A DNA stretch of 64,000 nucleotides, taken from assembly GCF_022429645.1 (NCBI RefSeq), contig NZ_CP092480.1, forward strand, positions 2,772,501 to 2,836,500, in the 5' to 3' direction. Below the pieces are notes generated by a model. It had not been told where the DNA came from, did no database searches, and was given only the letters and a program-made list of their open reading frames with translations. The translations under genes were made by a program, and so were the position numbers. Every line of letters starts with the position of its first letter. The stretch's first letter is position 1. Positions 1 through 64,000 of this stretch are shown one piece after another. The DNA comes from Lutibacter sp. A80 (GTDB taxonomy: Bacteria; Bacteroidota; Bacteroidia; Flavobacteriales; Flavobacteriaceae).

Positions 1-1354
1 GCCCCATTATTGGAGGAATTAGAAATAATTCTCCTTTTTTAGCTTTGTTATTGTCGGTATTTAATAAAATAAACTCGCCACCTAATGCCTGGCTAGAAAA
101 TGTACTTGCAATATTTGGTTGAATTACTGTACTTGTTACATAACCACCTCCAATTTCTGTACCTCCGCAATACTCTATAACAGGTTTATTATTTGCTAAT
201 TGCATTAGGTATGTCATTTCAATTGGATTAGATATTTCGCCAGTTGAGCTAAAACATTGTATTTTATTCCAATTAAATTGTTCCATACACTTAGAACTTT
301 TCCAATATTTTACAAAACTTGGAATTACACCTAACATGGTAACATTTGCATTTTGCACAAATTCACCAAAATTAGCATCGGTTGGTGTTCCATAATACAA
401 TGCTATTGTAGCTTTATTTATTAATGAAGCAAAAACGAGCCAAGGTCCCATCATCCAACCTAAATTTGTTGGCCAACATACCACATCATTTTTATGAATA
501 TTTTGATGGTAAAATGCATCACTAGCACATTTTATAGGCGTTGTGTGTGTCCACGGAATTGCTTTTGGAGCTCCTGTAGTTCCAGATGAAAATAGAATTG
601 TAATAATATCTTCAGGTTTTTGAATTACAGTTTTAAATGTTGTTTTTGAACTTAAAAAAGCACTCCAAAAAACATCATTTTTTCTTAAAGAAACATCGTT
701 TTTTAATGTTGGTACAACAACTGTTTTTGGAGCATTTGCTTCTACTACTTTTTGATAAAGTTGTATTTCTTTTTCACCTTTTTTTAAGATGTCTTGTGTA
801 AAAATTACTTTAGGCGAAGTTATTTTTAAGCGAACTGCAATTTCATTAGGTGTAAAGCTATCTGCAATAGTAACTATTGGCATTCCAGCCTTAATACCTG
901 CTAAATAAATGGCAACAGCCTCTAAGGTCATTGGCATATTAATAGCAATTTTATCGCCTGTTTTTAAACCTAAATCTAACAATCCGTTAGCTATTTGGTT
1001 TACTAAATTTAAGAGTGCTTTTTGTGAAACTTTTTGTGCTTTTTCACCTTCTTTTTGAAAAATTAATACTGTGGCATTATCCTCGTTCTGAAAACATGAA
1101 TCAACAATATTGAGCGTAGCATCTTTTAACCAAGCTGCATTTTCTACACCTTTAGAAACATCTAAAATTGCAGTATAATTTTGCGCTAATTTAATTTTTA
1201 AATTTTCTACTGTTGCTTCCCAAAAAGCTGCTTTATTTGTTACAGACCACTTCCAAAAATCTTGGTAATTATCAAAACCATAATGTAGCATCATCTTATA
1301 AATGTTGCTACTTTCAATTATGTCTTTTGAAGGTTTCCAAGCGGTTTTGTTCAT
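1..1354 (-). CDS. AMP-forming acyl-CoA synthetase (acetyl/acetoacetyl-CoA synthetase-like), C-terminus outside window
   Basis: An open frame runs from an ATG at 1354 to the window edge, giving about 451 residues of an ANL-superfamily adenylating enzyme. The N-terminus (MNKTAWKPS... then DNYQDFWKWSV) resembles the acetyl-CoA-synthetase N-terminal cap. The phosphate-binding loop SSGTTGAPKAIPW lies near residue 255, and GGTEIGGGYV, near residue 394, is the adenine-binding region. The catalytic C-terminal lid with its lysine is missing only because the window ends. Such enzymes activate a carboxylate to an acyl-AMP and then a CoA thioester in the cytoplasm. The WPTNLGWMMGPW stretch recalls the acetyl-CoA synthetase/AAE18-like branch, but the substrate cannot be read from sequence. 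It lies just downstream of the PBP1A gene on the same strand (8-bp gap), so it may be the last gene of that transcript. Confidence 0.85.
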   Translation of the reverse strand, partial: MNKTAWKPSKDIIESSNIYKMMLHYGFDNYQDFWKWSVTNKAAFWEATVENLKIKLAQNYTAILDVSKGVENAAWLKDATLNIVDSCFQNEDNATVLIFQKEGEKAQKVSQKALLNLVNQIANGLLDLGLKTGDKIAINMPMTLEAVAIYLAGIKAGMPIVTIADSFTPNEIAVRLKITSPKVIFTQDILKKGEKEIQLYQKVVEANAPKTVVVPTLKNDVSLRKNDVFWSAFLSSKTTFKTVIQKPEDIITILFSSGTTGAPKAIPWTHTTPIKCASDAFYHQNIHKNDVVCWPTNLGWMMGPWLVFASLINKATIALYYGTPTDANFGEFVQNANVTMLGVIPSFVKYWKSSKCMEQFNWNKIQCFSSTGEISNPIEMTYLMQLANNKPVIEYCGGTEIGGGYVTSTVIQPNIASTFSSQALGGEFILLNTDNNKAKKGELFLIPPIMG

Positions 1355-1362
1355 AGTTATAT

Positions 1363-3651
1363 TTAAAATTCAGGATCTTCATCTATAGAATCAGCTTCGT
1401 TTAGTTCTGTATCTTCAGATTTTGAGCAATCAATTTCAATACTTAAATCTTCAGGTTTATCAAAAGCTTCCATGCTCACATTTAATTTTGGATCGGCATA
1501 TAATTTTTTATAGTACAAAGCCCAAATTGGAAGTGCCATAGTTGCACCTTGACCAAATGTAATACCTGCAAAATGCGTTGCTCTATCTTCACCTCCAACC
1601 CAAACTCCAGTTGCTAAATTTGGTACAATTCCCATAAACCAACCATCGGATTGATTTTGAGTTGTTCCAGTTTTACCTGCAATTGGATTGGTAAATTGAT
1701 ATGGATACCCTGTTGAAACATCTTGTGGATATTTTCCCCATCTACTACGTAAACGAATCCCTGAACCCGATTGCGTTACACCTTCTAATAGATTAATAAT
1801 TACATAAGCAGACTCTTCACTTAAAACCTCTTTTGAATCTGGTGTAAATTGTTCTAAAACTGTACCGTTTTTGTCTTCAATTTTTAGAATCATCATAGGT
1901 TCTACACGTAGTCCTTTATTTGCAAAAGTTGCATAGGCACCAACCATTTCATATAACGATAAATCTACAGAGCCCAATGCAATTGATGGAACTTCTGGTA
2001 TTTCTGAAGTTATTCCGGCTCTATGTGCTAAACTTGCCACATTTTTTGGATGTACCATATCAATTAGTTTAGCAGTAACTACATTTACAGAACCTGCTAA
2101 AGCTTCTTTTAGAGTTAATTCTCCACCATAATCATCACTTGCATTTTCAGGTGTCCAATCTAGAGGCATTCCATATTTTTCTTTAGGAATTGTATACAAT
2201 GTATTTGGAAATTTTGTACAAGGAGATAGGTTTAACTGATTGATAGCTGTTGCGTATACAAATGGTTTAAAAGTTGAACCAACCTGACGTTTTTGTTGTT
2301 TTACAGCATCGAACTGAAAGTGTTTGTAATTAACACCACCAACCCATGCTTTTACATGTCCAGATTGTGGTTCTATAGATAATAAACCAGATCTTAAAAA
2401 TTGTTTGTAATATAAAATAGAATCTTTTGGCGACATAATAGTGTCTATATCTCCTTTCCAAGAGAATACTTTCATTTCTGTTTTTTTATCAAAAGATGCT
2501 TTTATTTCTTTTTCAGAAGCGCCATTATTTTTCATTTTTCTCCAACGCTCAGAGCGTTTCATTGCTTGACTTATGGTAGTTGCAATTTGGGTTTTATCAA
2601 TGTCGTAAAAAGGTGCTGTTTTATTTCGTTTTTGTTCTTTATCAAACACGCGTTGTAAATTAGACATATGTTCTGCCATTGCATCTTCGGCATGTTGTTG
2701 CATACGCGAGTCTAGTGTTACATAAATTTTTAATCCGTCTCTATGTAAATTGTAATCTGTGCCATCTGGTTTTGGATTGTTTTTAATCCAAGTTTTCATA
2801 AAATCGCGTAAATATTCTCTAAAATACGTAGCATTTCCATCGCTATGGCTTTCTCTATTTACGTTTAATTCTAAGCCTTTTTGTTGTAAAGAATCTTTTA
2901 ATTTTTCTGAAATAAAATTATTTCGATGCATTTGGCTTAAGACAACATTTCTTCGATTTAATACTAACTCTTCTCTTCTTAAAGGATTGTAATATGAAGA
3001 GTTTTTAAGCATTCCAACTAGCATTGCAGATTCAGACACTGTTAAATCTATTGGTTCTTTACCAAAATAAATACGTGAAGCAGATCTAATACCAACTGCT
3101 TGGTTAAGAAAATCGTATTTATTTAGGTACATTGTTAAAATTTCTTGTTTTGTGTATTGGCGCTCTAAACGAACGGCAACAACATATTCTTGAAATTTTT
3201 GCATTAATCTTTGAGCAATATTTTTAGAGCCCTCTCCATGCACTAATAGTTTTGCAAATTGCTGAGTTATTGTACTTCCTCCACCATCTTTACCAAGTTT
3301 TGCAATTGCGCGAGCAGTGGCTTTAAAATCTACACCAGAATGCTCGTAAAAACGTTCATCTTCTGTAGCAACTAAAGCTTTTATTAAGCTTTTTGGTAAG
3401 TCTTTATACTTTACGGGGGTTCTATTTTCTTTATAATATTTCCCTAAGGTTTTTCCATCAATTGAAATAACTTCAGTAGCTAAATTATGTTCTGGATTTT
3501 CTAATTCTTCAAATGTTGGAAGTTTTCCATAAAAACCCCAAGAAGCAAATAAAAATAGTAATACTACCATAGCAGTACCACCTATTATGATGATCCAAAA
3601 CCATTTAATATATTTTGAAAAATCAGTGTTAACAGTTTCTTTTTTTGTCAT
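1363..3651 (-). CDS. mrcA: Penicillin-binding protein 1A, bifunctional peptidoglycan synthase
   Basis: Class A PBP of 762 residues that polymerises and cross-links peptidoglycan in the periplasm. A membrane anchor occupies about residues 17-40. The GT51 glycosyltransferase domain follows, with catalytic Glu97 in ATEDERFYEHSG and the GGSTITQQFAK motif. The transpeptidase domain carries the active serine in GSTFKPF near residue 458, SGSG near 625 and KTGTT near 658. The length is normal for Bacteroidota PBP1A, and the acidic tail (DCSKSEDTELNEADSIDEDP) is usual there. Its start overlaps the last base of gldH (shared position 3651), which indicates translational coupling in a ricT-gldH-PBP1A operon. 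Confidence 0.95.
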   Translation of the reverse strand: MTKKETVNTDFSKYIKWFWIIIIGGTAMVVLLFLFASWGFYGKLPTFEELENPEHNLATEVISIDGKTLGKYYKENRTPVKYKDLPKSLIKALVATEDERFYEHSGVDFKATARAIAKLGKDGGGSTITQQFAKLLVHGEGSKNIAQRLMQKFQEYVVAVRLERQYTKQEILTMYLNKYDFLNQAVGIRSASRIYFGKEPIDLTVSESAMLVGMLKNSSYYNPLRREELVLNRRNVVLSQMHRNNFISEKLKDSLQQKGLELNVNRESHSDGNATYFREYLRDFMKTWIKNNPKPDGTDYNLHRDGLKIYVTLDSRMQQHAEDAMAEHMSNLQRVFDKEQKRNKTAPFYDIDKTQIATTISQAMKRSERWRKMKNNGASEKEIKASFDKKTEMKVFSWKGDIDTIMSPKDSILYYKQFLRSGLLSIEPQSGHVKAWVGGVNYKHFQFDAVKQQKRQVGSTFKPFVYATAINQLNLSPCTKFPNTLYTIPKEKYGMPLDWTPENASDDYGGELTLKEALAGSVNVVTAKLIDMVHPKNVASLAHRAGITSEIPEVPSIALGSVDLSLYEMVGAYATFANKGLRVEPMMILKIEDKNGTVLEQFTPDSKEVLSEESAYVIINLLEGVTQSGSGIRLRSRWGKYPQDVSTGYPYQFTNPIAGKTGTTQNQSDGWFMGIVPNLATGVWVGGEDRATHFAGITFGQGATMALPIWALYYKKLYADPKLNVSMEAFDKPEDLSIEIDCSKSEDTELNEADSIDEDPEF

Positions 3652-4154
3652 TATTCAATTACTTTTTCTATACTTAAACCTACATCTGTAATTCCATTTA
3701 ATGGAAGTTCACCATTAATATCGTCTATGCTTCTAGTAGCATGTTTGATATTAAATTTATACGCTCCTTTTTCTGAAAACAATACATTTTCTTTATAAAA
3801 AAGTTTATTTTCTTTTAATTCTGTAAACCCGGATCCTAGCCAATTTCCTTCAAGATCTGTCATTTCATATTCCAAAGTATCAGTTACTTGAAATCCGCTT
3901 GGAAATTCAATTTTTGCGATTAAAAACAATGAACTAAATTCATAATCTTTATTGTTTCTAATATTTATAAACACATTTTTTTTTGAAATAGTATCTGTAT
4001 TGTTCACAATAAATTCTATACTATTTTCTGAAAACCATTGATGCTTATCAATAGATTTATAACTGCTATAATCTATTGCACTAGTACACGATACTAAAAA
4101 TAGTATGCATAGTAGTGTAACTAAATAATTATTCTTTGTTAGTATTGTTTGCAC
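3651..4154 (-). CDS. gldH: Gliding motility lipoprotein GldH
   Basis: GldH is a lipoprotein of the Bacteroidota gliding/T9SS-associated Gld set. The N-terminus is a lipoprotein signal with lipobox FLVSC (lipidated Cys about residue 23 from the chosen start). The body matches the GldH family (HQWFSENSIEFIVNNTDT, then NIRNNKDYEFSSLFL). An ATG exists upstream at 4223, but it would overlap ricT by 95 bp and put a charged 23-residue extension before the signal peptide. The only other common start codon before the hydrophobic core is a GTG at 4154, so I chose it; the overlap with ricT then falls to 26 bp. Sits between ricT and PBP1A. Family call firm; start uncertain. Confidence 0.85.
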   Translation of the reverse strand: MQTILTKNNYLVTLLCILFLVSCTSAIDYSSYKSIDKHQWFSENSIEFIVNNTDTISKKNVFINIRNNKDYEFSSLFLIAKIEFPSGFQVTDTLEYEMTDLEGNWLGSGFTELKENKLFYKENVLFSEKGAYKFNIKHATRSIDDINGELPLNGITDVGLSIEKVIE

Positions 4155-5532
4155 TTTTTTTAGGAGGTCTTCTTTTTTTATTTCTATTGGGTTTATTTCT
4201 TTGCTGATTTGTTTTGTTTGCATTATTTTCAGCTGGTTTTACAGTTTTCTTTTGCTGATTTGGATGTTGTTTTTTAGTTCTTGCAGCTTTGGGCTTTTGA
4301 TTTGGTTTAGGTTTTTGGTTTGAGTTTTGAGTTCCAGCAGTTTTGGTTTGTTGGTTTGGGTTTTTAGATTTTGGATTTTGACCTTTGTTTCTAGAATTTT
4401 GTGTTTTTCGTTTTTTGTTTCTACGTTTTTTAGTTCTTTTAGGAGCATCAAAACGAGTTAAACTATCTTGTCCAACAACATTTTCAAAATCAGCTTTTAT
4501 TTCTTCAATTAAATCTTCTTCATAATCTTCAAGCGATGTAGCCTTTTCTTGATTTTTGTTTAAAGCTATAATTTCATTAACCTGTTCTAGAGTTAATTTA
4601 AACCATTTACTTCTATTTTCAATATACGTATACCAAAGCAAGCCTTTAAAAATATCCATTTTCACAAAACTTGCATTTCCTTTTTCAGTTCTTAAAATAG
4701 TATCTTGTTTTGGGAAACCTTTTAAAGCATCTAAATACGTATCTAATTCGTAATTTAAACAACATTTTAATTTACCACATTGTCCTGCTAGTTTTTGTGG
4801 ATTTAAAGAAAGTTGTTGGTAACGTGCAGCGGTTGTATTTACTTTACGTAGATCGGTTAACCAAGTAGAACAACATAGTTCTCTACCACAAGATCCTACA
4901 CCACCTAAACGTGCTGCTTCTTGACGCAAACCAACTTGTTTCATTTCAATACGAATGTTAAATGCACTCGCTAAATCTCTAATTAACTGTCTAAAATCTA
5001 CACGTTCATCTGCAGTATAATAAAAGGTAGCTTTGTTTCCATCTCCTTGATATTCAACATCTGACAGCTTCATTTTTAATCCTAATCTGCCTAGAATTTC
5101 ACGACCTTTGTATTGAGTATCGTATTCTTTTGCACGTGCTGCTTGCCAAATATCAATATCTTTTTGGGTAGCTTTACGGTATATTTTTTTAATATCTTCA
5201 CTATCTATAGATACTCCTTTCTTTTTCATTTGAACTTTTACAAGTTCTCCACTTAAAGAAACTGTACCAATATCGTGTCCTGGATTCCCTTCAACTGCAA
5301 TTATATCTCCAATTGAAATTTGTAATTTATCTTGATTTCTATAAAAATGTTTACGTCCATTTTTAAATCGTACTTCTACAATATTAAATGCTTCTTGACC
5401 AGAAGGAAGTGCCATATTAGATAGCCAGTCGAAAACTGAAAGCTTTTCACAGCCTCCAGAACTACAACTTCCGTTACTTTTACATCCTTTCGGTACACTA
5501 TTTATATCTGAAGAGCAATTATTACAGCTCAT
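4129..5532 (-). CDS. ricT: PSP1-domain protein, RicT/YaaT-like
   Basis: 467 residues. The PSP1 core (about residues 60-300) contains the cysteine signatures SCGRELCCSTWL and GQCGKLKCCLNYEL that define the family. A cysteine-rich N-terminus (CNNCSSDINS... CKSNGSCSSGGC) precedes it. In Bacillus the homologue belongs to the RicTYF complex, which carries Fe-S clusters and affects RNA maturation; whether that role holds in Flavobacteria is inference. The last ~100 residues are a very basic Lys/Asn/Gln/Pro tail (KRTKKRRNKKRK... then NKKRRPPKK), probably disordered and possibly nucleic-acid binding. First gene of the ricT-gldH-PBP1A cluster. Confidence 0.9.
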   Translation of the reverse strand: MSCNNCSSDINSVPKGCKSNGSCSSGGCEKLSVFDWLSNMALPSGQEAFNIVEVRFKNGRKHFYRNQDKLQISIGDIIAVEGNPGHDIGTVSLSGELVKVQMKKKGVSIDSEDIKKIYRKATQKDIDIWQAARAKEYDTQYKGREILGRLGLKMKLSDVEYQGDGNKATFYYTADERVDFRQLIRDLASAFNIRIEMKQVGLRQEAARLGGVGSCGRELCCSTWLTDLRKVNTTAARYQQLSLNPQKLAGQCGKLKCCLNYELDTYLDALKGFPKQDTILRTEKGNASFVKMDIFKGLLWYTYIENRSKWFKLTLEQVNEIIALNKNQEKATSLEDYEEDLIEEIKADFENVVGQDSLTRFDAPKRTKKRRNKKRKTQNSRNKGQNPKSKNPNQQTKTAGTQNSNQKPKPNQKPKAARTKKQHPNQQKKTVKPAENNANKTNQQRNKPNRNKKRRPPKKSANNTNKE

Positions 5533-5643
5533 ATATTCTTTTTTATTTATAAGTTAAGTAAAATTGAAATCCAATTCTACAATCTTCACTAATTTGTAAA
5601 GATAAATTAAAAATGCTAACTGTAAAACGTTAAAAAATGGTTT

Positions 5644-5874
5644 TTAAGTTTGTTTTACATCAATAATTTTTACCGGACAGGCTTCTTTTGCCTTCATACT
5701 ATCATTAAATATAGTATCGTCGGGTGATTTTATGGTAAAAAATCCCTTTTTTTCTTTGGAATGCAATAGTACAGATTTCCCGTCTTTTTTAGACATTTGA
5801 AATTGAGCTGGAGCCAATTCAACACAATAATTGCAACCAATACATTTGGCTCTTTGTAAGGTAATTATTACCAT
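5644..5874 (-). CDS. Small single-cluster ferredoxin
   Basis: 76 residues. A CIGCNYC motif (Cys11, Cys14, Cys17) and a distal CPV (Cys66) together supply four ligands for one [4Fe-4S] cluster, the architecture of small monocluster ferredoxins. It is a soluble electron carrier. It begins directly after the TrhP gene (stop and start abut at 5874/5875), so the two are co-transcribed and this ferredoxin could serve as electron donor or acceptor for TrhP, an Fe-S protein itself; the pairing is inference from context. Weak alternative: a general ferredoxin that happens to sit in this operon. Confidence 0.88.
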   Translation of the reverse strand: MVIITLQRAKCIGCNYCVELAPAQFQMSKKDGKSVLLHSKEKKGFFTIKSPDDTIFNDSMKAKEACPVKIIDVKQT

Positions 5875-7119
5875 TTAAGCTTCTACTTTGTTTTCAACAA
5901 TTTTATACAATTTGTCTGAAGGTCTTATTCTAAACTCTAATGGAATTGTTACAGAATCTCCTTTACTTCCTTTTTCACCTTTAACATCATTTACAAACAT
6001 TTCTTTTACTTCCATTTCTTTAGCTCCAGTTGTTGGACCTGTAATTAAAATAGTGTCTCCAATAGCAATATCATAAGCTTCAATTTTAAACTCACCAATA
6101 TTTGCCTTTGGAAAATAATGCATTCCTTTACCAAGGTATACTTTCTTTTGCGTTGCATGGCTTCCAGAGCCTTTACTCCATTCACCTAACTGTTGTCCTA
6201 AATAATAACCGCTCCAAAAACCACGATTGTACACTTTTTCTAGTTCTTGCATCCAAGAGACTACTTTTTCTTTACTGTAGGTTCCAGCTTCAATACTATC
6301 AATAGCATCGCGGTAACATTTAATTACTTTTGCAACATATTCAGGAGCTCTACCTCTTCCTTCAATTTTTAACACTTTTACGCCAGCATCTACAATTTCG
6401 TTTAAAAAATCGATGGTACATAAGTCTTTTGGAGACATAATATACTCGTTATCTAACTCCATTTCAACACCAGTTTCCTGATCTATAACAGTATATTTTT
6501 TTCGGCAATTTTGTTTGCAGGCACCTCTGTTTGCTGAAGAATTATGGTTGTGTAAACTCATATAACATTTTCCAGAAACTGCCATACATAATGCACCGTG
6601 ACCAAATATTTCAATTTCTACCAATCTTCCAGAAGGTCCACAAACATTTTCTTTTTCAATTTGTTCAGTAATTTTTTTAACCTGGCGTAAACTCAACTCT
6701 CGACTTAACACCATAGTATCGGCAAACATGGCGTAAAATTTAGCAGTTTCAAAATTGGTGATATTAATTTGAGTGGAAATATGAACTTCCATTCCAATTT
6801 CTCTTGCTGTTGCAATAACCGCCTGATCCATAGCAATAACCGCAGTAATATCTGCATCTTTTGCTTTTTGAATTAAGGTTTTTACAATGGTTAAATCGTG
6901 ATCGTAAATTATGGTATTTAGTGTAAGATAAGTTCTAACATTTTTAGCCTTACACCTATCCGAAATTTCTTGTAAATCGTCTAATGTAAAGTTAATAGTA
7001 GCTCTTGCTCGCATATTTAGTTGTTCAACACCAAAATATACAGAATCTGCACCGTTATCTAAAGCAGCTTGTAAAGATTCAAAGTTTCCGGCCGGAGCCA
7101 TTAATTCAATTTTCTGCAT
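5875..7119 (-). CDS. trhP: U32 family protein, tRNA 5-hydroxyuridine-forming TrhP (YegQ-like)
   Basis: 414 residues beginning MQKIELMAPAGNFESLQAA, the hallmark N-terminus of U32 'peptidases'. The family signature EIFGHGALCMAVSGKCYMS is present, and four cysteines (178, 185, 201, 205) are placed to bind an Fe-S cluster. TrhP is known to make 5-hydroxyuridine at wobble position 34 of tRNAs using prephenate-derived chemistry, without oxygen. The assignment among U32 branches (TrhP, RlhA, UbiU/V) is supported by the adjacent trhO gene (2-bp gap), which encodes the oxygen-dependent enzyme for the same modification. A ferredoxin gene follows without gap. RlhA-like function cannot be excluded. Confidence 0.83.
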   Translation of the reverse strand: MQKIELMAPAGNFESLQAALDNGADSVYFGVEQLNMRARATINFTLDDLQEISDRCKAKNVRTYLTLNTIIYDHDLTIVKTLIQKAKDADITAVIAMDQAVIATAREIGMEVHISTQINITNFETAKFYAMFADTMVLSRELSLRQVKKITEQIEKENVCGPSGRLVEIEIFGHGALCMAVSGKCYMSLHNHNSSANRGACKQNCRKKYTVIDQETGVEMELDNEYIMSPKDLCTIDFLNEIVDAGVKVLKIEGRGRAPEYVAKVIKCYRDAIDSIEAGTYSKEKVVSWMQELEKVYNRGFWSGYYLGQQLGEWSKGSGSHATQKKVYLGKGMHYFPKANIGEFKIEAYDIAIGDTILITGPTTGAKEMEVKEMFVNDVKGEKGSKGDSVTIPLEFRIRPSDKLYKIVENKVEA

Positions 7120-7121
7120 TT

Positions 7122-8153
7122 TTATTTTTTATAAGTTAAAACTTCTGAACGTCCTTTTTTAAAAATTTTATTGCTATTTGGAACTCCTTTTCGCAATTCT
7201 TTTTGGACTTCAAAAGGTAATTTAATAATTTCTTGACATGCTGTAGAACAACACGTATCCATTTTTGCTGCACATTTTTCACATTGAATAAATAATAAAT
7301 GGCAAGCTTCATTTGCGCAATTTACATGTGTGTCGCAAGGTTCGCCACATTGGTGGCAGTTTGCAATAACATCTTCTGAAATTCTTTCGGATCTTCTATG
7401 ATCAAAAACAAAATTTTTGCCAATAAATTTATTGTCTAAGCCTTTGTCTTTTACTTGGCGAGTGTATTCGATAATACCACCTTCCAACTGAAAAACATTT
7501 TTAAAACCTTTGTGTTTGTAATAAGCACTAGCTTTTTCGCATCGAATTCCGCCGGTACAATACATTAACAAGTTTTTATCTTCTTTATGATCTTTTAAAT
7601 CGGCTTCAATAATATCTAAAGAATCTCTAAAGGTGTCAACATCGGGAGTTACAGCGCCTTCAAAATGACCAATTTCACTTTCGTAATGATTGCGCATGTC
7701 AACACAAATGGTGTTGGGGTCTTGTAATTTTTTATTGAATTCTTCGGCATTTAAATGAATTCCTTTATTGGTAACATCAAAAGTTTCATCATTTAAACCA
7801 TCGGCTACAATTTTATCTCTAACCTTTACTTTTAATTTTAAAAACGATTTGTTGTGTTGCTCAATAGCAATATTTAAACGGCAATCTTTAAGAAATGAAA
7901 TACTATCTAATTGTTGTTTAAGTGCTTCTAAATTTTCTGATGGAACAGATATTTGTGCATTAATTCCTTCATTAGATACGTAAGTTCTTCCTAATACCTC
8001 AAGTTTATCCCATTCTATAAATAAATGGTTTCTTAATATATGTGGATTTTCTATCTTATAATATTGATAGAACGATATGGTTAAACGGTCTTTCCCTGCC
8101 TTATCAATTAATTGGGCACGTTCTTCAGCGCTTAACTTATTGTACAGTTGCAT
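7122..8153 (-). CDS. trhO: tRNA uridine(34) hydroxylase TrhO, rhodanese family (UPF0176/YceA)
   Basis: 343 residues. An N-terminal ferredoxin-like domain is followed by a rhodanese domain with the active-site loop YCTGGIRCEKA (Cys199, with Cys205 behind it). The C-terminus is a cysteine-rich metal-binding-like segment (CHQCGEPC, CANEAC, CEKC, CCSTAC). TrhO hydroxylates U34 of tRNAs in an oxygen-dependent reaction. The ATG at 8153 is followed by MQLYNKLSAEERAQ; nothing on this strand lies close upstream, so this is likely the first gene of a trhO-trhP-ferredoxin operon. Having both the O2-dependent and O2-independent enzymes together suggests the modification is kept under all oxygen conditions. 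Confidence 0.92.
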   Translation of the reverse strand: MQLYNKLSAEERAQLIDKAGKDRLTISFYQYYKIENPHILRNHLFIEWDKLEVLGRTYVSNEGINAQISVPSENLEALKQQLDSISFLKDCRLNIAIEQHNKSFLKLKVKVRDKIVADGLNDETFDVTNKGIHLNAEEFNKKLQDPNTICVDMRNHYESEIGHFEGAVTPDVDTFRDSLDIIEADLKDHKEDKNLLMYCTGGIRCEKASAYYKHKGFKNVFQLEGGIIEYTRQVKDKGLDNKFIGKNFVFDHRRSERISEDVIANCHQCGEPCDTHVNCANEACHLLFIQCEKCAAKMDTCCSTACQEIIKLPFEVQKELRKGVPNSNKIFKKGRSEVLTYKK

Positions 8154-8276
8154 GCTATACTTTTTTAGTTAAACAATATATTTGAATAATTAATTATTCT
8201 TTTTGATTTTTTGCAAAATTACGTTTTTTATAATAACTATTGGTATTTATATGTATTTCAAATAAATTATAACAAA

Positions 8277-9623
8277 TTAGAGTGTTTTTGAATTATTTAT
8301 CCGTGTATTATTAAATTCATTTAAATCAACACTATAAAGACCTTTTGAAGGGCGTAAAGAGAAATTGTTTTCTTTAAAACCACCAAGTATATATAATTTA
8401 TTATTTGCATAAAATAGCTCTGAAGCTTCTAAAGATAATTCAATTAAATATTCATTAAGTTCTTTGGTAATAGTATTGTAAGTATTAATTTTTCCATTAT
8501 TAAAAATGTAAATAATATTATTATGATAGGTTAATGCTGGTTTATTAATGCCGTAAAATAAATTTCCTTCTTTTGTCCATTTTTGAGTTTTAAGATCAAA
8601 TACTTCAATAGATGTTAAAGTACGCTTATTAGAACCACCTATTAAGTAAATTTTATTTTCTACTAAAACACCTTTAACTTCTTTAGGGATTGGCATATTT
8701 CCAATTTTGTACCAATTTCCGGTTTTAAAATCATACAAATGTACTTTGTTAGAATACTCTTTTAATCCATTGTTTTTTAGTTTAATAGATCCTCCCATTA
8801 AAATCATTTTATCTTTATAGGTAAAGGATGCAAAATTTATTGCTTGATGCGGGTTTGTATGGTCAATAATTATGGTATCTTTTTCTATATTAAATATTTC
8901 TATTTTATCATCTAAATATTCAAATTTCCCATTGGCAGAAATATTTTTACCACCTAATACAACTATTTTATTGGTATAAAGATTTAAATTATGATAGGCT
9001 CTTTTTCTAAATTTAGATTTTGATCTTGTCCAAACATCTTTTTTTAAATCATAAGTTTGTAAATCGCCTTTATATTTATCTACTTTATAATTTCTAATGG
9101 TACCGTTTGTTAATTTTTCAAAAAGTCTATCTGGATCATATTCCATTACTTTTTTGAATTGGTTGTGCTCAAAAGAAGCATCGCCACCAACAACATATAT
9201 TTTCCCATCTTTTAACAAAGAACCAAAAGAATGCACCGCATTTTTCATTGAAGAAAGTGTCTTATAAGAAATTGTTTTTTTTAGATTTCTACGATAAGAT
9301 AAGTTAACTTCTTCTAACTTTTGTAAATCAATTAAAAGACTTACCGAATACTCTTTTTTTTCTTGTGTATAAGGAATTTCAACTTCTTTATAAGTAATAT
9401 GAGAAAACCGTATAGTACCACTTTTAACTATTTCATATGGAAATTTTAAGTAATACACCCCTTTTTCATTTGTTACTGCTCCTCTATTTATTGCATCCAA
9501 GAAAACATTAACACCTTCAATAGGTTTATTGGTTTGTGCATCTACTACTTTACCTTCAATATATTGTGAAAAGGATAAAAAAGTTGAAAATAGAAAGAAG
9601 GTTGTAAGTAGTATTTTTTTCAT
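8277..9623 (-). CDS. Secreted Kelch-repeat protein with carboxypeptidase-regulatory-like N-terminal domain
   Basis: 448 residues from the preferred start. The signal peptide (MKKILLTTFFLFSTFLSFSQ) directly follows an internal Met at 9623; an ATG 39 bp upstream would add 13 polar residues before it and is unlikely. Residues about 22-95 form a CarboxypepD_reg-like beta-sandwich (IEGKVVDAQTNKPIEGVNV). Five or more Kelch blades follow (VVGGDAS, VVLGGKN, ILMGGSI, YLIGGSN, YILGGF), enough for a beta-propeller. The fusion is common in Flavobacteria outer-membrane or periplasmic proteins. No enzymatic residues were recognised; a protein- or glycan-binding role is inference. Transcribed alone. Confidence 0.8.
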   Translation of the reverse strand: MKKILLTTFFLFSTFLSFSQYIEGKVVDAQTNKPIEGVNVFLDAINRGAVTNEKGVYYLKFPYEIVKSGTIRFSHITYKEVEIPYTQEKKEYSVSLLIDLQKLEEVNLSYRRNLKKTISYKTLSSMKNAVHSFGSLLKDGKIYVVGGDASFEHNQFKKVMEYDPDRLFEKLTNGTIRNYKVDKYKGDLQTYDLKKDVWTRSKSKFRKRAYHNLNLYTNKIVVLGGKNISANGKFEYLDDKIEIFNIEKDTIIIDHTNPHQAINFASFTYKDKMILMGGSIKLKNNGLKEYSNKVHLYDFKTGNWYKIGNMPIPKEVKGVLVENKIYLIGGSNKRTLTSIEVFDLKTQKWTKEGNLFYGINKPALTYHNNIIYIFNNGKINTYNTITKELNEYLIELSLEASELFYANNKLYILGGFKENNFSLRPSKGLYSVDLNEFNNTRINNSKTL

Positions 9624-9800
9624 TATAAAAATTTTGTTAGTTGTATCAACAATTGTACCCATATTACAATAATTTTAATTTATAAAATTAAAGGTTTTTA
9701 ACAAAAAAATATTTATTTGTTAATTTTCAAATAATTAGGAGAGATTGTCACGTTTTTTTATAAAATTTGCAGGAGTATTAAAAATTAAAATATAAAATAA

Positions 9801-10790
9801 ATGAAAGTAGCTGTTGTAGGTGCCACGGGAATGGTAGGAAACGTAATGTTACAAGTTTTAGCGGAACGTAATTTTCCAATTACAGAATTATTATTAGTTG
9901 CCTCAGAACGTTCTGTTGGTAAACAATTAGAGTATAAGGGAAAAAACTATACAATTATTGGGTTACAAGATGCTGTTGATGCAAAGCCAGATATTGCTTT
10001 ATTTTCTGCAGGTGGAACCACTTCTGAGTTATGGGCGCCAAAATTTGCTGAAGTAGGTACTACAGTTGTAGATAATTCTTCTGCTTGGAGAATGGATCCA
10101 ACAAAAAAATTAGTTGTTCCTGAAATTAATGGAGATGTTTTAACTAAAGAAGATAAGATTATTGCAAACCCTAATTGTTCAACTATACAATTAGTAATGG
10201 CTTTAGCTCCTTTGCATGCAAAATATAAAATGAAACGTTTGGTTGTTTCAACATATCAGTCGGTTTCTGGTACAGGTGTAAAAGCTGTTGAACAATTAGA
10301 AAATGAAACAAAAGGAATTAAAGGAGAAATGGCTTACCATTATCCAATTAATAGAAATGCAATTCCACAATGTGATGTTTTTCTAGAAAACGGTTATACA
10401 AAAGAAGAGATGAAATTGGTAAAAGAACCTAAGAAAATTTTAGGAGATGATTCTTTTTCTGTAACTGCAACTGCGGTTCGTATTCCAACAGCTGGAGGAC
10501 ATTCTGAAGCAGTTAATATTCAGTTTGAAAATGATTTTGAGGAGGCTGAAGTTCGTAAACTATTAGCAGAAACACCTGGTGTTATTGTGCAAGATAATTT
10601 AGATACAAATACGTATCCAATGCCGATTTATGCGCATAATAAAGATGAAGTTTTTGTTGGTCGTATCCGTAGAGATGAATCACAAGCAAACACCTTAAAT
10701 ATGTGGGTAGTTGCAGATAATTTACGTAAAGGAGCTGCAACAAATACTATTCAAATTGCCGAATATTTAATTGCAAATGGTTTAGTTTAA
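9801..10790 (+). CDS. asd: Aspartate-semialdehyde dehydrogenase
   Basis: 329 residues, the usual length. The N-terminal NADP-binding motif VAVVGATGMVGNVML is intact, catalytic Cys126 lies in NPNCSTIQ, and the catalytic histidine region is RIPTAGGHSEAV. It converts aspartyl-4-phosphate to aspartate semialdehyde in the cytoplasm, feeding lysine/diaminopimelate, threonine and methionine synthesis. It is monocistronic: divergent from the Kelch gene upstream and closed downstream by a strong hairpin terminator at 10821. DAP supply links it to cell-wall genes nearby only loosely. Confidence 0.96.
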   Translation: MKVAVVGATGMVGNVMLQVLAERNFPITELLLVASERSVGKQLEYKGKNYTIIGLQDAVDAKPDIALFSAGGTTSELWAPKFAEVGTTVVDNSSAWRMDPTKKLVVPEINGDVLTKEDKIIANPNCSTIQLVMALAPLHAKYKMKRLVVSTYQSVSGTGVKAVEQLENETKGIKGEMAYHYPINRNAIPQCDVFLENGYTKEEMKLVKEPKKILGDDSFSVTATAVRIPTAGGHSEAVNIQFENDFEEAEVRKLLAETPGVIVQDNLDTNTYPMPIYAHNKDEVFVGRIRRDESQANTLNMWVVADNLRKGAATNTIQIAEYLIANGLV

Positions 10791-10820
10791 ACAGTTGTTA
10801 AACAACATATATAAATACAT

Positions 10821-10860
10821 AAAAGGTCGTATATAATAATTTTATACGACCTTTTATTTT
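10821..10860. terminator. Bidirectional intrinsic terminator between asd and the AsmA-like gene
   Basis: A perfect inverted repeat, AAAAGGTCGTATA (10821-10833) against TATACGACCTTTT (10843-10855), with a 9-nt loop and T-rich flanks on both strands. It lies between two convergent genes and can serve both. Confidence 0.9.
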
Positions 10861-10894
10861 GCTTAAATTAAGCACTAACAAAGCTTATAAATTC

Positions 10895-13486
10895 TTATTC
10901 ATTCTTTTTAAATAAATTTTTTAAAGCATTTTTCACCACACTATCTTTTGCTTTATCTGTTTCTGTAGTTTTAATTGTATCAGTTGTTGTTTTATTTACA
11001 GTGTCGTTAGATTTTACGTTATTTAAAGCTTCTTTTAAGGCATCGGTCCCTTGATTTATTAATTTTTCTTTTTGCATTTCTATTAATTGCGAAGCAAGAT
11101 TAGTAGTTGCTTGTTTTAAATCTGTTGAAACTGTAGGGTCTAAAAAGCTTCCAGTTAAATTAGCATTTATTGGTATGTTTTTTATTTCTGAAGCATCTGA
11201 AGGTGATAGTTCTGCTAATAAATTAGTAGCCTCGGTTCCTAAATATTTTGCTGGTACATCAAATTTTAATGTATAATTTATACTTTGGTCAAAACCGTGT
11301 GTACCTCCAATTTCAGCTGTAATATCTTGGTATTTTAGTGTAAATGGTTTTAGTTGAACCTGACCATCTTCAAAAGATAAAGCCATTTTTAAATTGTCTA
11401 AATTTAATTTTTCAAGATCTATAAAGTTAACATTAGAGCTTATTGCAGAAAGCAACTTAGAATTAGAGGTTTTAAGCTCTGGATTTAATAATTGCCCTAA
11501 TAAATCTCCAGATATAGTTTTAAGATCGGGAGTCATTTCATTTGTTAAATTTCCCGATAATTTTATGGTCGAATTTAATTTTCCAAGAACGGCATTTGCA
11601 ATTGGCGCAATAGATTTTAACATGTCTAATTGTGTAAAAGACTCTGCTATATTTACGGCATCTAATCCTAAATCCATTTCAAAAGTAGGAGTTGTCTCTT
11701 TGGTTGAAACCTTTCCGTTTAATCCAATTTTTCCATCAAAAATATCCATGTTTAAGTTGCTTAACAAAACACTTTCATCTTTAATAATTAAGTCTCCAGA
11801 AACTTCTTTTAAATTTAAATTATCATAAACTACAGTTGTTGCTTTTGCGCTTAAGCTACAATCTAAAAAAGAAGGTATTTTTAATGCTTCTGAAGTTGCT
11901 ACAGTTGTAGTATCTGTTGTGGTAGTTGTTGTAAAATCTGAAACAACAAATTTGTTAGAATTTAAATTGAAGTTTCCTTTTAATACTTGATCTTTAAATA
12001 AAAATCCGTAAAAATTATCTAAAACACCAGATACTTGAAGATCGGAATTTCCAGTTTCAGCATTAAATTGTTTTAGGTTAATTTGAGTTTGATTAAATAC
12101 AACTTCGGCATTATTTATTTTAAAAGGTTTTGCCATTTCTGGACCTTCATAATTAAAGTCTGTTAAACTAATGCTACCAGAATTTTTAATATTTTGGTAT
12201 TGACTTTTTTCTACAGAATTCATATCAAAACTTGTTATTGCATTCGCTTTTAAAATTCCAGATAATGGTTTTTCTAATTTTACAGGATATGCTTTTGTAA
12301 TATTAGCCAAATTAACAACCCCTTTAAGCTCGGCATTTACAAGTGCATTTTCGGTAATATTTTTAATTGTAGCTTTTGCATTAAATACATCTTCATCTAT
12401 TGTAAAAGATAATTTATCTAAGTTTACATAGGTGTCTTTTACAATTCCGGTTTGGTTAATAATACGTGTATTTATAAGTATGTTTTTAACAGATTTTGGT
12501 AAATCTGGATATTGAAATGATGCATTGTTTGACGTAATTTCTACATCAAATTTTGGAATAGTAGTTTCGGTTAAATTTCCATTCACTGTTCCATTTACCA
12601 TAAAATCTCCAGTGGTTTTTACCTGATTTAAGTTTCCAGAATAAGTTTCTGGAACCAAACCTAAAAAGTTTTTAAATGATGAGGTAGCCGTTTTAAACGA
12701 CAAGTTGTATTGTTGCCCTGCATCCATTAGTTTAATAAAACCATCGAACTCTAAAGGAAGCTGATTTATAAGTGCTTTATTTTCTTTAAACGTATAAATG
12801 GAATTTTCTAAATCTAAGCCTAAAACTGCATCAAGAGATAATGCTATATTTTTTAAATAGGATTTATTATCCATTTCAAAAGATAAATTTGCAGTTGTTT
12901 TAGTATCTAAATCTAGCAATTGATTTTTAAAATCACCACTACCTTCGTGGTAAATACTATCTAAAATTACTTTTGTATTGGTGCTTTCATCTAAATAAAT
13001 AAACTGTAAATTTTTAATTGTATAATTTTGAAAATTAACTTCAAAACTTGAATTTTCTGAAGTGTTATTTTCAGTATCGTTTTTTAAAGCAATATCGTAA
13101 TTAGCAACACCATCTTTATTAAAAATAATTGCAACTTTGGCATTTTCGCTGCTAAAACTTTCAATGCTAATTGGATCTTCATTTCCTTTAAAAAGTTCTT
13201 TAATACTCATTTTAAGAGTAAAGTTATCGGCATTAAATAAGGTGTCATTTTCAAAAGGAGCTTTATTTACAATGTTTAAATTATCTATAGTAATACTTGC
13301 CTTTGGAAAATTTTTAAGCAAACTTAAATCAACTTCATTAAAAGCAACAGTTGCATCAACATTTTCATTAATTGTTTTTAAAACAATTGTTTTTATTTTG
13401 TCTTTAAATATAAAAGGAGTAGCAATTAAGGCTATAATAATAACCAAAATAAATATTCCCAATCCTTTAACAATTTTTTTCATCAT
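10895..13486 (-). CDS. AsmA family protein (AsmA-like N- and C-terminal regions)
   Basis: 863 residues. The N-terminal membrane anchor (residues about 4-25, GLGIFILVIIIALIATPFIF) precedes the AsmA-type start (FKDKIKTIVLKTINENVDATVAFNEVDLSLLKNFPKASI). A long beta-rich body of NxDLS-type strands ends in an AsmA C-terminal region with the GLLG-like motif ISGDLLGQLLNP. Relatives (AsmA, TamB, YhdP) are periplasmic bridge-like proteins linked to outer-membrane assembly or phospholipid transport; the specific role here is inference. The C-terminal ~90 residues are Asn/Lys/Thr rich (TVNKTTTDTIKTTETDKAKD), likely disordered. Transcribed alone. The second Met is an equally good start. Confidence 0.85.
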   Translation of the reverse strand: MMKKIVKGLGIFILVIIIALIATPFIFKDKIKTIVLKTINENVDATVAFNEVDLSLLKNFPKASITIDNLNIVNKAPFENDTLFNADNFTLKMSIKELFKGNEDPISIESFSSENAKVAIIFNKDGVANYDIALKNDTENNTSENSSFEVNFQNYTIKNLQFIYLDESTNTKVILDSIYHEGSGDFKNQLLDLDTKTTANLSFEMDNKSYLKNIALSLDAVLGLDLENSIYTFKENKALINQLPLEFDGFIKLMDAGQQYNLSFKTATSSFKNFLGLVPETYSGNLNQVKTTGDFMVNGTVNGNLTETTIPKFDVEITSNNASFQYPDLPKSVKNILINTRIINQTGIVKDTYVNLDKLSFTIDEDVFNAKATIKNITENALVNAELKGVVNLANITKAYPVKLEKPLSGILKANAITSFDMNSVEKSQYQNIKNSGSISLTDFNYEGPEMAKPFKINNAEVVFNQTQINLKQFNAETGNSDLQVSGVLDNFYGFLFKDQVLKGNFNLNSNKFVVSDFTTTTTTDTTTVATSEALKIPSFLDCSLSAKATTVVYDNLNLKEVSGDLIIKDESVLLSNLNMDIFDGKIGLNGKVSTKETTPTFEMDLGLDAVNIAESFTQLDMLKSIAPIANAVLGKLNSTIKLSGNLTNEMTPDLKTISGDLLGQLLNPELKTSNSKLLSAISSNVNFIDLEKLNLDNLKMALSFEDGQVQLKPFTLKYQDITAEIGGTHGFDQSINYTLKFDVPAKYLGTEATNLLAELSPSDASEIKNIPINANLTGSFLDPTVSTDLKQATTNLASQLIEMQKEKLINQGTDALKEALNNVKSNDTVNKTTTDTIKTTETDKAKDSVVKNALKNLFKKNE

Positions 13487-13864
13487 AATTTTTTTTAATT
13501 TTAAAATGCTTTAAACTTAGTAATAACGCCTATATAGTTAGGTTTAGTACAGTATTTAAATAATAGTAAAATTGCCGTAAAATACTATTAAATATACGTT
13601 AAATTTAAGATTCAATTAATATGAAATTTATTTTTAGATACAAACATTCATAAAAATTGCACTTTGTTTAATTATTAATAATAGAAATTAAGCATAAGAA
13701 GTTTTAATTTATAAACTTAAGATGTTTATTTATTAAAAATACGGTTAAATATATTTTTTATTGCATAATATTTAATTTTAAATGAATTAAGTCGCAATTT
13801 TATGGTGTTTTAGTTGTAAACTTTATTATTTTAGTAAAAAATTACGTTTTAATATTTCCCCTTT
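13487..13864. other. Intergenic region between divergent AsmA-like and histidine kinase genes
   Basis: 378 bp of very AT-rich sequence between divergent genes. It must hold both promoters, but I saw no clear TAnnTTTG box, no RNA gene, no repeat and no convincing small ORF. The TTCACT direct repeat found upstream of the response regulator is absent here. Confidence 0.6.
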
Positions 13865-15643
13865 ATGAAGCAATTATACCTATTACTTCTTTTACCTGTA
13901 TTTATGTTTTCTAATAATTCTGTTGAAAAGGACGAATTAAAAATAGCAAACGATAGTATTAAAAGCGTAAAAGTAGAAGTACAAGAATATATTGATTTTG
14001 CTTGGGATTATATTATGAAGGGGAATGATAGTGCTTTAATTTTTATTGAAAAAGCAATGGCGCTTTCTAAACAAAAAAACTACGCCATTGGTGAAGCAAT
14101 TACTTTTGAAACTGAGGGAATGTATTACGAAATTGTAAAATCTGATTATACCTTAGCAAGTCAATTATATTTTAAAGGTATTGAGGTTTGCGAAACTAAT
14201 AATTTAGAATATGCATCTTCAATCTATCATACATTAGGTGTTATGTTTCATCAATCAGATAGTTATGTAAAAGCATTAAAGTATTTTACCATTGCACATA
14301 ATTTAGCAACAGAATCTAATGACTCTATTCTTATTAAAATGTGTTTAATAAATCTTGGAAGTGTTAATTCTTCATTAGAAAATTTTGATACTGCTATTGA
14401 TTTTATGGAGGAAAGTTTAGCGTTTAAGATAAATATACGACAAGACCTTGATTATTCTACCTATTGCAATTTAGGTAACTTATATGTAAAACAAGAAAAA
14501 TATGATAAAGCTTTGCCTTATTTACTTAAAGCTACAGAACAGCATCCAGATAATTTTAATTCGGAAATAAATCTTCATTTTTTACTTCAATTAAAAGCTC
14601 TTACTAAAGATACTACTGGTATGAAACCTATTTTAAGAAGAGCAAAAGTTGCTTCTATAAATGCTGTACGTTTAAGAGAGCGAAGTTTATTATTAAGAAC
14701 CTTGGCAGATTATTATAAATCTACAGAAAATTATAAAGAAGCCATTAAATATAGAGATGAATATATAACTGCTTTTGAAGAAATTAAAGAAAAACAACGA
14801 GATGAAACAGTATATGAATTAGAGACAAAGTACGAAACCGAACAAAAAGACGCTCAATTACATTTATTAAAAGTAGAATCTGAAAAAAAAGAACAGCAAA
14901 AGCAACTATATTTTATTATGGCAATTTCGGGTTTGCTAATTGCAAGTATTCTTGGTTTTACAGTGAAAAAAAATATTCAGAAAAATGCTACTCTAGCCAA
15001 ACAAAAGAAATTGTTAGAAGCCGCTTTAAACGAAAAGAACACTTTATTAAAAGAAGTGCATCATCGTGTAAAAAACAGTTTTCAAATTGTTTCGTCATTA
15101 CTCTATCTTCAATCTGAAAACAGTGAAGATAAAGAAGCTAAAATAGCAATTAAAGAAGCCGAAAACCGAGTAAGATCTATGGTTTTGGTACATCAAAAAT
15201 TATATAATAAAGATGAATTAGTTGGTATTGACACCAAAGAATATATTACCGATTTAGTAAAAGATATTATTGACAGTCACCACTTTAAAGAAGAAAAAAT
15301 TAAGTACGAATTAAATATAGTATCTTTAGTTTTAGATATTGAAACTATTACTCCTATTGGATTAATATTAAACGAGCTGATTATAAACTGCTTAAAACAT
15401 GCGTTTAAAGAAGAAAAAAAGGGAAGTAAAATAATTGTAAGTTTTACTGAAGATAATAACAAATTGTTGTTAACGGTTAAAGATAACGGAAAAGGATTTG
15501 AAGGTGAAATTAAAAGCTCGTCGTTTGGTATTACATTAATGAAAGCCTTGTCTAAAAAACTAAAAGCAACATTGCAGTATAACTCTAAAGTAGGTATTGG
15601 TACAGAGGCAACTCTAAATATCAAAAAATTTAATATTTTATAA
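13865..15643 (+). CDS. TPR-containing sensor histidine kinase (HisKA_2 family)
   Basis: 592 residues. A signal peptide (QLYLLLLLPVFMFSNNS) is followed by TPR repeats (about 45-290, for example ALKYFTIAHNLATE and KALPYLLKATEQHP), a coiled coil, one transmembrane segment at about 348-368 (LYFIMAISGLLIASILGF), a HisKA_2 dimerisation domain with the phosphoacceptor box EVHHRVKNSFQ (His399/His400), and an ATPase domain with NELIINCLKHAF and DNGKGFEG. The TPRs should be periplasmic and the kinase cytoplasmic. The next gene on the same strand is a LytTR response regulator, the probable partner, 181 bp away with its own operator-like sequence. The signal sensed cannot be read. Confidence 0.9.
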   Translation: MKQLYLLLLLPVFMFSNNSVEKDELKIANDSIKSVKVEVQEYIDFAWDYIMKGNDSALIFIEKAMALSKQKNYAIGEAITFETEGMYYEIVKSDYTLASQLYFKGIEVCETNNLEYASSIYHTLGVMFHQSDSYVKALKYFTIAHNLATESNDSILIKMCLINLGSVNSSLENFDTAIDFMEESLAFKINIRQDLDYSTYCNLGNLYVKQEKYDKALPYLLKATEQHPDNFNSEINLHFLLQLKALTKDTTGMKPILRRAKVASINAVRLRERSLLLRTLADYYKSTENYKEAIKYRDEYITAFEEIKEKQRDETVYELETKYETEQKDAQLHLLKVESEKKEQQKQLYFIMAISGLLIASILGFTVKKNIQKNATLAKQKKLLEAALNEKNTLLKEVHHRVKNSFQIVSSLLYLQSENSEDKEAKIAIKEAENRVRSMVLVHQKLYNKDELVGIDTKEYITDLVKDIIDSHHFKEEKIKYELNIVSLVLDIETITPIGLILNELIINCLKHAFKEEKKGSKIIVSFTEDNNKLLLTVKDNGKGFEGEIKSSSFGITLMKALSKKLKATLQYNSKVGIGTEATLNIKKFNIL

Positions 15644-15737
15644 GGCATTAGAATAATAAGTTTAAAAATTAGGTAAATTATTCAAAAAAAGAAATATGAG
15701 ATTTATACTAAAGAGAGATTAACAGCTGTTTTTTATT

Positions 15738-15803
15738 TTCACTAAAAAAACAACTACATTCACTTAATTTTTAAATTAAAAATAATTTTTTAGAGTACAT
15801 TTC
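15738..15803 (+). promoter_or_regulatory. Candidate LytTR operator and promoter upstream of the response regulator gene
   Basis: A direct repeat TTCACT (15738-15743) and TTCACT (15759-15764) has a 21-bp period, two helical turns, with an A7 tract between. A -7-like TACATTTC starts at 15796, exactly 58 bp after the first half-site. The same layout with the same 58-bp offset lies upstream of the giant surface-protein gene (16622). LytTR regulators typically bind paired direct repeats with about this spacing, so autoregulation is likely. The operator call is inference from matched architecture. Confidence 0.6.
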
Positions 15804-15824
15804 ATAAAAATTAATAAGAACTTT

Positions 15825-16514
15825 TTGAGATATTTAAATATATATATTGTTGAAGATGAACCTTTAATTGCTGCTACTATTAAAGCCGCCTTATTAAAGC
15901 AAGGTTACAATGTGGTAGGTGATGCCGAAGATGTTATAACCGCACTAAAAGATATTGCAATATTACAACCAGATTTAATTCTTGTAGATATTCAATTAGA
16001 TGGAAGTAAAGATGGTGTTGATTTAGCTCAGGAACTAGACAAGCAACAAACCCCTTATTTATACCTTACCTCACAAACAGATCCAGAAACTATACAACGT
16101 GTTAAAAATACCCAACCTTTAGGTTATATTGTAAAACCTTTTACCGAGCATAGTTTACGTAGTAATATTGAATTAGCTTGGCACACTTATGAGGTAGAAA
16201 ATGCAGGCTTTTTAATTATTAAATCAGAAGGGCGTACCTATAAAATTAACCAAAGTAGCATATTATACTTAAAAGCTTTTGACAATTATTGTTATATTTA
16301 TACTACTACCAGATCTTACCTTGTTCCACACACATTAAAGTATATGTCTGAAAAATTAAACGAGACCTTATTTATACAAACGCATCGTTCTTATTGGGTA
16401 AATATTAGTCATATTGATGGTGTGGAGAACAACAAACTTTTTTTAAAAACAGAACCTATTCCATTAAGTAATTCTCAAAAAAATATAGTAATGGATAAAA
16501 TAAAAAACACCTAG
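15825..16514 (+). CDS. LytTR-family response regulator
   Basis: 229 residues with a TTG start (TTG AGA TAT); no ATG or GTG precedes IYIVEDEPLIAATIK in frame. The receiver domain (1-125) has the acidic pair in VEDE, phosphoacceptor Asp55 in LILVDIQLDG and the conserved lysine in GYIVKPF. The LytTR DNA-binding domain (about 130-229) contains ILYLKAFDNYCYIYT and FIQTHRSYWVNISHI. It should dimerise on phosphorylation by the preceding kinase and bind direct-repeat operators. It lies between the kinase and the giant surface-protein gene, both of which it may control; a matching direct repeat precedes its own gene and the giant gene. Confidence 0.92.
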   Translation: MRYLNIYIVEDEPLIAATIKAALLKQGYNVVGDAEDVITALKDIAILQPDLILVDIQLDGSKDGVDLAQELDKQQTPYLYLTSQTDPETIQRVKNTQPLGYIVKPFTEHSLRSNIELAWHTYEVENAGFLIIKSEGRTYKINQSSILYLKAFDNYCYIYTTTRSYLVPHTLKYMSEKLNETLFIQTHRSYWVNISHIDGVENNKLFLKTEPIPLSNSQKNIVMDKIKNT

Positions 16515-16621
16515 TATTTCTACATACTATTTATTTTAAACTATTCAGTCAGTTACTTTAACTGCTTTTTTAGTAAGTATTTATGTTGTTAATTCTGCTA
16601 CAACGTATATCTCAAAATTCA

Positions 16622-16687
16622 TTCACTAAAAAAATGATTGCATTTACTAAAAACAATCTTTAATACTAATGTGAGCAAGTACATTTA
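16622..16687 (+). promoter_or_regulatory. Candidate LytTR operator and promoter upstream of the giant surface-protein gene
   Basis: TTCACT (16622-16627) and TTTACT (16643-16648) form a 21-bp-period direct repeat around an A7 tract. TACATTTA starts at 16680, again 58 bp from the first half-site. Over about 30 bp it matches the copy at 15738 in most positions, including 13 consecutive bases at the left end. The element lies 102-128 bp before the chosen ATG (16750). It implies control of the surface-protein/SprF operon by the neighbouring LytTR regulator; binding is not shown. Confidence 0.6.
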
Positions 16688-16749
16688 TGCTGTTATCAAC
16701 CGTCATGGTTTTATTATTAATAATAGAACAGTTAAAAATCTACTTACTT

Positions 16750-19700
16750 ATGAAAACAAAATTACTTTTATTACTAACGCTAACGCTATTTATTTTTAAA
16801 ACAAATGCGCAATGCACGGGCAATGTAAACATACCCAATGCAGACTTTAAAAACGCATTATTAAACAATCACACTATAGATTTAGATAATAACAACGAAA
16901 TATCTTGTACAGAGGCTTCAAACTATACTGGAGAGATAGATGTAAATAGTCTATATATTGATGATTTAACAGGTATAGAAGCTTTTATAAATATAACTTC
17001 TTTAATTCTTAACCGTAATTATTTAGAAGAACTAGATATATCTAAAAATACAGCTTTAACCTCTTTAAGTTTTAGTGATAATTATTTAACAAGTATAGAT
17101 CTTTCTAAAAATACAGCTTTAACTTATTTAAGTTGTGGTAATAACAAATTAACTAGTTTAGATGTGTCTAAAAACACCCAACTAGAAACATTATATGCTG
17201 GTAGTAATGAAGATTTAACAAGTTTAGATGTTTCTAGCAACACAGTATTAACAAAACTATACCTTCTTAATAATGAAGGTTTAACACAGTTAAATGTAGC
17301 AAATGGAAACAATTCAAATTTTGATACTTCAGTTTTAAATTTCAAAGGCACCACAGACTTAACTTGTATTAAAGTAGATAATACAGCCTTTGCAAATAAC
17401 AATTGGTCTAGTTTAAAAGATGCAACAGCACGTTATAGCGAAAACTGCGATACAACAGTAATACCAGATGCTAATTTTGAACAAGCATTAATAACTAAAG
17501 GCTTTGATTCAGGAAATCCAGATGGAACTGTGCCAACTGACAATATCAGTGGGATAGCTACCTTAAGTATTGAAGATAAAGAAATCTCAGACTTAACGGG
17601 TATAGAAGACTTTGTATCTTTAACTAGTTTATCAGTTTCAAATAATAACTTAACTAGCTTAGATCTAAGTAACAATACAGCTCTAACTGAATTAGATTGT
17701 AGTTATAATGATTTAACAAGTTTAGATGTAACTCAAAATAGTGCTTTAATTGATTTAAATTGTAGTTATAATGATTTAACAGCCTTAAATCTTGAAGGAA
17801 ATACAAATTTAAACATTCTAAATATATCCATTAACAATTTAATAAATGGTTTAGATGTATCTAAAAATACTGCTTTAACTCATTTATCAATTAATTTTAG
17901 CAACTTAGCAAGTATAGATGTAACTAAAAATATTGCTTTAGAGAGTTTATTTATCCCTCAAAATAATTTAACAAGTTTAGATGTATCTAAAAATACTGCT
18001 CTAACTAATTTACAATGTTATAAGAACAACTTAACCAGTTTAGATGTATCTAATAACACTGCTCTAACTGATTTAAATTGTTTCCAAAATAACTTAACTA
18101 CCATAGATTTACGAAACACAAATTTAAATAGTTTTACTGCAATTTTTAACCCAGATTTAATTTGTATTTCTGTTGATGATGTTAATGATATTCCCTATGG
18201 TTGGGCTAAAGAAGCAACTGCAGTTTACAGTGAAGATTGTAACGCAACAACCGCCATACCAGATGCTAATTTTGAACAAGCTTTAATAGATTTAGAAATT
18301 GATGATGTTATAGATGGAGCTGTTTTAACCGCAGATATAAGCGGAATAACCTCTTTATTAGTTCGTAATAAAAACATCTCCGACTTAACCGGTATAGAAG
18401 ACTTTATTGCTCTAGAAACTTTATATGTTGATAGAAATAACCTAACAAGTTTAGATGTTTCTAATAATACAGCTTTAGATTATTTGGTTTGTTCTGAAAA
18501 TAACTTAACTAGTTTAGATCTAAGTAACAATGTTGCTTTAACGAAGTTAAACTGTAATTTTAATAATTTAACTAGCTTAGATGTATCTGCAAATACTAGT
18601 TTAATTGAATTATATTGTACTTATAATAGTTTAACAAGTTTAAATATTGCTAACGGGAATAATTCAAATTTTAATCAAGATTACGATGGTTTTTATGCTT
18701 CCTTTACAAACAATCCAAACTTAACTTGTATTAAAGTTGATGATGCAACTTTTGCAAACACAAATTGGTCATCATTAAAAGACGCAACAGCAACGTATAG
18801 CGAAGACTGTGCAACAACTGCCATACCAGATACTAATTTTGAACAAGCTTTAATAGATTTAGAGATTGATAATGTCATAGATGGAGCTGTTCTAACAGCA
18901 AACATAAGCGGGTTAACTACATTAAATGTTAGCGATAAAAATATCTCTGAATTAACGGGAATTGAAGATTTTACTGCTTTAATAGCATTATCAGTTTCTA
19001 AAAATAACTTAACTAGTGTAAATCTGAGTAAGAATACAGCTTTAACAGATTTATATATAGGTGAAAACAACTTAAGTAGTATAGATCTAACTAAAAATAC
19101 AGTTTTAGCTCGTTTGGTTTTGGATGAAAATAACTTAACCAGTTTAGATATAACTAAAAACACAGATTTATCTTTATTTTATATTTCTGAAAACAACTTA
19201 AGTAGTATAGATCTAACTAAAAATATTGCTTTAGAGCTTTTACATATTCCTCAAAATAATTTAACAAGTTTAGATGTTTCTAATAATACAGCTTTAACTC
19301 AAGTTGTTATTGATGAAAATAACCTAACAAGTTTAGACCTCAGTAAGAATACAGATTTAATTATTTTACATGCAAATGATAATAACTTAACAAGTTTAGA
19401 TATAACTAAAAATACGGCTTTAGCTAACTTAAAAATTACTAAAAACAACTTAACAAGTTTAGATATAACTAAAAATACGGCTTTAGCTAACTTAAAAATT
19501 ACTAAAAACAACTTAACAAGTTTAGATATAAGTAATAATATAAATTTAGATGAGTTTGATGCCACAGACAATGCTAACTTAACCTGTATACAAGTTGATA
19601 ATGTTGCAAATATTGGAACCAATTGGAACAAAGACGCAACAGCAACGTATAGCGAAGATTGTGCAACAACTGCCATACCAGATACTAATTTCGAACAAGC

Positions 19701-22700
19701 TTTAATAGCTTTAGGACATGATAATGTTATGGATGGTGCTGTTCTTACCGCAAATATAAGTGGGTTAACTTCTTTAAATGTAAGTAATAAAAACATTGCA
19801 GACCTAACAGGTATTGAAGATTTTATTGCTTTAACTAGATTAGAAATTTATGACAACAATTTAACAACTGTAGATCTTAGTAATAATACAGATTTAGAAT
19901 ATTTAGATGTTTATGGAAATAGTTTAACAAGTATAGATCTTAGTAAGAATACTGATTTAAATTATTTAGAAATTAGTGAGAATAGCTTAACAAATGTAGA
20001 CCTTAGTAAGAATACAGATTTAGATTATTTCTATGCTGTTAACAATAACATAGCAACTGTAGATCTTAGTAAGAGTATTGATTTAATTAGTTTAAATCTT
20101 AGTGGGAATAGCTTAACAAGTATAGATCTTAGTAAGAATACGGATTTAATTGATTTAGATCTTAATGATAATAGCTTAACAAATATAGACCTTAGTAAGA
20201 ATACTGCTTTAAGACAGTTGTTTATTCATAATAATAGCTTAACAAATATAGACCTTAGTAAGAATACTGCTTTAACACAGTTGTATATTAAAAAAAATAA
20301 CATATCAAGCTTAGATATAAGTAAAAACACAAATTTAAATTGGTTTTATGCCACAGACAATCCTAATTTAACCTGTATACAAGTAGATAACGTTGCAAAT
20401 ATTGGAACCAATTGGGAAAAAGACGCAACAGCAACGTATAGCGAAGATTGTAGTGCTACTGTTGCACTTACTTATGTACCAGATAATAATTTTGAACAAG
20501 CATTAATAGACCAAGGCTACGATGATGTTTTAGATGATTATGTACTTACTGATAATATTAGTGGAATTACTAAATTACTACTCTTTAATAATGGCATTTC
20601 AGATTTTACAGGAATAGAAGATTTTATAGCTTTAACAGAGTTGATTTGTACTGGTAGTAATTCAACAAGTATCGATTTTAGTAAAAATACGGGTTTAATT
20701 AAGTTGAATATCTACAACAATAACTTAACATCTATAGATCTTAGTAAAAATACGGAGTTGACTGATTTAATTGCTTATAATAATAACTTAACAAGTATAG
20801 ATATTAGTAAGAATACCGCTTTAACAAAAATAAATTTAATTGATAATAACTTAACAAGTTTAGACCTTAGCAAGAATACTAGTTTAACTGATTTACATAT
20901 TCGTGAAAACAACTTAACAAGTTTAGACCTTAGTAATAATACTAATTTAATTAAAGTTGCTGCTAGTGAAAATAATTTGACTAACATAGACATTACCAAT
21001 GCAATTGATTTAATTGATCTAGACGTTAGTGAAAACAATTTAGCCAGTTTAAATATTACTAATAATACTGCTTTAACTGATTTAAATATTGATAGAAATA
21101 GCTTATCAAGTATAGATCTAACTAAAAATACGGCTTTAACTACTTTATATGTTTATGAAAATAACTTATCAAGTATAGATTTAACTAAAAATACGGCTTT
21201 AGATTTTTTAAATATTCAAAAAAATAATTTAACGAGTATAGATGTAAGTAAAAATATTGCTCTATTTAATTTATATATTAGTAAAAATAACTTAACAAGT
21301 TTAGATATATCAAACAATCTAAATCTAGATGAGTTTGATGCCACAGACAATCCTAATTTAACCTGTATACAAGTAGCTAATGTAAATAATATTGGACCTT
21401 ATTGGGAGAAAGATGCAACAGCAACGTATAGCGAAGATTGTAGTGCTACAGTTGCACTTACTTATGTACCAGATGATAATTTTGAACAAGCTTTAATAAA
21501 CCTAGGCTACGATGATGTTTTAGATGATTATGTACCAACCAATAATATTAATGGCCTAACTGATTTAGATGTAAGGGGTGAAAATATAGCAGACCTAACA
21601 GGGATTGAAGATTTTATTGCTTTAACTGTATTAGATATAAGTCTTAATGATTTAACAACTTTAGATGTAACTAAAAACACCGCTTTGACTCATTTATATG
21701 TTTATGACAATAACTTAACTAGTTTAGATGTAAGCAATAACACAGCTTTGACTAGTTTACCTGTTTATAAAAATAACTTAACTAGTTTAGATGTAACAAA
21801 AAACACAGCCTTAACTTATTTAAATGTAGGTGATAACAGCGGTCTATCAACATTGGATGTAACTAAAAACACCGCTTTAACTTATCTTTCTTGTTACGGG
21901 AATAGCTTAACGAGTATAGATTTAAGTAAAAATATTGCTCTATTTAATTTAGATATTCGTGAAAATAACTTAACAAGTTTAGATATATCAAATAATACAA
22001 ATTTAGATGAGTTTGATGCCACAGACAACCCTAATTTAACCTGTATACAGGTAGATAACGTTGCAAATATTGGAACTAATTGGGAAAAAGACGCAACAGC
22101 AACGTATAGCGAAGATTGTAGTGCTACAGTTGTACTTACTTATGTACCAGATGATAATTTTGAACAAGCTTTAATAGTTTTAGGGTACGATGATGTTTTA
22201 GATGATTATGTACCAACCAATAATATTAATGGCCTAACTGATTTAGATGTAAGGGGTGAAAATATAGCAGACCTAACAGGGATTGAAGATTTTATTGCTT
22301 TAACTGATTTAGATATTGCTATGAATAACTTAGCCAGTATAGATATCACTAAAAACACCGCTTTAACAGAGTTGGTTTGTTTTGAAAACAATTTTACTAG
22401 TTTAGATCTTAGTAAAAATACTGCACTTACCAAGTTAAGTGTAGATAGAAATAACTTAACAAGTTTAGATGTAACTAAAAATACCGCTTTAACCTATTTA
22501 AATAGTAGTGAAAATGAATTATCAAGCCTAGATGTAACCAACAATACCGCTTTAACTTTTTTAGTTTGTTATGACAACAACCTAACAGACTTAGACTTAA
22601 CTAGTAATACTCTTTTAACTGATTTAAGAGCTAATTACAATAATCTAGCAACCATAGATCTAAGCAAAAATATAGCTTTAGATAATTTAGAACTAATTAG

Positions 22701-25700
22701 CAATGCTTTAACTAGTATAGATGTAACTAAAAACACTGCATTAACAAGTTTAAAACTAAGTGCTGATGATAATTTATTGAGTAAAAACAATACTTCAAAT
22801 AAATTAAATAGTACAACTAATAACTTAACCGAATTAGATGTTTCAAAAAATACAGACTTAACAGGTTTATATGTTGATGGCAATAGCTTAACAAGTTTAG
22901 ATCTTAGTCAAAACACTTCTTTAAATACTTTATACTGTGCTAATAATAAGCTAACAAGTTTAAATATAAAAAACGGTAATAATTCCTCTTTATTTGGTTT
23001 AAAAGCAACCGGAAATCCATCGTTAACCTGTATACAAGTAGATAACGTTGCAAATATTGGAACCAATTGGGAAAAAGATGCAATAGCGAGTTATAGTGAA
23101 AACTGTGGAGAACTTATTGTAGATTGCTCAAACATAGAAAATACCCAATTAACTTGTAAAGCAGAGCTACCTTCCGAAGATGAAAGTTTACCAATAGTAA
23201 CAAATTCTGTTGGGGCTGTAACTATTTCTGTAGAAACAATTTCATCTAACAACTCTGGGTGTTTAGGAGATCCTCTAATAATAACCAGAACTTATACTAT
23301 TAGTGATGAAGGAGGCAATAGCGAAGAGTGTATACAGACCTTTACTGTTGAAAGCATAAACGAACCAACAATTAGTCCTGCTTTAACAACATATACCGAA
23401 GAATTAGATACTAATTGTGAATATCAAATTCCAGATTATACAACATTAGCAACTTCAACTGCAGATTGTGGAACAGCAACTATAACTCAAAGCCCAGCTG
23501 CTGGAACAATAATAAGTGAAGCAAAAGACACAGAAATTACGTTAACTGCAACAGATTCTTGTGGAAGAACAGCTACAACTAGTATTAGTCTTACAACTAT
23601 AGTTAATACCGAGTTAACAGTTATAACTAAAAATAACACAATACAATTAGATGCTTCTGGTGTTGCAAGCATAACAGCAAGTCAAGTAGATAATGGATCT
23701 AATGTTAGTTGTAATACTATAAGTTTAACAATAGATAAAACAACTTTCAATTGTTCAAATATTGGAGAAAATACAGTAACACTAACAGTAACAGGTACTA
23801 GTGGAAATAGCGCAACTGCAACAGCAATTGTAACTGTAGAAGATACCCTAGCACCAACTGTAATTACACAAAATATTGAAGTAGAGCTCAATGAAAATGG
23901 AACGTCAAGTATAGTAGCTGCTGATATTGATAATGGTTCTTCAGATAATTGTGAAATTGCTTCAATAACATTAGATAAAACTGAATTTGATTGTACTTCT
24001 GCTGGAGAGAATACGGTAACATTAACAGTAACTGATATTCACGGAAATTCTAATTCAGAAACTGCAATTGTAACAGTAGTTGATAAAACAGGACCAACAG
24101 CAATAGCACAAAATATAACAGCGCAGTTAGATGCATCTGGTGTTGCAATTATAACCGCTAACCAAATAGATAATGGTTCTACAGCTAATTGCGGTGCTGC
24201 AAATTTAACAGTAGATACAACAACTTTTAATTGTTCAAATATTGGAGAAAACACCGTAACATTAACAGTTACAGATGTTAGTGGAAATAGTGCAACTGCA
24301 ACAGCAATTGTAACTGTAGAAGATACCCTAGTACCAACTGTAATTACACAAAATATTGAATTAGAACTCAATGAAAATGGAACGTCAAGTATAGTAGCTG
24401 CTGATATTGATAATGGTTCTTCAGATAATTGTGAAATTGCTTCAATAACATTAGATAAAACTGAATTTGATTGTACTTCTGCTGGAGAGAATACGGTAAC
24501 ATTAACAGTAACTGATATTCACGGAAATTCTAATTCAGAAACTGCAATTGTAACAGTAGTTGATAAAACTGGACCAACAGCAATAGCACAAAATATAACA
24601 GCACAGTTAGATGCATCGGGTGTTGCAATTATAACCGCTAATCAAATAGATAATGGTTCTACTGCTAATTGCGGTGCCGTAAATTTAACAGTAGATACAA
24701 CAACTTTTAATTGTTCTAATATTGGAGAAAACACCGTAACATTAACAGTTACAGATGCTAGTGGAAATAGTGCAACTGCAACAGCAATTGTAACTGTAGA
24801 AGATACCCTAGCACCAACTGTAATTACACAAAATATTGAAGTAGAGTTCGATGAAAATGGAACGTCAAGTATAGTAGCTGCTGATATTGATAATGGTTCT
24901 TCAGATAATTGTGAAATTGCTTCAATAACATTAGATAAAACTGAATTTGATTGTACTTCTGCAGGTGAGAATACCGTAACACTAACAGTAACTGATATTC
25001 ACGGAAATTCTAATTCAGAAACTGCAATTGTAACTATAACTGAAACAGTTGCACCAGTGGCTAATTGCATTGCACCTTTTACACTTGCTTTAGATGATAC
25101 TGGAAATGCAACAATCACAGCGAATCAAATAGATAATGGAAGCACAGATAACTGTGGTATTGCTTCAATAAATATTGACAAAGAATCTTTTGATTGTTCA
25201 AATATTGGAGAAAACACCGTAACTTTAACGGTTACAGATGCTAGTGGTAATAAAGCTACTTGTACAACCGTAGTAACCATTGTAGATACAACACCTCCAA
25301 TTGTAATTACAAAAAATATATCGGTTGAATTAGATAGTAATGGAAATGCAGATATTACTACTTCCGATATTGATGATGGTAGTTTTGATGCGTGTGGAAT
25401 TGCTGCTATGAGTTTAGATCAAACAACATTCAGTTGCCCAACATTAACAGCGCATACATTAACTCTAACCGTTACAGATAATTATGGCAATACAGCTTCA
25501 GAAATTGCACTAGTAACCTTTACTTCTAGCGATATAGATAATGATACTATTGCAGATATATGTGATACTGATATAGACGGTGATGGTGTAGATAATGATA
25601 TTGATAATTGTCCAACTACAGCTAATAGTGATCAAGCAGATTTAGACCGAAATGGTATTGGAGATGTTTGTGATCAGAGTGATTTAAAAATTGCAAAAGG

Positions 25701-25950
25701 ATTTTCACCAAACGGAGATGGCGTAAATGATGAGTTTATTATAGAAGGACTTCATAATTACCCAAATAATAGTATACAAATCTACAACCGCTATGGAAAT
25801 ATTGTATACGAATCTAATAATTATCAAAATTATTGGGATGGTATTGGAAATAAAGAGGAAAGAAGACTCCCTGCTGCTCCGTACTTTTATGTACTTAGTA
25901 TTAATGGCGGAAGTAAAGTTGTTAAAGGATGGGTTTATATCAATTATTAA
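16750..25950 (+). CDS. Giant T9SS-exported surface protein: leucine-rich repeats, HYR-like repeats, TSP3, CHU_C
   Basis: 3066 residues from the chosen start. The signal peptide MKTKLLLLLTLTLFIFKTNA directly follows this ATG; an upstream in-frame ATG at 16687 would lie against the promoter box. Eight LRR modules follow, each opening with a cap like IPDANFEQALIDLGYDDV, then DLTGIEDF, then 21-residue repeats (NNLTSLDVSKNTALT), and closing with LTCIQVDNVANIG and TYSEDC. A cysteine-containing linker, eight HYR-like domains of about 80 residues, a thrombospondin type 3 calcium segment (DIDGDGVDNDIDNCP) and a CHU_C gliding-associated/T9SS type B signal (KGFSPNGDGVNDEF) complete it. It is expected to be anchored or released outside the cell as an adhesin. 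Its gene is followed 12 bp on by a PorP/SprF gene, as in sprB-sprF. The ligand is unknown. Confidence 0.93.
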   Translation: MKTKLLLLLTLTLFIFKTNAQCTGNVNIPNADFKNALLNNHTIDLDNNNEISCTEASNYTGEIDVNSLYIDDLTGIEAFINITSLILNRNYLEELDISKNTALTSLSFSDNYLTSIDLSKNTALTYLSCGNNKLTSLDVSKNTQLETLYAGSNEDLTSLDVSSNTVLTKLYLLNNEGLTQLNVANGNNSNFDTSVLNFKGTTDLTCIKVDNTAFANNNWSSLKDATARYSENCDTTVIPDANFEQALITKGFDSGNPDGTVPTDNISGIATLSIEDKEISDLTGIEDFVSLTSLSVSNNNLTSLDLSNNTALTELDCSYNDLTSLDVTQNSALIDLNCSYNDLTALNLEGNTNLNILNISINNLINGLDVSKNTALTHLSINFSNLASIDVTKNIALESLFIPQNNLTSLDVSKNTALTNLQCYKNNLTSLDVSNNTALTDLNCFQNNLTTIDLRNTNLNSFTAIFNPDLICISVDDVNDIPYGWAKEATAVYSEDCNATTAIPDANFEQALIDLEIDDVIDGAVLTADISGITSLLVRNKNISDLTGIEDFIALETLYVDRNNLTSLDVSNNTALDYLVCSENNLTSLDLSNNVALTKLNCNFNNLTSLDVSANTSLIELYCTYNSLTSLNIANGNNSNFNQDYDGFYASFTNNPNLTCIKVDDATFANTNWSSLKDATATYSEDCATTAIPDTNFEQALIDLEIDNVIDGAVLTANISGLTTLNVSDKNISELTGIEDFTALIALSVSKNNLTSVNLSKNTALTDLYIGENNLSSIDLTKNTVLARLVLDENNLTSLDITKNTDLSLFYISENNLSSIDLTKNIALELLHIPQNNLTSLDVSNNTALTQVVIDENNLTSLDLSKNTDLIILHANDNNLTSLDITKNTALANLKITKNNLTSLDITKNTALANLKITKNNLTSLDISNNINLDEFDATDNANLTCIQVDNVANIGTNWNKDATATYSEDCATTAIPDTNFEQALIALGHDNVMDGAVLTANISGLTSLNVSNKNIADLTGIEDFIALTRLEIYDNNLTTVDLSNNTDLEYLDVYGNSLTSIDLSKNTDLNYLEISENSLTNVDLSKNTDLDYFYAVNNNIATVDLSKSIDLISLNLSGNSLTSIDLSKNTDLIDLDLNDNSLTNIDLSKNTALRQLFIHNNSLTNIDLSKNTALTQLYIKKNNISSLDISKNTNLNWFYATDNPNLTCIQVDNVANIGTNWEKDATATYSEDCSATVALTYVPDNNFEQALIDQGYDDVLDDYVLTDNISGITKLLLFNNGISDFTGIEDFIALTELICTGSNSTSIDFSKNTGLIKLNIYNNNLTSIDLSKNTELTDLIAYNNNLTSIDISKNTALTKINLIDNNLTSLDLSKNTSLTDLHIRENNLTSLDLSNNTNLIKVAASENNLTNIDITNAIDLIDLDVSENNLASLNITNNTALTDLNIDRNSLSSIDLTKNTALTTLYVYENNLSSIDLTKNTALDFLNIQKNNLTSIDVSKNIALFNLYISKNNLTSLDISNNLNLDEFDATDNPNLTCIQVANVNNIGPYWEKDATATYSEDCSATVALTYVPDDNFEQALINLGYDDVLDDYVPTNNINGLTDLDVRGENIADLTGIEDFIALTVLDISLNDLTTLDVTKNTALTHLYVYDNNLTSLDVSNNTALTSLPVYKNNLTSLDVTKNTALTYLNVGDNSGLSTLDVTKNTALTYLSCYGNSLTSIDLSKNIALFNLDIRENNLTSLDISNNTNLDEFDATDNPNLTCIQVDNVANIGTNWEKDATATYSEDCSATVVLTYVPDDNFEQALIVLGYDDVLDDYVPTNNINGLTDLDVRGENIADLTGIEDFIALTDLDIAMNNLASIDITKNTALTELVCFENNFTSLDLSKNTALTKLSVDRNNLTSLDVTKNTALTYLNSSENELSSLDVTNNTALTFLVCYDNNLTDLDLTSNTLLTDLRANYNNLATIDLSKNIALDNLELISNALTSIDVTKNTALTSLKLSADDNLLSKNNTSNKLNSTTNNLTELDVSKNTDLTGLYVDGNSLTSLDLSQNTSLNTLYCANNKLTSLNIKNGNNSSLFGLKATGNPSLTCIQVDNVANIGTNWEKDAIASYSENCGELIVDCSNIENTQLTCKAELPSEDESLPIVTNSVGAVTISVETISSNNSGCLGDPLIITRTYTISDEGGNSEECIQTFTVESINEPTISPALTTYTEELDTNCEYQIPDYTTLATSTADCGTATITQSPAAGTIISEAKDTEITLTATDSCGRTATTSISLTTIVNTELTVITKNNTIQLDASGVASITASQVDNGSNVSCNTISLTIDKTTFNCSNIGENTVTLTVTGTSGNSATATAIVTVEDTLAPTVITQNIEVELNENGTSSIVAADIDNGSSDNCEIASITLDKTEFDCTSAGENTVTLTVTDIHGNSNSETAIVTVVDKTGPTAIAQNITAQLDASGVAIITANQIDNGSTANCGAANLTVDTTTFNCSNIGENTVTLTVTDVSGNSATATAIVTVEDTLVPTVITQNIELELNENGTSSIVAADIDNGSSDNCEIASITLDKTEFDCTSAGENTVTLTVTDIHGNSNSETAIVTVVDKTGPTAIAQNITAQLDASGVAIITANQIDNGSTANCGAVNLTVDTTTFNCSNIGENTVTLTVTDASGNSATATAIVTVEDTLAPTVITQNIEVEFDENGTSSIVAADIDNGSSDNCEIASITLDKTEFDCTSAGENTVTLTVTDIHGNSNSETAIVTITETVAPVANCIAPFTLALDDTGNATITANQIDNGSTDNCGIASINIDKESFDCSNIGENTVTLTVTDASGNKATCTTVVTIVDTTPPIVITKNISVELDSNGNADITTSDIDDGSFDACGIAAMSLDQTTFSCPTLTAHTLTLTVTDNYGNTASEIALVTFTSSDIDNDTIADICDTDIDGDGVDNDIDNCPTTANSDQADLDRNGIGDVCDQSDLKIAKGFSPNGDGVNDEFIIEGLHNYPNNSIQIYNRYGNIVYESNNYQNYWDGIGNKEERRLPAAPYFYVLSINGGSKVVKGWVYINY
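16960..23106 (+). repeat. Eight-module leucine-rich repeat region
   Basis: In-gene repeat region with a 63-bp (21-residue) period. Eight modules end at conserved (T/S/R)YSE(D/N)C-encoding sites near 17450, 18240, 18810, 19662, 20451, 21441, 22119 and 23106. Modules 6-8 share a longer cap (SATVALTYVPDDNFEQAL) and are closest to each other, which suggests they arose by the latest module duplications. Modules 1-3 are the most divergent. Confidence 0.9.
19384..19509 (+). repeat. Perfect tandem duplication of one 63-bp LRR unit
   Basis: Positions 19384-19446 and 19447-19509 are identical base for base and encode the same 21-residue unit (NNLTSLDITKNTALANLKIT plus K). A third copy begins at 19510 and diverges after about 21 bp. 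Identity at the nucleotide level, including third positions, points to a very recent slip or unequal crossover. Confidence 0.95.
23821..25040 (+). repeat. 480-bp tandem repeat encoding paired HYR-like domains
   Basis: Two nearly identical 480-bp units (23821-24300 and 24301-24780) and a partial third (24781 to about 25040), each encoding two HYR-like domains of 80 residues. The stretches at 23941, 24421 and 24901 are identical over at least 60 bp. Differences elsewhere are a handful of bases per unit. The period is a whole number of codons, so copy-number change keeps the frame. Confidence 0.95.
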
Positions 25951-25961
25951 GAAAAATAGAA

Positions 25962-26924
25962 ATGAAAAATATAGTAAAACAATTCGTAATTATAAGTGCC
26001 TTTTTAGTAATTGTAAAAAGTAATGCACAACAAGATCCGTTATATACACAATATTATAATAATTTTAGCTTAATTAATCCTGCCTACTCTGGTAGTCATG
26101 GATTGTTTACAGCCACCGCTAATATTAGAAGTCAATGGGCTGGAGAAGCTGGAAGTCCAGAAACACAAACCTTATCAATACATGGTGCTACTGGTAAAAA
26201 TGTAGGGCTGGGTTTGTCTATTGTTAATGATAAGGTATATGTTTTAAAAGAAACTGACATTTATGCCGATTTTTCTTACTCTATTTATCCAAATGAAAAT
26301 TCAACATTAGCTTTTGGACTAAAAGTAGGAGGTAGTTTTTTAGATGTAAACTTGTTAGAATTAGGTGTTCAAAATGATGATCTTTTTAGTGAAAACATCA
26401 GTGAATTTAATCCAAATATAGGAGCGGGAATGTTTTATTACACCAATCGATTTTTTGTAAGTTTATCTACAGTAAATATTTTAGAAAGCAAACATTACGA
26501 TAAAAACAGTTCCGTAGTTTCTAGCGCTTCAGATGAAATGATTTTTTATATATCTTCTGGATACGTTTTTAATTTAAATGAATCTTTTAAACTAAGACCT
26601 TCATTTATGATGCGAGCAGTAAATGGAAGTCCGTTATCTACAGATATTTCAGCAAGTATATTATGGTTAGATAAATTAGAGTTCGGAATTTCACACAGAA
26701 TTGATGAATCTATCTCTGGTCTTTTTCAACTTAGATTAACAGATAATTTAAAAGTTGGATACACTTACGATGCTATTACCAATAACCTTTCTAATTATAG
26801 CAATGGATCGCATGAATTTTCTGTCATTTTAAATCTAGGAAAAAACAAAAATAATCATAAAAGACAACCACCACTTTATTGGATGAAAAAGAAAAATTCT
26901 GAAGAAATTCTATTAATTGAATAA
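25962..26924 (+). CDS. PorP/SprF family type IX secretion membrane protein
   Basis: 320 residues from the chosen ATG at 25962; an in-frame ATG at 25929 lies inside the preceding gene and would place 11 extra residues before the signal peptide (MKNIVKQFVIISAFLVIVKSNA). The mature start QQDPLYTQYYNNFSLINPAYSG is the family signature, followed by an outer-membrane beta-barrel ending in EFSVILNLG. SprF is known to be needed for secretion or attachment of the giant adhesin SprB, and PorP/SprF paralogues usually sit beside CHU_C proteins. With a 12-bp gap to the giant gene, it is very likely that protein's dedicated partner. Confidence 0.93.
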   Translation: MKNIVKQFVIISAFLVIVKSNAQQDPLYTQYYNNFSLINPAYSGSHGLFTATANIRSQWAGEAGSPETQTLSIHGATGKNVGLGLSIVNDKVYVLKETDIYADFSYSIYPNENSTLAFGLKVGGSFLDVNLLELGVQNDDLFSENISEFNPNIGAGMFYYTNRFFVSLSTVNILESKHYDKNSSVVSSASDEMIFYISSGYVFNLNESFKLRPSFMMRAVNGSPLSTDISASILWLDKLEFGISHRIDESISGLFQLRLTDNLKVGYTYDAITNNLSNYSNGSHEFSVILNLGKNKNNHKRQPPLYWMKKKNSEEILLIE

Positions 26925-26978
26925 GAAATTAATGCTTTAAATAAACCTTAGTTTATTTATCTCCATAATGGAATTTTA

Positions 26979-27010
26979 AAAAAAAGCCACAATATTTGTG
27001 GCTTTTTTAG
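26979..27010. terminator. Bidirectional intrinsic terminator
   Basis: AAAAAGCCACAA (26981-26992) pairs with TTGTGGCTTTTT (26996-27007) around a 3-nt loop, with A- and T-rich flanks. It lies between the convergent PorP/SprF and thioredoxin genes. Confidence 0.9.
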
Positions 27011-27035
27011 GGTTTTTAGGGGTAAAGTTTTCAGT

Positions 27036-27395
27036 TTATTTTGAAACTTTTAAAACATCTGTAATAATTTTTTCCAAATCATGTTTTGGTAAGGCACCTT
27101 GAGCCATTTGTGGTTCTTCACCTTTTGGTACAAATAACATAGAAGGAATACTTCTAATTCCAAATGCTGCAGCTAATTCTTGTTCTGCCTCTGTATCAAC
27201 TTTATATATATTTACCTTTCCTTTGTAATCATCACTTAATTCTTCAAGAACAGGAGCAACAGCTTTGCATGGACCACACCAATCTGCATAAAAGTCGATT
27301 ATACAAGGAATTTCTCCTTCAAACTTCCACTCTTTATTTTTTTCGAAATTAAAAACTTTTTCTAAAAAAGTTTCTTTTGTTAATAATTCTGTCAT
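27036..27395 (-). CDS. Thioredoxin family protein
   Basis: 119 residues from the ATG at 27395. An in-frame ATG at 27452 would add 19 residues unlike thioredoxins. The redox motif WCGPCK (Cys40, Cys43) sits in FYADWCGPCKAVAPVLEEL, and the cis-proline is in IRSIPSMLFV. It has no signal peptide, so it is cytoplasmic and acts as a disulfide reductant. The N-terminal 20 residues (TKETFLEKVFNFEKNKEW) match the flavobacterial stand-alone thioredoxin type. Monocistronic, closed by a shared terminator. Confidence 0.93.
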   Translation of the reverse strand: MTELLTKETFLEKVFNFEKNKEWKFEGEIPCIIDFYADWCGPCKAVAPVLEELSDDYKGKVNIYKVDTEAEQELAAAFGIRSIPSMLFVPKGEEPQMAQGALPKHDLEKIITDVLKVSK

Positions 27396-27566
27396 TTTTT
27401 TAAATTTTATATGATTAGTATAACAACTATTATACCATAGTTTTGACGACAAAGTGACATAAATCCTTACAAATCAGAAGTAACAAAAGTTACAACTCTA
27501 ATCCATTTATAAATTAGAGCTCCGTAACTAACAATTTTAAAACTTTTTAGACACTGTATTTTTAAT

Positions 27567-27574
27567 TAACTTTG
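27567..27574 (+). promoter_or_regulatory. Bacteroidota-type -7 promoter box for the prolyl oligopeptidase gene
   Basis: TAACTTTG matches the Bacteroidota consensus TAnnTTTG and lies 24 bp before the ATG at 27598. No clear TTG was found at the expected -33 distance. Confidence 0.5.
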
Positions 27575-27597
27575 ATAATCAATTAAAATTAAGTACT

Positions 27598-29724
27598 ATG
27601 AAAAAAATACTTTTATTAACACTCGTTGGATTTTCTCTATTTTCTTGTAAAAAATCCGATACACAAACTATTACTAAATTGAAATATCCTACAACAAAAA
27701 AAGTTGATACAGTAACTAATTATTTTAGTACAGAAGTTAAAGATCCTTACAGATGGTTAGAAGACGATATGTCTAATGAAACTGCAGCTTGGGTTAAAGA
27801 AGAAAATAAAGTTACTTATAATTTTTTATCTAATATTCCATATCGTGAAACATTAAAAAAACGTTTAGAAAAATTATGGAATTATGAAAAAATAGGAGCT
27901 CCTTTTAAAGAAGGTGATTTTACCTATTTCTATAAAAATAATGGTCTACAAAATCAATATGTTCTTTATAGATCTAAAGGAGATGAGCATCCAGAAGTTT
28001 TTTTGGATCCAAATACCTTTTCTAAAGATGGAACAACCTCTTTAGGCGGATTGTCATTTTCTAAAGATGGAAGTTTGGTCGCATACGCCATTTCTGAAGG
28101 AGGAAGCGATTGGCGTAAAATTATTATAATGGACGCGCTTTCAAAAGAAATTAAAGAAGATACACTTATAGATGTTAAATTTAGTGGCATGGCTTGGAAA
28201 GGAAATGAAGGTCTTTTTTACTCGAGTTATGAAAAACCAAAAGGAAGTGAGCTTTCAGCAAAAACAGACCAGCATCGCTTATTTTATCATAAATTAGGTA
28301 CAAAACAATCTGAAGATGAGATTATTTTTGGTGATAAACAAAAAAGACGTTACGTAAATGCTGGAGTTACTGAAGATGAAAAATATTTAATTATTTCAGC
28401 TTCAATTTCAACCTCAGGAAACGAATTATACTTTAAAGACTTGACAGATCCAACTAGTAAAATAACTCCTATAATATTAGGTTTTGATAATGATACTGGT
28501 GTAATTGAACATAAAGATGGATATTTTTATTTAAGTACTAATGTAAATGCACCAAATAAAAGAATTGTAAAAGTTGCTGTTAAAAATCCTTCAAAAGAAA
28601 ATTGGGTTGATGTAATTCCTGAAACTAAAAATGTATTAAATATATCTACGGCAAGTGGTTATATTTTTGCAAATTATATGGTTGATGCTGTTTCTAAAGT
28701 AATGCAATACGATTTTAATGGAAAATTAATTAGAACTATTGAATTACCTGGTATTGGTACTGCGGGTGGTTTTAGTGGGAAAAATAATGCAGAGACTATT
28801 TATTATTCTTTTACAAATTATACAACACCAGGATCAATTTATTCATTTAAACCAAAATCTGGAATATCAGAATTATATAAAAAACCTGCAATAGATTTTA
28901 ATGCTGAAAATTACGAATCCAAACAAGTATTTTATACTTCAAAAGATGGAACAAAAATACCAATGATAATTTCTTTTAAAAAAGGAATTGAATTAAATGG
29001 GAAAAACCCAACAATTTTATATGGTTATGGAGGATTTAATATTAGCTTAACTCCTAGTTTTAATATTGCAAATGCAGTTTGGATGGAGCAAGGAGGTATT
29101 TATGCCGTTCCAAATTTACGTGGTGGTGGCGAATACGGTAAAGCGTGGCATAATGCAGGTACAAAACTTCAAAAACAAAATGTATTTGATGACTTTATTG
29201 CTGCTGCTGAATATTTAATTGAAAACAAGTACACATCATCTAGTCATTTAGCTATTAGAGGAGGTTCTAACGGAGGATTGCTAGTTGGCGCAACAATGAC
29301 ACAACGCCCTGATTTAATGAAAGTAGCATTGCCAGACGTTGGTGTGTTAGATATGTTACGTTATCATACGTTTACTGCTGGAGCTGGTTGGGCTTATGAC
29401 TACGGAACTGCTGAAGATTCTAAAGAAATGTTCAATTATTTAAAAGAATATTCACCTGTTCATAATGTAAAATCAGGGATTGAATACCCAGCTACAATGG
29501 TAACTACAGGTGATCACGATGATAGGGTAGTACCTGCACATTCGTTCAAATTTGCAGCAACTTTACAAGAAAAACAAAAGGGAAATAATCCTGTTTTAAT
29601 ACGTATTGAAACAAATGCAGGACACGGAGCAGGAACCCCTGTTTCTAAAATTATTGACCAATATGCCGATATTTTTGGATTTACTTTATACAATATGGGC
29701 TATAATACCTTGCCTAATGAATAA
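27598..29724 (+). CDS. Prolyl oligopeptidase family serine peptidase (S9A), lipoprotein
   Basis: 708 residues. A lipoprotein signal (MKKILLLTLVGFSLFSC, Cys17) precedes the S9A entry motif DPYRWLEDDMSNETAAWVKEEN. A seven-bladed propeller region runs to about residue 420, followed by an alpha/beta-hydrolase domain with nucleophile Ser557 in RGGSNGGLLVG, Asp in GDHDDRVVPAHSF and His in NAGHGAG. It cleaves short peptides after proline; the lipobox places it at the periplasmic face of a membrane or at the surface, probably scavenging peptides. Length matches the family. It is transcribed alone, with a TAnnTTTG box upstream. Confidence 0.95.
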   Translation: MKKILLLTLVGFSLFSCKKSDTQTITKLKYPTTKKVDTVTNYFSTEVKDPYRWLEDDMSNETAAWVKEENKVTYNFLSNIPYRETLKKRLEKLWNYEKIGAPFKEGDFTYFYKNNGLQNQYVLYRSKGDEHPEVFLDPNTFSKDGTTSLGGLSFSKDGSLVAYAISEGGSDWRKIIIMDALSKEIKEDTLIDVKFSGMAWKGNEGLFYSSYEKPKGSELSAKTDQHRLFYHKLGTKQSEDEIIFGDKQKRRYVNAGVTEDEKYLIISASISTSGNELYFKDLTDPTSKITPIILGFDNDTGVIEHKDGYFYLSTNVNAPNKRIVKVAVKNPSKENWVDVIPETKNVLNISTASGYIFANYMVDAVSKVMQYDFNGKLIRTIELPGIGTAGGFSGKNNAETIYYSFTNYTTPGSIYSFKPKSGISELYKKPAIDFNAENYESKQVFYTSKDGTKIPMIISFKKGIELNGKNPTILYGYGGFNISLTPSFNIANAVWMEQGGIYAVPNLRGGGEYGKAWHNAGTKLQKQNVFDDFIAAAEYLIENKYTSSSHLAIRGGSNGGLLVGATMTQRPDLMKVALPDVGVLDMLRYHTFTAGAGWAYDYGTAEDSKEMFNYLKEYSPVHNVKSGIEYPATMVTTGDHDDRVVPAHSFKFAATLQEKQKGNNPVLIRIETNAGHGAGTPVSKIIDQYADIFGFTLYNMGYNTLPNE

Positions 29725-29902
29725 AAGTTAGGAGATAATACCTGTGTTTATCTTGATAATTCTAGTAAAACTAAGCATTATTAGAGCCTATATGTCTGTT
29801 AAATAACCTATAATAAGGTGTTTAACTTTATAATGTGACTTTTTCTTGTAAAAATGGTCTTATTTAATGCATATTTGCATTTTAAAAATAAATTTAAAAA
29901 GT

Positions 29903-30823
29903 ATGAAAAAAATAATTTTAGCATTGGTATGTATGTTTGGAATAACCTACATAAATGCACAAACAATAGAGGAGTTAAAAGCAGAACAAGCTCCTAAAAA
30001 AGATTCTATAGCTGCATTACAAGCGAAAGTTGATGCAATACAAAGTAAAATAGATGCTTTTCCAGGATGGAAAAAAGGTGCTTTTGGTACTATTGGAGGA
30101 ACACTTGCAGGTTTTGATAATTGGTACTCTAAAGGAAGTCCAAATTCTTCAACTGGAAATATTGGATTTACAGTAAACGCTTTTGCAAACCTAACACAAG
30201 AAAAATATTTCTGGAGAAATTCAGCTAATGTAAATTTAAGCTGGGTTAAATTTGATGACAAGGATGATGATACTGATAATAGTGACTTTCAAGAAGCTAC
30301 AGATGTGTTTAGTATCACTTCTTTATTTGGATATAAATTAAGCGAAAAATTTGCAATTTCTACTTTAGGAGAATACAAAACTACTATTTTAAGTAATTTT
30401 AACGATCCTGGTTATTTAGACCTTGGGGTTGGTGCTACTTGGACTCCTATTACAGATTTAGTGGTTGTAATACACCCTTTAAACTATAATTTTGTATTTA
30501 GCGATGGAGATAGCAATTTTGAATCTTCTTTAGGTGCCAAAATAGTTGCTGATTATACAAAGCAACTTGGAGCAGTTAATTTTAAAACAAATTTTTCTGC
30601 ATTTCAAAGTTATAAAGATGCAGATTATTCAAACTGGACGTGGACCAACTCTTTTGGGTACACACTTTGGAAAGGTATTGGTGTAGGTTTTGATTTAGGT
30701 TTAAGAAAAAACAAACAAGAGGCTTTGAATTATGCTTTAGATGATGATGAGTCAGCTACATTTGATACTATTGACAATAAACTTCAAACATACTGGATGT
30801 TTGGTTTAAACTATTCTTTTTAA
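29903..30823 (+). CDS. DUF3078 outer-membrane protein
   Basis: 306 residues from the ATG at 29903 (an ATG 36 bp upstream precedes non-signal sequence). The signal peptide MKKIILALVCMFGITYINAQ is followed by a short coiled segment (KKDSIAALQAKVDAIQSKID) and a beta-barrel-like body with alternating aromatics (GFDNWYSKGSPNSS, NVNLSWVKF, WTWTNSFGYTLW) ending YWMFGLNYSF, a typical C-terminal outer-membrane strand. DUF3078 proteins are common in Bacteroidota; the function is unknown. Monocistronic, with a strong terminator just downstream. Confidence 0.88.
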   Translation: MKKIILALVCMFGITYINAQTIEELKAEQAPKKDSIAALQAKVDAIQSKIDAFPGWKKGAFGTIGGTLAGFDNWYSKGSPNSSTGNIGFTVNAFANLTQEKYFWRNSANVNLSWVKFDDKDDDTDNSDFQEATDVFSITSLFGYKLSEKFAISTLGEYKTTILSNFNDPGYLDLGVGATWTPITDLVVVIHPLNYNFVFSDGDSNFESSLGAKIVADYTKQLGAVNFKTNFSAFQSYKDADYSNWTWTNSFGYTLWKGIGVGFDLGLRKNKQEALNYALDDDESATFDTIDNKLQTYWMFGLNYSF

Positions 30824-30851
30824 GAGGTTTAATTAAACTATAAAATAACTT

Positions 30852-30889
30852 AAAGCCTAACAATTCTTTTGAATTTGTTAGGCTTTTTT
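30852..30889 (+). terminator. Intrinsic terminator after the DUF3078 gene
   Basis: AAAGCCTAACAATTC (30852-30866) pairs with GAATTTGTTAGGCTTT (30871-30886) with one bulged base, followed by T residues. Confidence 0.88.
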
Positions 30890-31114
30890 GTGTTTAAGTT
30901 ATTCGTTATCTTCATTGATACAATAAAGAAACCAATCTATGTTTGTAAAGAACAAATAGCCTGCTGCTGCACAAATAAGCTTCAAATGTATTTATTTATC
31001 TAAGGCTAGTTTTAATTCATTCAAATTTTTGGTTGTATTCAGTTGTTGATGTAAAACACCAACAATATATAAAAATATTCTTTTTAAGAAATTTAAACTA
31101 GATTCTAAAAGTCT

Positions 31115-31157
31115 AAAAAGGGCAAACAAATTATGTGATTTGTTTGCCCTTTTTTTC
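31115..31157. terminator. Orphan intrinsic terminator-like hairpin
   Basis: AAAAAGGGCAAACAAAT (31115-31131) pairs perfectly with ATTTGTTTGCCCTTTTT (31138-31154) over a 6-nt loop, then T residues. No gene ends nearby; the closest stops are about 200 bp away on either side, each with its own terminator. Confidence 0.8.
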
Positions 31158-31300
31158 GTTTATATTTTTCTAGTTTTCAACTAGTTTATTGTATTGTTTT
31201 ATATTGTATCCTTATTTAATTGTTGGTAAAAAAACAGCAACAATGGCTAAAGAAGTTAAGCTTATTACATTATAGACATTAATATAATTTTAATAAAAGT

Positions 31301-31327
31301 AAAAGACCGCCTTTAAGGCGGTCTTTA
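31301..31327. terminator. Intrinsic terminator downstream of the choice-of-anchor-J gene
   Basis: AAAGACCGCC (31302-31311) and GGCGGTCTTT (31317-31326) form a strong stem just beyond the minus-strand gene stop at 31360. The flanks are A-rich on the left and T-rich on the right. Confidence 0.85.
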
Positions 31328-31359
31328 TATTATATTTTATTGAAAAATAAAAGATTTAA

Positions 31360-32988
31360 CTATTGTAGTACATAAACACCACCACTTAAAACAACTCTCA
31401 TTTCCCATACTTCTGCAGTACCTGAATATACATCATATAGAACAGCAAATTTTTGTCCTTCAGCCATTCCAGGGAAGTTATTTAAAAGTACTGTATTAAT
31501 ATATGCTAATATAGATTCAGGGCTTTCATAATTATCAGTACCTTCTCTTACATCAAAATTATCGTAGTAACCAGGAAATCCATATTCAGTTCCTAAAGAA
31601 TCATAATCTGCTTGCGTAAAAGTATACTTTATTGTGTTGTCTGGAACCCAATTATTACCATCGTGTCCAAATTGTGTAACAGGATCGTTTGCAGTCCATT
31701 CACCGTCAACAACAGTGTACAAGTTACCTTTAACAGATGTTGTTCCAGCATAATATTTGTACATAACAATTAAATTGTCTTCTTCTTGTGCATAAGAATC
31801 CATTTTACTCAAGAAAGTTGGTAAGTAGTTTTCAGGGATAATAGTACTATCAAAATTATCATATCTACCAGGAGTTCCTGATTCAGTTCCCATTGAATTG
31901 TAGTCAGAAGTACTTAAATAGTAAACTCCTTCCATTGCTTCCCAAGAACCATTAGTATATTGAAAATATGTTCCTTTAGAATCTGTTGTTCCTTCAATTC
32001 CAGGAACTTTGATTACTGCAAAATCAATTTGCCAAGTTGGAGCAGTTGAATCTGTAGCAATATATTTAAAAGCTACATGTATAGATTCACCATTATAAGC
32101 TGATAAATCAACTAATTCAGATAATACATAATCATAGTCATAATCTTCTCCAGAAGGCATAGTTTCAATAGTAAGTTCATCCCAAGTAGCAGCAGTATGA
32201 TCACTTCCAGTAGTATAATCAGTTGAAACTAATACACTAATTAAATCCCAATCTCCATTTATAAATGGAGCAGCTTGGTTTATTTGAAAACTTGCATTTG
32301 TTTGATCTGTTAAATCAATTTCTGGAGAAATTAACCAATCTTCGTTTTGACCATCTCCATAAGCAGATATTTTAGCATATTCGTAATCTCCGTAGCTACT
32401 AGCATACCAATCTTTAGATCCCATTACATTTATAGCTTCAAAACCACTAAGATCACCATTAAAAGAAGCTTCGTAATAGTCAGAAAGACCAGTAGTAACT
32501 TCACCTACATATTGTTTGTAAGTTGTTAATATAATGTCACCTTCTTCAGGTGATGGAATGTTAGCTTCTAAAATATCCCCTATGTATTCTAATGGGTCTT
32601 CATTTGGGAAAAATCCAATAGCATTGCTTCCTCCCATTGGGTAATCTGAATTTGCTAAATAGTATGATTCTGCATTTGTAAGTTCAACAACTTCAGGAAG
32701 GTTGCTTAAACCATCTTTCATTTTGTAATGAATAATTGCAGAGGAACCATCACCCCAAACAGGGTATAAGTCGCTTAAGTAATTTGGCATTAAAGTTTTT
32801 ACTTCATCAAGAGTAGAGAAACCGCCATCAACTCCAAGTTCATCATAATCATCATCAGTAAGTATTAATTCAACATCACCAACTATTACTTCTTCTTGAG
32901 CATCAATAGCTGAATAAATATCATCCATTGGGTCACAGCTTGTAAACACCAAGCCTAAAACCATCATTATATAAATTAATTTTTTCAT
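31360..32988 (-). CDS. Lipoprotein with choice-of-anchor-J (DUF5017-like) domain and four internal repeats
   Basis: 542 residues. A lipobox (VLGLVFTSC, Cys19) indicates outer-membrane lipidation. A central jelly-roll domain of choice-of-anchor-J type occupies about 175-330 (SKDWYASSYGD... DWLISPEIDLTDQTNASFQ). Two units precede it and two follow it, of about 70 residues each, patterned as LTxxDYxxLG, YLPxxL, then EGDxxxVxYKxYxG; the C-terminal pair (DYNSMGTESGTPGRYDNFD and DYDSLGTEYGFPGYYDNFD) is the clearest. No enzymatic motif is seen. It sits 12 bp after a TonB-dependent receptor gene and takes the position SusD has in SusCD pairs, so a ligand-binding role is plausible but inferred. Confidence 0.82.
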   Translation of the reverse strand: MKKLIYIMMVLGLVFTSCDPMDDIYSAIDAQEEVIVGDVELILTDDDYDELGVDGGFSTLDEVKTLMPNYLSDLYPVWGDGSSAIIHYKMKDGLSNLPEVVELTNAESYYLANSDYPMGGSNAIGFFPNEDPLEYIGDILEANIPSPEEGDIILTTYKQYVGEVTTGLSDYYEASFNGDLSGFEAINVMGSKDWYASSYGDYEYAKISAYGDGQNEDWLISPEIDLTDQTNASFQINQAAPFINGDWDLISVLVSTDYTTGSDHTAATWDELTIETMPSGEDYDYDYVLSELVDLSAYNGESIHVAFKYIATDSTAPTWQIDFAVIKVPGIEGTTDSKGTYFQYTNGSWEAMEGVYYLSTSDYNSMGTESGTPGRYDNFDSTIIPENYLPTFLSKMDSYAQEEDNLIVMYKYYAGTTSVKGNLYTVVDGEWTANDPVTQFGHDGNNWVPDNTIKYTFTQADYDSLGTEYGFPGYYDNFDVREGTDNYESPESILAYINTVLLNNFPGMAEGQKFAVLYDVYSGTAEVWEMRVVLSGGVYVLQ

Positions 32989-33000
32989 TATTGTAATATT

Positions 33001-35526
33001 TTAAAAGTTAATTTTTGCACTTACGTTAAAAGTTCTTCCATATCCAAACCAAACTAGTGCAGTTGAATCAACAGAACCTGATCCATCTGTAGCATCAGCA
33101 ATATATTCTGTATTAAATACATTGTTCATTCTTCCAATTAATGTAGCGTCTAAGTCACCAATTTTAAATCCGTGTCTTATACTCATATCAAAAGTAGAAT
33201 AGTCAGGTGCTTTCCAAGCTTGAGGTCCTACAGAGCCTCTATCATTTGGATCATATGCTGCATATAAATCAGCAAAATAGTTAAAGTCAACTGTAAAGTT
33301 TGTTTTGTCCATTAATTCATAATCCAACCCTAATGCTGCAGTTGTTTGAGCTGCCTCAGCTACTTTTAATCCTTTAATATATAAGTCTACAGTATCAACT
33401 AAGTTTTGTTCTTCATCAAAAATTTGAACATCAGTTACATTATTATCCCAAGTCCAGTCACCTAAAGAAAGCATACCAATTACACTTAATTTTTCTGAAG
33501 GTCTGTAAGTAAAGTCTAATTCAATTCCTTGGTGAAGTGCATTTACACCTAATATATTTGCTGAATTAAAAGTTCCATCTGGGTTTTCAAAACTTCTTGT
33601 TAAAGTTCTATCTTGCCATTCAGTTCTATATATGTTAAGATTTGCTGCAAAATTTGCTCCTCTAAATCCGTAACCAAGTTCAGCACTAAATATTTTTTGA
33701 TTTTCAGCATCTGCATTAATATGGTCATTATCATAATTTAAGAAAACCGCATCAAATCCTGGTGCTTTTTCAAAATATCCAATATTAGCAAAAACATTGT
33801 GTTCATCATTAATATTGTAGTTTGCTCCCCCTTTAATACTGTACCCTGTAAAGTTATATTTATCAGTTTCTTGATTTCCTGGTACATATTGGAAATAGTC
33901 AATTCTTTTATATGAAGTGTTTGAAAAAGCTGCAGAAATAAAACCTGCAATATTATCTTTATCGTACTCTAATTGAGTAAATAAACCTTGCCATCCCACT
34001 TCACCATCATTCCAATAATCTCTTTTATCACCAACTTGTAATGCAGCATTAGGGTTATTTACATCGCTATCGTCAAGCGCATAATCTGCACCTAATAAAT
34101 CTGTAACTTCAGAGAAGTGTTTACCAGTATACATTCTTAAATCGATACCTCCAATAAATGATAAGTTTTCGTTTAATTCTGTTTTTAATGTAGATAAAGC
34201 ACCAAACCAACTATGGTCATTTCTTGATGCTCTTAAATATGCTTCAGCACCTAAACCTAAATCACCATTTGCACGGTTTATTGCAACAATATTATCAATA
34301 TCAATTGGTTGGTCATCACCACCAATTCTATTGTTAAACAAACTAGTGTTACCAGCAGTACCACCACCACCACCTGCTCCCCAAGAAGCGTACAATGCAG
34401 TAGATACGTTAGTTTTATCGTTAATTGTCCAATAATGGTTTAAAGAAGTTTGTGATTTGTGGTAGAAGTTATCTTCAACATTTACAACATTACCGTCTCT
34501 AAGTCCCCAGTTTGGGTTAAATTTTATACCACTTTCAGCATTTCTATATGTAGAAATTAAGCTTTGGTTTTGTCTTTGACCATGGTATTGCGGTGCTCCA
34601 AAAGAAGTTATTGCAATTTTATGATTATCATTTATTTGTTTTGAAATATTAATGAAGTAGTTGTAACCTTCAAATTCAGTTCCATCTACATAACCATCAC
34701 CTTTTGTTTTTGAAGCAGAAATAGTTGCTGCAAATCCATTGTCAAGTAAACCAGTTGAAACAGTAGCTCCATATTTTTGGTATCCATCATTACCAACACC
34801 TGTAAAAATATTTCCACCTTTTTCTACATCTGTAGTTTTAGATAAAATATTTACTGTTCCTCCAATAGAAGGTACAGCTAATTTAGAAGCTCCTAAACCT
34901 CGTTGAACCTGCATTGCGCTAGTAACATCAGCTAAACCAGCCCAGTTAGACCAGTAAACTTTTCCGTTTTCCATATCATTAACAGGAACTCCATTAATCA
35001 TTACAGCAACGTTTTCAGAATTAAACCCTCTTAATGTTAATCTACCATCTCCAAAACCACCACCAGATTTAGTAGCGTATACACCAGGTGTAGATTTCAA
35101 GATTTCAGGAAATTCTTGAGATCCTAATTTGTGTTCAATAACATCTGCTTTTACAGTTGAAACTGCTACAGGTGTTTTTCTGTCAATTGCAAATGAAGTT
35201 GCTGTAATTACAATTTCAGATAAAGACTCTGCAGAAGGATTTAATGCAATTGCATTAAAGTTCTTAGAACCACTAAATGTTAAAGTTTTAGCTTCATATC
35301 CAACAAATGAAACTACAATAGTACCACTAGAAATAGATGTTTCTAATGTGAAATTTCCATCAAAATCTGTAGAAACTCCTGTGCTAGATCCTTTAACAAC
35401 AATAGAAGCTCCAGGTAAAGGCTGACTTGTTTCGTCAACTACTTTTCCAGTAAGTTTTGTTTGAGCAAAAATAGTAGCGGAAGTACAAAGTACTACTACC
35501 ATTAATAAATGTTTAAATTTTCTCAT
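33001..35526 (-). CDS. TonB-dependent outer-membrane receptor with carboxypeptidase-regulatory-like domain
   Basis: 841 residues. The signal peptide (KFKHLLMVVVLCTSATIFAQ) precedes a CarboxypepD_reg-like domain (about 23-100, LTGKVVDETSQPLPGASIVV), a plug domain (about 115-230, LKSTPGVYATKSGGG... then TLRGFNSENVAVMINGVPV and GGTVNILSK), and a long beta-barrel ending GRTFNVSAKINF. It imports a ligand across the outer membrane using TonB energy. The length and absence of SusC-type signatures suggest a non-SusC receptor. The downstream lipoprotein gene (12-bp gap) is its likely partner. The substrate is unknown. Confidence 0.93.
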   Translation of the reverse strand: MRKFKHLLMVVVLCTSATIFAQTKLTGKVVDETSQPLPGASIVVKGSSTGVSTDFDGNFTLETSISSGTIVVSFVGYEAKTLTFSGSKNFNAIALNPSAESLSEIVITATSFAIDRKTPVAVSTVKADVIEHKLGSQEFPEILKSTPGVYATKSGGGFGDGRLTLRGFNSENVAVMINGVPVNDMENGKVYWSNWAGLADVTSAMQVQRGLGASKLAVPSIGGTVNILSKTTDVEKGGNIFTGVGNDGYQKYGATVSTGLLDNGFAATISASKTKGDGYVDGTEFEGYNYFINISKQINDNHKIAITSFGAPQYHGQRQNQSLISTYRNAESGIKFNPNWGLRDGNVVNVEDNFYHKSQTSLNHYWTINDKTNVSTALYASWGAGGGGGTAGNTSLFNNRIGGDDQPIDIDNIVAINRANGDLGLGAEAYLRASRNDHSWFGALSTLKTELNENLSFIGGIDLRMYTGKHFSEVTDLLGADYALDDSDVNNPNAALQVGDKRDYWNDGEVGWQGLFTQLEYDKDNIAGFISAAFSNTSYKRIDYFQYVPGNQETDKYNFTGYSIKGGANYNINDEHNVFANIGYFEKAPGFDAVFLNYDNDHINADAENQKIFSAELGYGFRGANFAANLNIYRTEWQDRTLTRSFENPDGTFNSANILGVNALHQGIELDFTYRPSEKLSVIGMLSLGDWTWDNNVTDVQIFDEEQNLVDTVDLYIKGLKVAEAAQTTAALGLDYELMDKTNFTVDFNYFADLYAAYDPNDRGSVGPQAWKAPDYSTFDMSIRHGFKIGDLDATLIGRMNNVFNTEYIADATDGSGSVDSTALVWFGYGRTFNVSAKINF

Positions 35527-36003
35527 TTTTAAATTTTAATTTGAATTAAATGTCCTGCAAAAATGCAATATTTTGTTGATTCTACCTTTAATTAATTGTT
35601 AAACTTTAACATTTAATTAAGAACCATAAATATACAAAAAATAGATGAGTTTATTGATAATCAGATAGGTGGAAATATTCAAATGTTAATATAAATTAAT
35701 AATATGTTAAAAATGGAGTGTTTTTTTATGAGATTACTTTTTTTAAAAAAGAAATTTTTATAAGTTTATTCGTATTTTTCTAATAAATTCTTCTTTAGAA
35801 TGTATTTATTCCCCTTTTTTTTAGTTCAGTATGTCGTAAAATCTAATTTTTAAGGTTAAAATAGCAGATTTTTTCTAAAATTAGAAAGCTGTCTAAAAAA
35901 TATAAAAATTCATTATTCTGAAAATAAGTTCAGACAGATGAAAATTTGCTTTTTAGACAGCTTTTAAACCTAGAAAGGATGTAAAATTATTTTCCTTTGT
36001 ATT
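35527..36003. other. Intergenic region between the TonB receptor and pgi
   Basis: 477 bp. The part near 35526 must carry the promoter of the receptor gene; the minus strand has GCATTTTTGCA, near but not equal to the -7 consensus. The part near 36003 contains a palindromic element (35885-35964). No ORF or RNA gene was recognised. Confidence 0.6.
35885..35964. repeat. Palindromic MITE/REP-like element, copy 1
   Basis: AAAGCTGTCTAAAAA (35885-35899) is the exact reverse complement of TTTTTAGACAGCTTT (35950-35964). The 50-bp interior contains CATTATTCTGAAAATAAG. A related element with similar ends and a CATTCTGAA interior is at 45454-45598. It lies downstream of pgi's stop and may also act as its terminator. 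Confidence 0.65.
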
Positions 36004-37572
36004 TTAGTTGTTTTTTTGAAGGTTTTTATGTGCTAATTCTTTACCTAATTCCACTCCAAATTGATCGAAACTGTAAATATTCCAAATAATACCTTGAATA
36101 AATATTTTATGTTCATAAAATGCAATTAAACCTCCTAAAGTTTTTGGTGTTAATTTATCAATTAAAATACTTGTACTTGGTTTGTTTCCCTCAAAAACTT
36201 TAAATGGAAGTAAGGTTTCAATTTCATCAATTTTACCTTGTGTTTTTAAGTCTAAATGTGCTTCTTCTTTGGTTTTTCCTTCAGCTAAAGCTTGTGTTTG
36301 ACCATAAAAATTAGCCATTAATTTTGTATGATGTTCTACATTACCATAAAGAGACTCTTTAAATCCAATAAAATCTGCTGGAATTAATTTAGTACCTTGG
36401 TGTAATAATTGCATAAAAGCATGTTGAGAGTTTGTACCAGGGCTTCCCCAAATAATATTTCCTGTTTGGTAGTTTACACGGTTTCCATTTCTATCAACAC
36501 TTTTACCATTACTTTCCATAATTGCTTGTTGTAAGTATGGTGCAAGTTTGCTTAAGTACTGAGAATATGGTAGAATAACTTCGCTTTCACTTTTAAAGAA
36601 ATTTGTATACCAAATACCTATTAAACTTGAAATAACAGGTGCATTTTTTTCAAAAGGTGTATTTTTAAAATGTTCATCCATTTCAAAAGCACCAATTAAT
36701 AGGTCTTTAAAATTTTGAAAACCTACAGCTAAACTAATAGTAAGTCCAACGGTACTCCATAATGAAAAACGACCACCAACCCAGTCCCACATTGTAAAAA
36801 TATTATCGCTATCAATTCCAAATTCACTTACTGTTTTTAAGTTTGTTGAAACAGCAACAAAGTGTTTTGCAACATCTTTTTCTGAAGCAGTTTGTAAAAA
36901 CCATTTTTTTATAGTAGTAGCATTTGTAAGTGTTTCTTGAGTTGTAAATGTTTTAGAAACAATAACAAACAAGGTAGTTTCAGGATTTAGATTTTTGATA
37001 GTTTCTTGAACATGGTCTCCATCTATATTTGAAACAAAATGTACATTTAAATGATTTTTATAGTATTTTAATGATTCTACAACCATATCAGGTCCTAAAT
37101 CTGAACCTCCAATACCAATATTTACAACATCTGTAATTGATTTATTTGTATATCCTTTCCAATCTCCAGAAACAACTTTATTAGTAAAAGATTCCATTTT
37201 ACTTAGTGTTTCTTTTACTTCTGGCATTACATTTTTACCATCAACTAAAATTTCTGTTGCAGTTTGATTTCTTAAAGCAGTGTGTAATACAGCTCTTTTT
37301 TCTGTTTCATTAATTTTGTCTCCAGAAAAATAAGCATCCATAGCACTTTTTAATTCAGACTCATTTGCTAATTCTAAAAGGTATTCTATAGTTTCTTTGG
37401 TTATTCTGTTTTTAGAAAAGTCAAATTCAAACTCATTAAAATTAAGAGTAAATGTTTCTTTTCTAGTAGCGTCATTGTTAAAAAGCGACTTTAAGTGAAG
37501 GTCTTTTACTGTATCGTAATGGTTAGTAAGTTTTTTCCAAGCATTAGTTTCAGTAGGATTTATATTTTTCAT
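36004..37572 (-). CDS. pgi: Glucose-6-phosphate isomerase
   Basis: 522 residues, slightly short of the ~550 of enterobacterial PGI but with both family signatures intact: [16 protein letters not shown] and [20 protein letters not shown], and the sugar-phosphate pocket [11 protein letters not shown]. The catalytic glutamate region (around [13 protein letters not shown]) and the C-terminal lysine ([11 protein letters not shown]) are present. It interconverts glucose-6-phosphate and fructose-6-phosphate in the cytoplasm. An M23 peptidase gene ends 10 bp upstream on the same strand, so they may be co-transcribed. Confidence 0.96.
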
Positions 37573-37582
37573 CAGTATTAAT

Positions 37583-38854
37583 TTATGAATTTAATTCTTC
37601 TTGTGGTGTAATTATTTCAGTACTTATTTCAGGGTACTCGATTGCGTCTAATTGATTTTTTAGAGATTCTATAAATTTAAAATATGCTGGTTTTATAGCT
37701 TCTTTCATAGGTTCTGCAGCTGGCAATTCTTCTTTTAACGGATCTACTTGTTTGCCATTTTTCCAAAAACGATAACAAACATGGGGTCCAGATGTGTTTC
37801 CTGTCATACCAATATAACCAATTACATCTCCTTGTTTTACAACGTCTCCAACTTTTACGGCTCGTTTACTCATATGTAAATATTGAGTGCTGTAAGTGCT
37901 ATTATGACGAATTTTTACATAATTACCATTTCCTCCCTTTCTACGAGATTCTGTAACAACTCCATTTGCTGTAGCCATAATTGGAGTTCCAATTGGTGCA
38001 GCAAAATCAGTACCTAAATGCGGTCTAATTTTATTACCGTAAAAAGCAATTCTTCTTTTTAAATTATAACGAGATGAAAGTCTTCCAAATTGAATTGGCA
38101 TTTTTAAAAATTGACGACGTAAATTATTGGCTTCATCATCAAAATAATCTGGAATATTTAAGGTAGTATCGGCAACAAATTGAAATGCATAAAAAGGTTT
38201 ACCACCATGTTCAAAAAAGGAAGCTTTAACTTCTCCAATTCCAACAGGAACGGTATCATTTATATATAATTGCTCATATATTATTTTAAATTTATCATTT
38301 TTTTGAAGTCTAGAAAAATCTATTGTCCAGGCATAAATTTGATCTGCCATTTTAGATGTTAAATAAGAACTATAACCTAAATCATCCATAGTTTGTGAAA
38401 GGTTATTGGTTATAATTCCAGAAGCTGTTTTTAATTCTTTTCTTACTGGTTTTTTTCCATTATAGGCAGTGGTTATAGAATCTTTAAAATCTATTACGGT
38501 ATATCGTACTTTAGAGTGTTGGTAAATAAAAACTTGCGCTTGTTGGGTAGAATCGTTTTTAGCTAAAATTGTATAAGGGATACCGCTTTTTATTTTTCTT
38601 ACATTAAATGTATCCTTAATTTTATTAACAATTTCTAATACTTTTGGATATGCTATTCGATGTCTATCTAAAATTTCACTAAAATTTTCGCCAGATTTAA
38701 TAGTGTCATTAATTACTTTGTAATCATTTAATTTAAAACCAAATTCTTCAATAACAACTGGTTTTACTTCTTTTGGAATGTTAATTACTTCGGGTTTATT
38801 TTCTTTGCAAGAAATTAATATGGCGAATATTATAAGTGTAAATAATTTTTTCAA
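37583..38854 (-). CDS. M23 family metallopeptidase lipoprotein with altered HxH motif
   Basis: 423 residues. A lipobox (FAILISC, Cys16) is followed by a LysM-like/OapA-type segment (about 45-130, [18 protein letters not shown]) and an M23 peptidase domain (about 270-385) with HLGTD (His279, Asp283), YLHMS and GPHVCYRFW. In canonical M23 enzymes the last motif is HxH and its second His binds zinc; here that position is Cys360. Cys can coordinate zinc, so the enzyme may still work as a peptidoglycan endopeptidase. This variant is, to my recollection, frequent in Bacteroidota. Upstream of pgi and downstream of a DUF3108 gene on the same strand. Confidence 0.9.
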
Positions 38855-38905
38855 TGTTTTACTTGTATTTTTTTAGATTTAAAAAATAAAACACAAAAGT
38901 ACAAT

Positions 38906-39712
38906 TTAATTGTCAAAAATAATGTTAAAAGGATGGGCTAATCCTTTAAAAGCATCTAAATCTGCTCTAAGAGATCCAACTGCAAGTGAAGCTTTAATTC
39001 TTAATGGAATTTTATTAGCATCATCACTTATCCAAACAGTAACACTTTCTTGCTCTTTAAACACCCTACCTGCTTGTACCATAGGTCTAAAAGTTAAAGA
39101 GTTAATTTTTCCAAACTTAGTATTTATTACTTCTGTTCCTAAAAATTGTAATTTAAAGTTATGAATTTCTTGATCAAAAAACATAGGCAATTCAATTTCA
39201 TCTCCAACGTTTAAATTATTTAATTTTTGATTTCTTAAATAGTATAACGATGATAGCATATCTTGAATTTCATCATTTATTGGGTGCTTTGTTTCTGTAT
39301 TTTTTTTATTATTTTTTACTATTGCTTGTTTTGTGTTATAGTCAAACGTAATTTCTTTATCTTTTGTATAACCTCCTTCATCAATTTTTCTAATAAATCG
39401 ATATGGTTTTAAGGTTTCTTTATAGATAAATGTTTGATAGTCATCTTTTACTTTAAACAATAAGCTTACAATACCGGTTGATTTTCCTTTACCAATAATA
39501 TGAAAGGCTTCTTTTCCTGAATTTTCAGTATCTCTAACCTCAATAGTAGAAAAGCCCGCATTAAAAAAATTACTATAACTCATTCTAAATTTCAACCATT
39601 CTCCACCTTGGAATGCAAATTTCTTTTCTGAATTAACAGCATCTAATTTCACCGTTTGACTATGTGATATAGTAAAAATCAGAAGGAATAGTATAAAAAT
39701 ATATTTTTTCAT
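38906..39712 (-). CDS. DUF3108 periplasmic protein
   Basis: 268 residues with a signal peptide (KYIFILFLLIFTISHSQT). The mature region (FAFQGGEWLKFRMSYSNFFNAGFSTIEV, then QDMLSSLYYLRNQKL, and IPLRIKASLAVGSLRADL) follows the DUF3108 pattern, a beta-rich periplasmic fold. Function unknown. It precedes the M23 lipoprotein gene by 51 bp on the same strand, which hints at an envelope role; that is inference. Confidence 0.85.
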   Translation of the reverse strand: MKKYIFILFLLIFTISHSQTVKLDAVNSEKKFAFQGGEWLKFRMSYSNFFNAGFSTIEVRDTENSGKEAFHIIGKGKSTGIVSLLFKVKDDYQTFIYKETLKPYRFIRKIDEGGYTKDKEITFDYNTKQAIVKNNKKNTETKHPINDEIQDMLSSLYYLRNQKLNNLNVGDEIELPMFFDQEIHNFKLQFLGTEVINTKFGKINSLTFRPMVQAGRVFKEQESVTVWISDDANKIPLRIKASLAVGSLRADLDAFKGLAHPFNIIFDN

Positions 39713-39858
39713 TGGGATAGTACTAATTTGTTTCTTAAGTGAAATACAATATCTGTTCCAAAAATAATAAAAGCCAAACGTTTAATAGTTAAGCTTTTAT
39801 TAATTTTGATATTTTAAAAGTATTGTAAGAAACTAGAATAGGCTTACTCATGTACTTG

Positions 39859-40113
39859 TTAAAATTTAATTCCGTTGATTTCTATTACTCTTTTTATTTG
39901 AGGAGCATGTTTTATTATAGTGGCTTCAACACCATTTTTTAGAGTCATTTGATTTACAGAACAACCTAAACAAGCACCTTCTAATTGGACACTTACTGTA
40001 TCTTCAGTAATTTCAACTAAAGAAATATTGCCACCGTCAGCTTCTAAATAAGGTCTTATTTCTTGTAAAGCATTTTCTACATTTGCTTTTAGTTCTTCTG
40101 GATTCATTTTCAT
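39859..40113 (-). CDS. NifU C-terminal domain protein (Nfu-type Fe-S carrier)
   Basis: 84 residues consisting of one Nfu domain. The cluster-binding motif CLGC lies in LEGACLGCSVNQMTLKNGVE. It is expected to carry and hand on a [4Fe-4S] cluster as a homodimer in the cytoplasm. It lies 3 bp downstream of the Mrp-type ATPase gene and is surely co-transcribed with it; together they form a small Fe-S transfer module. The third codon is also ATG, so the start could be 6 bp shorter. Confidence 0.93.
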   Translation of the reverse strand: MKMNPEELKANVENALQEIRPYLEADGGNISLVEITEDTVSVQLEGACLGCSVNQMTLKNGVEATIIKHAPQIKRVIEINGIKF

Positions 40114-40116
40114 AAT

Positions 40117-41244
40117 TTAGTTTGTGCTACAACCACTCATAGTGGAAATTCTTACAACTTCTGTAGGAGGTAAATCTTTGTTTCTTTTTACTAATTGCGA
40201 TAACGCATTTTTAGTTATTAAACTAAAAGCCTCTTCTAAAGGTGTATTTTCTTGTAGAGCAACTGGATGACCAACATCACCAGCTTCTCTAATACTTTGT
40301 ACCAATGGTACTTCTCCTAAAAATTCAGTATCAATATCTTCAGCTAAATTTTTTGCACCATCTTTTCCAAAAATATAATATTTATTATCTGGTAATTCTG
40401 CTGGTGTAAAGTAACTCATGTTTTCAACAATACCTAAAACAGGAACGTTAATAGTTTCTTGTTGGAACATAGCTACTCCTTTTTTAGCATCTGCTAAAGC
40501 TATATTTTGAGGTGTACTTACAATTACAGCACCTGTTACAGGAACTGCTTGTACTATTGATAAGTGAATATCTCCTGTTCCTGGAGGTAAATCAATTAAT
40601 AGAAAATCTAATTCGCCCCAATGCGCATCAAAAATCATTTGATTTAATGCTTTTGAAGCCATTGCTCCACGCCAAATTACAGCTTGATTTGCATCTGTAA
40701 AGAAACCTAATGAAAGTATTTTTACACCATAGCTTTCTACTGGTAACATTTTTGAGCGACCTTCAATTTCAGCAGATAGTGGTTTTGCATTAGCAACATC
40801 AAACATTAAATGTATTGAGGGACCATAAATATCGGCATCTAAAATACCAACCTTAAAACCCATTTTTTGAAGTGATATTGCCATATTTGCAGTAATTGTA
40901 GATTTTCCTACACCACCTTTTCCTGAGGCAATTGCAATAATATTTTTAATTCCAGGTACTTTTGGTTTTTCTGGTTTTAAAGGTGCTACTGGAGGTGCTT
41001 CTGAAGTAACATTTACTTTTACGTCGGCTTTTTGATCCACATGTAAGTGAATAGCTTTCATAATTTCAACTTCAACTTTCTTTTTTGCTTGTAGTGTAGG
41101 GTTACTAATAGTTACATCTACAATAATTTCTTTATCAAAAGTAACAATATTTTTAACTGCTCCACTTTCAACTAAACTTTTACCTTCTCCGGGTGCTGTT
41201 ATAGTTTCAAGTGCTTTTGTGATATCTTTTTTATTATAAGCCAT
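40117..41244 (-). CDS. mrp: Mrp/ApbC-type P-loop ATPase, Fe-S cluster carrier
   Basis: 375 residues. An N-terminal DUF59/MIP18-like domain (1-75) is followed by a P-loop NTPase with the deviant Walker A GKGGVGKST (about 113-121), LDADIYGPSIH and DLPPGTGDIHLS. Relatives bind and transfer [4Fe-4S] clusters. Oddly the protein has a single cysteine, in the C-terminal SGCSTN; the CxxC expected after ENMS is replaced by ENMSYFTPAELPDNKYY. A cluster could then be bridged only through that C-terminal Cys or by the Nfu partner encoded next door. Family call firm, mechanism open. Confidence 0.93.
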   Translation of the reverse strand: MAYNKKDITKALETITAPGEGKSLVESGAVKNIVTFDKEIIVDVTISNPTLQAKKKVEVEIMKAIHLHVDQKADVKVNVTSEAPPVAPLKPEKPKVPGIKNIIAIASGKGGVGKSTITANMAISLQKMGFKVGILDADIYGPSIHLMFDVANAKPLSAEIEGRSKMLPVESYGVKILSLGFFTDANQAVIWRGAMASKALNQMIFDAHWGELDFLLIDLPPGTGDIHLSIVQAVPVTGAVIVSTPQNIALADAKKGVAMFQQETINVPVLGIVENMSYFTPAELPDNKYYIFGKDGAKNLAEDIDTEFLGEVPLVQSIREAGDVGHPVALQENTPLEEAFSLITKNALSQLVKRNKDLPPTEVVRISTMSGCSTN

Positions 41245-41355
41245 AATTTTTTATATAAAATCATTCTAAACAACAAAGATACAGAGTTCAGGTGAATATA
41301 AAAAGACTTGTTTTAAAAAGTAATGTTGTTGATGTTACACTAATTTTTTTAGAGT

Positions 41356-41688
41356 TTAAGATAATTCTTTACACGGATCCCAAAAAAGGGAGTCGAAATT
41401 TTGAATTTGATTTTCTACAACTTGAATACCTTCGCTCTCCAATAATTGTTGCATTAAATTAGTGCCATCAAAATGTTGTTTTCCGGTTAATAAGCCTTTT
41501 CTATTTACAACTCTATGTGCTGGAATTTTTTGATTGTTGTGAGATGCATTCATAGCCCAACCAACCATTCTAGCAGAACGTGCAGCTCCTAAATATTTTG
41601 CAATTGCTCCATAACTAGTTACTCTTCCAAATGGAATTTGTTCAGCTACTTTGTATACTTTATCAAAAAAATTATCAGTTTCTTTCAA
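41356..41688 (-). CDS. Alkyltransferase-like (ATL) DNA-binding protein of the MGMT family
   Basis: 110 residues matching the DNA-binding domain of O6-alkylguanine-DNA alkyltransferases (IPFGRVTSYGAIAKYLGAARSARMVG is the helix-turn-helix region). The active-site PCHR is replaced by PAHR (Ala57), so the protein cannot accept an alkyl group. ATL proteins are known to bind O6-alkylguanine and channel it to nucleotide-excision repair; that role is assumed here by family. Its start overlaps the LysE-type gene stop by 4 bp (41685-41688). Confidence 0.92.
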   Translation of the reverse strand: MKETDNFFDKVYKVAEQIPFGRVTSYGAIAKYLGAARSARMVGWAMNASHNNQKIPAHRVVNRKGLLTGKQHFDGTNLMQQLLESEGIQVVENQIQNFDSLFWDPCKELS

Positions 41689-42299
41689 TTTAATAATTGA
41701 ATTAATGTTATAAGTGCAATTAAGCCTGTAATTCCAGCCAAAACAAAATTGATATTTCTAGAAATTAAACCCATTTTTTTTTGAATTAATTTAGCCGAGT
41801 TGTTGTAAATACTTAATAAAGCAAAGGTTCCAAATCCTGAACCTAACATAAAAATTACAATATTTGTTTGCGTAAGATCCATCCAGCCGTTAGATTTTAA
41901 TGCACTTCCTACACTGCAATAATAAGGGATTGCTAAAAGATTTAAAGATGATAAAATTACACCAAGCGTAAAACTATTTTTAATTTTCGATTTTTTTATT
42001 TTTTGTGTTTTTTTCTCTTTTATTCCTTTGTAAAAAAAGAAAATAGAAAGTAACGCAAATAAAATTACCGCAATTTGTTGAAAAGATGTTCCAATAAAAG
42101 ATGTGTTATGAAGGTAATTTATAAAAACTAACGAAATATAGGTTTGTATAAAAATAATAAAAGTAACACCAAAAGCAAAATGGTAACTTTTTCGCTTTCC
42201 TTTTTCTAAACTAATTTTTAAAGAGGTTAAATTTAATAAACCAGGAGGTGTAGCCGCTACAAAAGAGGTTAAAAACCCTAAAATAAATTGTAGCACCAT
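41685..42299 (-). CDS. LysE family translocator
   Basis: 204 residues, six predicted membrane segments, opening FILGFLTSFVAATPPGLLNLTSLKISLEKG, a version of the LysE/RhtB entry motif (P-G-P usually; here PPG). It is an inner-membrane exporter-like protein, with amino acids as the family's usual substrates; the substrate here is unknown. Tail-to-head with the ATL gene (4-bp overlap) and 4 bp after trmB's stop, so it belongs to a trmB-lysE-atl transcript. Confidence 0.85.
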   Translation of the reverse strand: MVLQFILGFLTSFVAATPPGLLNLTSLKISLEKGKRKSYHFAFGVTFIIFIQTYISLVFINYLHNTSFIGTSFQQIAVILFALLSIFFFYKGIKEKKTQKIKKSKIKNSFTLGVILSSLNLLAIPYYCSVGSALKSNGWMDLTQTNIVIFMLGSGFGTFALLSIYNNSAKLIQKKMGLISRNINFVLAGITGLIALITLIQLLN

Positions 42300-42303
42300 A
42301 ATA

Positions 42304-42975
42304 TTAATAGTTTAATCTAAATTGAATATAAGTAATAGGTTTTTGCTTTTCTAAATATTGTTTTTCGTAAAAAGTTTGTGTTTCAGTAACTTCTTTAGGT
42401 GAATGAGCATTTTTATAAATATCGTGATGTGCATATATAACTTCATGACCTGCGCCATGTAATAAACCTAAGGTATAACCATGCATAAATTCGCTATCTG
42501 TTTTTAAATTTACTATACCTTCTGGTTTTAAAACTTGATGGTATTTCTTTAAAAACACGGCATTTGTTAATCTATGCTTTGTACGTGTATATTTAATTTG
42601 TGGATCTGGAAAAGTAATCCAAATTTCAGCTACTTCGTTTTCAGCAAATATTAAATCAATTAATTCTATTTGAGTTCTAATAAATGCAACATTAGTTAAG
42701 TTTTCTTCTAATGCAGTTTTAGCACCTCGCCAAAAACGTGCACCTTTTAAGTCAATACCAATATAATTTACATTTGGATTTTTACGAGCCAATGCAATTG
42801 TGTATTCACCTTTACCGCATCCTAATTCTAAAACTATTGGATTGTTGTTATTAAAAAATGCTTGCCAGTTTCCTTTTTTTGAAAAGCCTTTAAGTATTTC
42901 TTCTCGTGTAGGTTGAATTACATTAGAAAATGTATCGTTTTCACGAAATCTTTTTAATTTGTTTTTGCTTCCCAC
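42304..42975 (-). CDS. trmB: tRNA (guanine(46)-N7)-methyltransferase
   Basis: 223 residues with a GTG start (GTG GGA AGC AAA). The SAM-binding motif is LELGCGKGEYTIALA, followed by NYIGIDLKGARFW and the TrmB signature IWITFPDPQIKYTRTKHRLT. It methylates G46 in the tRNA variable loop. It heads a probable operon with a LysE-type exporter and an ATL protein. Confidence 0.95.
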   Translation of the reverse strand: MGSKNKLKRFRENDTFSNVIQPTREEILKGFSKKGNWQAFFNNNNPIVLELGCGKGEYTIALARKNPNVNYIGIDLKGARFWRGAKTALEENLTNVAFIRTQIELIDLIFAENEVAEIWITFPDPQIKYTRTKHRLTNAVFLKKYHQVLKPEGIVNLKTDSEFMHGYTLGLLHGAGHEVIYAHHDIYKNAHSPKEVTETQTFYEKQYLEKQKPITYIQFRLNY

Positions 42976-43025
42976 AGTTAGTAGTGTGTTTTAAAAGGAA
43001 ATTTAAATAAATTTAGGAATAGAAA

Positions 43026-43223
43026 TTACTCGTTTCCAGCTTTTTTGTATTTTCTTATTTCGCCTAGCCAATATAAAAAGGCAAAAAATACGATAATAAT
43101 AAAAACCCAACTTATTGTGTTTTGAGCCCACCAATTATCCATTCCTCTAATACTGTCGTAAGGAGCAAATAAAACATTAGTAAAAAAATCACCTATCGCT
43201 TTAAAAATATTGTTTGCAATCAT
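43026..43223 (-). CDS. Small membrane protein, DUF6341-like
   Basis: 65 residues with one clear transmembrane helix (about 35-55, ISWVFIIIVFFAFLYWLGEI) and a basic tail (RKYKKAGNE). The N-terminal half (NNIFKAIGDFFTNVLFAPYDSIRGMDNWW) is amphipathic. This resembles the small flavobacterial DUF6341 family, often found next to DUF6427 and upp as here. Function unknown. It is divergent from the DUF6427 gene with only 42 bp between starts. Confidence 0.75.
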   Translation of the reverse strand: MIANNIFKAIGDFFTNVLFAPYDSIRGMDNWWAQNTISWVFIIIVFFAFLYWLGEIRKYKKAGNE

Positions 43224-43265
43224 TTTTCTTAATTATATTTACAGACAAAAGTATGAAATATAGTA

Positions 43266-44189
43266 ATGATAGCAAATTTTTTTAATAAATCTAAACCTGT
43301 AATAATTGTTAACCTACTATTGCTCTTTGCAATATTGTATTTAATAGCAACATTTTTATTTACTCAAATTAATGTTTCAATAGTATCTTTTGGAGTTATT
43401 CTGGTTGGTTTTATTGGATTTGTTTTTATGTTATTGGCTATAAATTTTATTATAAATAAGAATAAATTAACAGGTGATAACTCGTATGCCTTATTAATAA
43501 TTATTTTATTGTTTGGTAGTTTTTACGAAACAATGTTTAATGTAAACTTATTTTTTTCCAACTTATTACTGTTTTTTGCGTTTAGAAAAATTTATAGTTT
43601 AAAGTCGGGTTTTAATACAAAATCTAAATTATTTGATGCCGGTTTTTGGATTGGTATTTCAGCAATTTTATATTCTTGGAGTATTTTATTTTTAATATTG
43701 ATTTATGTAGCAATGTTTCTCTACAATAAAATTACTTTAAAAAATTTAGCAATACCTATTATTGGATTTTTGTTTCCTATAATCGGGTTTTTTACCTATC
43801 ATTTTTATTTTGAAAGTCTAGATGTTTTTTACAATAAGCTAATTTTAGAATACAGTTTTGATTATTACAGCTATAATAATTTAAAATATTTAATACCACT
43901 ATCTGTATTAATAACACTTATATTATGGAGTCTTGTTTTTTTAACACCTAAAGTATTATTGGTTAACAATTCTTTTAAATCAGCATTTCAAATAATTATA
44001 AATCACTTAATTATTTCAATTGTAATTGTATTGTTTTCGCCACATAAGAACGGTTCAGAAATGTTTTTTCTATTATTTCCATCTGGAGTAATAATAGCTA
44101 ACTACTTACAAAAAATTACATCTAAAATATTTAAGAATGTAATTTTATATTTATTTTTTATAGTTACTATTGCGGTGTATTTACTATAA
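43266..44189 (+). CDS. Multi-pass membrane protein, DUF6427-like
   Basis: 307 residues with roughly eight or nine hydrophobic segments and few charged residues (for example KPVIIVNLLLLFAILYLIAT and KYLIPLSVLITLILWSLVFL). It matches the flavobacterial DUF6427 family by character and context (neighbours upp and DUF6341). The layout recalls polytopic glycosyltransferase-like or O-antigen-type proteins, but no catalytic motif is visible. Its stop overlaps the convergent upp stop by 6 bp (44184-44189). Confidence 0.75.
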   Translation: MIANFFNKSKPVIIVNLLLLFAILYLIATFLFTQINVSIVSFGVILVGFIGFVFMLLAINFIINKNKLTGDNSYALLIIILLFGSFYETMFNVNLFFSNLLLFFAFRKIYSLKSGFNTKSKLFDAGFWIGISAILYSWSILFLILIYVAMFLYNKITLKNLAIPIIGFLFPIIGFFTYHFYFESLDVFYNKLILEYSFDYYSYNNLKYLIPLSVLITLILWSLVFLTPKVLLVNNSFKSAFQIIINHLIISIVIVLFSPHKNGSEMFFLLFPSGVIIANYLQKITSKIFKNVILYLFFIVTIAVYLL

Positions 44190-44834
44190 TTTTACGCCAA
44201 AAGCTAAATCTCCTGCATCTCCTAAACCAGGAACAATATATCCATGACTGTTTAATTTTTCATCAACAGTTCCAATCCATAATTTTGTGTCTTTTGGAAA
44301 GTGATCTTTAATATATTCAATACCTTCTGTAGCACCAATAACACAAGCTAAATGAATTTCTTTTGGAGTACCATGTTTTTTTAAACCTTCAAAAACAGCA
44401 ACTAAAGATTGGCCAGTTGCTAAAATTGGATCCGCTAAAATTAATGTTTTGTTATCTAAACTAGGTGAAGCAAAATACTCTACTTTAATGTCAAACTCTT
44501 TATCGTTTCGTTGTTTTCTATATGCTGAAATAAAAGCGTTTTCTGCATCATCAAAATAATTTAGAAGTCCATCATGTAAAGGAATTCCAGCTCTTAAAAT
44601 TGAACATAAAACAATATCGTTTTTTGGTGTGTCTACTACTTTAGTTCCTAGAGGTGTAGTAACTGTGTTTTTTTCAAAAGTTAATGTCTGACTAATTTTA
44701 TATGCAATTATTTCACCAATTCTACCAATATTTCGTCTAAAACGCATAGAATCTTTTTGAACTGACACATCTCTTATTTCAGAAATAAATTTATTTAATA
44801 TTGATTTTTTGGAATCTAATATATTGACAATCAT
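44184..44834 (-). CDS. upp: Uracil phosphoribosyltransferase
   Basis: 216 residues. The PRPP-binding loop is LILADPILATGQSLVAV, and the uracil-binding C-terminal loop is IVPGLGDAGDLAFG; both are intact. It salvages uracil to UMP in the cytoplasm. Start ATG at 44834 fits the family (MIVNILDSKKSILNKFI). It is convergent with the DUF6427 gene, and its last codons overlap that gene's end. Confidence 0.95.
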   Translation of the reverse strand: MIVNILDSKKSILNKFISEIRDVSVQKDSMRFRRNIGRIGEIIAYKISQTLTFEKNTVTTPLGTKVVDTPKNDIVLCSILRAGIPLHDGLLNYFDDAENAFISAYRKQRNDKEFDIKVEYFASPSLDNKTLILADPILATGQSLVAVFEGLKKHGTPKEIHLACVIGATEGIEYIKDHFPKDTKLWIGTVDEKLNSHGYIVPGLGDAGDLAFGVKL

Positions 44835-44961
44835 ATATGGCGTATTTTTAGCAAAAATAAAACTTTAAAACGAGATTTTAAACGAAAGGTTTGGTTTAAT
44901 TTTTGTATATTTAATTTTAAGTTTTTAAAAATTAATTAATAATTAAAAAAAGAAAAAGAAC

Positions 44962-45435
44962 ATGGGATTATTTTCATTTATTAAAGATGCTGGAGCTAAA
45001 GTTTTTGGTATCGGTAAAACTACTGCAGAAGAAGCAGCTGATACAGCGGCTATTGCTAAAGAAAAAGCAGTAAAGCTTTCGAATGCTATCGAAACTTTAG
45101 ATTTAAAAGTAAAAGATTTAAATGTAGAAGTTAATGGAGACAATGCAACTGTTTGGGGACAAGCAGATTCTCAGGCAACTCGTGAAAAAGTAATTTTGGT
45201 ATTAGGAAATACTGAAGGTATAGCAACAGTTGATGACAAAATGACTGTTGAAGTTCCAGAACCTGAAGCTCAATTTCATACAGTAGTTAAAGGAGATTAT
45301 TTAAGTAAAATTGCTAAAAAATATTATGGAGATGCAATGAAATATCCAGTTATTTTTGAAGCGAATAAACCAATGCTTACAGATCCAGATAAAATTTATC
45401 CAGGTCAAGTATTAAGAATACCAGCTTTAGATTAA
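44962..45435 (+). CDS. BON plus LysM protein, Kbp/YgaU-like
   Basis: 157 residues beginning MGLFSFIKDAGAKVFGIGK, the characteristic start of E. coli Kbp (YgaU). A BON domain (about 45-95, GDNATVWGQADSQATREKVIL) precedes a LysM domain (about 107-156, HTVVKGDYLSKIAKKYYGD... YPGQVLRIP). No signal peptide is visible. E. coli Kbp is a cytoplasmic potassium-binding protein; the same role here is by homology only. Monocistronic, followed by a palindromic element. Confidence 0.9.
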   Translation: MGLFSFIKDAGAKVFGIGKTTAEEAADTAAIAKEKAVKLSNAIETLDLKVKDLNVEVNGDNATVWGQADSQATREKVILVLGNTEGIATVDDKMTVEVPEPEAQFHTVVKGDYLSKIAKKYYGDAMKYPVIFEANKPMLTDPDKIYPGQVLRIPALD

Positions 45436-45453
45436 AACTTAAAGTTGTATTTA

Positions 45454-45598
45454 AAAGGCTGTTTAAAAAGTTTAAAAAAACCGTCATTCTGAACTTGTTT
45501 CAGAATCTCATCATACTGAAATCAATCAATATGAGAACTTGAATTGGTGAGTAAATATGTTCAGGTTGACATTAAATTTAACTTTTTAAACAGTCTTT
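45454..45598. repeat. Palindromic MITE/REP-like element, copy 2
   Basis: Imperfect inverted repeat: AAAGGCTGTTTAAAAAGTT at the left (from about 45454) and AACTTTTTAAACAGTCTTT at the right (45580-45598). The interior carries GTCATTCTGAACTTGTTTC, a string I recall as common in dispersed Bacteroidota repeats. The ends resemble the element at 35885-35964. It fills the gap between the LysM gene and GT9 and may terminate both. Confidence 0.65.
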
Positions 45599-45599
45599 A

Positions 45600-46670
45600 T
45601 TATTTAATAGCTTCAAGAATTTTAGTTGTTACTTTTTCTGGAGGAATACTTAACATAACATCTTCATAACCTTCACATACTTTATTACCATAAATAGAAC
45701 AAGGTATATTTGGGTACTTTTTTAAATCGGGTAAAATTGCATTTTCAAAAGGTTGATTAAAAGGAGCAAAACCTGTAAATGGGTGTGTAATTCCCCAAAT
45801 AGTTATGGTGTTTATACCCAACATTGCTGCAAAATGTGCGTTTCCAGAATCCATACTTAACATACAATCTAAATTTGAAATTAAATTTAGTTCTTGTTGT
45901 AGCTTTATCTTTCCCGCAATATTTATTGTATTAGTATATTTAGTAGCAATAGCATCTAAAATTTCAACTTCTTTTTTACCGCCACCAAATAAAAGTATTT
46001 TTAAATTGCTGTTTTTAGATAATTCTGCAATTACTTTTTTCATTAAATCTATTGGGTACATTTTAGAATTGTACTGTGCAAAAGGAGCAATTCCTACCCA
46101 TTTTTCAGATTTAGTGCCTGTAATTTTTAATAGTTCTTTAGAAAGTTGTTTTTTTTCTGGAAAAACTGGATTAGAAATATCTAATTGAAATCCTAAACTT
46201 CTAAAAACATCGGCATACCGTTGGTGTGTAGTTTTTAATTGTTTAAAAACTTTGTTTTTAGTTTGTGTTAGAGCACGTTTTTCACTTCTTCCTTTATTAA
46301 TAAAAGCTACTTTTTTAAATGAAATTTTAAAAAAAGTTCGTAAAACTATAGAGCGTAAAACATTGTGTAAGTCTGCTACGGCATCAATATTTAAAAGTTT
46401 TAATTCTTTATACAATTTATAAATTCCAAAAAAACCTTTGTGTTTATTAGTTACATCTGCAGCAACAAAATTTACATTTTTAATGTCTTTAAATAAGGGT
46501 TTTAAAAATGGCTTAGAAAGCACTGTTATTTTAACATTTGGATGTTGATCAACAAGAGCTCTTAATACTGGAACGGTCATAGCAACATCTCCCATTGCAG
46601 AGAGTCTAATAACCAATAAATGTTTAAAATTATTCAAAATATAACTGCTAATATTAATAATATGCATCAA
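45600..46670 (-). CDS. Glycosyltransferase family 9 (heptosyltransferase-like)
   Basis: 356 residues. The family entry motif LLVIRLSAMGDVAMTVPVLRAL starts at about residue 18; the donor-binding half contains IAPFAQYNSKMYP and the signature SMDSGNAHFAAMLGINTITIWG. GT9 enzymes add heptose or related sugars to the lipopolysaccharide core on the cytoplasmic face of the inner membrane. The first 17 residues (MMHIINISSYILNNFKH) are unusual, and the true start could be any of a few codons downstream of 46670. In many Bacteroidota this gene neighbours a DUF4254 gene; here that gene is 11 kb away. Confidence 0.9.
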   Translation of the reverse strand: MMHIINISSYILNNFKHLLVIRLSAMGDVAMTVPVLRALVDQHPNVKITVLSKPFLKPLFKDIKNVNFVAADVTNKHKGFFGIYKLYKELKLLNIDAVADLHNVLRSIVLRTFFKISFKKVAFINKGRSEKRALTQTKNKVFKQLKTTHQRYADVFRSLGFQLDISNPVFPEKKQLSKELLKITGTKSEKWVGIAPFAQYNSKMYPIDLMKKVIAELSKNSNLKILLFGGGKKEVEILDAIATKYTNTINIAGKIKLQQELNLISNLDCMLSMDSGNAHFAAMLGINTITIWGITHPFTGFAPFNQPFENAILPDLKKYPNIPCSIYGNKVCEGYEDVMLSIPPEKVTTKILEAIK

Positions 46671-46699
46671 AAGTACACAATAGTTTTAGTACAAAAAAC

Positions 46700-46737
46700 T
46701 TGTTACAATTGTATGTAGTTAAATTTGCTTAAATTTG
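46700..46737 (+). promoter_or_regulatory. Tandem -7 boxes upstream of yicC
   Basis: TAAATTTG occurs twice, at 46720-46727 and 46730-46737, both matching TAnnTTTG. A TTG at 46700-46702 is 17 bp upstream of the first, near the expected -33 spacing. The yicC ATG is at 46756. Confidence 0.6.
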
Positions 46738-46755
46738 CCAAAATATTGAAAATAG

Positions 46756-47613
46756 ATGATACAATCAATGACTGGGTACGGCAAGACCGTATTACAACTT
46801 CCAACCAAAAAAATTACGATTGAATTAAAATCGTTAAACAGTAAAAATTTAGATTTAAACGTTCGTATTCCGGCTTATTATAGAGAAAAGGAATTATATA
46901 TTCGTAAAAAACTGGCTAAAGCTTTGGTGAGAGGAAAAGTTGATTTTTCTGTTTTTATTGAGAACAATGGTGTTGAACTTTCGTCTAAAGTAAATGAAAA
47001 TGTTGTAAAAGAATATATGAATCAACTAAGAACTATAGTAGATTCTAGCGAAATTGAATTGCTTAAAATGGCTGTAAAATTACCAGATTCTTTAAAAACT
47101 GAACGCGAAGAATTAGATGCGGAAGAATGGCAACAGATAAACATTGCAATTGAAACAGCGGTTACTGAAATAAAAACATATAGAGTTGACGAAGGAAAAG
47201 CTTTGTTAGAAGATTTTATATTAAGAATTTCAAATATTGAAAATCTGCTTAAAGATGTAGTAAAAGTAGATCCAGAACGTGTTGAGCTTGTTAAAGAGAA
47301 ATTAAGAAAATCTATAGCAGAATTAGAAACTAATATAGATCAAAATAGGTTTGAGCAAGAACTTATTTATTATATTGAAAAATTAGATATTACCGAAGAA
47401 AAAGTTCGATTAAAAAACCATTTAGATTACTTTAAAAAGGCATTAAAATCTGACGACTCTAATGGTAAAAAATTAGGATTTATTACGCAAGAAATTGGTA
47501 GAGAGATAAATACAATTGGTTCTAAATCTAATTTTGCTCCTATGCAAAAATTAGTAGTTCAAATGAAAGATGAACTTGAAAAAATAAAAGAACAAAATTT
47601 AAACGTATTATAG
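46756..47613 (+). CDS. yicC: YicC family endoribonuclease-type protein
   Basis: 285 residues with the family's diagnostic start MIQSMTGYGK and end (FAPMQKLVVQMKDELEKIKEQNLNVL). The middle contains VRGKVDFSVFIEN and the C-terminal block RFEQELIYYIEKLDITEEK. YicC proteins act on RNA in other bacteria, and the gene typically precedes gmk, as here (4-bp gap). Two TAnnTTTG boxes precede it, so it likely heads a yicC-gmk-nadD operon. Confidence 0.93.
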   Translation: MIQSMTGYGKTVLQLPTKKITIELKSLNSKNLDLNVRIPAYYREKELYIRKKLAKALVRGKVDFSVFIENNGVELSSKVNENVVKEYMNQLRTIVDSSEIELLKMAVKLPDSLKTEREELDAEEWQQINIAIETAVTEIKTYRVDEGKALLEDFILRISNIENLLKDVVKVDPERVELVKEKLRKSIAELETNIDQNRFEQELIYYIEKLDITEEKVRLKNHLDYFKKALKSDDSNGKKLGFITQEIGREINTIGSKSNFAPMQKLVVQMKDELEKIKEQNLNVL

Positions 47614-47617
47614 AACC

Positions 47618-48190
47618 ATGCAAAAAGAGGGGAAACTTATTGTTTTTTCGGCACCTTCAGGCTCTGGTAAAACAACAATTGTACATCATTTATTAAAGCA
47701 AAAACAATTAAATTTAGATTTTTCAATTTCGGCAACTTCTCGTCCGCTAAGAGGTAAAGAAATAGATGGAAAAGATTATTATTTTATTTCTGCTGAAGCT
47801 TTTAAAAACCATATAGATAAAGAAGATTTTATAGAGTGGGAAGAGGTTTATACCGATAATTACTACGGAACTTTAAAAAAAGAAGTAGAACGTATTTGGA
47901 AATTAGGAAAGCACGTAATATTTGATATTGATGTTATTGGTGGTTTAAACATAAAAAAACAATTTCCAGAACAAACATTAGCTGTTTTTGTACAACCGCC
48001 ATCTATTGAAGAAATGGAACGCAGGTTAAGAAATAGAAAAACAGACACCGAAGAAAAAATTAAAGAACGCGTAGCAAAAGCATCAAAAGAACTTAATTAT
48101 GCAAAGGATTTTGACGTAATTTTAGTAAATGATAATTTAGAAGATGCAAAAAATGAAGCACATAAATTAATTGAAAACTTTGTAAAATAA
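47618..48190 (+). CDS. gmk: Guanylate kinase
   Basis: 190 residues. Walker A FSAPSGSGKTTIVHHLL, the GMP-binding stretch SATSRPLRGKEIDGKDYYF and EVYTDNYYGTLK are all present. It phosphorylates GMP to GDP in the cytoplasm. It lies in yicC-gmk-nadD; its stop TAA is followed directly by the nadD ATG. Confidence 0.96.
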   Translation: MQKEGKLIVFSAPSGSGKTTIVHHLLKQKQLNLDFSISATSRPLRGKEIDGKDYYFISAEAFKNHIDKEDFIEWEEVYTDNYYGTLKKEVERIWKLGKHVIFDIDVIGGLNIKKQFPEQTLAVFVQPPSIEEMERRLRNRKTDTEEKIKERVAKASKELNYAKDFDVILVNDNLEDAKNEAHKLIENFVK

Positions 48191-48772
48191 ATGAAAGTAG
48201 GATTGTTTTTCGGAACCTTTAATCCAATTCATATTGGGCATTTAATAATTGCAAATTATATGGCCGAATTTTCGGATTTAGATCAAGTTTGGTTTGTAAT
48301 AACACCTTTAAGTCCGTTTAAACAAAAAAAATCTATGTTAGATAATATACATAGGTTAGCAATTGCAGATATTGCTGTTGAAGAATATTCAAAATTAGAA
48401 ACTTCGAACATAGAGTTTAAATTACCGCAACCTAACTATACTATAAATACATTAATTCATATCGAAGAAAAATATCCAAAACACCAATTTTGTTTAATAA
48501 TGGGCGAGGATAATTTAAAAGGGTTTCATAAATGGAAAAATTATGAAACAATTCTTGAAAATTACGAGTTGTATGTGTATCCTAGAATTTCAGAAGGTAC
48601 TGTAGAAAGTGAGTTTTTAAAACATCCACATGTGCATAGAGTAGATGCTCCAATTGTTCAAATCTCATCAACATTTATTAGAAAAAGTATCAAAGAAAAA
48701 AAAGATATTAGAATTATGTTGACACCAAATGTGTGGAAATATATAGACGAAATGAATTTTTATAGAAAGTAA
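48191..48772 (+). CDS. nadD: Nicotinate-nucleotide adenylyltransferase
   Basis: 193 residues. The nucleotidyltransferase entry motif GLFFGTFNPIHIGHLIIA contains the HxGH-type signature, and ISSTFIRKSI is the C-terminal ATP-binding motif. It makes deamido-NAD from nicotinate mononucleotide and ATP. It is last in yicC-gmk-nadD with no gap after gmk. Confidence 0.96.
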   Translation: MKVGLFFGTFNPIHIGHLIIANYMAEFSDLDQVWFVITPLSPFKQKKSMLDNIHRLAIADIAVEEYSKLETSNIEFKLPQPNYTINTLIHIEEKYPKHQFCLIMGEDNLKGFHKWKNYETILENYELYVYPRISEGTVESEFLKHPHVHRVDAPIVQISSTFIRKSIKEKKDIRIMLTPNVWKYIDEMNFYRK

Positions 48773-48835
48773 TTTTGGCTTAGATTTAACACTCAAATAG
48801 GTGCCTACTAAAATTAATTAAACAAATTTTCGTTG

Positions 48836-48843
48836 TATATTTG
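48836..48843 (+). promoter_or_regulatory. -7 promoter box before the M23-GH3 pair
   Basis: TATATTTG matches TAnnTTTG and is 14 bp before the M23 gene start (48858). No good TTG at -33 was found, so the box is a candidate only. Confidence 0.45.
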
Positions 48844-48857
48844 TTTTAATTCAAACT

Positions 48858-49727
48858 ATGGCAGAAAAACCTAAAAATAGAGGGAAATTTAGACAAAAAT
48901 TAATAAATAAATACCGTTTAGTGGTTTTAAATGAAGATACTTTTGAAGAAAAGTTATCGTTTAAATTAACTAGATTAAATGTATTTATTTTTGGAGGTTT
49001 ATTTTCTATTTTATTAATTGTTGGAACCATATTTTTAATTGCTTTTACCCAACTAAGAGAATACATTCCTGGATATTCTTCAACTAAATTAAAGCGAGAA
49101 GCAACCCAACTAATATATAAAACAGATTCTTTAGAGCAAGTTCTAAAAGTTAATAATATATACATTCAAAAAGTTAGAGATTTGTTAACTGGAGAAATAA
49201 CCGAAGTTCAATTCGATAAAGACTCCGTATTAGAATCCATACATTTTGATAAAGATTCTATGAATCTTAACCCTTCAGAAGCAGATTTAGAATTTAGATT
49301 AGACGTAGAAAGAGCTGATAGGTATAGCATTTTTGATGAAGCAACTAAAAAAGCAGATATTGTGTTTTTTGCTCCTGTAGTAGGAACTTTAACAGATGGG
49401 TATAACCCAAAAACAAAACATTTTGCAGTAGATATTGCTGTAGAAATGGGAACTCCTGTTAAATCTGTTGCCGACGGAACGGTAATTTTTGCTGCTTGGA
49501 CTTCAGAAACTGGACATGTTATTATTGTAAAGCATTCTGGTGGTTTTATATCTGTTTATAAACACAATACAGCAATTCATAAAGAGCAAGGCGATTTAGT
49601 AAAATCGGGAGAAGTAATCGCTTCTGCAGGAAACAGTGGTGAGTTTAGTACAGGACCACATTTACATTTCGAATTATGGAATGAAGGATATCCCGTTAAT
49701 CCTGTTAATTATATTGATTTTGAATAA
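48858..49727 (+). CDS. M23 family metallopeptidase, membrane-anchored
   Basis: 289 residues. A cytoplasmic basic N-terminus (EKPKNRGKFRQKLINKYR) and one transmembrane helix (about 38-62, FIFGGLFSILLIVGTIFLIAF) are followed by a coiled segment and an M23 domain with KHFAVDIAV and GPHLHFELW, so all metal ligands are canonical here. It should cleave peptidoglycan cross-bridges or activate partners from the inner-membrane side. The GH3 gene follows after 2 bp on the same transcript. Contrast with the other M23 protein in this window, which has a Cys in the HxH motif. Confidence 0.93.
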   Translation: MAEKPKNRGKFRQKLINKYRLVVLNEDTFEEKLSFKLTRLNVFIFGGLFSILLIVGTIFLIAFTQLREYIPGYSSTKLKREATQLIYKTDSLEQVLKVNNIYIQKVRDLLTGEITEVQFDKDSVLESIHFDKDSMNLNPSEADLEFRLDVERADRYSIFDEATKKADIVFFAPVVGTLTDGYNPKTKHFAVDIAVEMGTPVKSVADGTVIFAAWTSETGHVIIVKHSGGFISVYKHNTAIHKEQGDLVKSGEVIASAGNSGEFSTGPHLHFELWNEGYPVNPVNYIDFE

Positions 49728-49729
49728 CT

Positions 49730-51226
49730 ATGAGTATTAAATCTATTTTAGCAAAACCTTTTGCAAAACTTGTAACAAATAAATTTTATAAAGAAAGTAA
49801 TAACTCGGTTCAAGTTCAGCAAAAAGTATTTAATAAATTAATTGTAAAAGCAAAAAATACAGCTTTTGGAAAAGATCATAATTTTGATAAAATTCAAAAT
49901 TATCAAGACTTTAAAAGTCAAGTTCCAATTAGAGATTATGAAGCTTTAAAACCATATATAGATAGAGTTGTAGCTGGAGAATCTGATGTGTTATGGAAAG
50001 GAAAACCCCTATATTTTGCTAAAACTTCGGGTACAACTTCAGGTACAAAATACATTCCTTTAACAAAAGAATCTATGCCAATGCATATAAATGCGGCAAA
50101 AAATTCACTTTTACTGTATATAAACGAAACTAAAAATACAGACTTCTTAAATGGTAAAATGATTTTTTTACAAGGAAGTCCAGAATTAAAAGAAAAAAAC
50201 GGAATTAATGTAGGTAGGTTATCTGGTATAACGGCACATTATATTCCTCAGTATTTAACAAAAAACAGACTGCCAAGTTGGGAAACCAATTGTATTGAAG
50301 ATTGGGAGCAAAAGATTGAAGCAATTATAGATGAAACTATAAATGAAGATATGACACTTATAGGAGGTATACCGCCTTGGGTGCAAATGTATTTTGAAAG
50401 AATTGTAGCACGTACAGGAAAAAAAGTAGGAGAGGTTTTTCCAAACTTTAATTTATTTGCTTACGGTGGTGTTAATTTTGAACCTTACAGAAATAAGTTT
50501 GAAGAATTGATAGGTAGAAAAATTGATGCAATTGAAATGTATCCTGCTTCTGAAGGTTTTATTGCCTACCAAGATTCTCAAAATGAAAAAGCTATGATGC
50601 TTTTAGTGAATAATGGAATGTTTTATGAATTTATTCCTTCTGAAGAATTTTTTAATGAAAATCCAACAAGAATTTCATTAGCAGATGTTAAGTTAGGTGT
50701 AAATTATGTTATTATTTTAAATACAAACGCTGGTCTTTGGGGGTATAATATTGGAGATACCATAGAGTTTTTATCAATTAACCCACCAAGAATTGTAGTT
50801 ACAGGAAGAATAAAACATTTTATTTCTGCATTTGGAGAACATGTAATTGGTAAAGAAATTGAAGATTCTATAAATGCACATACCGTTGATACCGAAATTA
50901 GTGTTAGCGAATTTACAGTTGCACCGCAAATAACACCAGAAACAGGCTTACCATACCACGAATGGTTTATAGAATTTGATAAAAAGCCAACTGATATTGA
51001 AGATTTTGCAAAAAAAATAGACGCTACTTTACAACAACAGAATAGCTATTATTTAGACTTAATAGTTGGTAAAATTTTACAACCTTTAAAAATTACAGTG
51101 ATTGAAAAAGGTGGTTTTAATAAGTATATGAAATCGGTTGGAAAATTAGGTGGACAAAATAAAGTACCACGTTTATCTAATGATCGAAAAATTGCAGATG
51201 CATTAACAGAGTTTAAAGAAAAATAA
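49730..51226 (+). CDS. GH3 auxin-responsive promoter family protein
   Basis: 498 residues of the GH3 fold, an ANL-related acyl-adenylating family. The ATP loop is KTSGTTSGTKYIPLT, and GGVNFEPY, EMYPASEGF and GRIKHFISAFGEH are further family motifs. Plant GH3 enzymes conjugate amino acids to acyl substrates; bacterial members are uncharacterised as far as I know, so the acyl-amide synthetase role is inferred from the fold. It is coupled to an M23 peptidase gene and closed by a terminator at 51282. Confidence 0.9.
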   Translation: MSIKSILAKPFAKLVTNKFYKESNNSVQVQQKVFNKLIVKAKNTAFGKDHNFDKIQNYQDFKSQVPIRDYEALKPYIDRVVAGESDVLWKGKPLYFAKTSGTTSGTKYIPLTKESMPMHINAAKNSLLLYINETKNTDFLNGKMIFLQGSPELKEKNGINVGRLSGITAHYIPQYLTKNRLPSWETNCIEDWEQKIEAIIDETINEDMTLIGGIPPWVQMYFERIVARTGKKVGEVFPNFNLFAYGGVNFEPYRNKFEELIGRKIDAIEMYPASEGFIAYQDSQNEKAMMLLVNNGMFYEFIPSEEFFNENPTRISLADVKLGVNYVIILNTNAGLWGYNIGDTIEFLSINPPRIVVTGRIKHFISAFGEHVIGKEIEDSINAHTVDTEISVSEFTVAPQITPETGLPYHEWFIEFDKKPTDIEDFAKKIDATLQQQNSYYLDLIVGKILQPLKITVIEKGGFNKYMKSVGKLGGQNKVPRLSNDRKIADALTEFKEK

Positions 51227-51281
51227 TTATTTAACTACAGTAGTAGTTTAGGCTACTTAATTTTAGATATTATTAGTAAAT

Positions 51282-51314
51282 AAAAAAGGGATTGCAATTT
51301 GCAATCCCTTTTTC
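51282..51314. terminator. Bidirectional intrinsic terminator
   Basis: AAAAAGGGATTGCA (51283-51296) pairs with TGCAATCCCTTTTT (51300-51313), loop ATT. It lies between the convergent GH3 and mscL genes. Confidence 0.9.
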
Positions 51315-51349
51315 GAATTAAAGAAAGTTTGGTTAAATTTCTTTAGTTA

Positions 51350-51760
51350 TTATTTTTTAGCTAATAAATCTCTAATTTCAGCTAATAAATCTTCTTGAGA
51401 AGGTCCTTTTGGAGCTTCTGGAGCTGGTTCTTCTTTTTTCTTAGTTGCATTTACACCTTTTACAACCATAAACATTACAAAAGCAACAATTATAAAATCA
51501 ATTACATTTGTTAAAAAATCTCCATATAGTACAGCTACTTCACCTACAACTTTTCCAGCTTCATCAGCAACCCCTTCTTTTACAATATATTTTAAATCTT
51601 TTAAGTCAGAATTAAATATTAAACCAATTAGTGGAGAAACAATACCTCCTGTAAATGAAGTTACAACACTTTTAAATGCGGCACCCATTACAAAACCTAC
51701 TGCAATATCAATAAGGTTTCCCTTCATTGCAAAGTCCTTGAATTCTTTTAACATTCCCAT
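51350..51760 (-). CDS. mscL: Large-conductance mechanosensitive channel
   Basis: 136 residues. The N-terminal FKDFAMKGNLIDIAVGFVMGAAF is the MscL signature and first membrane helix; a second helix (FLTNVIDFIIVAFVMFMVV) and a cytoplasmic helical bundle (SQEDLLAEIRDLLAK) follow. It releases solutes on hypo-osmotic shock. Length is normal. It is transcribed alone toward the terminator at 51282. Confidence 0.96.
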   Translation of the reverse strand: MGMLKEFKDFAMKGNLIDIAVGFVMGAAFKSVVTSFTGGIVSPLIGLIFNSDLKDLKYIVKEGVADEAGKVVGEVAVLYGDFLTNVIDFIIVAFVMFMVVKGVNATKKKEEPAPEAPKGPSQEDLLAEIRDLLAKK

Positions 51761-51818
51761 TTTTTTAATTTTAGTTAATTATTAAGTTGCCGCTAATGTA
51801 ATAAATTTTTTTATTTCT

Positions 51819-52928
51819 TTAACACTTTTTTAACACGCGTCTTATTCTTTGTGAAATTGCGGTTAGAATTTCATACGGAATTGTGTGTATTTTTTCGGCT
51901 AATGTTTCAATATGGAATTGGTCTTTATAAACTATAACTTCATCTCCTTCAAGGCAATCTATAGTTGTAACATCAACCATTATCATGTCCATACAAACAT
52001 TTCCAAGAATAGGAGCTTTTGTGTTGTTAATATAAACAAATCCTTTTCCATTATGTAATTGTCTAGAAATTCCATCAGCATGTCCAATTGGTATTGTTGC
52101 TGTTTTTATAGTTGAATCGGCTTTAAAAGCACGGTTGTAACCTATGGTTTCTCCTTTTTCAATAGTATGAATTTGAGAGATTACAGATTTTAAAGTCAAT
52201 ACATTTTTTAATTGTTTGGTGTATTTGTCTTCATTTCCAAAACCAAATAAACCAATTCCTAGACGTACCATATCAAATTGCGCTTCCTTAGCATAATTTA
52301 TAATACCTGAGGTATTTAGCATATGTTTAAAAGGTATATTTGGTAATTTACTGGTAAGTTCTGCAGCTAGTGTATTAAAAGTAGTAATTTGTTGTAAGGT
52401 AAATGCACGCTCATTTAAATCTTCACTTGCAGCTATATGAGAAAAAACAGAAGCTACTTTTACAGCAGTTTGGTTATTTATTATGGTTGCAATTTTAGAA
52501 ATATCTTTTTTAGTAAAACCCAATCTGTTTAAACCAGTATTAAATTTTATATGAATAGGGTAATTTTTAAGATTTAAAGTAGATGCAGTGTCTATAAAAG
52601 CATTTAAAATATTGGTGCTATAAATATTAGGCTCTAAATTAAAGCGAATTATTTTTTCAATATTTACTTTTTGAGGGTGTAGTACTAAAATAGGTGTTTT
52701 AATGCCTGCGTTGCGTAGTGCAATACCTTCATCAAGGTAAGCAACAGCAAAATAAGCTGCTTTTGGTGCTAAAAATTTTGCAATTTCAATAGCGCTTGAT
52801 CCGTAACCAAAAGCTTTAACTACAATAAGTGTTTTGGTAGATGGTTTAAGTTTAGATTTGAAAAATTCTAGATTAAAATCAATAGCATTTAAATCTATTT
52901 CAAGCACAGAAACGTGGTTATTTTCCAT
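51819..52928 (-). CDS. alr: Alanine racemase
   Basis: 369 residues. The PLP-lysine motif lies in [18 protein letters not shown], and the second-domain signature [13 protein letters not shown] is intact. It makes D-alanine for peptidoglycan in the cytoplasm. It is stand-alone, not fused to MurF as in some Bacteroidota. Its start overlaps the end of tdk by 11 bp (52918-52928), so the two genes are translationally coupled. Confidence 0.95.
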
Positions 52929-53535
52929 TTTTAAGTTGTTCTGCTTTTTTCTTTTTTTCCTCTTGTATAACTTTGTAATATGCTGCCCTGCTTAAGGGTT
53001 CATATTCTTGAGTTTCACCTAATAGCACTAAAGCATCACTAGTAGCAGTTCTATGGCTATAATGTGCTAAATTTCCTGTACGTGTGCAAACGGCATGTAC
53101 TTTGGTTACATATTCTGCTGTTGCCATTAGGGCAGGCATCGGTCCAAACGGATTTCCTTTAAAATCCATATCTAGTCCTGCAACAATTACACGAATTCCT
53201 CGGTTTGCTAAATCGTTACAAACAGCAACAATTTCATCATCAAAAAACTGAGCTTCATCAATACCAACAACATCAACATCTGTGGCTAAAAGTCTAATAT
53301 TTCCAGAAGATGGTACTGGTGTTGAACGTATTTCATTAGAATCATGAGATACCACTTTTTCTTCGTCGTATCTTGTGTCTATTTCGGGTTTAAAAATCTC
53401 TACTTTTTGCTTTGCAAACTGGGCGCGTTTTAGTCTTCGTATTAGTTCTTCTGTTTTACCAGAAAACATAGAGCCACAAATAACTTCTATCCAGCCAAAT
53501 TGTTCGGTATGATTTACTGTATTTTCAAGAAACAT
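52918..53535 (-). CDS. tdk: Thymidine kinase (type II) lacking the usual zinc-binding cysteines
   Basis: 205 residues. The P-loop GSMFSGKT (residues 21-28) and the DEAQFFDDE catalytic region identify type II thymidine kinase. In most relatives a structural zinc is bound by two CxxC-like pairs; here the first is CTRT and the second region reads PLSRAAYY, so only one candidate Cys is left. The lasso domain may fold without zinc, as I recall for other Bacteroidota sequences. It phosphorylates thymidine to dTMP. First gene of tdk-alr. Confidence 0.93.
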
Positions 53536-53713
53536 TTTGTAATTTCACGCTTCAAAGGTTATTGTATTTTTTTATTTATAACCGAATGTAATACTTAATA
53601 GTATTTTTTTTCGAATTAAATTGTTTAATTTGTAATGCAGAAATTACTGTTTTTCTGAATTCGTACAAATTTATTAAAAATAACATATCAATAATCAATA
53701 AAGATATCAACTT

Positions 53714-54538
53714 ATGCACAAAAAATTAGAAGCTGAATTAGAGCATCTGGCACATAGTATTTTAGAACTAAAAAATAACGATGTAACTATTTTGCATAAA
53801 AAAGCACAAGCTATCTACGAAAAATTGACAATTTTAAAGTTTGTTGAAGAAAATTTAAATAGTATTGGAGATTTTGAAATAGCTGAGGAGCTTGAAAAAG
53901 TAGAGAAAAGCGAAACAGTTGATGAGGTTGTTGAAACGGTTGAAGCAACAGAAAAAGTAAAAGAAACTATAACTACTATTATTGAAGAACCTGAAATTGT
54001 TAAAACGGTTGAATCTATAATTGAAGTAACAAAAGAACAGGAAAAAGAACAGGATTTAACCTTAGAACAAGAAACGGCATTTTCTATTGAAGATATTCCA
54101 GATACTCCAGATATTCCAAAGGAAACATCAACAGTTATTTCTGAAAAAACTGAAGACCCTAAATCAGCTACATTAGAAGAAGAATTTAAAGATGCTATTT
54201 CTGCCGATGTTGCAACAAATCTTTTTGAAAAAGCAACTAAAGAAAATCCAGTTGTTGAAGAGACTCCTGTAGTTACAGAAAAAAAACGTTCTATAAACGA
54301 TACGTTATTTAAAAATAATTTACAAATAGGTTTAAACGATAGAATAGCATTTGTAAAACATTTATTTGAAGGAAGCCAAGAAGATTTTAACCGAGTTTTA
54401 TCACAATTAAATTCATTTAAAACTGAAACGGAAGCTAAAGATTTTCTAAATAATTTTGTGAAACCAGATTATAATTGGAGCGATAAAAGTGAATATGAAC
54501 AACGTTTAATAGATCTTATAGAGCGTAAGTTTTTATAA
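53714..54538 (+). CDS. Conserved hypothetical acidic protein
   Basis: 274 residues, not recognised as an enzyme. A helical N-terminus (about 1-65, LEAELEHLAHSILELKNND) leads into a long acidic, Glu/Thr/Val-rich low-complexity middle (about 70-195) and a compact C-terminal domain (about 195-274, FKNNLQIGLNDRIAFVKHLFEGSQ... ending EYEQRLIDLIERKF). The C-terminal part looks structured and resembles a conserved flavobacterial domain found beside tdk/alr-type genes. No signal peptide or membrane segment, so cytoplasmic. Function unknown. A palindrome 13 bp downstream can serve as terminator. Confidence 0.75.
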   Translation: MHKKLEAELEHLAHSILELKNNDVTILHKKAQAIYEKLTILKFVEENLNSIGDFEIAEELEKVEKSETVDEVVETVEATEKVKETITTIIEEPEIVKTVESIIEVTKEQEKEQDLTLEQETAFSIEDIPDTPDIPKETSTVISEKTEDPKSATLEEEFKDAISADVATNLFEKATKENPVVEETPVVTEKKRSINDTLFKNNLQIGLNDRIAFVKHLFEGSQEDFNRVLSQLNSFKTETEAKDFLNNFVKPDYNWSDKSEYEQRLIDLIERKFL

Positions 54539-54550
54539 TATTAATATACT

Positions 54551-54670
54551 AAACCTAACAGGTTTCTAAAACCTGTTAGGTTTGTGTTTGTTTAAAACAA
54601 TTCTGCATTTTAAGGTTTTATAGGTTGATTTTTAAGTCTAACAAGTTTCTAAAGCTTGTTAGGTTTTCAA
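54551..54670. repeat. REP-like palindromic unit on the left side of the RAYT gene
   Basis: Hairpin 1 is perfect: AAACCTAACAGGTTT (54551-54565), loop CTA, AAACCTGTTAGGTTT (54569-54583). Hairpin 2 is CTAACAAGTTT (54638-54648), loop CTA, AAGCTTGTTAG (54652-54662) with one G-U pair. The spacer between them (containing CATTTTAAGGTTTTATAGG) recurs right of the transposase. Confidence 0.9.
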
Positions 54671-54710
54671 TACAGATTTTTGTAGTTTAATTTATTAAAT
54701 TAAAAAAGCT

Positions 54711-55298
54711 ATGAAATATCAACCTTTTCAACCATCAAATTTTTATCATTTATACAATAGAGGCAACAATAAAGAGTGTATTTTTAAAAATGATGAGAAT
54801 TACATTTATTTTTTAGCATTAGTTAAAAAATACCTACTGCCAATTTGCGATATTTATAGTTATTGCCTACTTCCTAATCATTTTCATTTTATTATAAGAA
54901 TTAAAGACTTAGAAACGCTTCCAGAAAAAATTAGAAATGAGAAAAGCAAATTGCACCAACCTTTCTCAAATTTATTTAATGCTTATACAAAAGCTATTAA
55001 TAAACAATATAAAAGAACTGGTAGTTTGTTTCAAGAACATTTAAAACGAATTAAAATTAGTGATGAAACATATTTATACAATCTAATTGTATATGTAAAT
55101 ACAAACTCTAAACATCATAGTTTTTCAGAATTTGAAAACTATAAATATTCTTCTTATAAAAGTTTGATTTCAACAAAACCAACATTATTAAAAAGATTAA
55201 TAGTAATTCAGCTTTTTAATGATATTGATAATTTTAAGTTTGTGCACAACATGAAAAAATTAAATATTGAAGCCATTCGCAATTATTTATTAGAATAG
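54711..55298 (+). CDS. REP-associated tyrosine transposase (RAYT, Y1_Tnp family)
   Basis: 195 residues. The start YQPFQPSNFYHLYNRGNNKE and the HUH motif PNHFHFII (His57, His59) define the Y1 transposase fold; the likely catalytic tyrosine lies in YLYNLIVYVNTNS (Tyr128). RAYTs are single-stranded DNA transposases tied to short palindromic repeats rather than to a classical IS. That fits exactly: palindromes of one family flank the gene on both sides (54551 and 55301-55694). The frame is intact, so the protein could be active. Confidence 0.93.
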   Translation: MKYQPFQPSNFYHLYNRGNNKECIFKNDENYIYFLALVKKYLLPICDIYSYCLLPNHFHFIIRIKDLETLPEKIRNEKSKLHQPFSNLFNAYTKAINKQYKRTGSLFQEHLKRIKISDETYLYNLIVYVNTNSKHHSFSEFENYKYSSYKSLISTKPTLLKRLIVIQLFNDIDNFKFVHNMKKLNIEAIRNYLLE

Positions 55299-55300
55299 CT

Positions 55301-55694
55301 AAACCTAACAGGTTTCTAGAACCTTTTAGGGTTGTATTAGCTTAAAGCAATTTTGCATTTTAAGGTTTTATAGGTTGATTTTTAAGTCTAACAAGTTTCT
55401 GAAAGCAGTTATTTGTATTAATTAAGAAAGGGTTTTAGTTTTTTGGTGTTGTTTTTTCGTTAGAAATAATTCAGTGTTTTAAACCTAACAGGTTTCCAAA
55501 ACCTTTTAGGGTTGTATTAGCTTAAAGCAATTCTGTATTTTAAGGTTTTATAGGTTGATTTTTAAGTTTAGCAAGTTTCTGAAAGCAGTTATTTGTATTA
55601 ATTAAGAAAGGGTTTTAGGTTTTCGGTGTTGTTTTTTTCGCTAGAAATAATTCAGTGTTTTAAACCTAACAGGTTTCCAAAACCTGTTAGGTTT
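55301..55694. repeat. REP-like array right of the RAYT gene: two ~180-bp units and a terminal hairpin
   Basis: AAACCTAACAGGTTT recurs at 55301, 55481 and 55662, a 180- and 181-bp period. In the first two units the right arm is decayed in the same way (ACCTTTTAGGGTT), and the second hairpin is also degenerate (CTGAAAGCAG). The last unit (55662-55694) has a perfect hairpin with loop CCA. The units are otherwise nearly identical, including AATTAAGAAAGGGTTTTAG and TAGAAATAATTCAGTGTTTT. This fills the 419-bp gap before the next gene; no ORF is seen in it. Confidence 0.92.
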
Positions 55695-55723
55695 GTACTA
55701 ATAAAAAGTGTACATTAGTGCTA

Positions 55724-56359
55724 ATGAACATTTTACAGCTAGAAAAAGAATTAAAAAAAAGATTAGATTTTCCCTATATCTGGGGAAGAAAGCAAACCAA
55801 TAATTTAGATAATGCTACTAATTTTATTTATAAAACCAATAATTTTGAGGCACTTTTAGCTCAAATTGATGCAAATTTTAAAAATAGCGATGCGTATTTA
55901 GATTTAAAAAATTATGCACTAAACAGATGGTTTAATTTTTGGTCGGCAAAAGCAATTGAAGCTTCTTTTTGTGAACATGAACAAGTAATTGCTCATAAAA
56001 ATTCAAAAGATAAATACACCGATTTCTATATTTCAAACATTCCTTTCGATCATAAAACAACGGTTTTTCCTAAGGGTTTTAATAAATCGGTCCCTTATGC
56101 TATAGAACACACACGAGAACTTATAGAATGGTTTTATAAAAATCAAAGTCAGCAAAAAAGACATCATTTAAAAAATCGCCTTTTTTTAGTTGTATTAGAC
56201 TATAACAATCCAAAAGATAATTGGAAGTTAAAATCTGAAATTCTATGGCTTCAAAAAATTATTTCAACTTATTTAAGTACTTTTGATGCTCAAAATTTAG
56301 AGAGTTTCTATTTTCAGAATCAACTAATAAAATCCGATGTTATTTGGGCTATTAAATAG
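55724..56359 (+). CDS. Putative type II restriction endonuclease (PD-(D/E)XK-like), partner of the adjacent adenine methylase
   Basis: 211 residues from the ATG at 55724; a GTG 6 bp upstream is also possible. No family was recognised with certainty. A PD-(D/E)XK-like core is visible: Asp100 in YTDFYISNIPFDHKTT followed by Asp109-x-Lys111, with strand-like residues around it, and Glu in IEASFCEHEQVI upstream as a possible helix-1 acid. NRWFNFWSAKAIE precedes it. The gene lies 112 bp before a D12-class DNA adenine methylase on the same strand and just right of a RAYT/REP array, the setting of a mobile restriction-modification pair. Nuclease activity is inference. Confidence 0.6.
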   Translation: MNILQLEKELKKRLDFPYIWGRKQTNNLDNATNFIYKTNNFEALLAQIDANFKNSDAYLDLKNYALNRWFNFWSAKAIEASFCEHEQVIAHKNSKDKYTDFYISNIPFDHKTTVFPKGFNKSVPYAIEHTRELIEWFYKNQSQQKRHHLKNRLFLVVLDYNNPKDNWKLKSEILWLQKIISTYLSTFDAQNLESFYFQNQLIKSDVIWAIK

Positions 56360-56471
56360 TTAGTAATTTGCAGTTGGCAGTTTGTCGGCTTAGAGAAGTA
56401 GAAGCCTTTACAACATTAAAATACAACTGAAGTAAACAAACGCTTGCAGTAATATAAAACAATATTGAATA

Positions 56472-57473
56472 GTGAATTATATAGGTTCTAAACATAAATT
56501 AGCATCGTTTTTAAAAACTGCAATAATAGATACTGTTAAAGAGGATGTTTCTCAACTTATTTTTTGCGATTTATTTGCTGGTACTGGAATTGTAGGTCGT
56601 AATTTTAAGCCTCTAGTAAAACAAGTTATTGCAAATGATGTTGAATTCTACAGCTATGTATTAAATAGAAATTATATAGGAAATTATACATCAATAGCAA
56701 TTGAAAAAGAAATCGATTTTTTAAATAATTTAGAAGGAGTTGAAGGTTTTATTTTTCAAAATTATTGCGAAAATGGAAGTGAAGGCAGGTTGTATTTCTC
56801 TTCAGAAAATGGAAAAAAAATAGATGCTATTCGTCAGCAAATTGAAATTTGGAAAACTACCAATAAAATTAATGACAATACATATTATTTTTTGTTAGCA
56901 TCTTTAATTGAAGGTGCAGATAAAGTAGCAAATACAGCTTCGGTTTATGGAGCGTATTTAAAAAACATAAAAAAATCTGCACAAAAAAAAATGCTTATTG
57001 AGCCAGCTGTTTTTGGAATTACAAAAAATTCGCATCAAGTTTTTAATGAAGATGGAAATGAATTGATAAAAAAAATAAAAGGAGATATTTTATATTTAGA
57101 TCCGCCATATAACGCACGCCAATATGGTTCTAATTACCATTTGTTAACTACTATTGCTAAATACGATTCTTTTAAACCGCAAGGTAAAACAGGTTTAAGA
57201 AGCTATTATAAGTCTTCATATTGTAAGAAAAATGAAGTTAAAAAATCCTTCGTAGAATTGATAAAAAATGCTAACTTTAAATACATTTTTTTAAGTTATA
57301 ATAACGAGGGTTTAATGTCTGAAAATGAGATAAGTAGCATTATGAGTGCTTTCGGAAAATACAGCTTAAAAACAACCGATTATCAACGCTTTAAAGCCGA
57401 TAAAACAGAAAACAGAAATCACAAAGCAACTAAGACAGTTGAATATTTACATATTTTAGAGAAACAATTATGA
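56472..57473 (+). CDS. DNA adenine N6-methyltransferase, D12 class
   Basis: 333 residues with a GTG start (GTG AAT TAT). The binding motif YIGSKHKLASFL (residues 3-14), SAM motif I DLFAGTGIVGRNF (Asp33 onward) and catalytic motif IV DPPYNARQYGSNYHLL (Asp210-Tyr213) occur in the alpha-class order, with the recognition domain between. It should methylate adenine in a specific duplex sequence, protecting DNA against the nuclease inferred upstream. Its stop overlaps the DUF4254 start in ATGA (57470-57473). The recognition sequence is unknown. A solitary regulatory methylase remains possible if the neighbour is not a nuclease. Confidence 0.9.
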   Translation: MNYIGSKHKLASFLKTAIIDTVKEDVSQLIFCDLFAGTGIVGRNFKPLVKQVIANDVEFYSYVLNRNYIGNYTSIAIEKEIDFLNNLEGVEGFIFQNYCENGSEGRLYFSSENGKKIDAIRQQIEIWKTTNKINDNTYYFLLASLIEGADKVANTASVYGAYLKNIKKSAQKKMLIEPAVFGITKNSHQVFNEDGNELIKKIKGDILYLDPPYNARQYGSNYHLLTTIAKYDSFKPQGKTGLRSYYKSSYCKKNEVKKSFVELIKNANFKYIFLSYNNEGLMSENEISSIMSAFGKYSLKTTDYQRFKADKTENRNHKATKTVEYLHILEKQL

Positions 57474-58072
57474 AAGCAGAACAATACAACAAACTTTTTG
57501 ATGAAGTAATCGAAAAATATCACATTATAGATAGTGTAGATCAACCTTTTGAAAATCCGTATGATAAAAATTCTTTTGAGCATTTATTGTACAGAAAAAA
57601 TTGGATAGATACTGTGCAATGGCATTATGAAGATATTATTCGTTTACCAGATATTGATCCTGTTGAAGCTATAGTTTTAAAACGTAAAATTGATGCTTCA
57701 AACCAAGATAGAACAGATATGGTGGAGTATATTGATAGTTACTTTTTAAATAAATTTAAAGATGTAAAAGTAAAAGAAGGTGCAAAAATTAATTCTGAAA
57801 CACCTGCTTGGGCAATAGACAGACTTTCTATTTTAGCTTTAAAAATTTATCATATGAACGAAGAGGCTACAAGAGAGTCGGCTTCTGAAGAACATAGAGC
57901 TAAATGCCAAGAAAAATTAAATGTGTTGTTAGAACAACGTGTAGATTTATCTACTGCAATAGACGATTTATTAGCAGATTATGCTTCTGGTGATAAATAC
58001 GTAAAAGTATACAAACAAATGAAAATGTATAACGATGAGGATACAAACCCAATGTTATATGCCAAAAAATAA
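57470..58072 (+). CDS. DUF4254 protein
   Basis: 200 residues matching DUF4254 (NKLFDEVIEKYHIIDSVDQP, SFEHLLYRKNWIDTVQWHYED, then ETPAWAIDRLSILALKIYH). Largely helical, without signal peptide. In many Bacteroidota the gene sits beside a GT9 glycosyltransferase; here it instead overlaps the methylase gene by 4 bp and the GT9 gene is 11 kb away. Function unknown. The ATGA overlap implies its translation is coupled to the methylase. Confidence 0.85.
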   Translation: MKAEQYNKLFDEVIEKYHIIDSVDQPFENPYDKNSFEHLLYRKNWIDTVQWHYEDIIRLPDIDPVEAIVLKRKIDASNQDRTDMVEYIDSYFLNKFKDVKVKEGAKINSETPAWAIDRLSILALKIYHMNEEATRESASEEHRAKCQEKLNVLLEQRVDLSTAIDDLLADYASGDKYVKVYKQMKMYNDEDTNPMLYAKK

Positions 58073-58091
58073 TTTGGATAAATAGTTACAG

Positions 58092-58129
58092 AAAAGATGT
58101 TTAATCGTCATAGATTAAACATCTTTTTT
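58092..58129 (+). terminator. Intrinsic terminator abutting the DUF4252 start codon
   Basis: AAAAGATGTTTAATC (58092-58106) pairs perfectly with GATTAAACATCTTTT (58113-58127) over a 6-nt loop, followed by T residues to 58129. The ATG of the next gene starts at 58130, so the hairpin also covers its ribosome-binding region. Confidence 0.88.
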
Positions 58130-58603
58130 ATGAAAAAAAATATTATAATTTTAGCAGTTGCATTAATTTTAACTTCTTGCGCAACTAAATCATCTTTTCA
58201 TTCTTTTTATAAAGAAAATCAACACGATTCAGATTTATCTATAAACGTATCTGCTTTTGTAGGTAATATGTTTGTGCCTAAAGAAGATTTGGGTGAATTT
58301 AAAGCATTATTAAGAAAGGTAAAACACTACGAATTAATGGTTTTTTCTAATTCAGAAGAGGTGTTAGATAAAAAGTTAAATAGATTTATTAAAAGAAAGA
58401 AGTATGCAACCTTTTTTAGAGTTGCCCAAAATGGTGATAAGGTTCAACTTTATTTTTTAAAAAATAAGAATACAATTAAAGAAATAGTTTTAAAAGTAAA
58501 AAGTGATAATGATTATATTTTAATTGGTGCAAAAACTAAAATTTTAGAAAAGGATTTAAATAAAATTATTGAAAAATCTAATTTAAATATTACAAGTAAT
58601 TAA
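58130..58603 (+). CDS. DUF4252 lipoprotein
   Basis: 157 residues from the ATG at 58130, which opens a clean lipoprotein signal (KNIIILAVALILTSC). An in-frame ATG at 58097 lies inside a terminator hairpin and is rejected. The mature part (INVSAFVGNMFVPKEDLGEF, then KKYATFFRVAQNGDKVQLYFLK) fits DUF4252, small periplasmic-facing lipoproteins often paired with ECF sigma factors; no sigma gene is present here. The terminator hairpin touching the start codon could limit expression or promote it only from transcripts that read through. Confidence 0.83.
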   Translation: MKKNIIILAVALILTSCATKSSFHSFYKENQHDSDLSINVSAFVGNMFVPKEDLGEFKALLRKVKHYELMVFSNSEEVLDKKLNRFIKRKKYATFFRVAQNGDKVQLYFLKNKNTIKEIVLKVKSDNDYILIGAKTKILEKDLNKIIEKSNLNITSN

Positions 58604-58607
58604 TTAT

Positions 58608-58647
58608 AAAAAAAGCCATTTAGAAATTAATCTAAATGGCTTTTTTA
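58608..58647. terminator. Bidirectional intrinsic terminator
   Basis: AAAAAAAGCCATTTAGA (58608-58624) pairs with TCTAAATGGCTTTTTT (58631-58646). It separates the convergent DUF4252 and beta-barrel genes. Confidence 0.9.
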
Positions 58648-58663
58648 TGTTGTTTTAATGCGT

Positions 58664-59608
58664 TTATTTTTTACCAAAAGTATATGAAATACCAATGTTA
58701 AGTCCAAACGATGAATAAGGAGCAACAGATGATAATGCCACTGATGGGTCATTATTTGGGTTGGCTACTGAATCTTCATAAGTAACTTCTGTTGAAGGTA
58801 ATTGATCAATAGTTGTAGTAGTAGTTGGAGCACCTAAATGGCTAACATCAACTGATGTGAATTTTGTATACTCAGAGTTATCTCTTGTAACATTTATACC
58901 TAAGTATTCTAATTCAGCAAAGAAATTTAAATTATCACTTATAGCATGTTTATATCCTAAAGCAGCAATAAATCCTAGAGGAACTCTACCATGGTATTCT
59001 TGTTCTACGTCTGTAGTAACTGTTTTTATAGGTGTGCCTGCTGGTATTGCAATAGTTCCTGCTGGAGCCGGAGCTGGAGCATAAACATTTTCAGTTAATG
59101 TTACATTCACTACATTTGTTGCTGTAGCTTCTGTTTTACCACCAACTTTGGTAATTGCACCAAATTTACCATAGATATGTTCATTAAAGTTGTAGACAAT
59201 AGCTAAAGATAAACCATAGGCTCTTGCATGTGCATTTCCTTTTGTAACATCGTTAACAAGTAAAGTTGCTGGGTCAGAATCTCCTAAATTTGGTATTGGA
59301 AATACAGAAGTAGCATAATAATTATCATAACTGTCAATTACTTGATCTGCTCCATGCAAATATGCAAAACCAATTTCTACTCCAAAAGTTTTATTAAACA
59401 TTTTACCGACACGAAATTGAAAATTAGTACCTTCTCCATAACTACCATAATGATTAGTAGCTTTAGTTTGACCATCATTTAAAGATGTTCCAGTAAGTAT
59501 TCCAGCACTAGAAATAGAATATCCTCCACTTGCGCTTACATAAAATTCTTGTGCACTTGCACTTGTTGCTATTATTAGAGCAACTAATAGTAATAAATGT
59601 TTTTTCAT
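58664..59608 (-). CDS. Outer-membrane beta-barrel protein
   Basis: 314 residues. Signal peptide (KHLLLLVALIIATSASAQ), then GGYSISSAGILTG, a typical first barrel strand, and a barrel body of alternating residues ending SFGLNIGISYTFGKK, the usual C-terminal outer-membrane signal. The loop around 180-205 is Pro/Ala rich (VYAPAPAPAGTIAIPAG) and may be exposed. It resembles PorT/OmpW-like small barrels; no specific family is certain. Single gene, divergent from nothing close. Confidence 0.8.
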   Translation of the reverse strand: MKKHLLLLVALIIATSASAQEFYVSASGGYSISSAGILTGTSLNDGQTKATNHYGSYGEGTNFQFRVGKMFNKTFGVEIGFAYLHGADQVIDSYDNYYATSVFPIPNLGDSDPATLLVNDVTKGNAHARAYGLSLAIVYNFNEHIYGKFGAITKVGGKTEATATNVVNVTLTENVYAPAPAPAGTIAIPAGTPIKTVTTDVEQEYHGRVPLGFIAALGYKHAISDNLNFFAELEYLGINVTRDNSEYTKFTSVDVSHLGAPTTTTTIDQLPSTEVTYEDSVANPNNDPSVALSSVAPYSSFGLNIGISYTFGKK

Positions 59609-59738
59609 AATTAGTTATATTGTTTAGTAAAAGCACAATATAGTTTTTATAAAAAATATTTCAAACGATAAATGTTACATTTTAGATAAATTATGATATT
59701 TGCTCTAAAAATGCAGTAATCTTCTTTTTTGTTGAAGT

Positions 59739-60074
59739 TTATTTAATAAAACTGACTAATTTTTTAGTATTTCCTACAAAAATATCGTTGTTATTAATAA
59801 TTACAGGGCGTTTTAAAAAAGTATATTCATCTAAAATTAATTGTTTGTAGTCTTTTTCGCTTAAATTCTGATTTTTTAAATCCATCTGTTTGTACTTTTT
59901 AGCTCTTTTGCTAAACAAAACTTCATAACTTTTAGTTAAGTTGTACATTTCTTCTAATTGAAGTACCGTTATTGGTTCGGTTTTTATTTCTTGTATAATA
60001 TATTCAGAAGTGTCCATTTCTTTCAGAATTCTTCTACAAGTATCGCAAGTTTTTAAGTAGTAAATTTTTTTCAT
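59739..60074 (-). CDS. ArsC/Spx family thioredoxin-fold protein
   Basis: 111 residues. The thioredoxin-like fold opens KIYYLKTCDTCRRILKEM (Cys10, Cys13), and the C-terminal half has LKRPVIINNNDIFVG, the cis-proline region of the ArsC/YffB/Spx family. Family members include glutaredoxin-dependent arsenate reductases and Spx regulators. No ars operon is present, so arsenate reduction is doubtful. A general reductase is most plausible. It is divergent from the DinB gene (75 bp apart). Confidence 0.87.
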   Translation of the reverse strand: MKKIYYLKTCDTCRRILKEMDTSEYIIQEIKTEPITVLQLEEMYNLTKSYEVLFSKRAKKYKQMDLKNQNLSEKDYKQLILDEYTFLKRPVIINNNDIFVGNTKKLVSFIK

Positions 60075-60118
60075 CGATATAAAATTATTGTAAATGTAAA
60101 TTTACTGTGTTTTTATTT

Positions 60119-60126
60119 TAAATTTG
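60119..60126 (+). promoter_or_regulatory. -7 promoter box before the DinB-like gene
   Basis: TAAATTTG matches TAnnTTTG and lies 23 bp before the ATG at 60149. No good TTG was found at the expected -33 distance. Confidence 0.5.
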
Positions 60127-60148
60127 AATAATTTTAAAAAACAATAGT

Positions 60149-60604
60149 ATGCACCTAAAATTTGACGATTTACTTCAAACAAGAAAACTTCTTTTAAAAG
60201 TTACAGCTAATTTATCTAACGAGCAATTAAACAAAATTCCAGAAGGTTTTAATAATAATATCGCTTGGAATATTGCTCATTTAGTAGTAACACAACAATT
60301 ATTATGTTACAAAAATTCTGGATTAAAATGTTTGGTTTCAGAAGAAATGATAGAAAAGTATAAAAAAGGTACTGCACCCAATGGTATAATAGCTGCTGAA
60401 GAATTTGATGAAATTAAAGAATTATTATTGAAATTGCCTGTAAGATTAGAGGATGATTATGAAGTAGGTATTTTTCAAAAATATAATACCTATACAACAA
60501 GTATTGGTGTAACTTTAAATTCTGTTGATGATGCTGTACAATTTAATATGTACCACGAAGGAATTCATTTAGGAGTTATATTACAATTACTAAAGTTTAT
60601 ATAA
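60149..60604 (+). CDS. DinB superfamily protein
   Basis: 151 residues of a four-helix bundle type. Metal ligands are plausible in [14 protein letters not shown] (His49) and [15 protein letters not shown] (two His near the end), the DinB/YfiT pattern. Members include mycothiol- or bacillithiol-dependent transferases, but the activity of this branch is unknown. No signal peptide. It is followed after 1 bp by an antiporter gene and is co-transcribed with it. Confidence 0.88.
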
Positions 60605-60605
60605 A

Positions 60606-61841
60606 ATGAGTTTATTTGCCATTATTTCTACATTAGTAGTTATTGCTGCCTTTTTTGGTTATATAAATGTTCGGTTTTTAAAAATGCCAACTACTATTGG
60701 TTTAATGGTAATTACAATTGTTTTTACATTGTTGGTTTTAGCCACAAGTATGTTTGATAATACGCTATTAGAACAAGAAAAATTATTTATAACACAAATA
60801 GATTTTAAAACGGTTTTATTAGATGTAATGTTAAGTTTTTTGTTATTTGCTGGAGCTTTACATACCAATTTTCAACAATTAAAAGTACAGAGAAAACCAA
60901 TTTTAATATTTGCTACATTTAGTACTTTAATTTCAACTTTTTTAATTGGAGTTTTTTCATTCTTTTTGCTAAAATTAGTAAATATAGATGTAAACTTTGT
61001 TTATTGTTTACTTTTTGGAGCTCTAATATCTCCAACCGATCCAATTGCTGTTTTAGGAATTTTAAAACAAGTGGCTGCTCCAAAAATATTGGAAACTAAA
61101 ATTGTAGGGGAGTCTTTATTTAATGATGGAGTTGGGGTTGTCGTTTTTTTAACAATTTATCAGATTGCAAAAGGTAGTGGAACTGTTACTTTTGGAACTA
61201 TTGCCGAAATGTTTTTAGTTGAAGTGGTTGGTGGAATTGCTCTTGGGCTTTTATTAGGTTGGTTTACATATAGACTTTTAAAATCTATTGACGATTACGA
61301 TGTTGAGGTAATTATAACGCTTGCAGCTGTAATGGGAGGAACTGTTTTAGCACAATACTTACATTTATCTGCTCCCTTAGCTATGGTTACTGCAGGTTTA
61401 ATAGTTGGTACGGATACTGTTAGAAAGTCGTCTATGAGTAAAATTACCGAGCAATATGTAGATAAATTTTGGGAATTGATTGATATTCTTTTAAATACGG
61501 TATTGTTTGTTTTAATAGGTATGGAATTACTAATTCTTACTTATAACAGTATGTATATTTTAGCAGGTTTATTATTGATTCCAACATTATTATTTGCACG
61601 TTACTTATCGTTAATGTTGCCTATTAAGCTATATGCTAAAAAATTAGATTTTGTACCAAAAACCAATTTGATTATGACTTGGGGAGGCTTGCGTGGAGGA
61701 ATTTCTATAGCATTGGCACTAAGTTTAACTACAGAAATGCATCGCGATTTATTTTTAGTGATTACTTATATAATAGTTGTTTTTTCAATTATAGTACAAG
61801 GATTAACCGTAGGAAAATTAATAAAAAAGATTGTTAAATAA
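60606..61841 (+). CDS. CPA1-family sodium/proton antiporter (NhaP-like)
   Basis: 411 residues with about twelve membrane segments. The ion-binding motif is [13 protein letters not shown], followed by [14 protein letters not shown], and the C-terminal core has [16 protein letters not shown]; these are CPA1/NhaP signatures. It exchanges Na+ (or K+) for H+ across the inner membrane, useful in a marine or saline habitat. No long cytoplasmic regulatory tail is present. It is the second gene after dinB-like, with a 1-bp gap. Confidence 0.93.
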
Positions 61842-61847
61842 AATTAA

Positions 61848-63449
61848 TTAGTCTACGGTAAAAGTTTCATTAAGTTCAAAGTTGGCTTTTAATTCAATTT
61901 CTTTATCAAAAAACTTAATTTTTTCTGGTTGTCGTTTTTCTAAAAAGTTTCCTGTGTCCCAAATTCCATTGTTATTTATATCGGTTGTAACTCTAACAAA
62001 ATACACTCCAGGTTCTAAAAGCTCGAATTGAACGGTACCTATGTCGCTTAATTTAGCAACTCTAACTACTTTTTCTTTACTGTCTATTAATTCAATTATA
62101 AAAGAAGATTTAATCTTACTTTTTATGGTAGTATTTATAATTCCGTAATCTTTAACTAATTTAGTGGTAGCGTTAAACGTTAAAGTATCGTTTACGGTTT
62201 TATAAATGTCGGTAATAGCTTTTGGTAGTATTTCAACAGCATATTTAGAGTCTGGTTTTCTATCAAAATTTAGATATAATTTGGTTTTAGATTCTGCTAA
62301 AATTGGTTGAAAATCAACTTTTATAGAGTCTTGAACTTTTACCGAAATAAAAGAAGTGTCAACTTTAATAATTGGTGTGTTTGAAATTATAGAAAGTGTA
62401 TCTCTTAAATTTAATGTATTACCGCTTCCATTCAGAATTCTTAATGTATCTTTTTTAGAACTTCTTAAATTGGCTGTAAACTCTTCATAATATTCGCCTT
62501 TAGATACCGTGAAATTTAAAGAATCTGCTTCAAAAGGAGTGTACCAAAAGTTTATAGTATCTTTATTAGCTTCGTAAATAATTTCAGATTTAAAATCGTC
62601 AGGTGTATCGGATAAAAGTTCAATTATTAAATCGTTAGCTTTTCCTTTGTAACCAAAAATTAAATGTCCGCTATTTACTTCTTTAGGTTTTATTACACTT
62701 AATTTTGGTATTTCTTTAAAAATTGTAAAATTGTATACGCTATCAGTTGGAAATATTACGGTGTCTTCAATATAACCTATTTTGTCAATTTCAGGATCAT
62801 AAATTTTATTGTTATTAGCATCTTTTAATGCCATAAGTAGGTATTTACCTTTTTTTACATTTGTTATTTCGTATAAAGAAGTATCTAAAGTGTTTGAAAG
62901 GTACCTTGGTTTTTGTTTAAAAATAATAGAATCTGTATATGCAGTATCATATTCGTAAAGCATTATGTCTAAATCTTTTACAATTCCTTTTACAGAAGGG
63001 TCCGTTACTTCACCTCTAACTTCTAAAGAATCGATATAAGATCCAGTTGAAAAAACATACTTAAAGTTTCCTAATTCATTTTCTTCGTTATAATCTACTA
63101 TACTGTTTCCAAAATTGTATAAATATGTGGTATTGGCATCTAAAGTATCTAGAATTTTTATAGTAATAAATTTACTTGCGGTACCGGTAGGTGTTATTAT
63201 AGGTTCATTTTTTTGAGGAGGTGAAATAATAAGTTGTGTGTTTACATCTTTCAATTTTACATACTCATCAAAATATATTCTTATTTTCTTTTCCTTAAAA
63301 TTTACTGTTTCATTACTAGGTATAGCTTTTTGTAATACAGGAGGAATAGTATCTTTAGCTCCACCAGTTGGAGTTCCTCTTTTAGCACAACTAAAAAGTA
63401 CACTTGCAAGTATTAAAACACTTAGTAATTTTAATAAAGATAACCTCAT
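61848..63449 (-). CDS. Ig-like domain lipoprotein (Big_5-type)
   Basis: 533 residues. A lipobox (ILASVLFSC, Cys21) and the sequence GTPTGGAKDTIPPVLQKAIPSNETVNFKEK open a Big_5-like bacterial Ig domain (about 38-135, KKIRIYFDEYVKLKDVNTQLIISPP, NTTYLYNFGNSIVDYNEEN). The body is beta-rich, with an SpaA/prealbumin-like segment at about 145-225 (KKGKYLLMALKDANNNKIYD) and another near the end (GVYFVRVTTDINNNGIWDTGNF). Typical flavobacterial outer-membrane lipoprotein. Function unknown. It is convergent with the antiporter gene, 6 bp apart. Confidence 0.87.
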   Translation of the reverse strand: MRLSLLKLLSVLILASVLFSCAKRGTPTGGAKDTIPPVLQKAIPSNETVNFKEKKIRIYFDEYVKLKDVNTQLIISPPQKNEPIITPTGTASKFITIKILDTLDANTTYLYNFGNSIVDYNEENELGNFKYVFSTGSYIDSLEVRGEVTDPSVKGIVKDLDIMLYEYDTAYTDSIIFKQKPRYLSNTLDTSLYEITNVKKGKYLLMALKDANNNKIYDPEIDKIGYIEDTVIFPTDSVYNFTIFKEIPKLSVIKPKEVNSGHLIFGYKGKANDLIIELLSDTPDDFKSEIIYEANKDTINFWYTPFEADSLNFTVSKGEYYEEFTANLRSSKKDTLRILNGSGNTLNLRDTLSIISNTPIIKVDTSFISVKVQDSIKVDFQPILAESKTKLYLNFDRKPDSKYAVEILPKAITDIYKTVNDTLTFNATTKLVKDYGIINTTIKSKIKSSFIIELIDSKEKVVRVAKLSDIGTVQFELLEPGVYFVRVTTDINNNGIWDTGNFLEKRQPEKIKFFDKEIELKANFELNETFTVD

Positions 63450-63532
63450 ATAAATTTATTTTGGATACAAAATAACAATTATTTTATTAAAAAAACGCAG
63501 TAATTATTCAGGTATTATATTTTTGAATTTTT

Positions 63533-64000
63533 TTATTGGGTATAAGCCATAGTTGCAATACTAATTTTAATGTTTTTATAGTCTTTAAAAGCATTTATAC
63601 AAGCCTCTAATGTTGCACCAGTTGTAATAATGTCGTCAATTAAAAGAATATGTTTGCAGTTAAAAGTAGTATTGTTTTGTATTGTAAATTGGTGTTTAGA
63701 GTTTTTCCACCGTTCTAAGCGCAATTTTTTAGTTTGTGTTTTGGTTGCTGATTTTTTTAATAATATATCCTCATAAAAGGGAATATTTAGTTTTTGAGAC
63801 AAGCTTTTACCAAAATTTGAAACTTGATTATAACCACGTAGTTGTTGTTTTTTCTTATGTAGAGGTACTGGAATTATACAGTCAATTGTTTTAAACCTTT
63901 CAGATTCGAGTATAATTTCGCCTAGCCAATCTCCAATAAATGTTCCAACTTTTTGTTGATTTTTATATTTTAATTGGTGTATTAATTCTTGTACTTTTCC
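63533..64000 (-). CDS. comF: ComF family phosphoribosyltransferase-like protein, N-terminus outside window
   Basis: The frame continues upstream past the window edge; 155 residues are visible. IIPVPLHKKKQQLRGYNQ is the ComF signature and LLIDDIITTGATLEAC is the PRPP-binding loop. ComF proteins are linked to DNA uptake during competence or to nucleotide metabolism; the role in Flavobacteria is not settled. The N-terminal zinc-finger half would lie beyond position 64000. A shorter reading from a TTG at 63802 would lose the signature and is rejected. Confidence 0.92.
   Translation of the reverse strand, partial: GKVQELIHQLKYKNQQKVGTFIGDWLGEIILESERFKTIDCIIPVPLHKKKQQLRGYNQVSNFGKSLSQKLNIPFYEDILLKKSATKTQTKKLRLERWKNSKHQFTIQNNTTFNCKHILLIDDIITTGATLEACINAFKDYKNIKISIATMAYTQ

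What the first reader, a model, noticed from the sequence alone, without database searches (positions are those of the whole stretch)
15738..16687. Two promoters with the same LytTR-like operator and identical spacing
Upstream of both the LytTR regulator gene and the giant surface-protein gene lies TTCACT-N15-TT(C/T)ACT, a direct repeat with a 21-bp period around an A7 tract. In both, AGTACATTT follows with TACATTT starting exactly 58 bp after the first half-site (15738 to 15796; 16622 to 16680). The flanks are otherwise not similar, so the match points to selection on binding and spacing. LytTR proteins generally bind paired direct repeats about two helical turns apart. Inference: the regulator controls itself and the surface-protein/SprF operon.
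Basis: partly seen in the sequence, partly recalled or inferred. Interest (0 to 1): 0.75.

Follow-up and report, generated by a model that had tools for sequence, protein, structure and literature searches.

The report
Conserved LytTR switch for surface proteins
Two promoters carry the same paired control sequence, which recurs beside the same regulator gene in many flavobacteria, so the regulator very probably switches on both itself and a large cell-surface protein.

Summary
In detail: sites at 15738 and 16622, with TACATTT 58 bp after each. The operator is TTYACTAAA-N12-TTYACTAAA, which is LytTR geometry. Among 38 regulator loci (the window's own and 37 orthologues, 43-80% identical), a site lies within 250 bp upstream of the regulator gene in 23, downstream in 32, either in 36. 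Shuffles gave 4 and 9 of 1900; nine distant paralogue loci had none. TAnnTT, the sigma-A -7 box, starts 37 or 38 bp after the second half-site's start at 50 of 55 sites. A strict form occurs in 12 of 397 family genomes, all among the 27 with an orthologue at E<=1e-50. Most likely the regulator binds here and activates its own gene and the adjacent surface-protein operon. Targets differ between species: LRR/type IX proteins, S74 or YadA-head fibre-like proteins and, in one genus, short units without an ORF. Nothing was tested in the laboratory. It is a new member of a known kind (LytTR operators); nine searches of the held library found no report of it.

The parts
13865..15643 (+). sensor histidine kinase (TPR repeats, HisKA_2, HATPase_c), probable partner of the regulator
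   Evidence: Pfam PF07568 E 1.5e-25, TPR_12, HATPase_c; a kinase homologue stands beside the regulator in the long loci that hold the regulator
15738..15746 (+). operator 1, distal half-site TTCACTAAA, followed by an A run
15759..15767 (+). operator 1, proximal half-site TTCACTTAA (one departure from TTYACTAAA), 21 bp after the first
15796..15802 (+). -7 box TACATTT of the regulator promoter (TAnnTTTG-like); predicted transcription start about 15808
   Evidence: position conserved in 50 of 55 sites; sigma-A box at -12..-5 from PMC9723704, passages
15825..16514 (+). LytTR response regulator (receiver + LytTR domain), probable TTG start
   Evidence: Pfam Response_reg and LytTR; at the aligned place 18 of 38 loci have TTG, 8 ATG and 3 GTG
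16622..16630 (+). operator 2, distal half-site TTCACTAAA, followed by an A run
16643..16651 (+). operator 2, proximal half-site TTTACTAAA, 21 bp after the first
16680..16686 (+). -7 box TACATTT (TACATTTA) of the surface-protein promoter; predicted transcription start about 16692
16750..25950 (+). giant surface protein (3066 aa from the likely start; LRR, HYR, PKD, TSP_3, CHU_C type IX signal); ORF opens at 16687
25929..26924 (+). PorP/SprF family protein, overlaps the end of the surface-protein gene, probably same operon
   Evidence: Pfam PF11751 E 4.1e-72; overlap

Best explanation
The two sites are operators for the LytTR response regulator encoded at 15825-16514. The adjacent TPR/HisKA_2 histidine kinase senses an unknown signal and phosphorylates the regulator (inferred from gene order and domains). 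Two regulator molecules then bind the direct repeat TTYACTAAA-N12-TTYACTAAA (inferred from LytTR biology). The repeat spans about -70 to -41 of a sigma-A promoter that has a -7 box but no conserved -33 box, and the bound regulator helps RNA polymerase to start (inferred). Two promoters are switched on together: the regulator's own, giving positive feedback, and that of the neighbouring surface-protein/SprF operon. Shown here by sequence: the sites, their spacing, their conservation beside orthologues but not beside nine distant paralogue loci, and the confinement of the strict form to genomes with the regulator in the sample searched.
For: Sites beside orthologues: 23 of 38 upstream, 32 of 38 downstream, 36 of 38 either, against 4 and 9 of 1900 shuffles; 0 of 9 and 0 of 9 beside distant paralogues. 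Repeat period 21 bp in 50 and 20 bp in 5 of 55 sites. TAnnTT at +37 or +38 from the second half-site in 50 of 55, against a mean of 0.66 and a maximum of 3 at any other offset from 9 to 71; the box was not used to pick the sites. Strict operator in 12 of 397 genomes (16 places), all 12 among the 27 with an orthologue at E<=1e-50; the reversed pattern hit once (hypergeometric 6e-16, not corrected for relatedness; the pattern was derived from loci of the same genomes). Geometry matches published LytTR sites: two repeats of 9-11 nt with 11-13 nt between (PMC4847170); 9-12-9 repeats 4-11 bp upstream of -35 in S. mutans (PMC6193735); AgrA repeats near -60 (PMC4227749). Of 24 proteins behind or near sites in relatives, 19 have secretion, adhesin or fibre-type domains.
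Against: No binding or expression data. 15 of 38 loci lack a site directly upstream of the regulator and 6 of 38 lack one directly downstream; L040 and L042 lack both. Five of 55 sites lack the box. The -7 box before the regulator is more variable than that before targets. TTG in the -33 region is slightly above chance (9 of 40; shuffled mean 4.2 or 5.4 by the stretch taken), so some of these promoters may have a -33 element. Two genomes without an orthologue at that cut-off, G233 and G290, each show an exact TTYACTAAA-N12-TTYACTAAA match without the A-run, in a list that was cut. Not every site has a surface-type target: of the 24 proteins, 4 match no family and 1 is DNA polymerase I, and the sites in L154 and L162 stand before no such gene.
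Confidence: 0.86

Rival explanations
1. The repeats are operators of this regulator, but the regulator represses rather than activates, lifting repression when phosphorylated.
For: Sequence alone does not give the sign; the slight TTG excess at the -33 place (9 of 40 against 4.2 or 5.4 shuffled) would allow intrinsic promoter activity at some sites.
Against: The proximal half-site ends 28-29 bp upstream of the -7 box, so it does not cover that box; a -33 box is not conserved; LytTR repeats just upstream of promoters activate in S. mutans (PMC6193735) and S. aureus (PMC4227749).
Confidence: 0.07
2. The repeats are bound by a different regulator, or act as intrinsically curved, phased A-tracts (UP-like elements) without a specific protein.
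For: A-runs usually follow each half-site at a 21-bp period; that such phasing can bend DNA is recalled knowledge.
Against: Inside the half-sites C, T and A positions are nearly invariant (C and T of ACT 55 of 55 in half-site 1), which curvature does not need; strict sites were confined to genomes with this regulator and were missing beside nine paralogous LytTR loci.
Confidence: 0.05
3. The second promoter is a recent copy of the first, so the shared motif reflects duplication and not selection.
For: The motif parts are 29 of 32 identical between the two promoters.
Against: Outside the motif identity falls to 15 of 43, and to 41 of 137 in the upstream flank, both without gaps; sites on both sides of the regulator recur in 19 of 38 loci with different spacer letters.
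Confidence: 0.02

Closest known systems
YpdA/YpdB-yhjX of Escherichia coli (PMC4847170, passages read)
   Same: LytTR response regulator with one direct target named; direct repeat of GGCATTTCAT, which resembles the (C)ATTCACT half-site here
   Different: LytS-type kinase system, another target and other repeat letters; here the regulator's own promoter also carries the operator and the target is a surface protein
HdrRM/BrsRM LytTR regulatory systems of Streptococcus mutans (PMC6193735, passages read)
   Same: 9-12-9 direct repeats (e.g. ACCACTTAT-12-ACCGCTTAT) just upstream of the core promoter, controlling the regulator's own operon and separate targets
   Different: Those regulators pair with a membrane protein; here the neighbour is a histidine kinase and the regulator has a receiver domain
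LRS-like operons of Bacteroides thetaiotaomicron and B. ovatus (PMC6193735, passages read): nearest in phylum
   Same: Direct repeats upstream of a TGTA/TGTG-19-TATCTTTG promoter of a LytTR gene
   Different: 11-bp repeats of other letters (TCCGGTATTCA-11-ACCGGAAATCA), regulator with transmembrane segments, a -33 box named; predicted there, and not in Flavobacteriaceae
AgrAC/agr P2-P3 of Staphylococcus aureus (PMC4227749, passages read)
   Same: Two-component LytTR activator on direct repeats upstream of promoters, near -60
   Different: Quorum sensing (recalled); unrelated targets
remFG-sprCDBF adhesin operon of Flavobacterium psychrophilum (PMC9723704, passages read)
   Same: Adhesin secreted by type IX with SprF as the target; TAnnTTTG -7 box biology
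   Different: There two promoters with sigma-54 and SM5 motifs were predicted and supported by mutagenesis; the word LytTR does not occur in the main text

Membership tests
LytTR operator | two repeats of 9-11 nt separated by 11-13 nt | tested here: met
   9-12-9 in 50 and 9-11-9 in 5 of 55 sites; definition from PMC4847170, passages
LytTR operator | associated with a LytTR-domain regulator gene | tested here: met
   PF04397 E 3.4e-20; a site beside 36 of 38 orthologous loci; strict sites only in genomes with an orthologue
LytTR operator | lies just upstream of the core promoter | tested here: met
   the -7 box starts 37-38 bp after the start of the second half-site in 50 of 55
LytTR operator | bound by the LytTR protein | not testable with these tools
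   needs gel shift or footprint
Sigma-A promoter of Bacteroidota | -7 box TAnnTTTG | tested here: met
   TAnnTT in 50 of 55; of the 28 downstream sites with the box, 21 read TAnnTTTA and 3 TAnnTTTG; the upstream ones vary
Sigma-A promoter of Bacteroidota | -33 box TTG | tested here: inconclusive
   no conserved columns there; TTG in 9 of 40 against 4.2 or 5.4 shuffled
LRS (LytTR regulator plus membrane protein) | LytTR regulator co-encoded with a membrane protein in place of a histidine kinase (PMC6193735 passages; lack of a receiver domain recalled) | tested here: not met
   the window regulator has a receiver domain and a HisKA_2 kinase neighbour
SprB/SprF-type type IX adhesin unit | large protein with a type IX signal (CHU_C) followed by SprF | tested here: met
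   CHU_C E 3.5e-27 and PorP_SprF E 4.1e-72; adhesion or gliding role not tested

The most novel reading that the evidence does not exclude
A surface-display cassette spread through the family. A sensor, a LytTR regulator and an operator-promoter of fixed design are kept while the surface-protein gene behind them is exchanged between species (type IX LRR proteins, S74 or YadA-head fibre-like proteins). In one genus the same operator also drives a two-hairpin RNA of about 60-75 nt with no open reading frame beside the cassette, so the switch would act on the cell surface both through a protein and through a small regulatory RNA.
Probability: 0.4. Interest if true: 0.72.

Novelty: new member of a known kind. 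Interest (0 to 1): 0.52.

Why it matters
Regulators of this kind appear to be common in Flavobacteriaceae (the protein matched in 54 of 60 relatives, many with ten or more hits, some to the receiver domain only), but nine searches of the held library turned up no operator sequence for one in that family; most subscription journals are not in it. This gives an exact, testable operator with a defined place relative to the -7 box and a named regulator, and it ties control of large exported proteins to one two-component system in 21 genera of the sample. Because regulator and operator stay while the surface protein changes, the locus offers a clean way to ask what signal makes these bacteria change their surface. 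The candidate LytTR-driven small RNA, if real, would be an unexpected second output.

Tried and rejected
TTYACTAAA-N12-TTYACTAAA at up to 3 mismatches in the own genome (358 hits against 337 control, uninformative) and at up to 1 mismatch in 397 genomes (many matches by chance, list cut). A solved structure close to this LytTR domain: one weak match, 3d6w, E 0.0006, so no structural model of DNA contact was built. Rfam on four loci, L062, L064, L065 and L075: only a tRNA, no family at the candidate small RNAs. Literature: nine searches; in passages of four flavobacterial papers LytTR is mentioned only in passing.

Considered and rejected: recent duplication of one promoter (ungapped flanks differ); A-tract curvature alone (invariant C and T positions). 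Not rejected: that the short units are relics of lost surface-gene cassettes. In L227 (G482) operator and terminator lie between genes of the same sizes as elsewhere, without regulator or surface gene, and its copy of the 5' hairpin (row L207) is partly broken.

The second orthologues of G136 and G121 listed were not given loci there and are not among the 38. Of the 22 loci (L060-L070) were used. The nine paralogue loci (L003-L008, L057-L059) are the next best matches; the further loci L009-L030, L071-L074 and L076-L081 were not tested for sites. Targets of L065-L067, L070 and L164 were not scanned with Pfam.

Full report
Observation. Both sites are present at the stated places and TACATTT starts 58 bp after the first half-site in each. 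In the window the pattern has 2 matches against 0.07 expected. Over the whole 3.93-Mb genome the loose pattern TTCACT-N15-TTYACT has 5 matches and its reversed control 7, so the loose pattern by itself proves nothing. With the A-run added (TTYACTAAAAA-N10-TTYACTAAA) the genome holds 10 matches at up to 2 mismatches against 3 for the control, and the only two at 0-1 mismatch are the window sites. The two promoters agree at 29 of 32 motif positions, 15 of 43 other positions of the 75-bp stretch, and 41 of 137 positions upstream, ungapped.

Surroundings. The order is TPR/HisKA_2 kinase (13865-15643), operator 1, LytTR response regulator (15825-16514), operator 2, giant surface protein with LRR, HYR, PKD, TSP_3 and a CHU_C type IX signal, then a PorP/SprF protein. 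The surface-protein ORF opens at an ATG (16687) that directly follows TACATTT; the start at 16750 is more likely, leaving a leader of about 58 nt.

Comparative test. Orthologues of the regulator were gathered by protein similarity only, without reference to the motif: the window's own locus, the best locus of each of the 26 other family genomes with E<=1e-50 (L031-L056) and L060-L070, 38 in all, the 37 others 42.6-79.9% identical. A site of at least 16 of 18 positions starts within 250 bp upstream of the regulator gene in 23, downstream in 32, on either side in 36 and on both in 19. First-order shuffles gave 4 and 9 of 1900; nine loci of more distant paralogues (under 42.5%) gave 0 and 0, their shuffles 1 and 0 of 450. 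The period is 21 bp in 50 and 20 bp in 5 of the 55 sites. By genus label 21 of the 22 genera in the family sample have an adjacent site. Downstream misses: in L040/L042 (G132, G342) a site stands before a surface gene that precedes kinase and regulator; in L050/L051 (G176, G370) the kinase follows the regulator and the second site follows the kinase; L033 (G121) has two divergent sites on another contig, before a YadA-head protein and a protein without a family; L047 is unexplained.

Spacing. TAnnTT starts 37 or 38 bp after the start of the second half-site in 50 of 55 sites; other single offsets from 9 to 71 hold on average 0.66 and at most 3. From the first half-site this is 58 bp (26 sites), 59 (21) or 57 (3, period-20 sites). 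The box was not used to choose the sites. PMC9723704 (passages) places the sigma-A box TAnnTTTG at -12 to -5, so the operator runs from about -70 to -41. Of 28 downstream promoters with the box 24 read TAnnTTTA or TAnnTTTG, while the regulator's own boxes vary. A -33 box is not a conserved column, though TTG there is somewhat above chance (9 of 40; shuffled mean 4.2 or 5.4).

Exclusivity. The strict pattern without mismatch is found in 12 of 397 family genomes, 16 places; all 12 are among the 27 genomes with an orthologue at E<=1e-50, none among the other 370, and the reversed control hits once. The hypergeometric figure of 6e-16 ignores relatedness, and the pattern was drawn from loci of these genomes. 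With the shorter pattern at up to 1 mismatch chance matches dominate (169 of 397 genomes), and two genomes without such an orthologue (G233, G290) each show an exact match in the cut list. In the window's own genus only G019 of 36 other genomes searched has a close orthologue (1.8e-150; the next best 4.3e-33), so the locus is accessory there.

Targets. Besides the window, 24 proteins behind or near sites in relatives were scanned with Pfam. Nineteen have type IX signal, LRR or receptor-L, galactose-binding-like, Peptidase_S74, YadA_head or Collar domains. Four match no family (L062:10838, L160:2234, L165:4733, L168:4218), and L161:10225 is DNA polymerase I, the next gene after the regulator of G121, which has no site downstream. 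Several target genes were not scanned (see Tried and rejected).

Short units. In L063, L064 and L065 a further site, about 3-6 kb from the regulator, is followed by a -7 box and, some 37 nt after the predicted start, by a terminator hairpin with the loop GTAGGG; no closed reading frame there exceeds 8 codons. A search of 68 genomes of one genus found 8 with half-site and loop at this distance, reversed control 0; 7 of the 8 are among the 14 genomes with the regulator at E<=1e-60. The pattern was built from those three loci, and L204, L210 and L211 print the same letters as L065, L064 and L063, so five of the eight are new. The alignment of 8 folds into two hairpins, 3 of 18 pairs with changes on both sides, but the covariation term is near zero (-0.03). 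Four single sequences fold better than shuffles (z -3.8 to -5.6), in large part through the terminator (my reading). In 7 of 9 long loci of this genus a surface-type or neighbouring gene ends with the same kind of terminator, so a relic of a lost cassette remains possible; L227 (G482), with operator and terminator but no regulator, points that way. A similar unit with another loop lies in L075/L169.

Mechanism. Published LytTR sites (PMC4847170, PMC6193735, PMC4227749; passages) are two repeats of 9-11 nt with 11-13 nt between them, upstream of the promoter, and the cited cases activate. (The AgrA paper also names a site downstream of one promoter that represses, bsaA.) Geometry, place and gene neighbourhood fit activation. 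Binding, phosphorylation by the adjacent kinase, and activation are inferred. In the LytTR domain, orthologues share F or Y at residue 152 (38 of 38), against D or E in 8 of 9 paralogues; this is compatible with another specificity but was not linked to DNA contact.

Verdict. It is a new member of a known kind. No report of this operator was found with nine searches of the held library, which lacks most subscription journals.

Noticed in passing
window 16750-25950 and L163:6775-15990: Between the window genome and its close relative G019 the regulator is 99% identical and the surface protein mostly 89-100% at its ends, but in the middle (alignment columns about 700-2200) identity per 100 columns falls to about 50-85% with several long gaps: a fast-diverging stretch.
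   Followed up: partly
L063:14364, L064:16624, L065:13549, L204-L211: LytTR-type operator and -7 box followed some 37 nt after the predicted start by a terminator with loop GTAGGG and no open reading frame over 8 codons: candidate small RNA or empty cassette in one genus.
   Followed up: partly
L227:9662-9790 (G482): Operator, -7 box and terminator stand alone between genes of the same sizes as the usual neighbours, without kinase, regulator or surface gene: looks like a locus from which the system was lost (homology of the neighbours not tested).
   Followed up: partly
L063:14574-17095: A second kinase and response-regulator pair (51% and 45% identical to the window pair) lies directly behind an operator and its terminator, suggesting that one system may feed another.
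   Followed up: no
downstream promoters of L031, L032, L044, L060-L067, L070: The start of these target transcripts shares GCTATTAAT(C/T), which is not seen in the 15 regulator promoters listed; purpose unknown.
   Followed up: no
L228:8832-9407 (G494): The regulator gene is shortened (match covers residues 5-183 of 229, so part of the LytTR domain is missing) although operators remain nearby.
   Followed up: no
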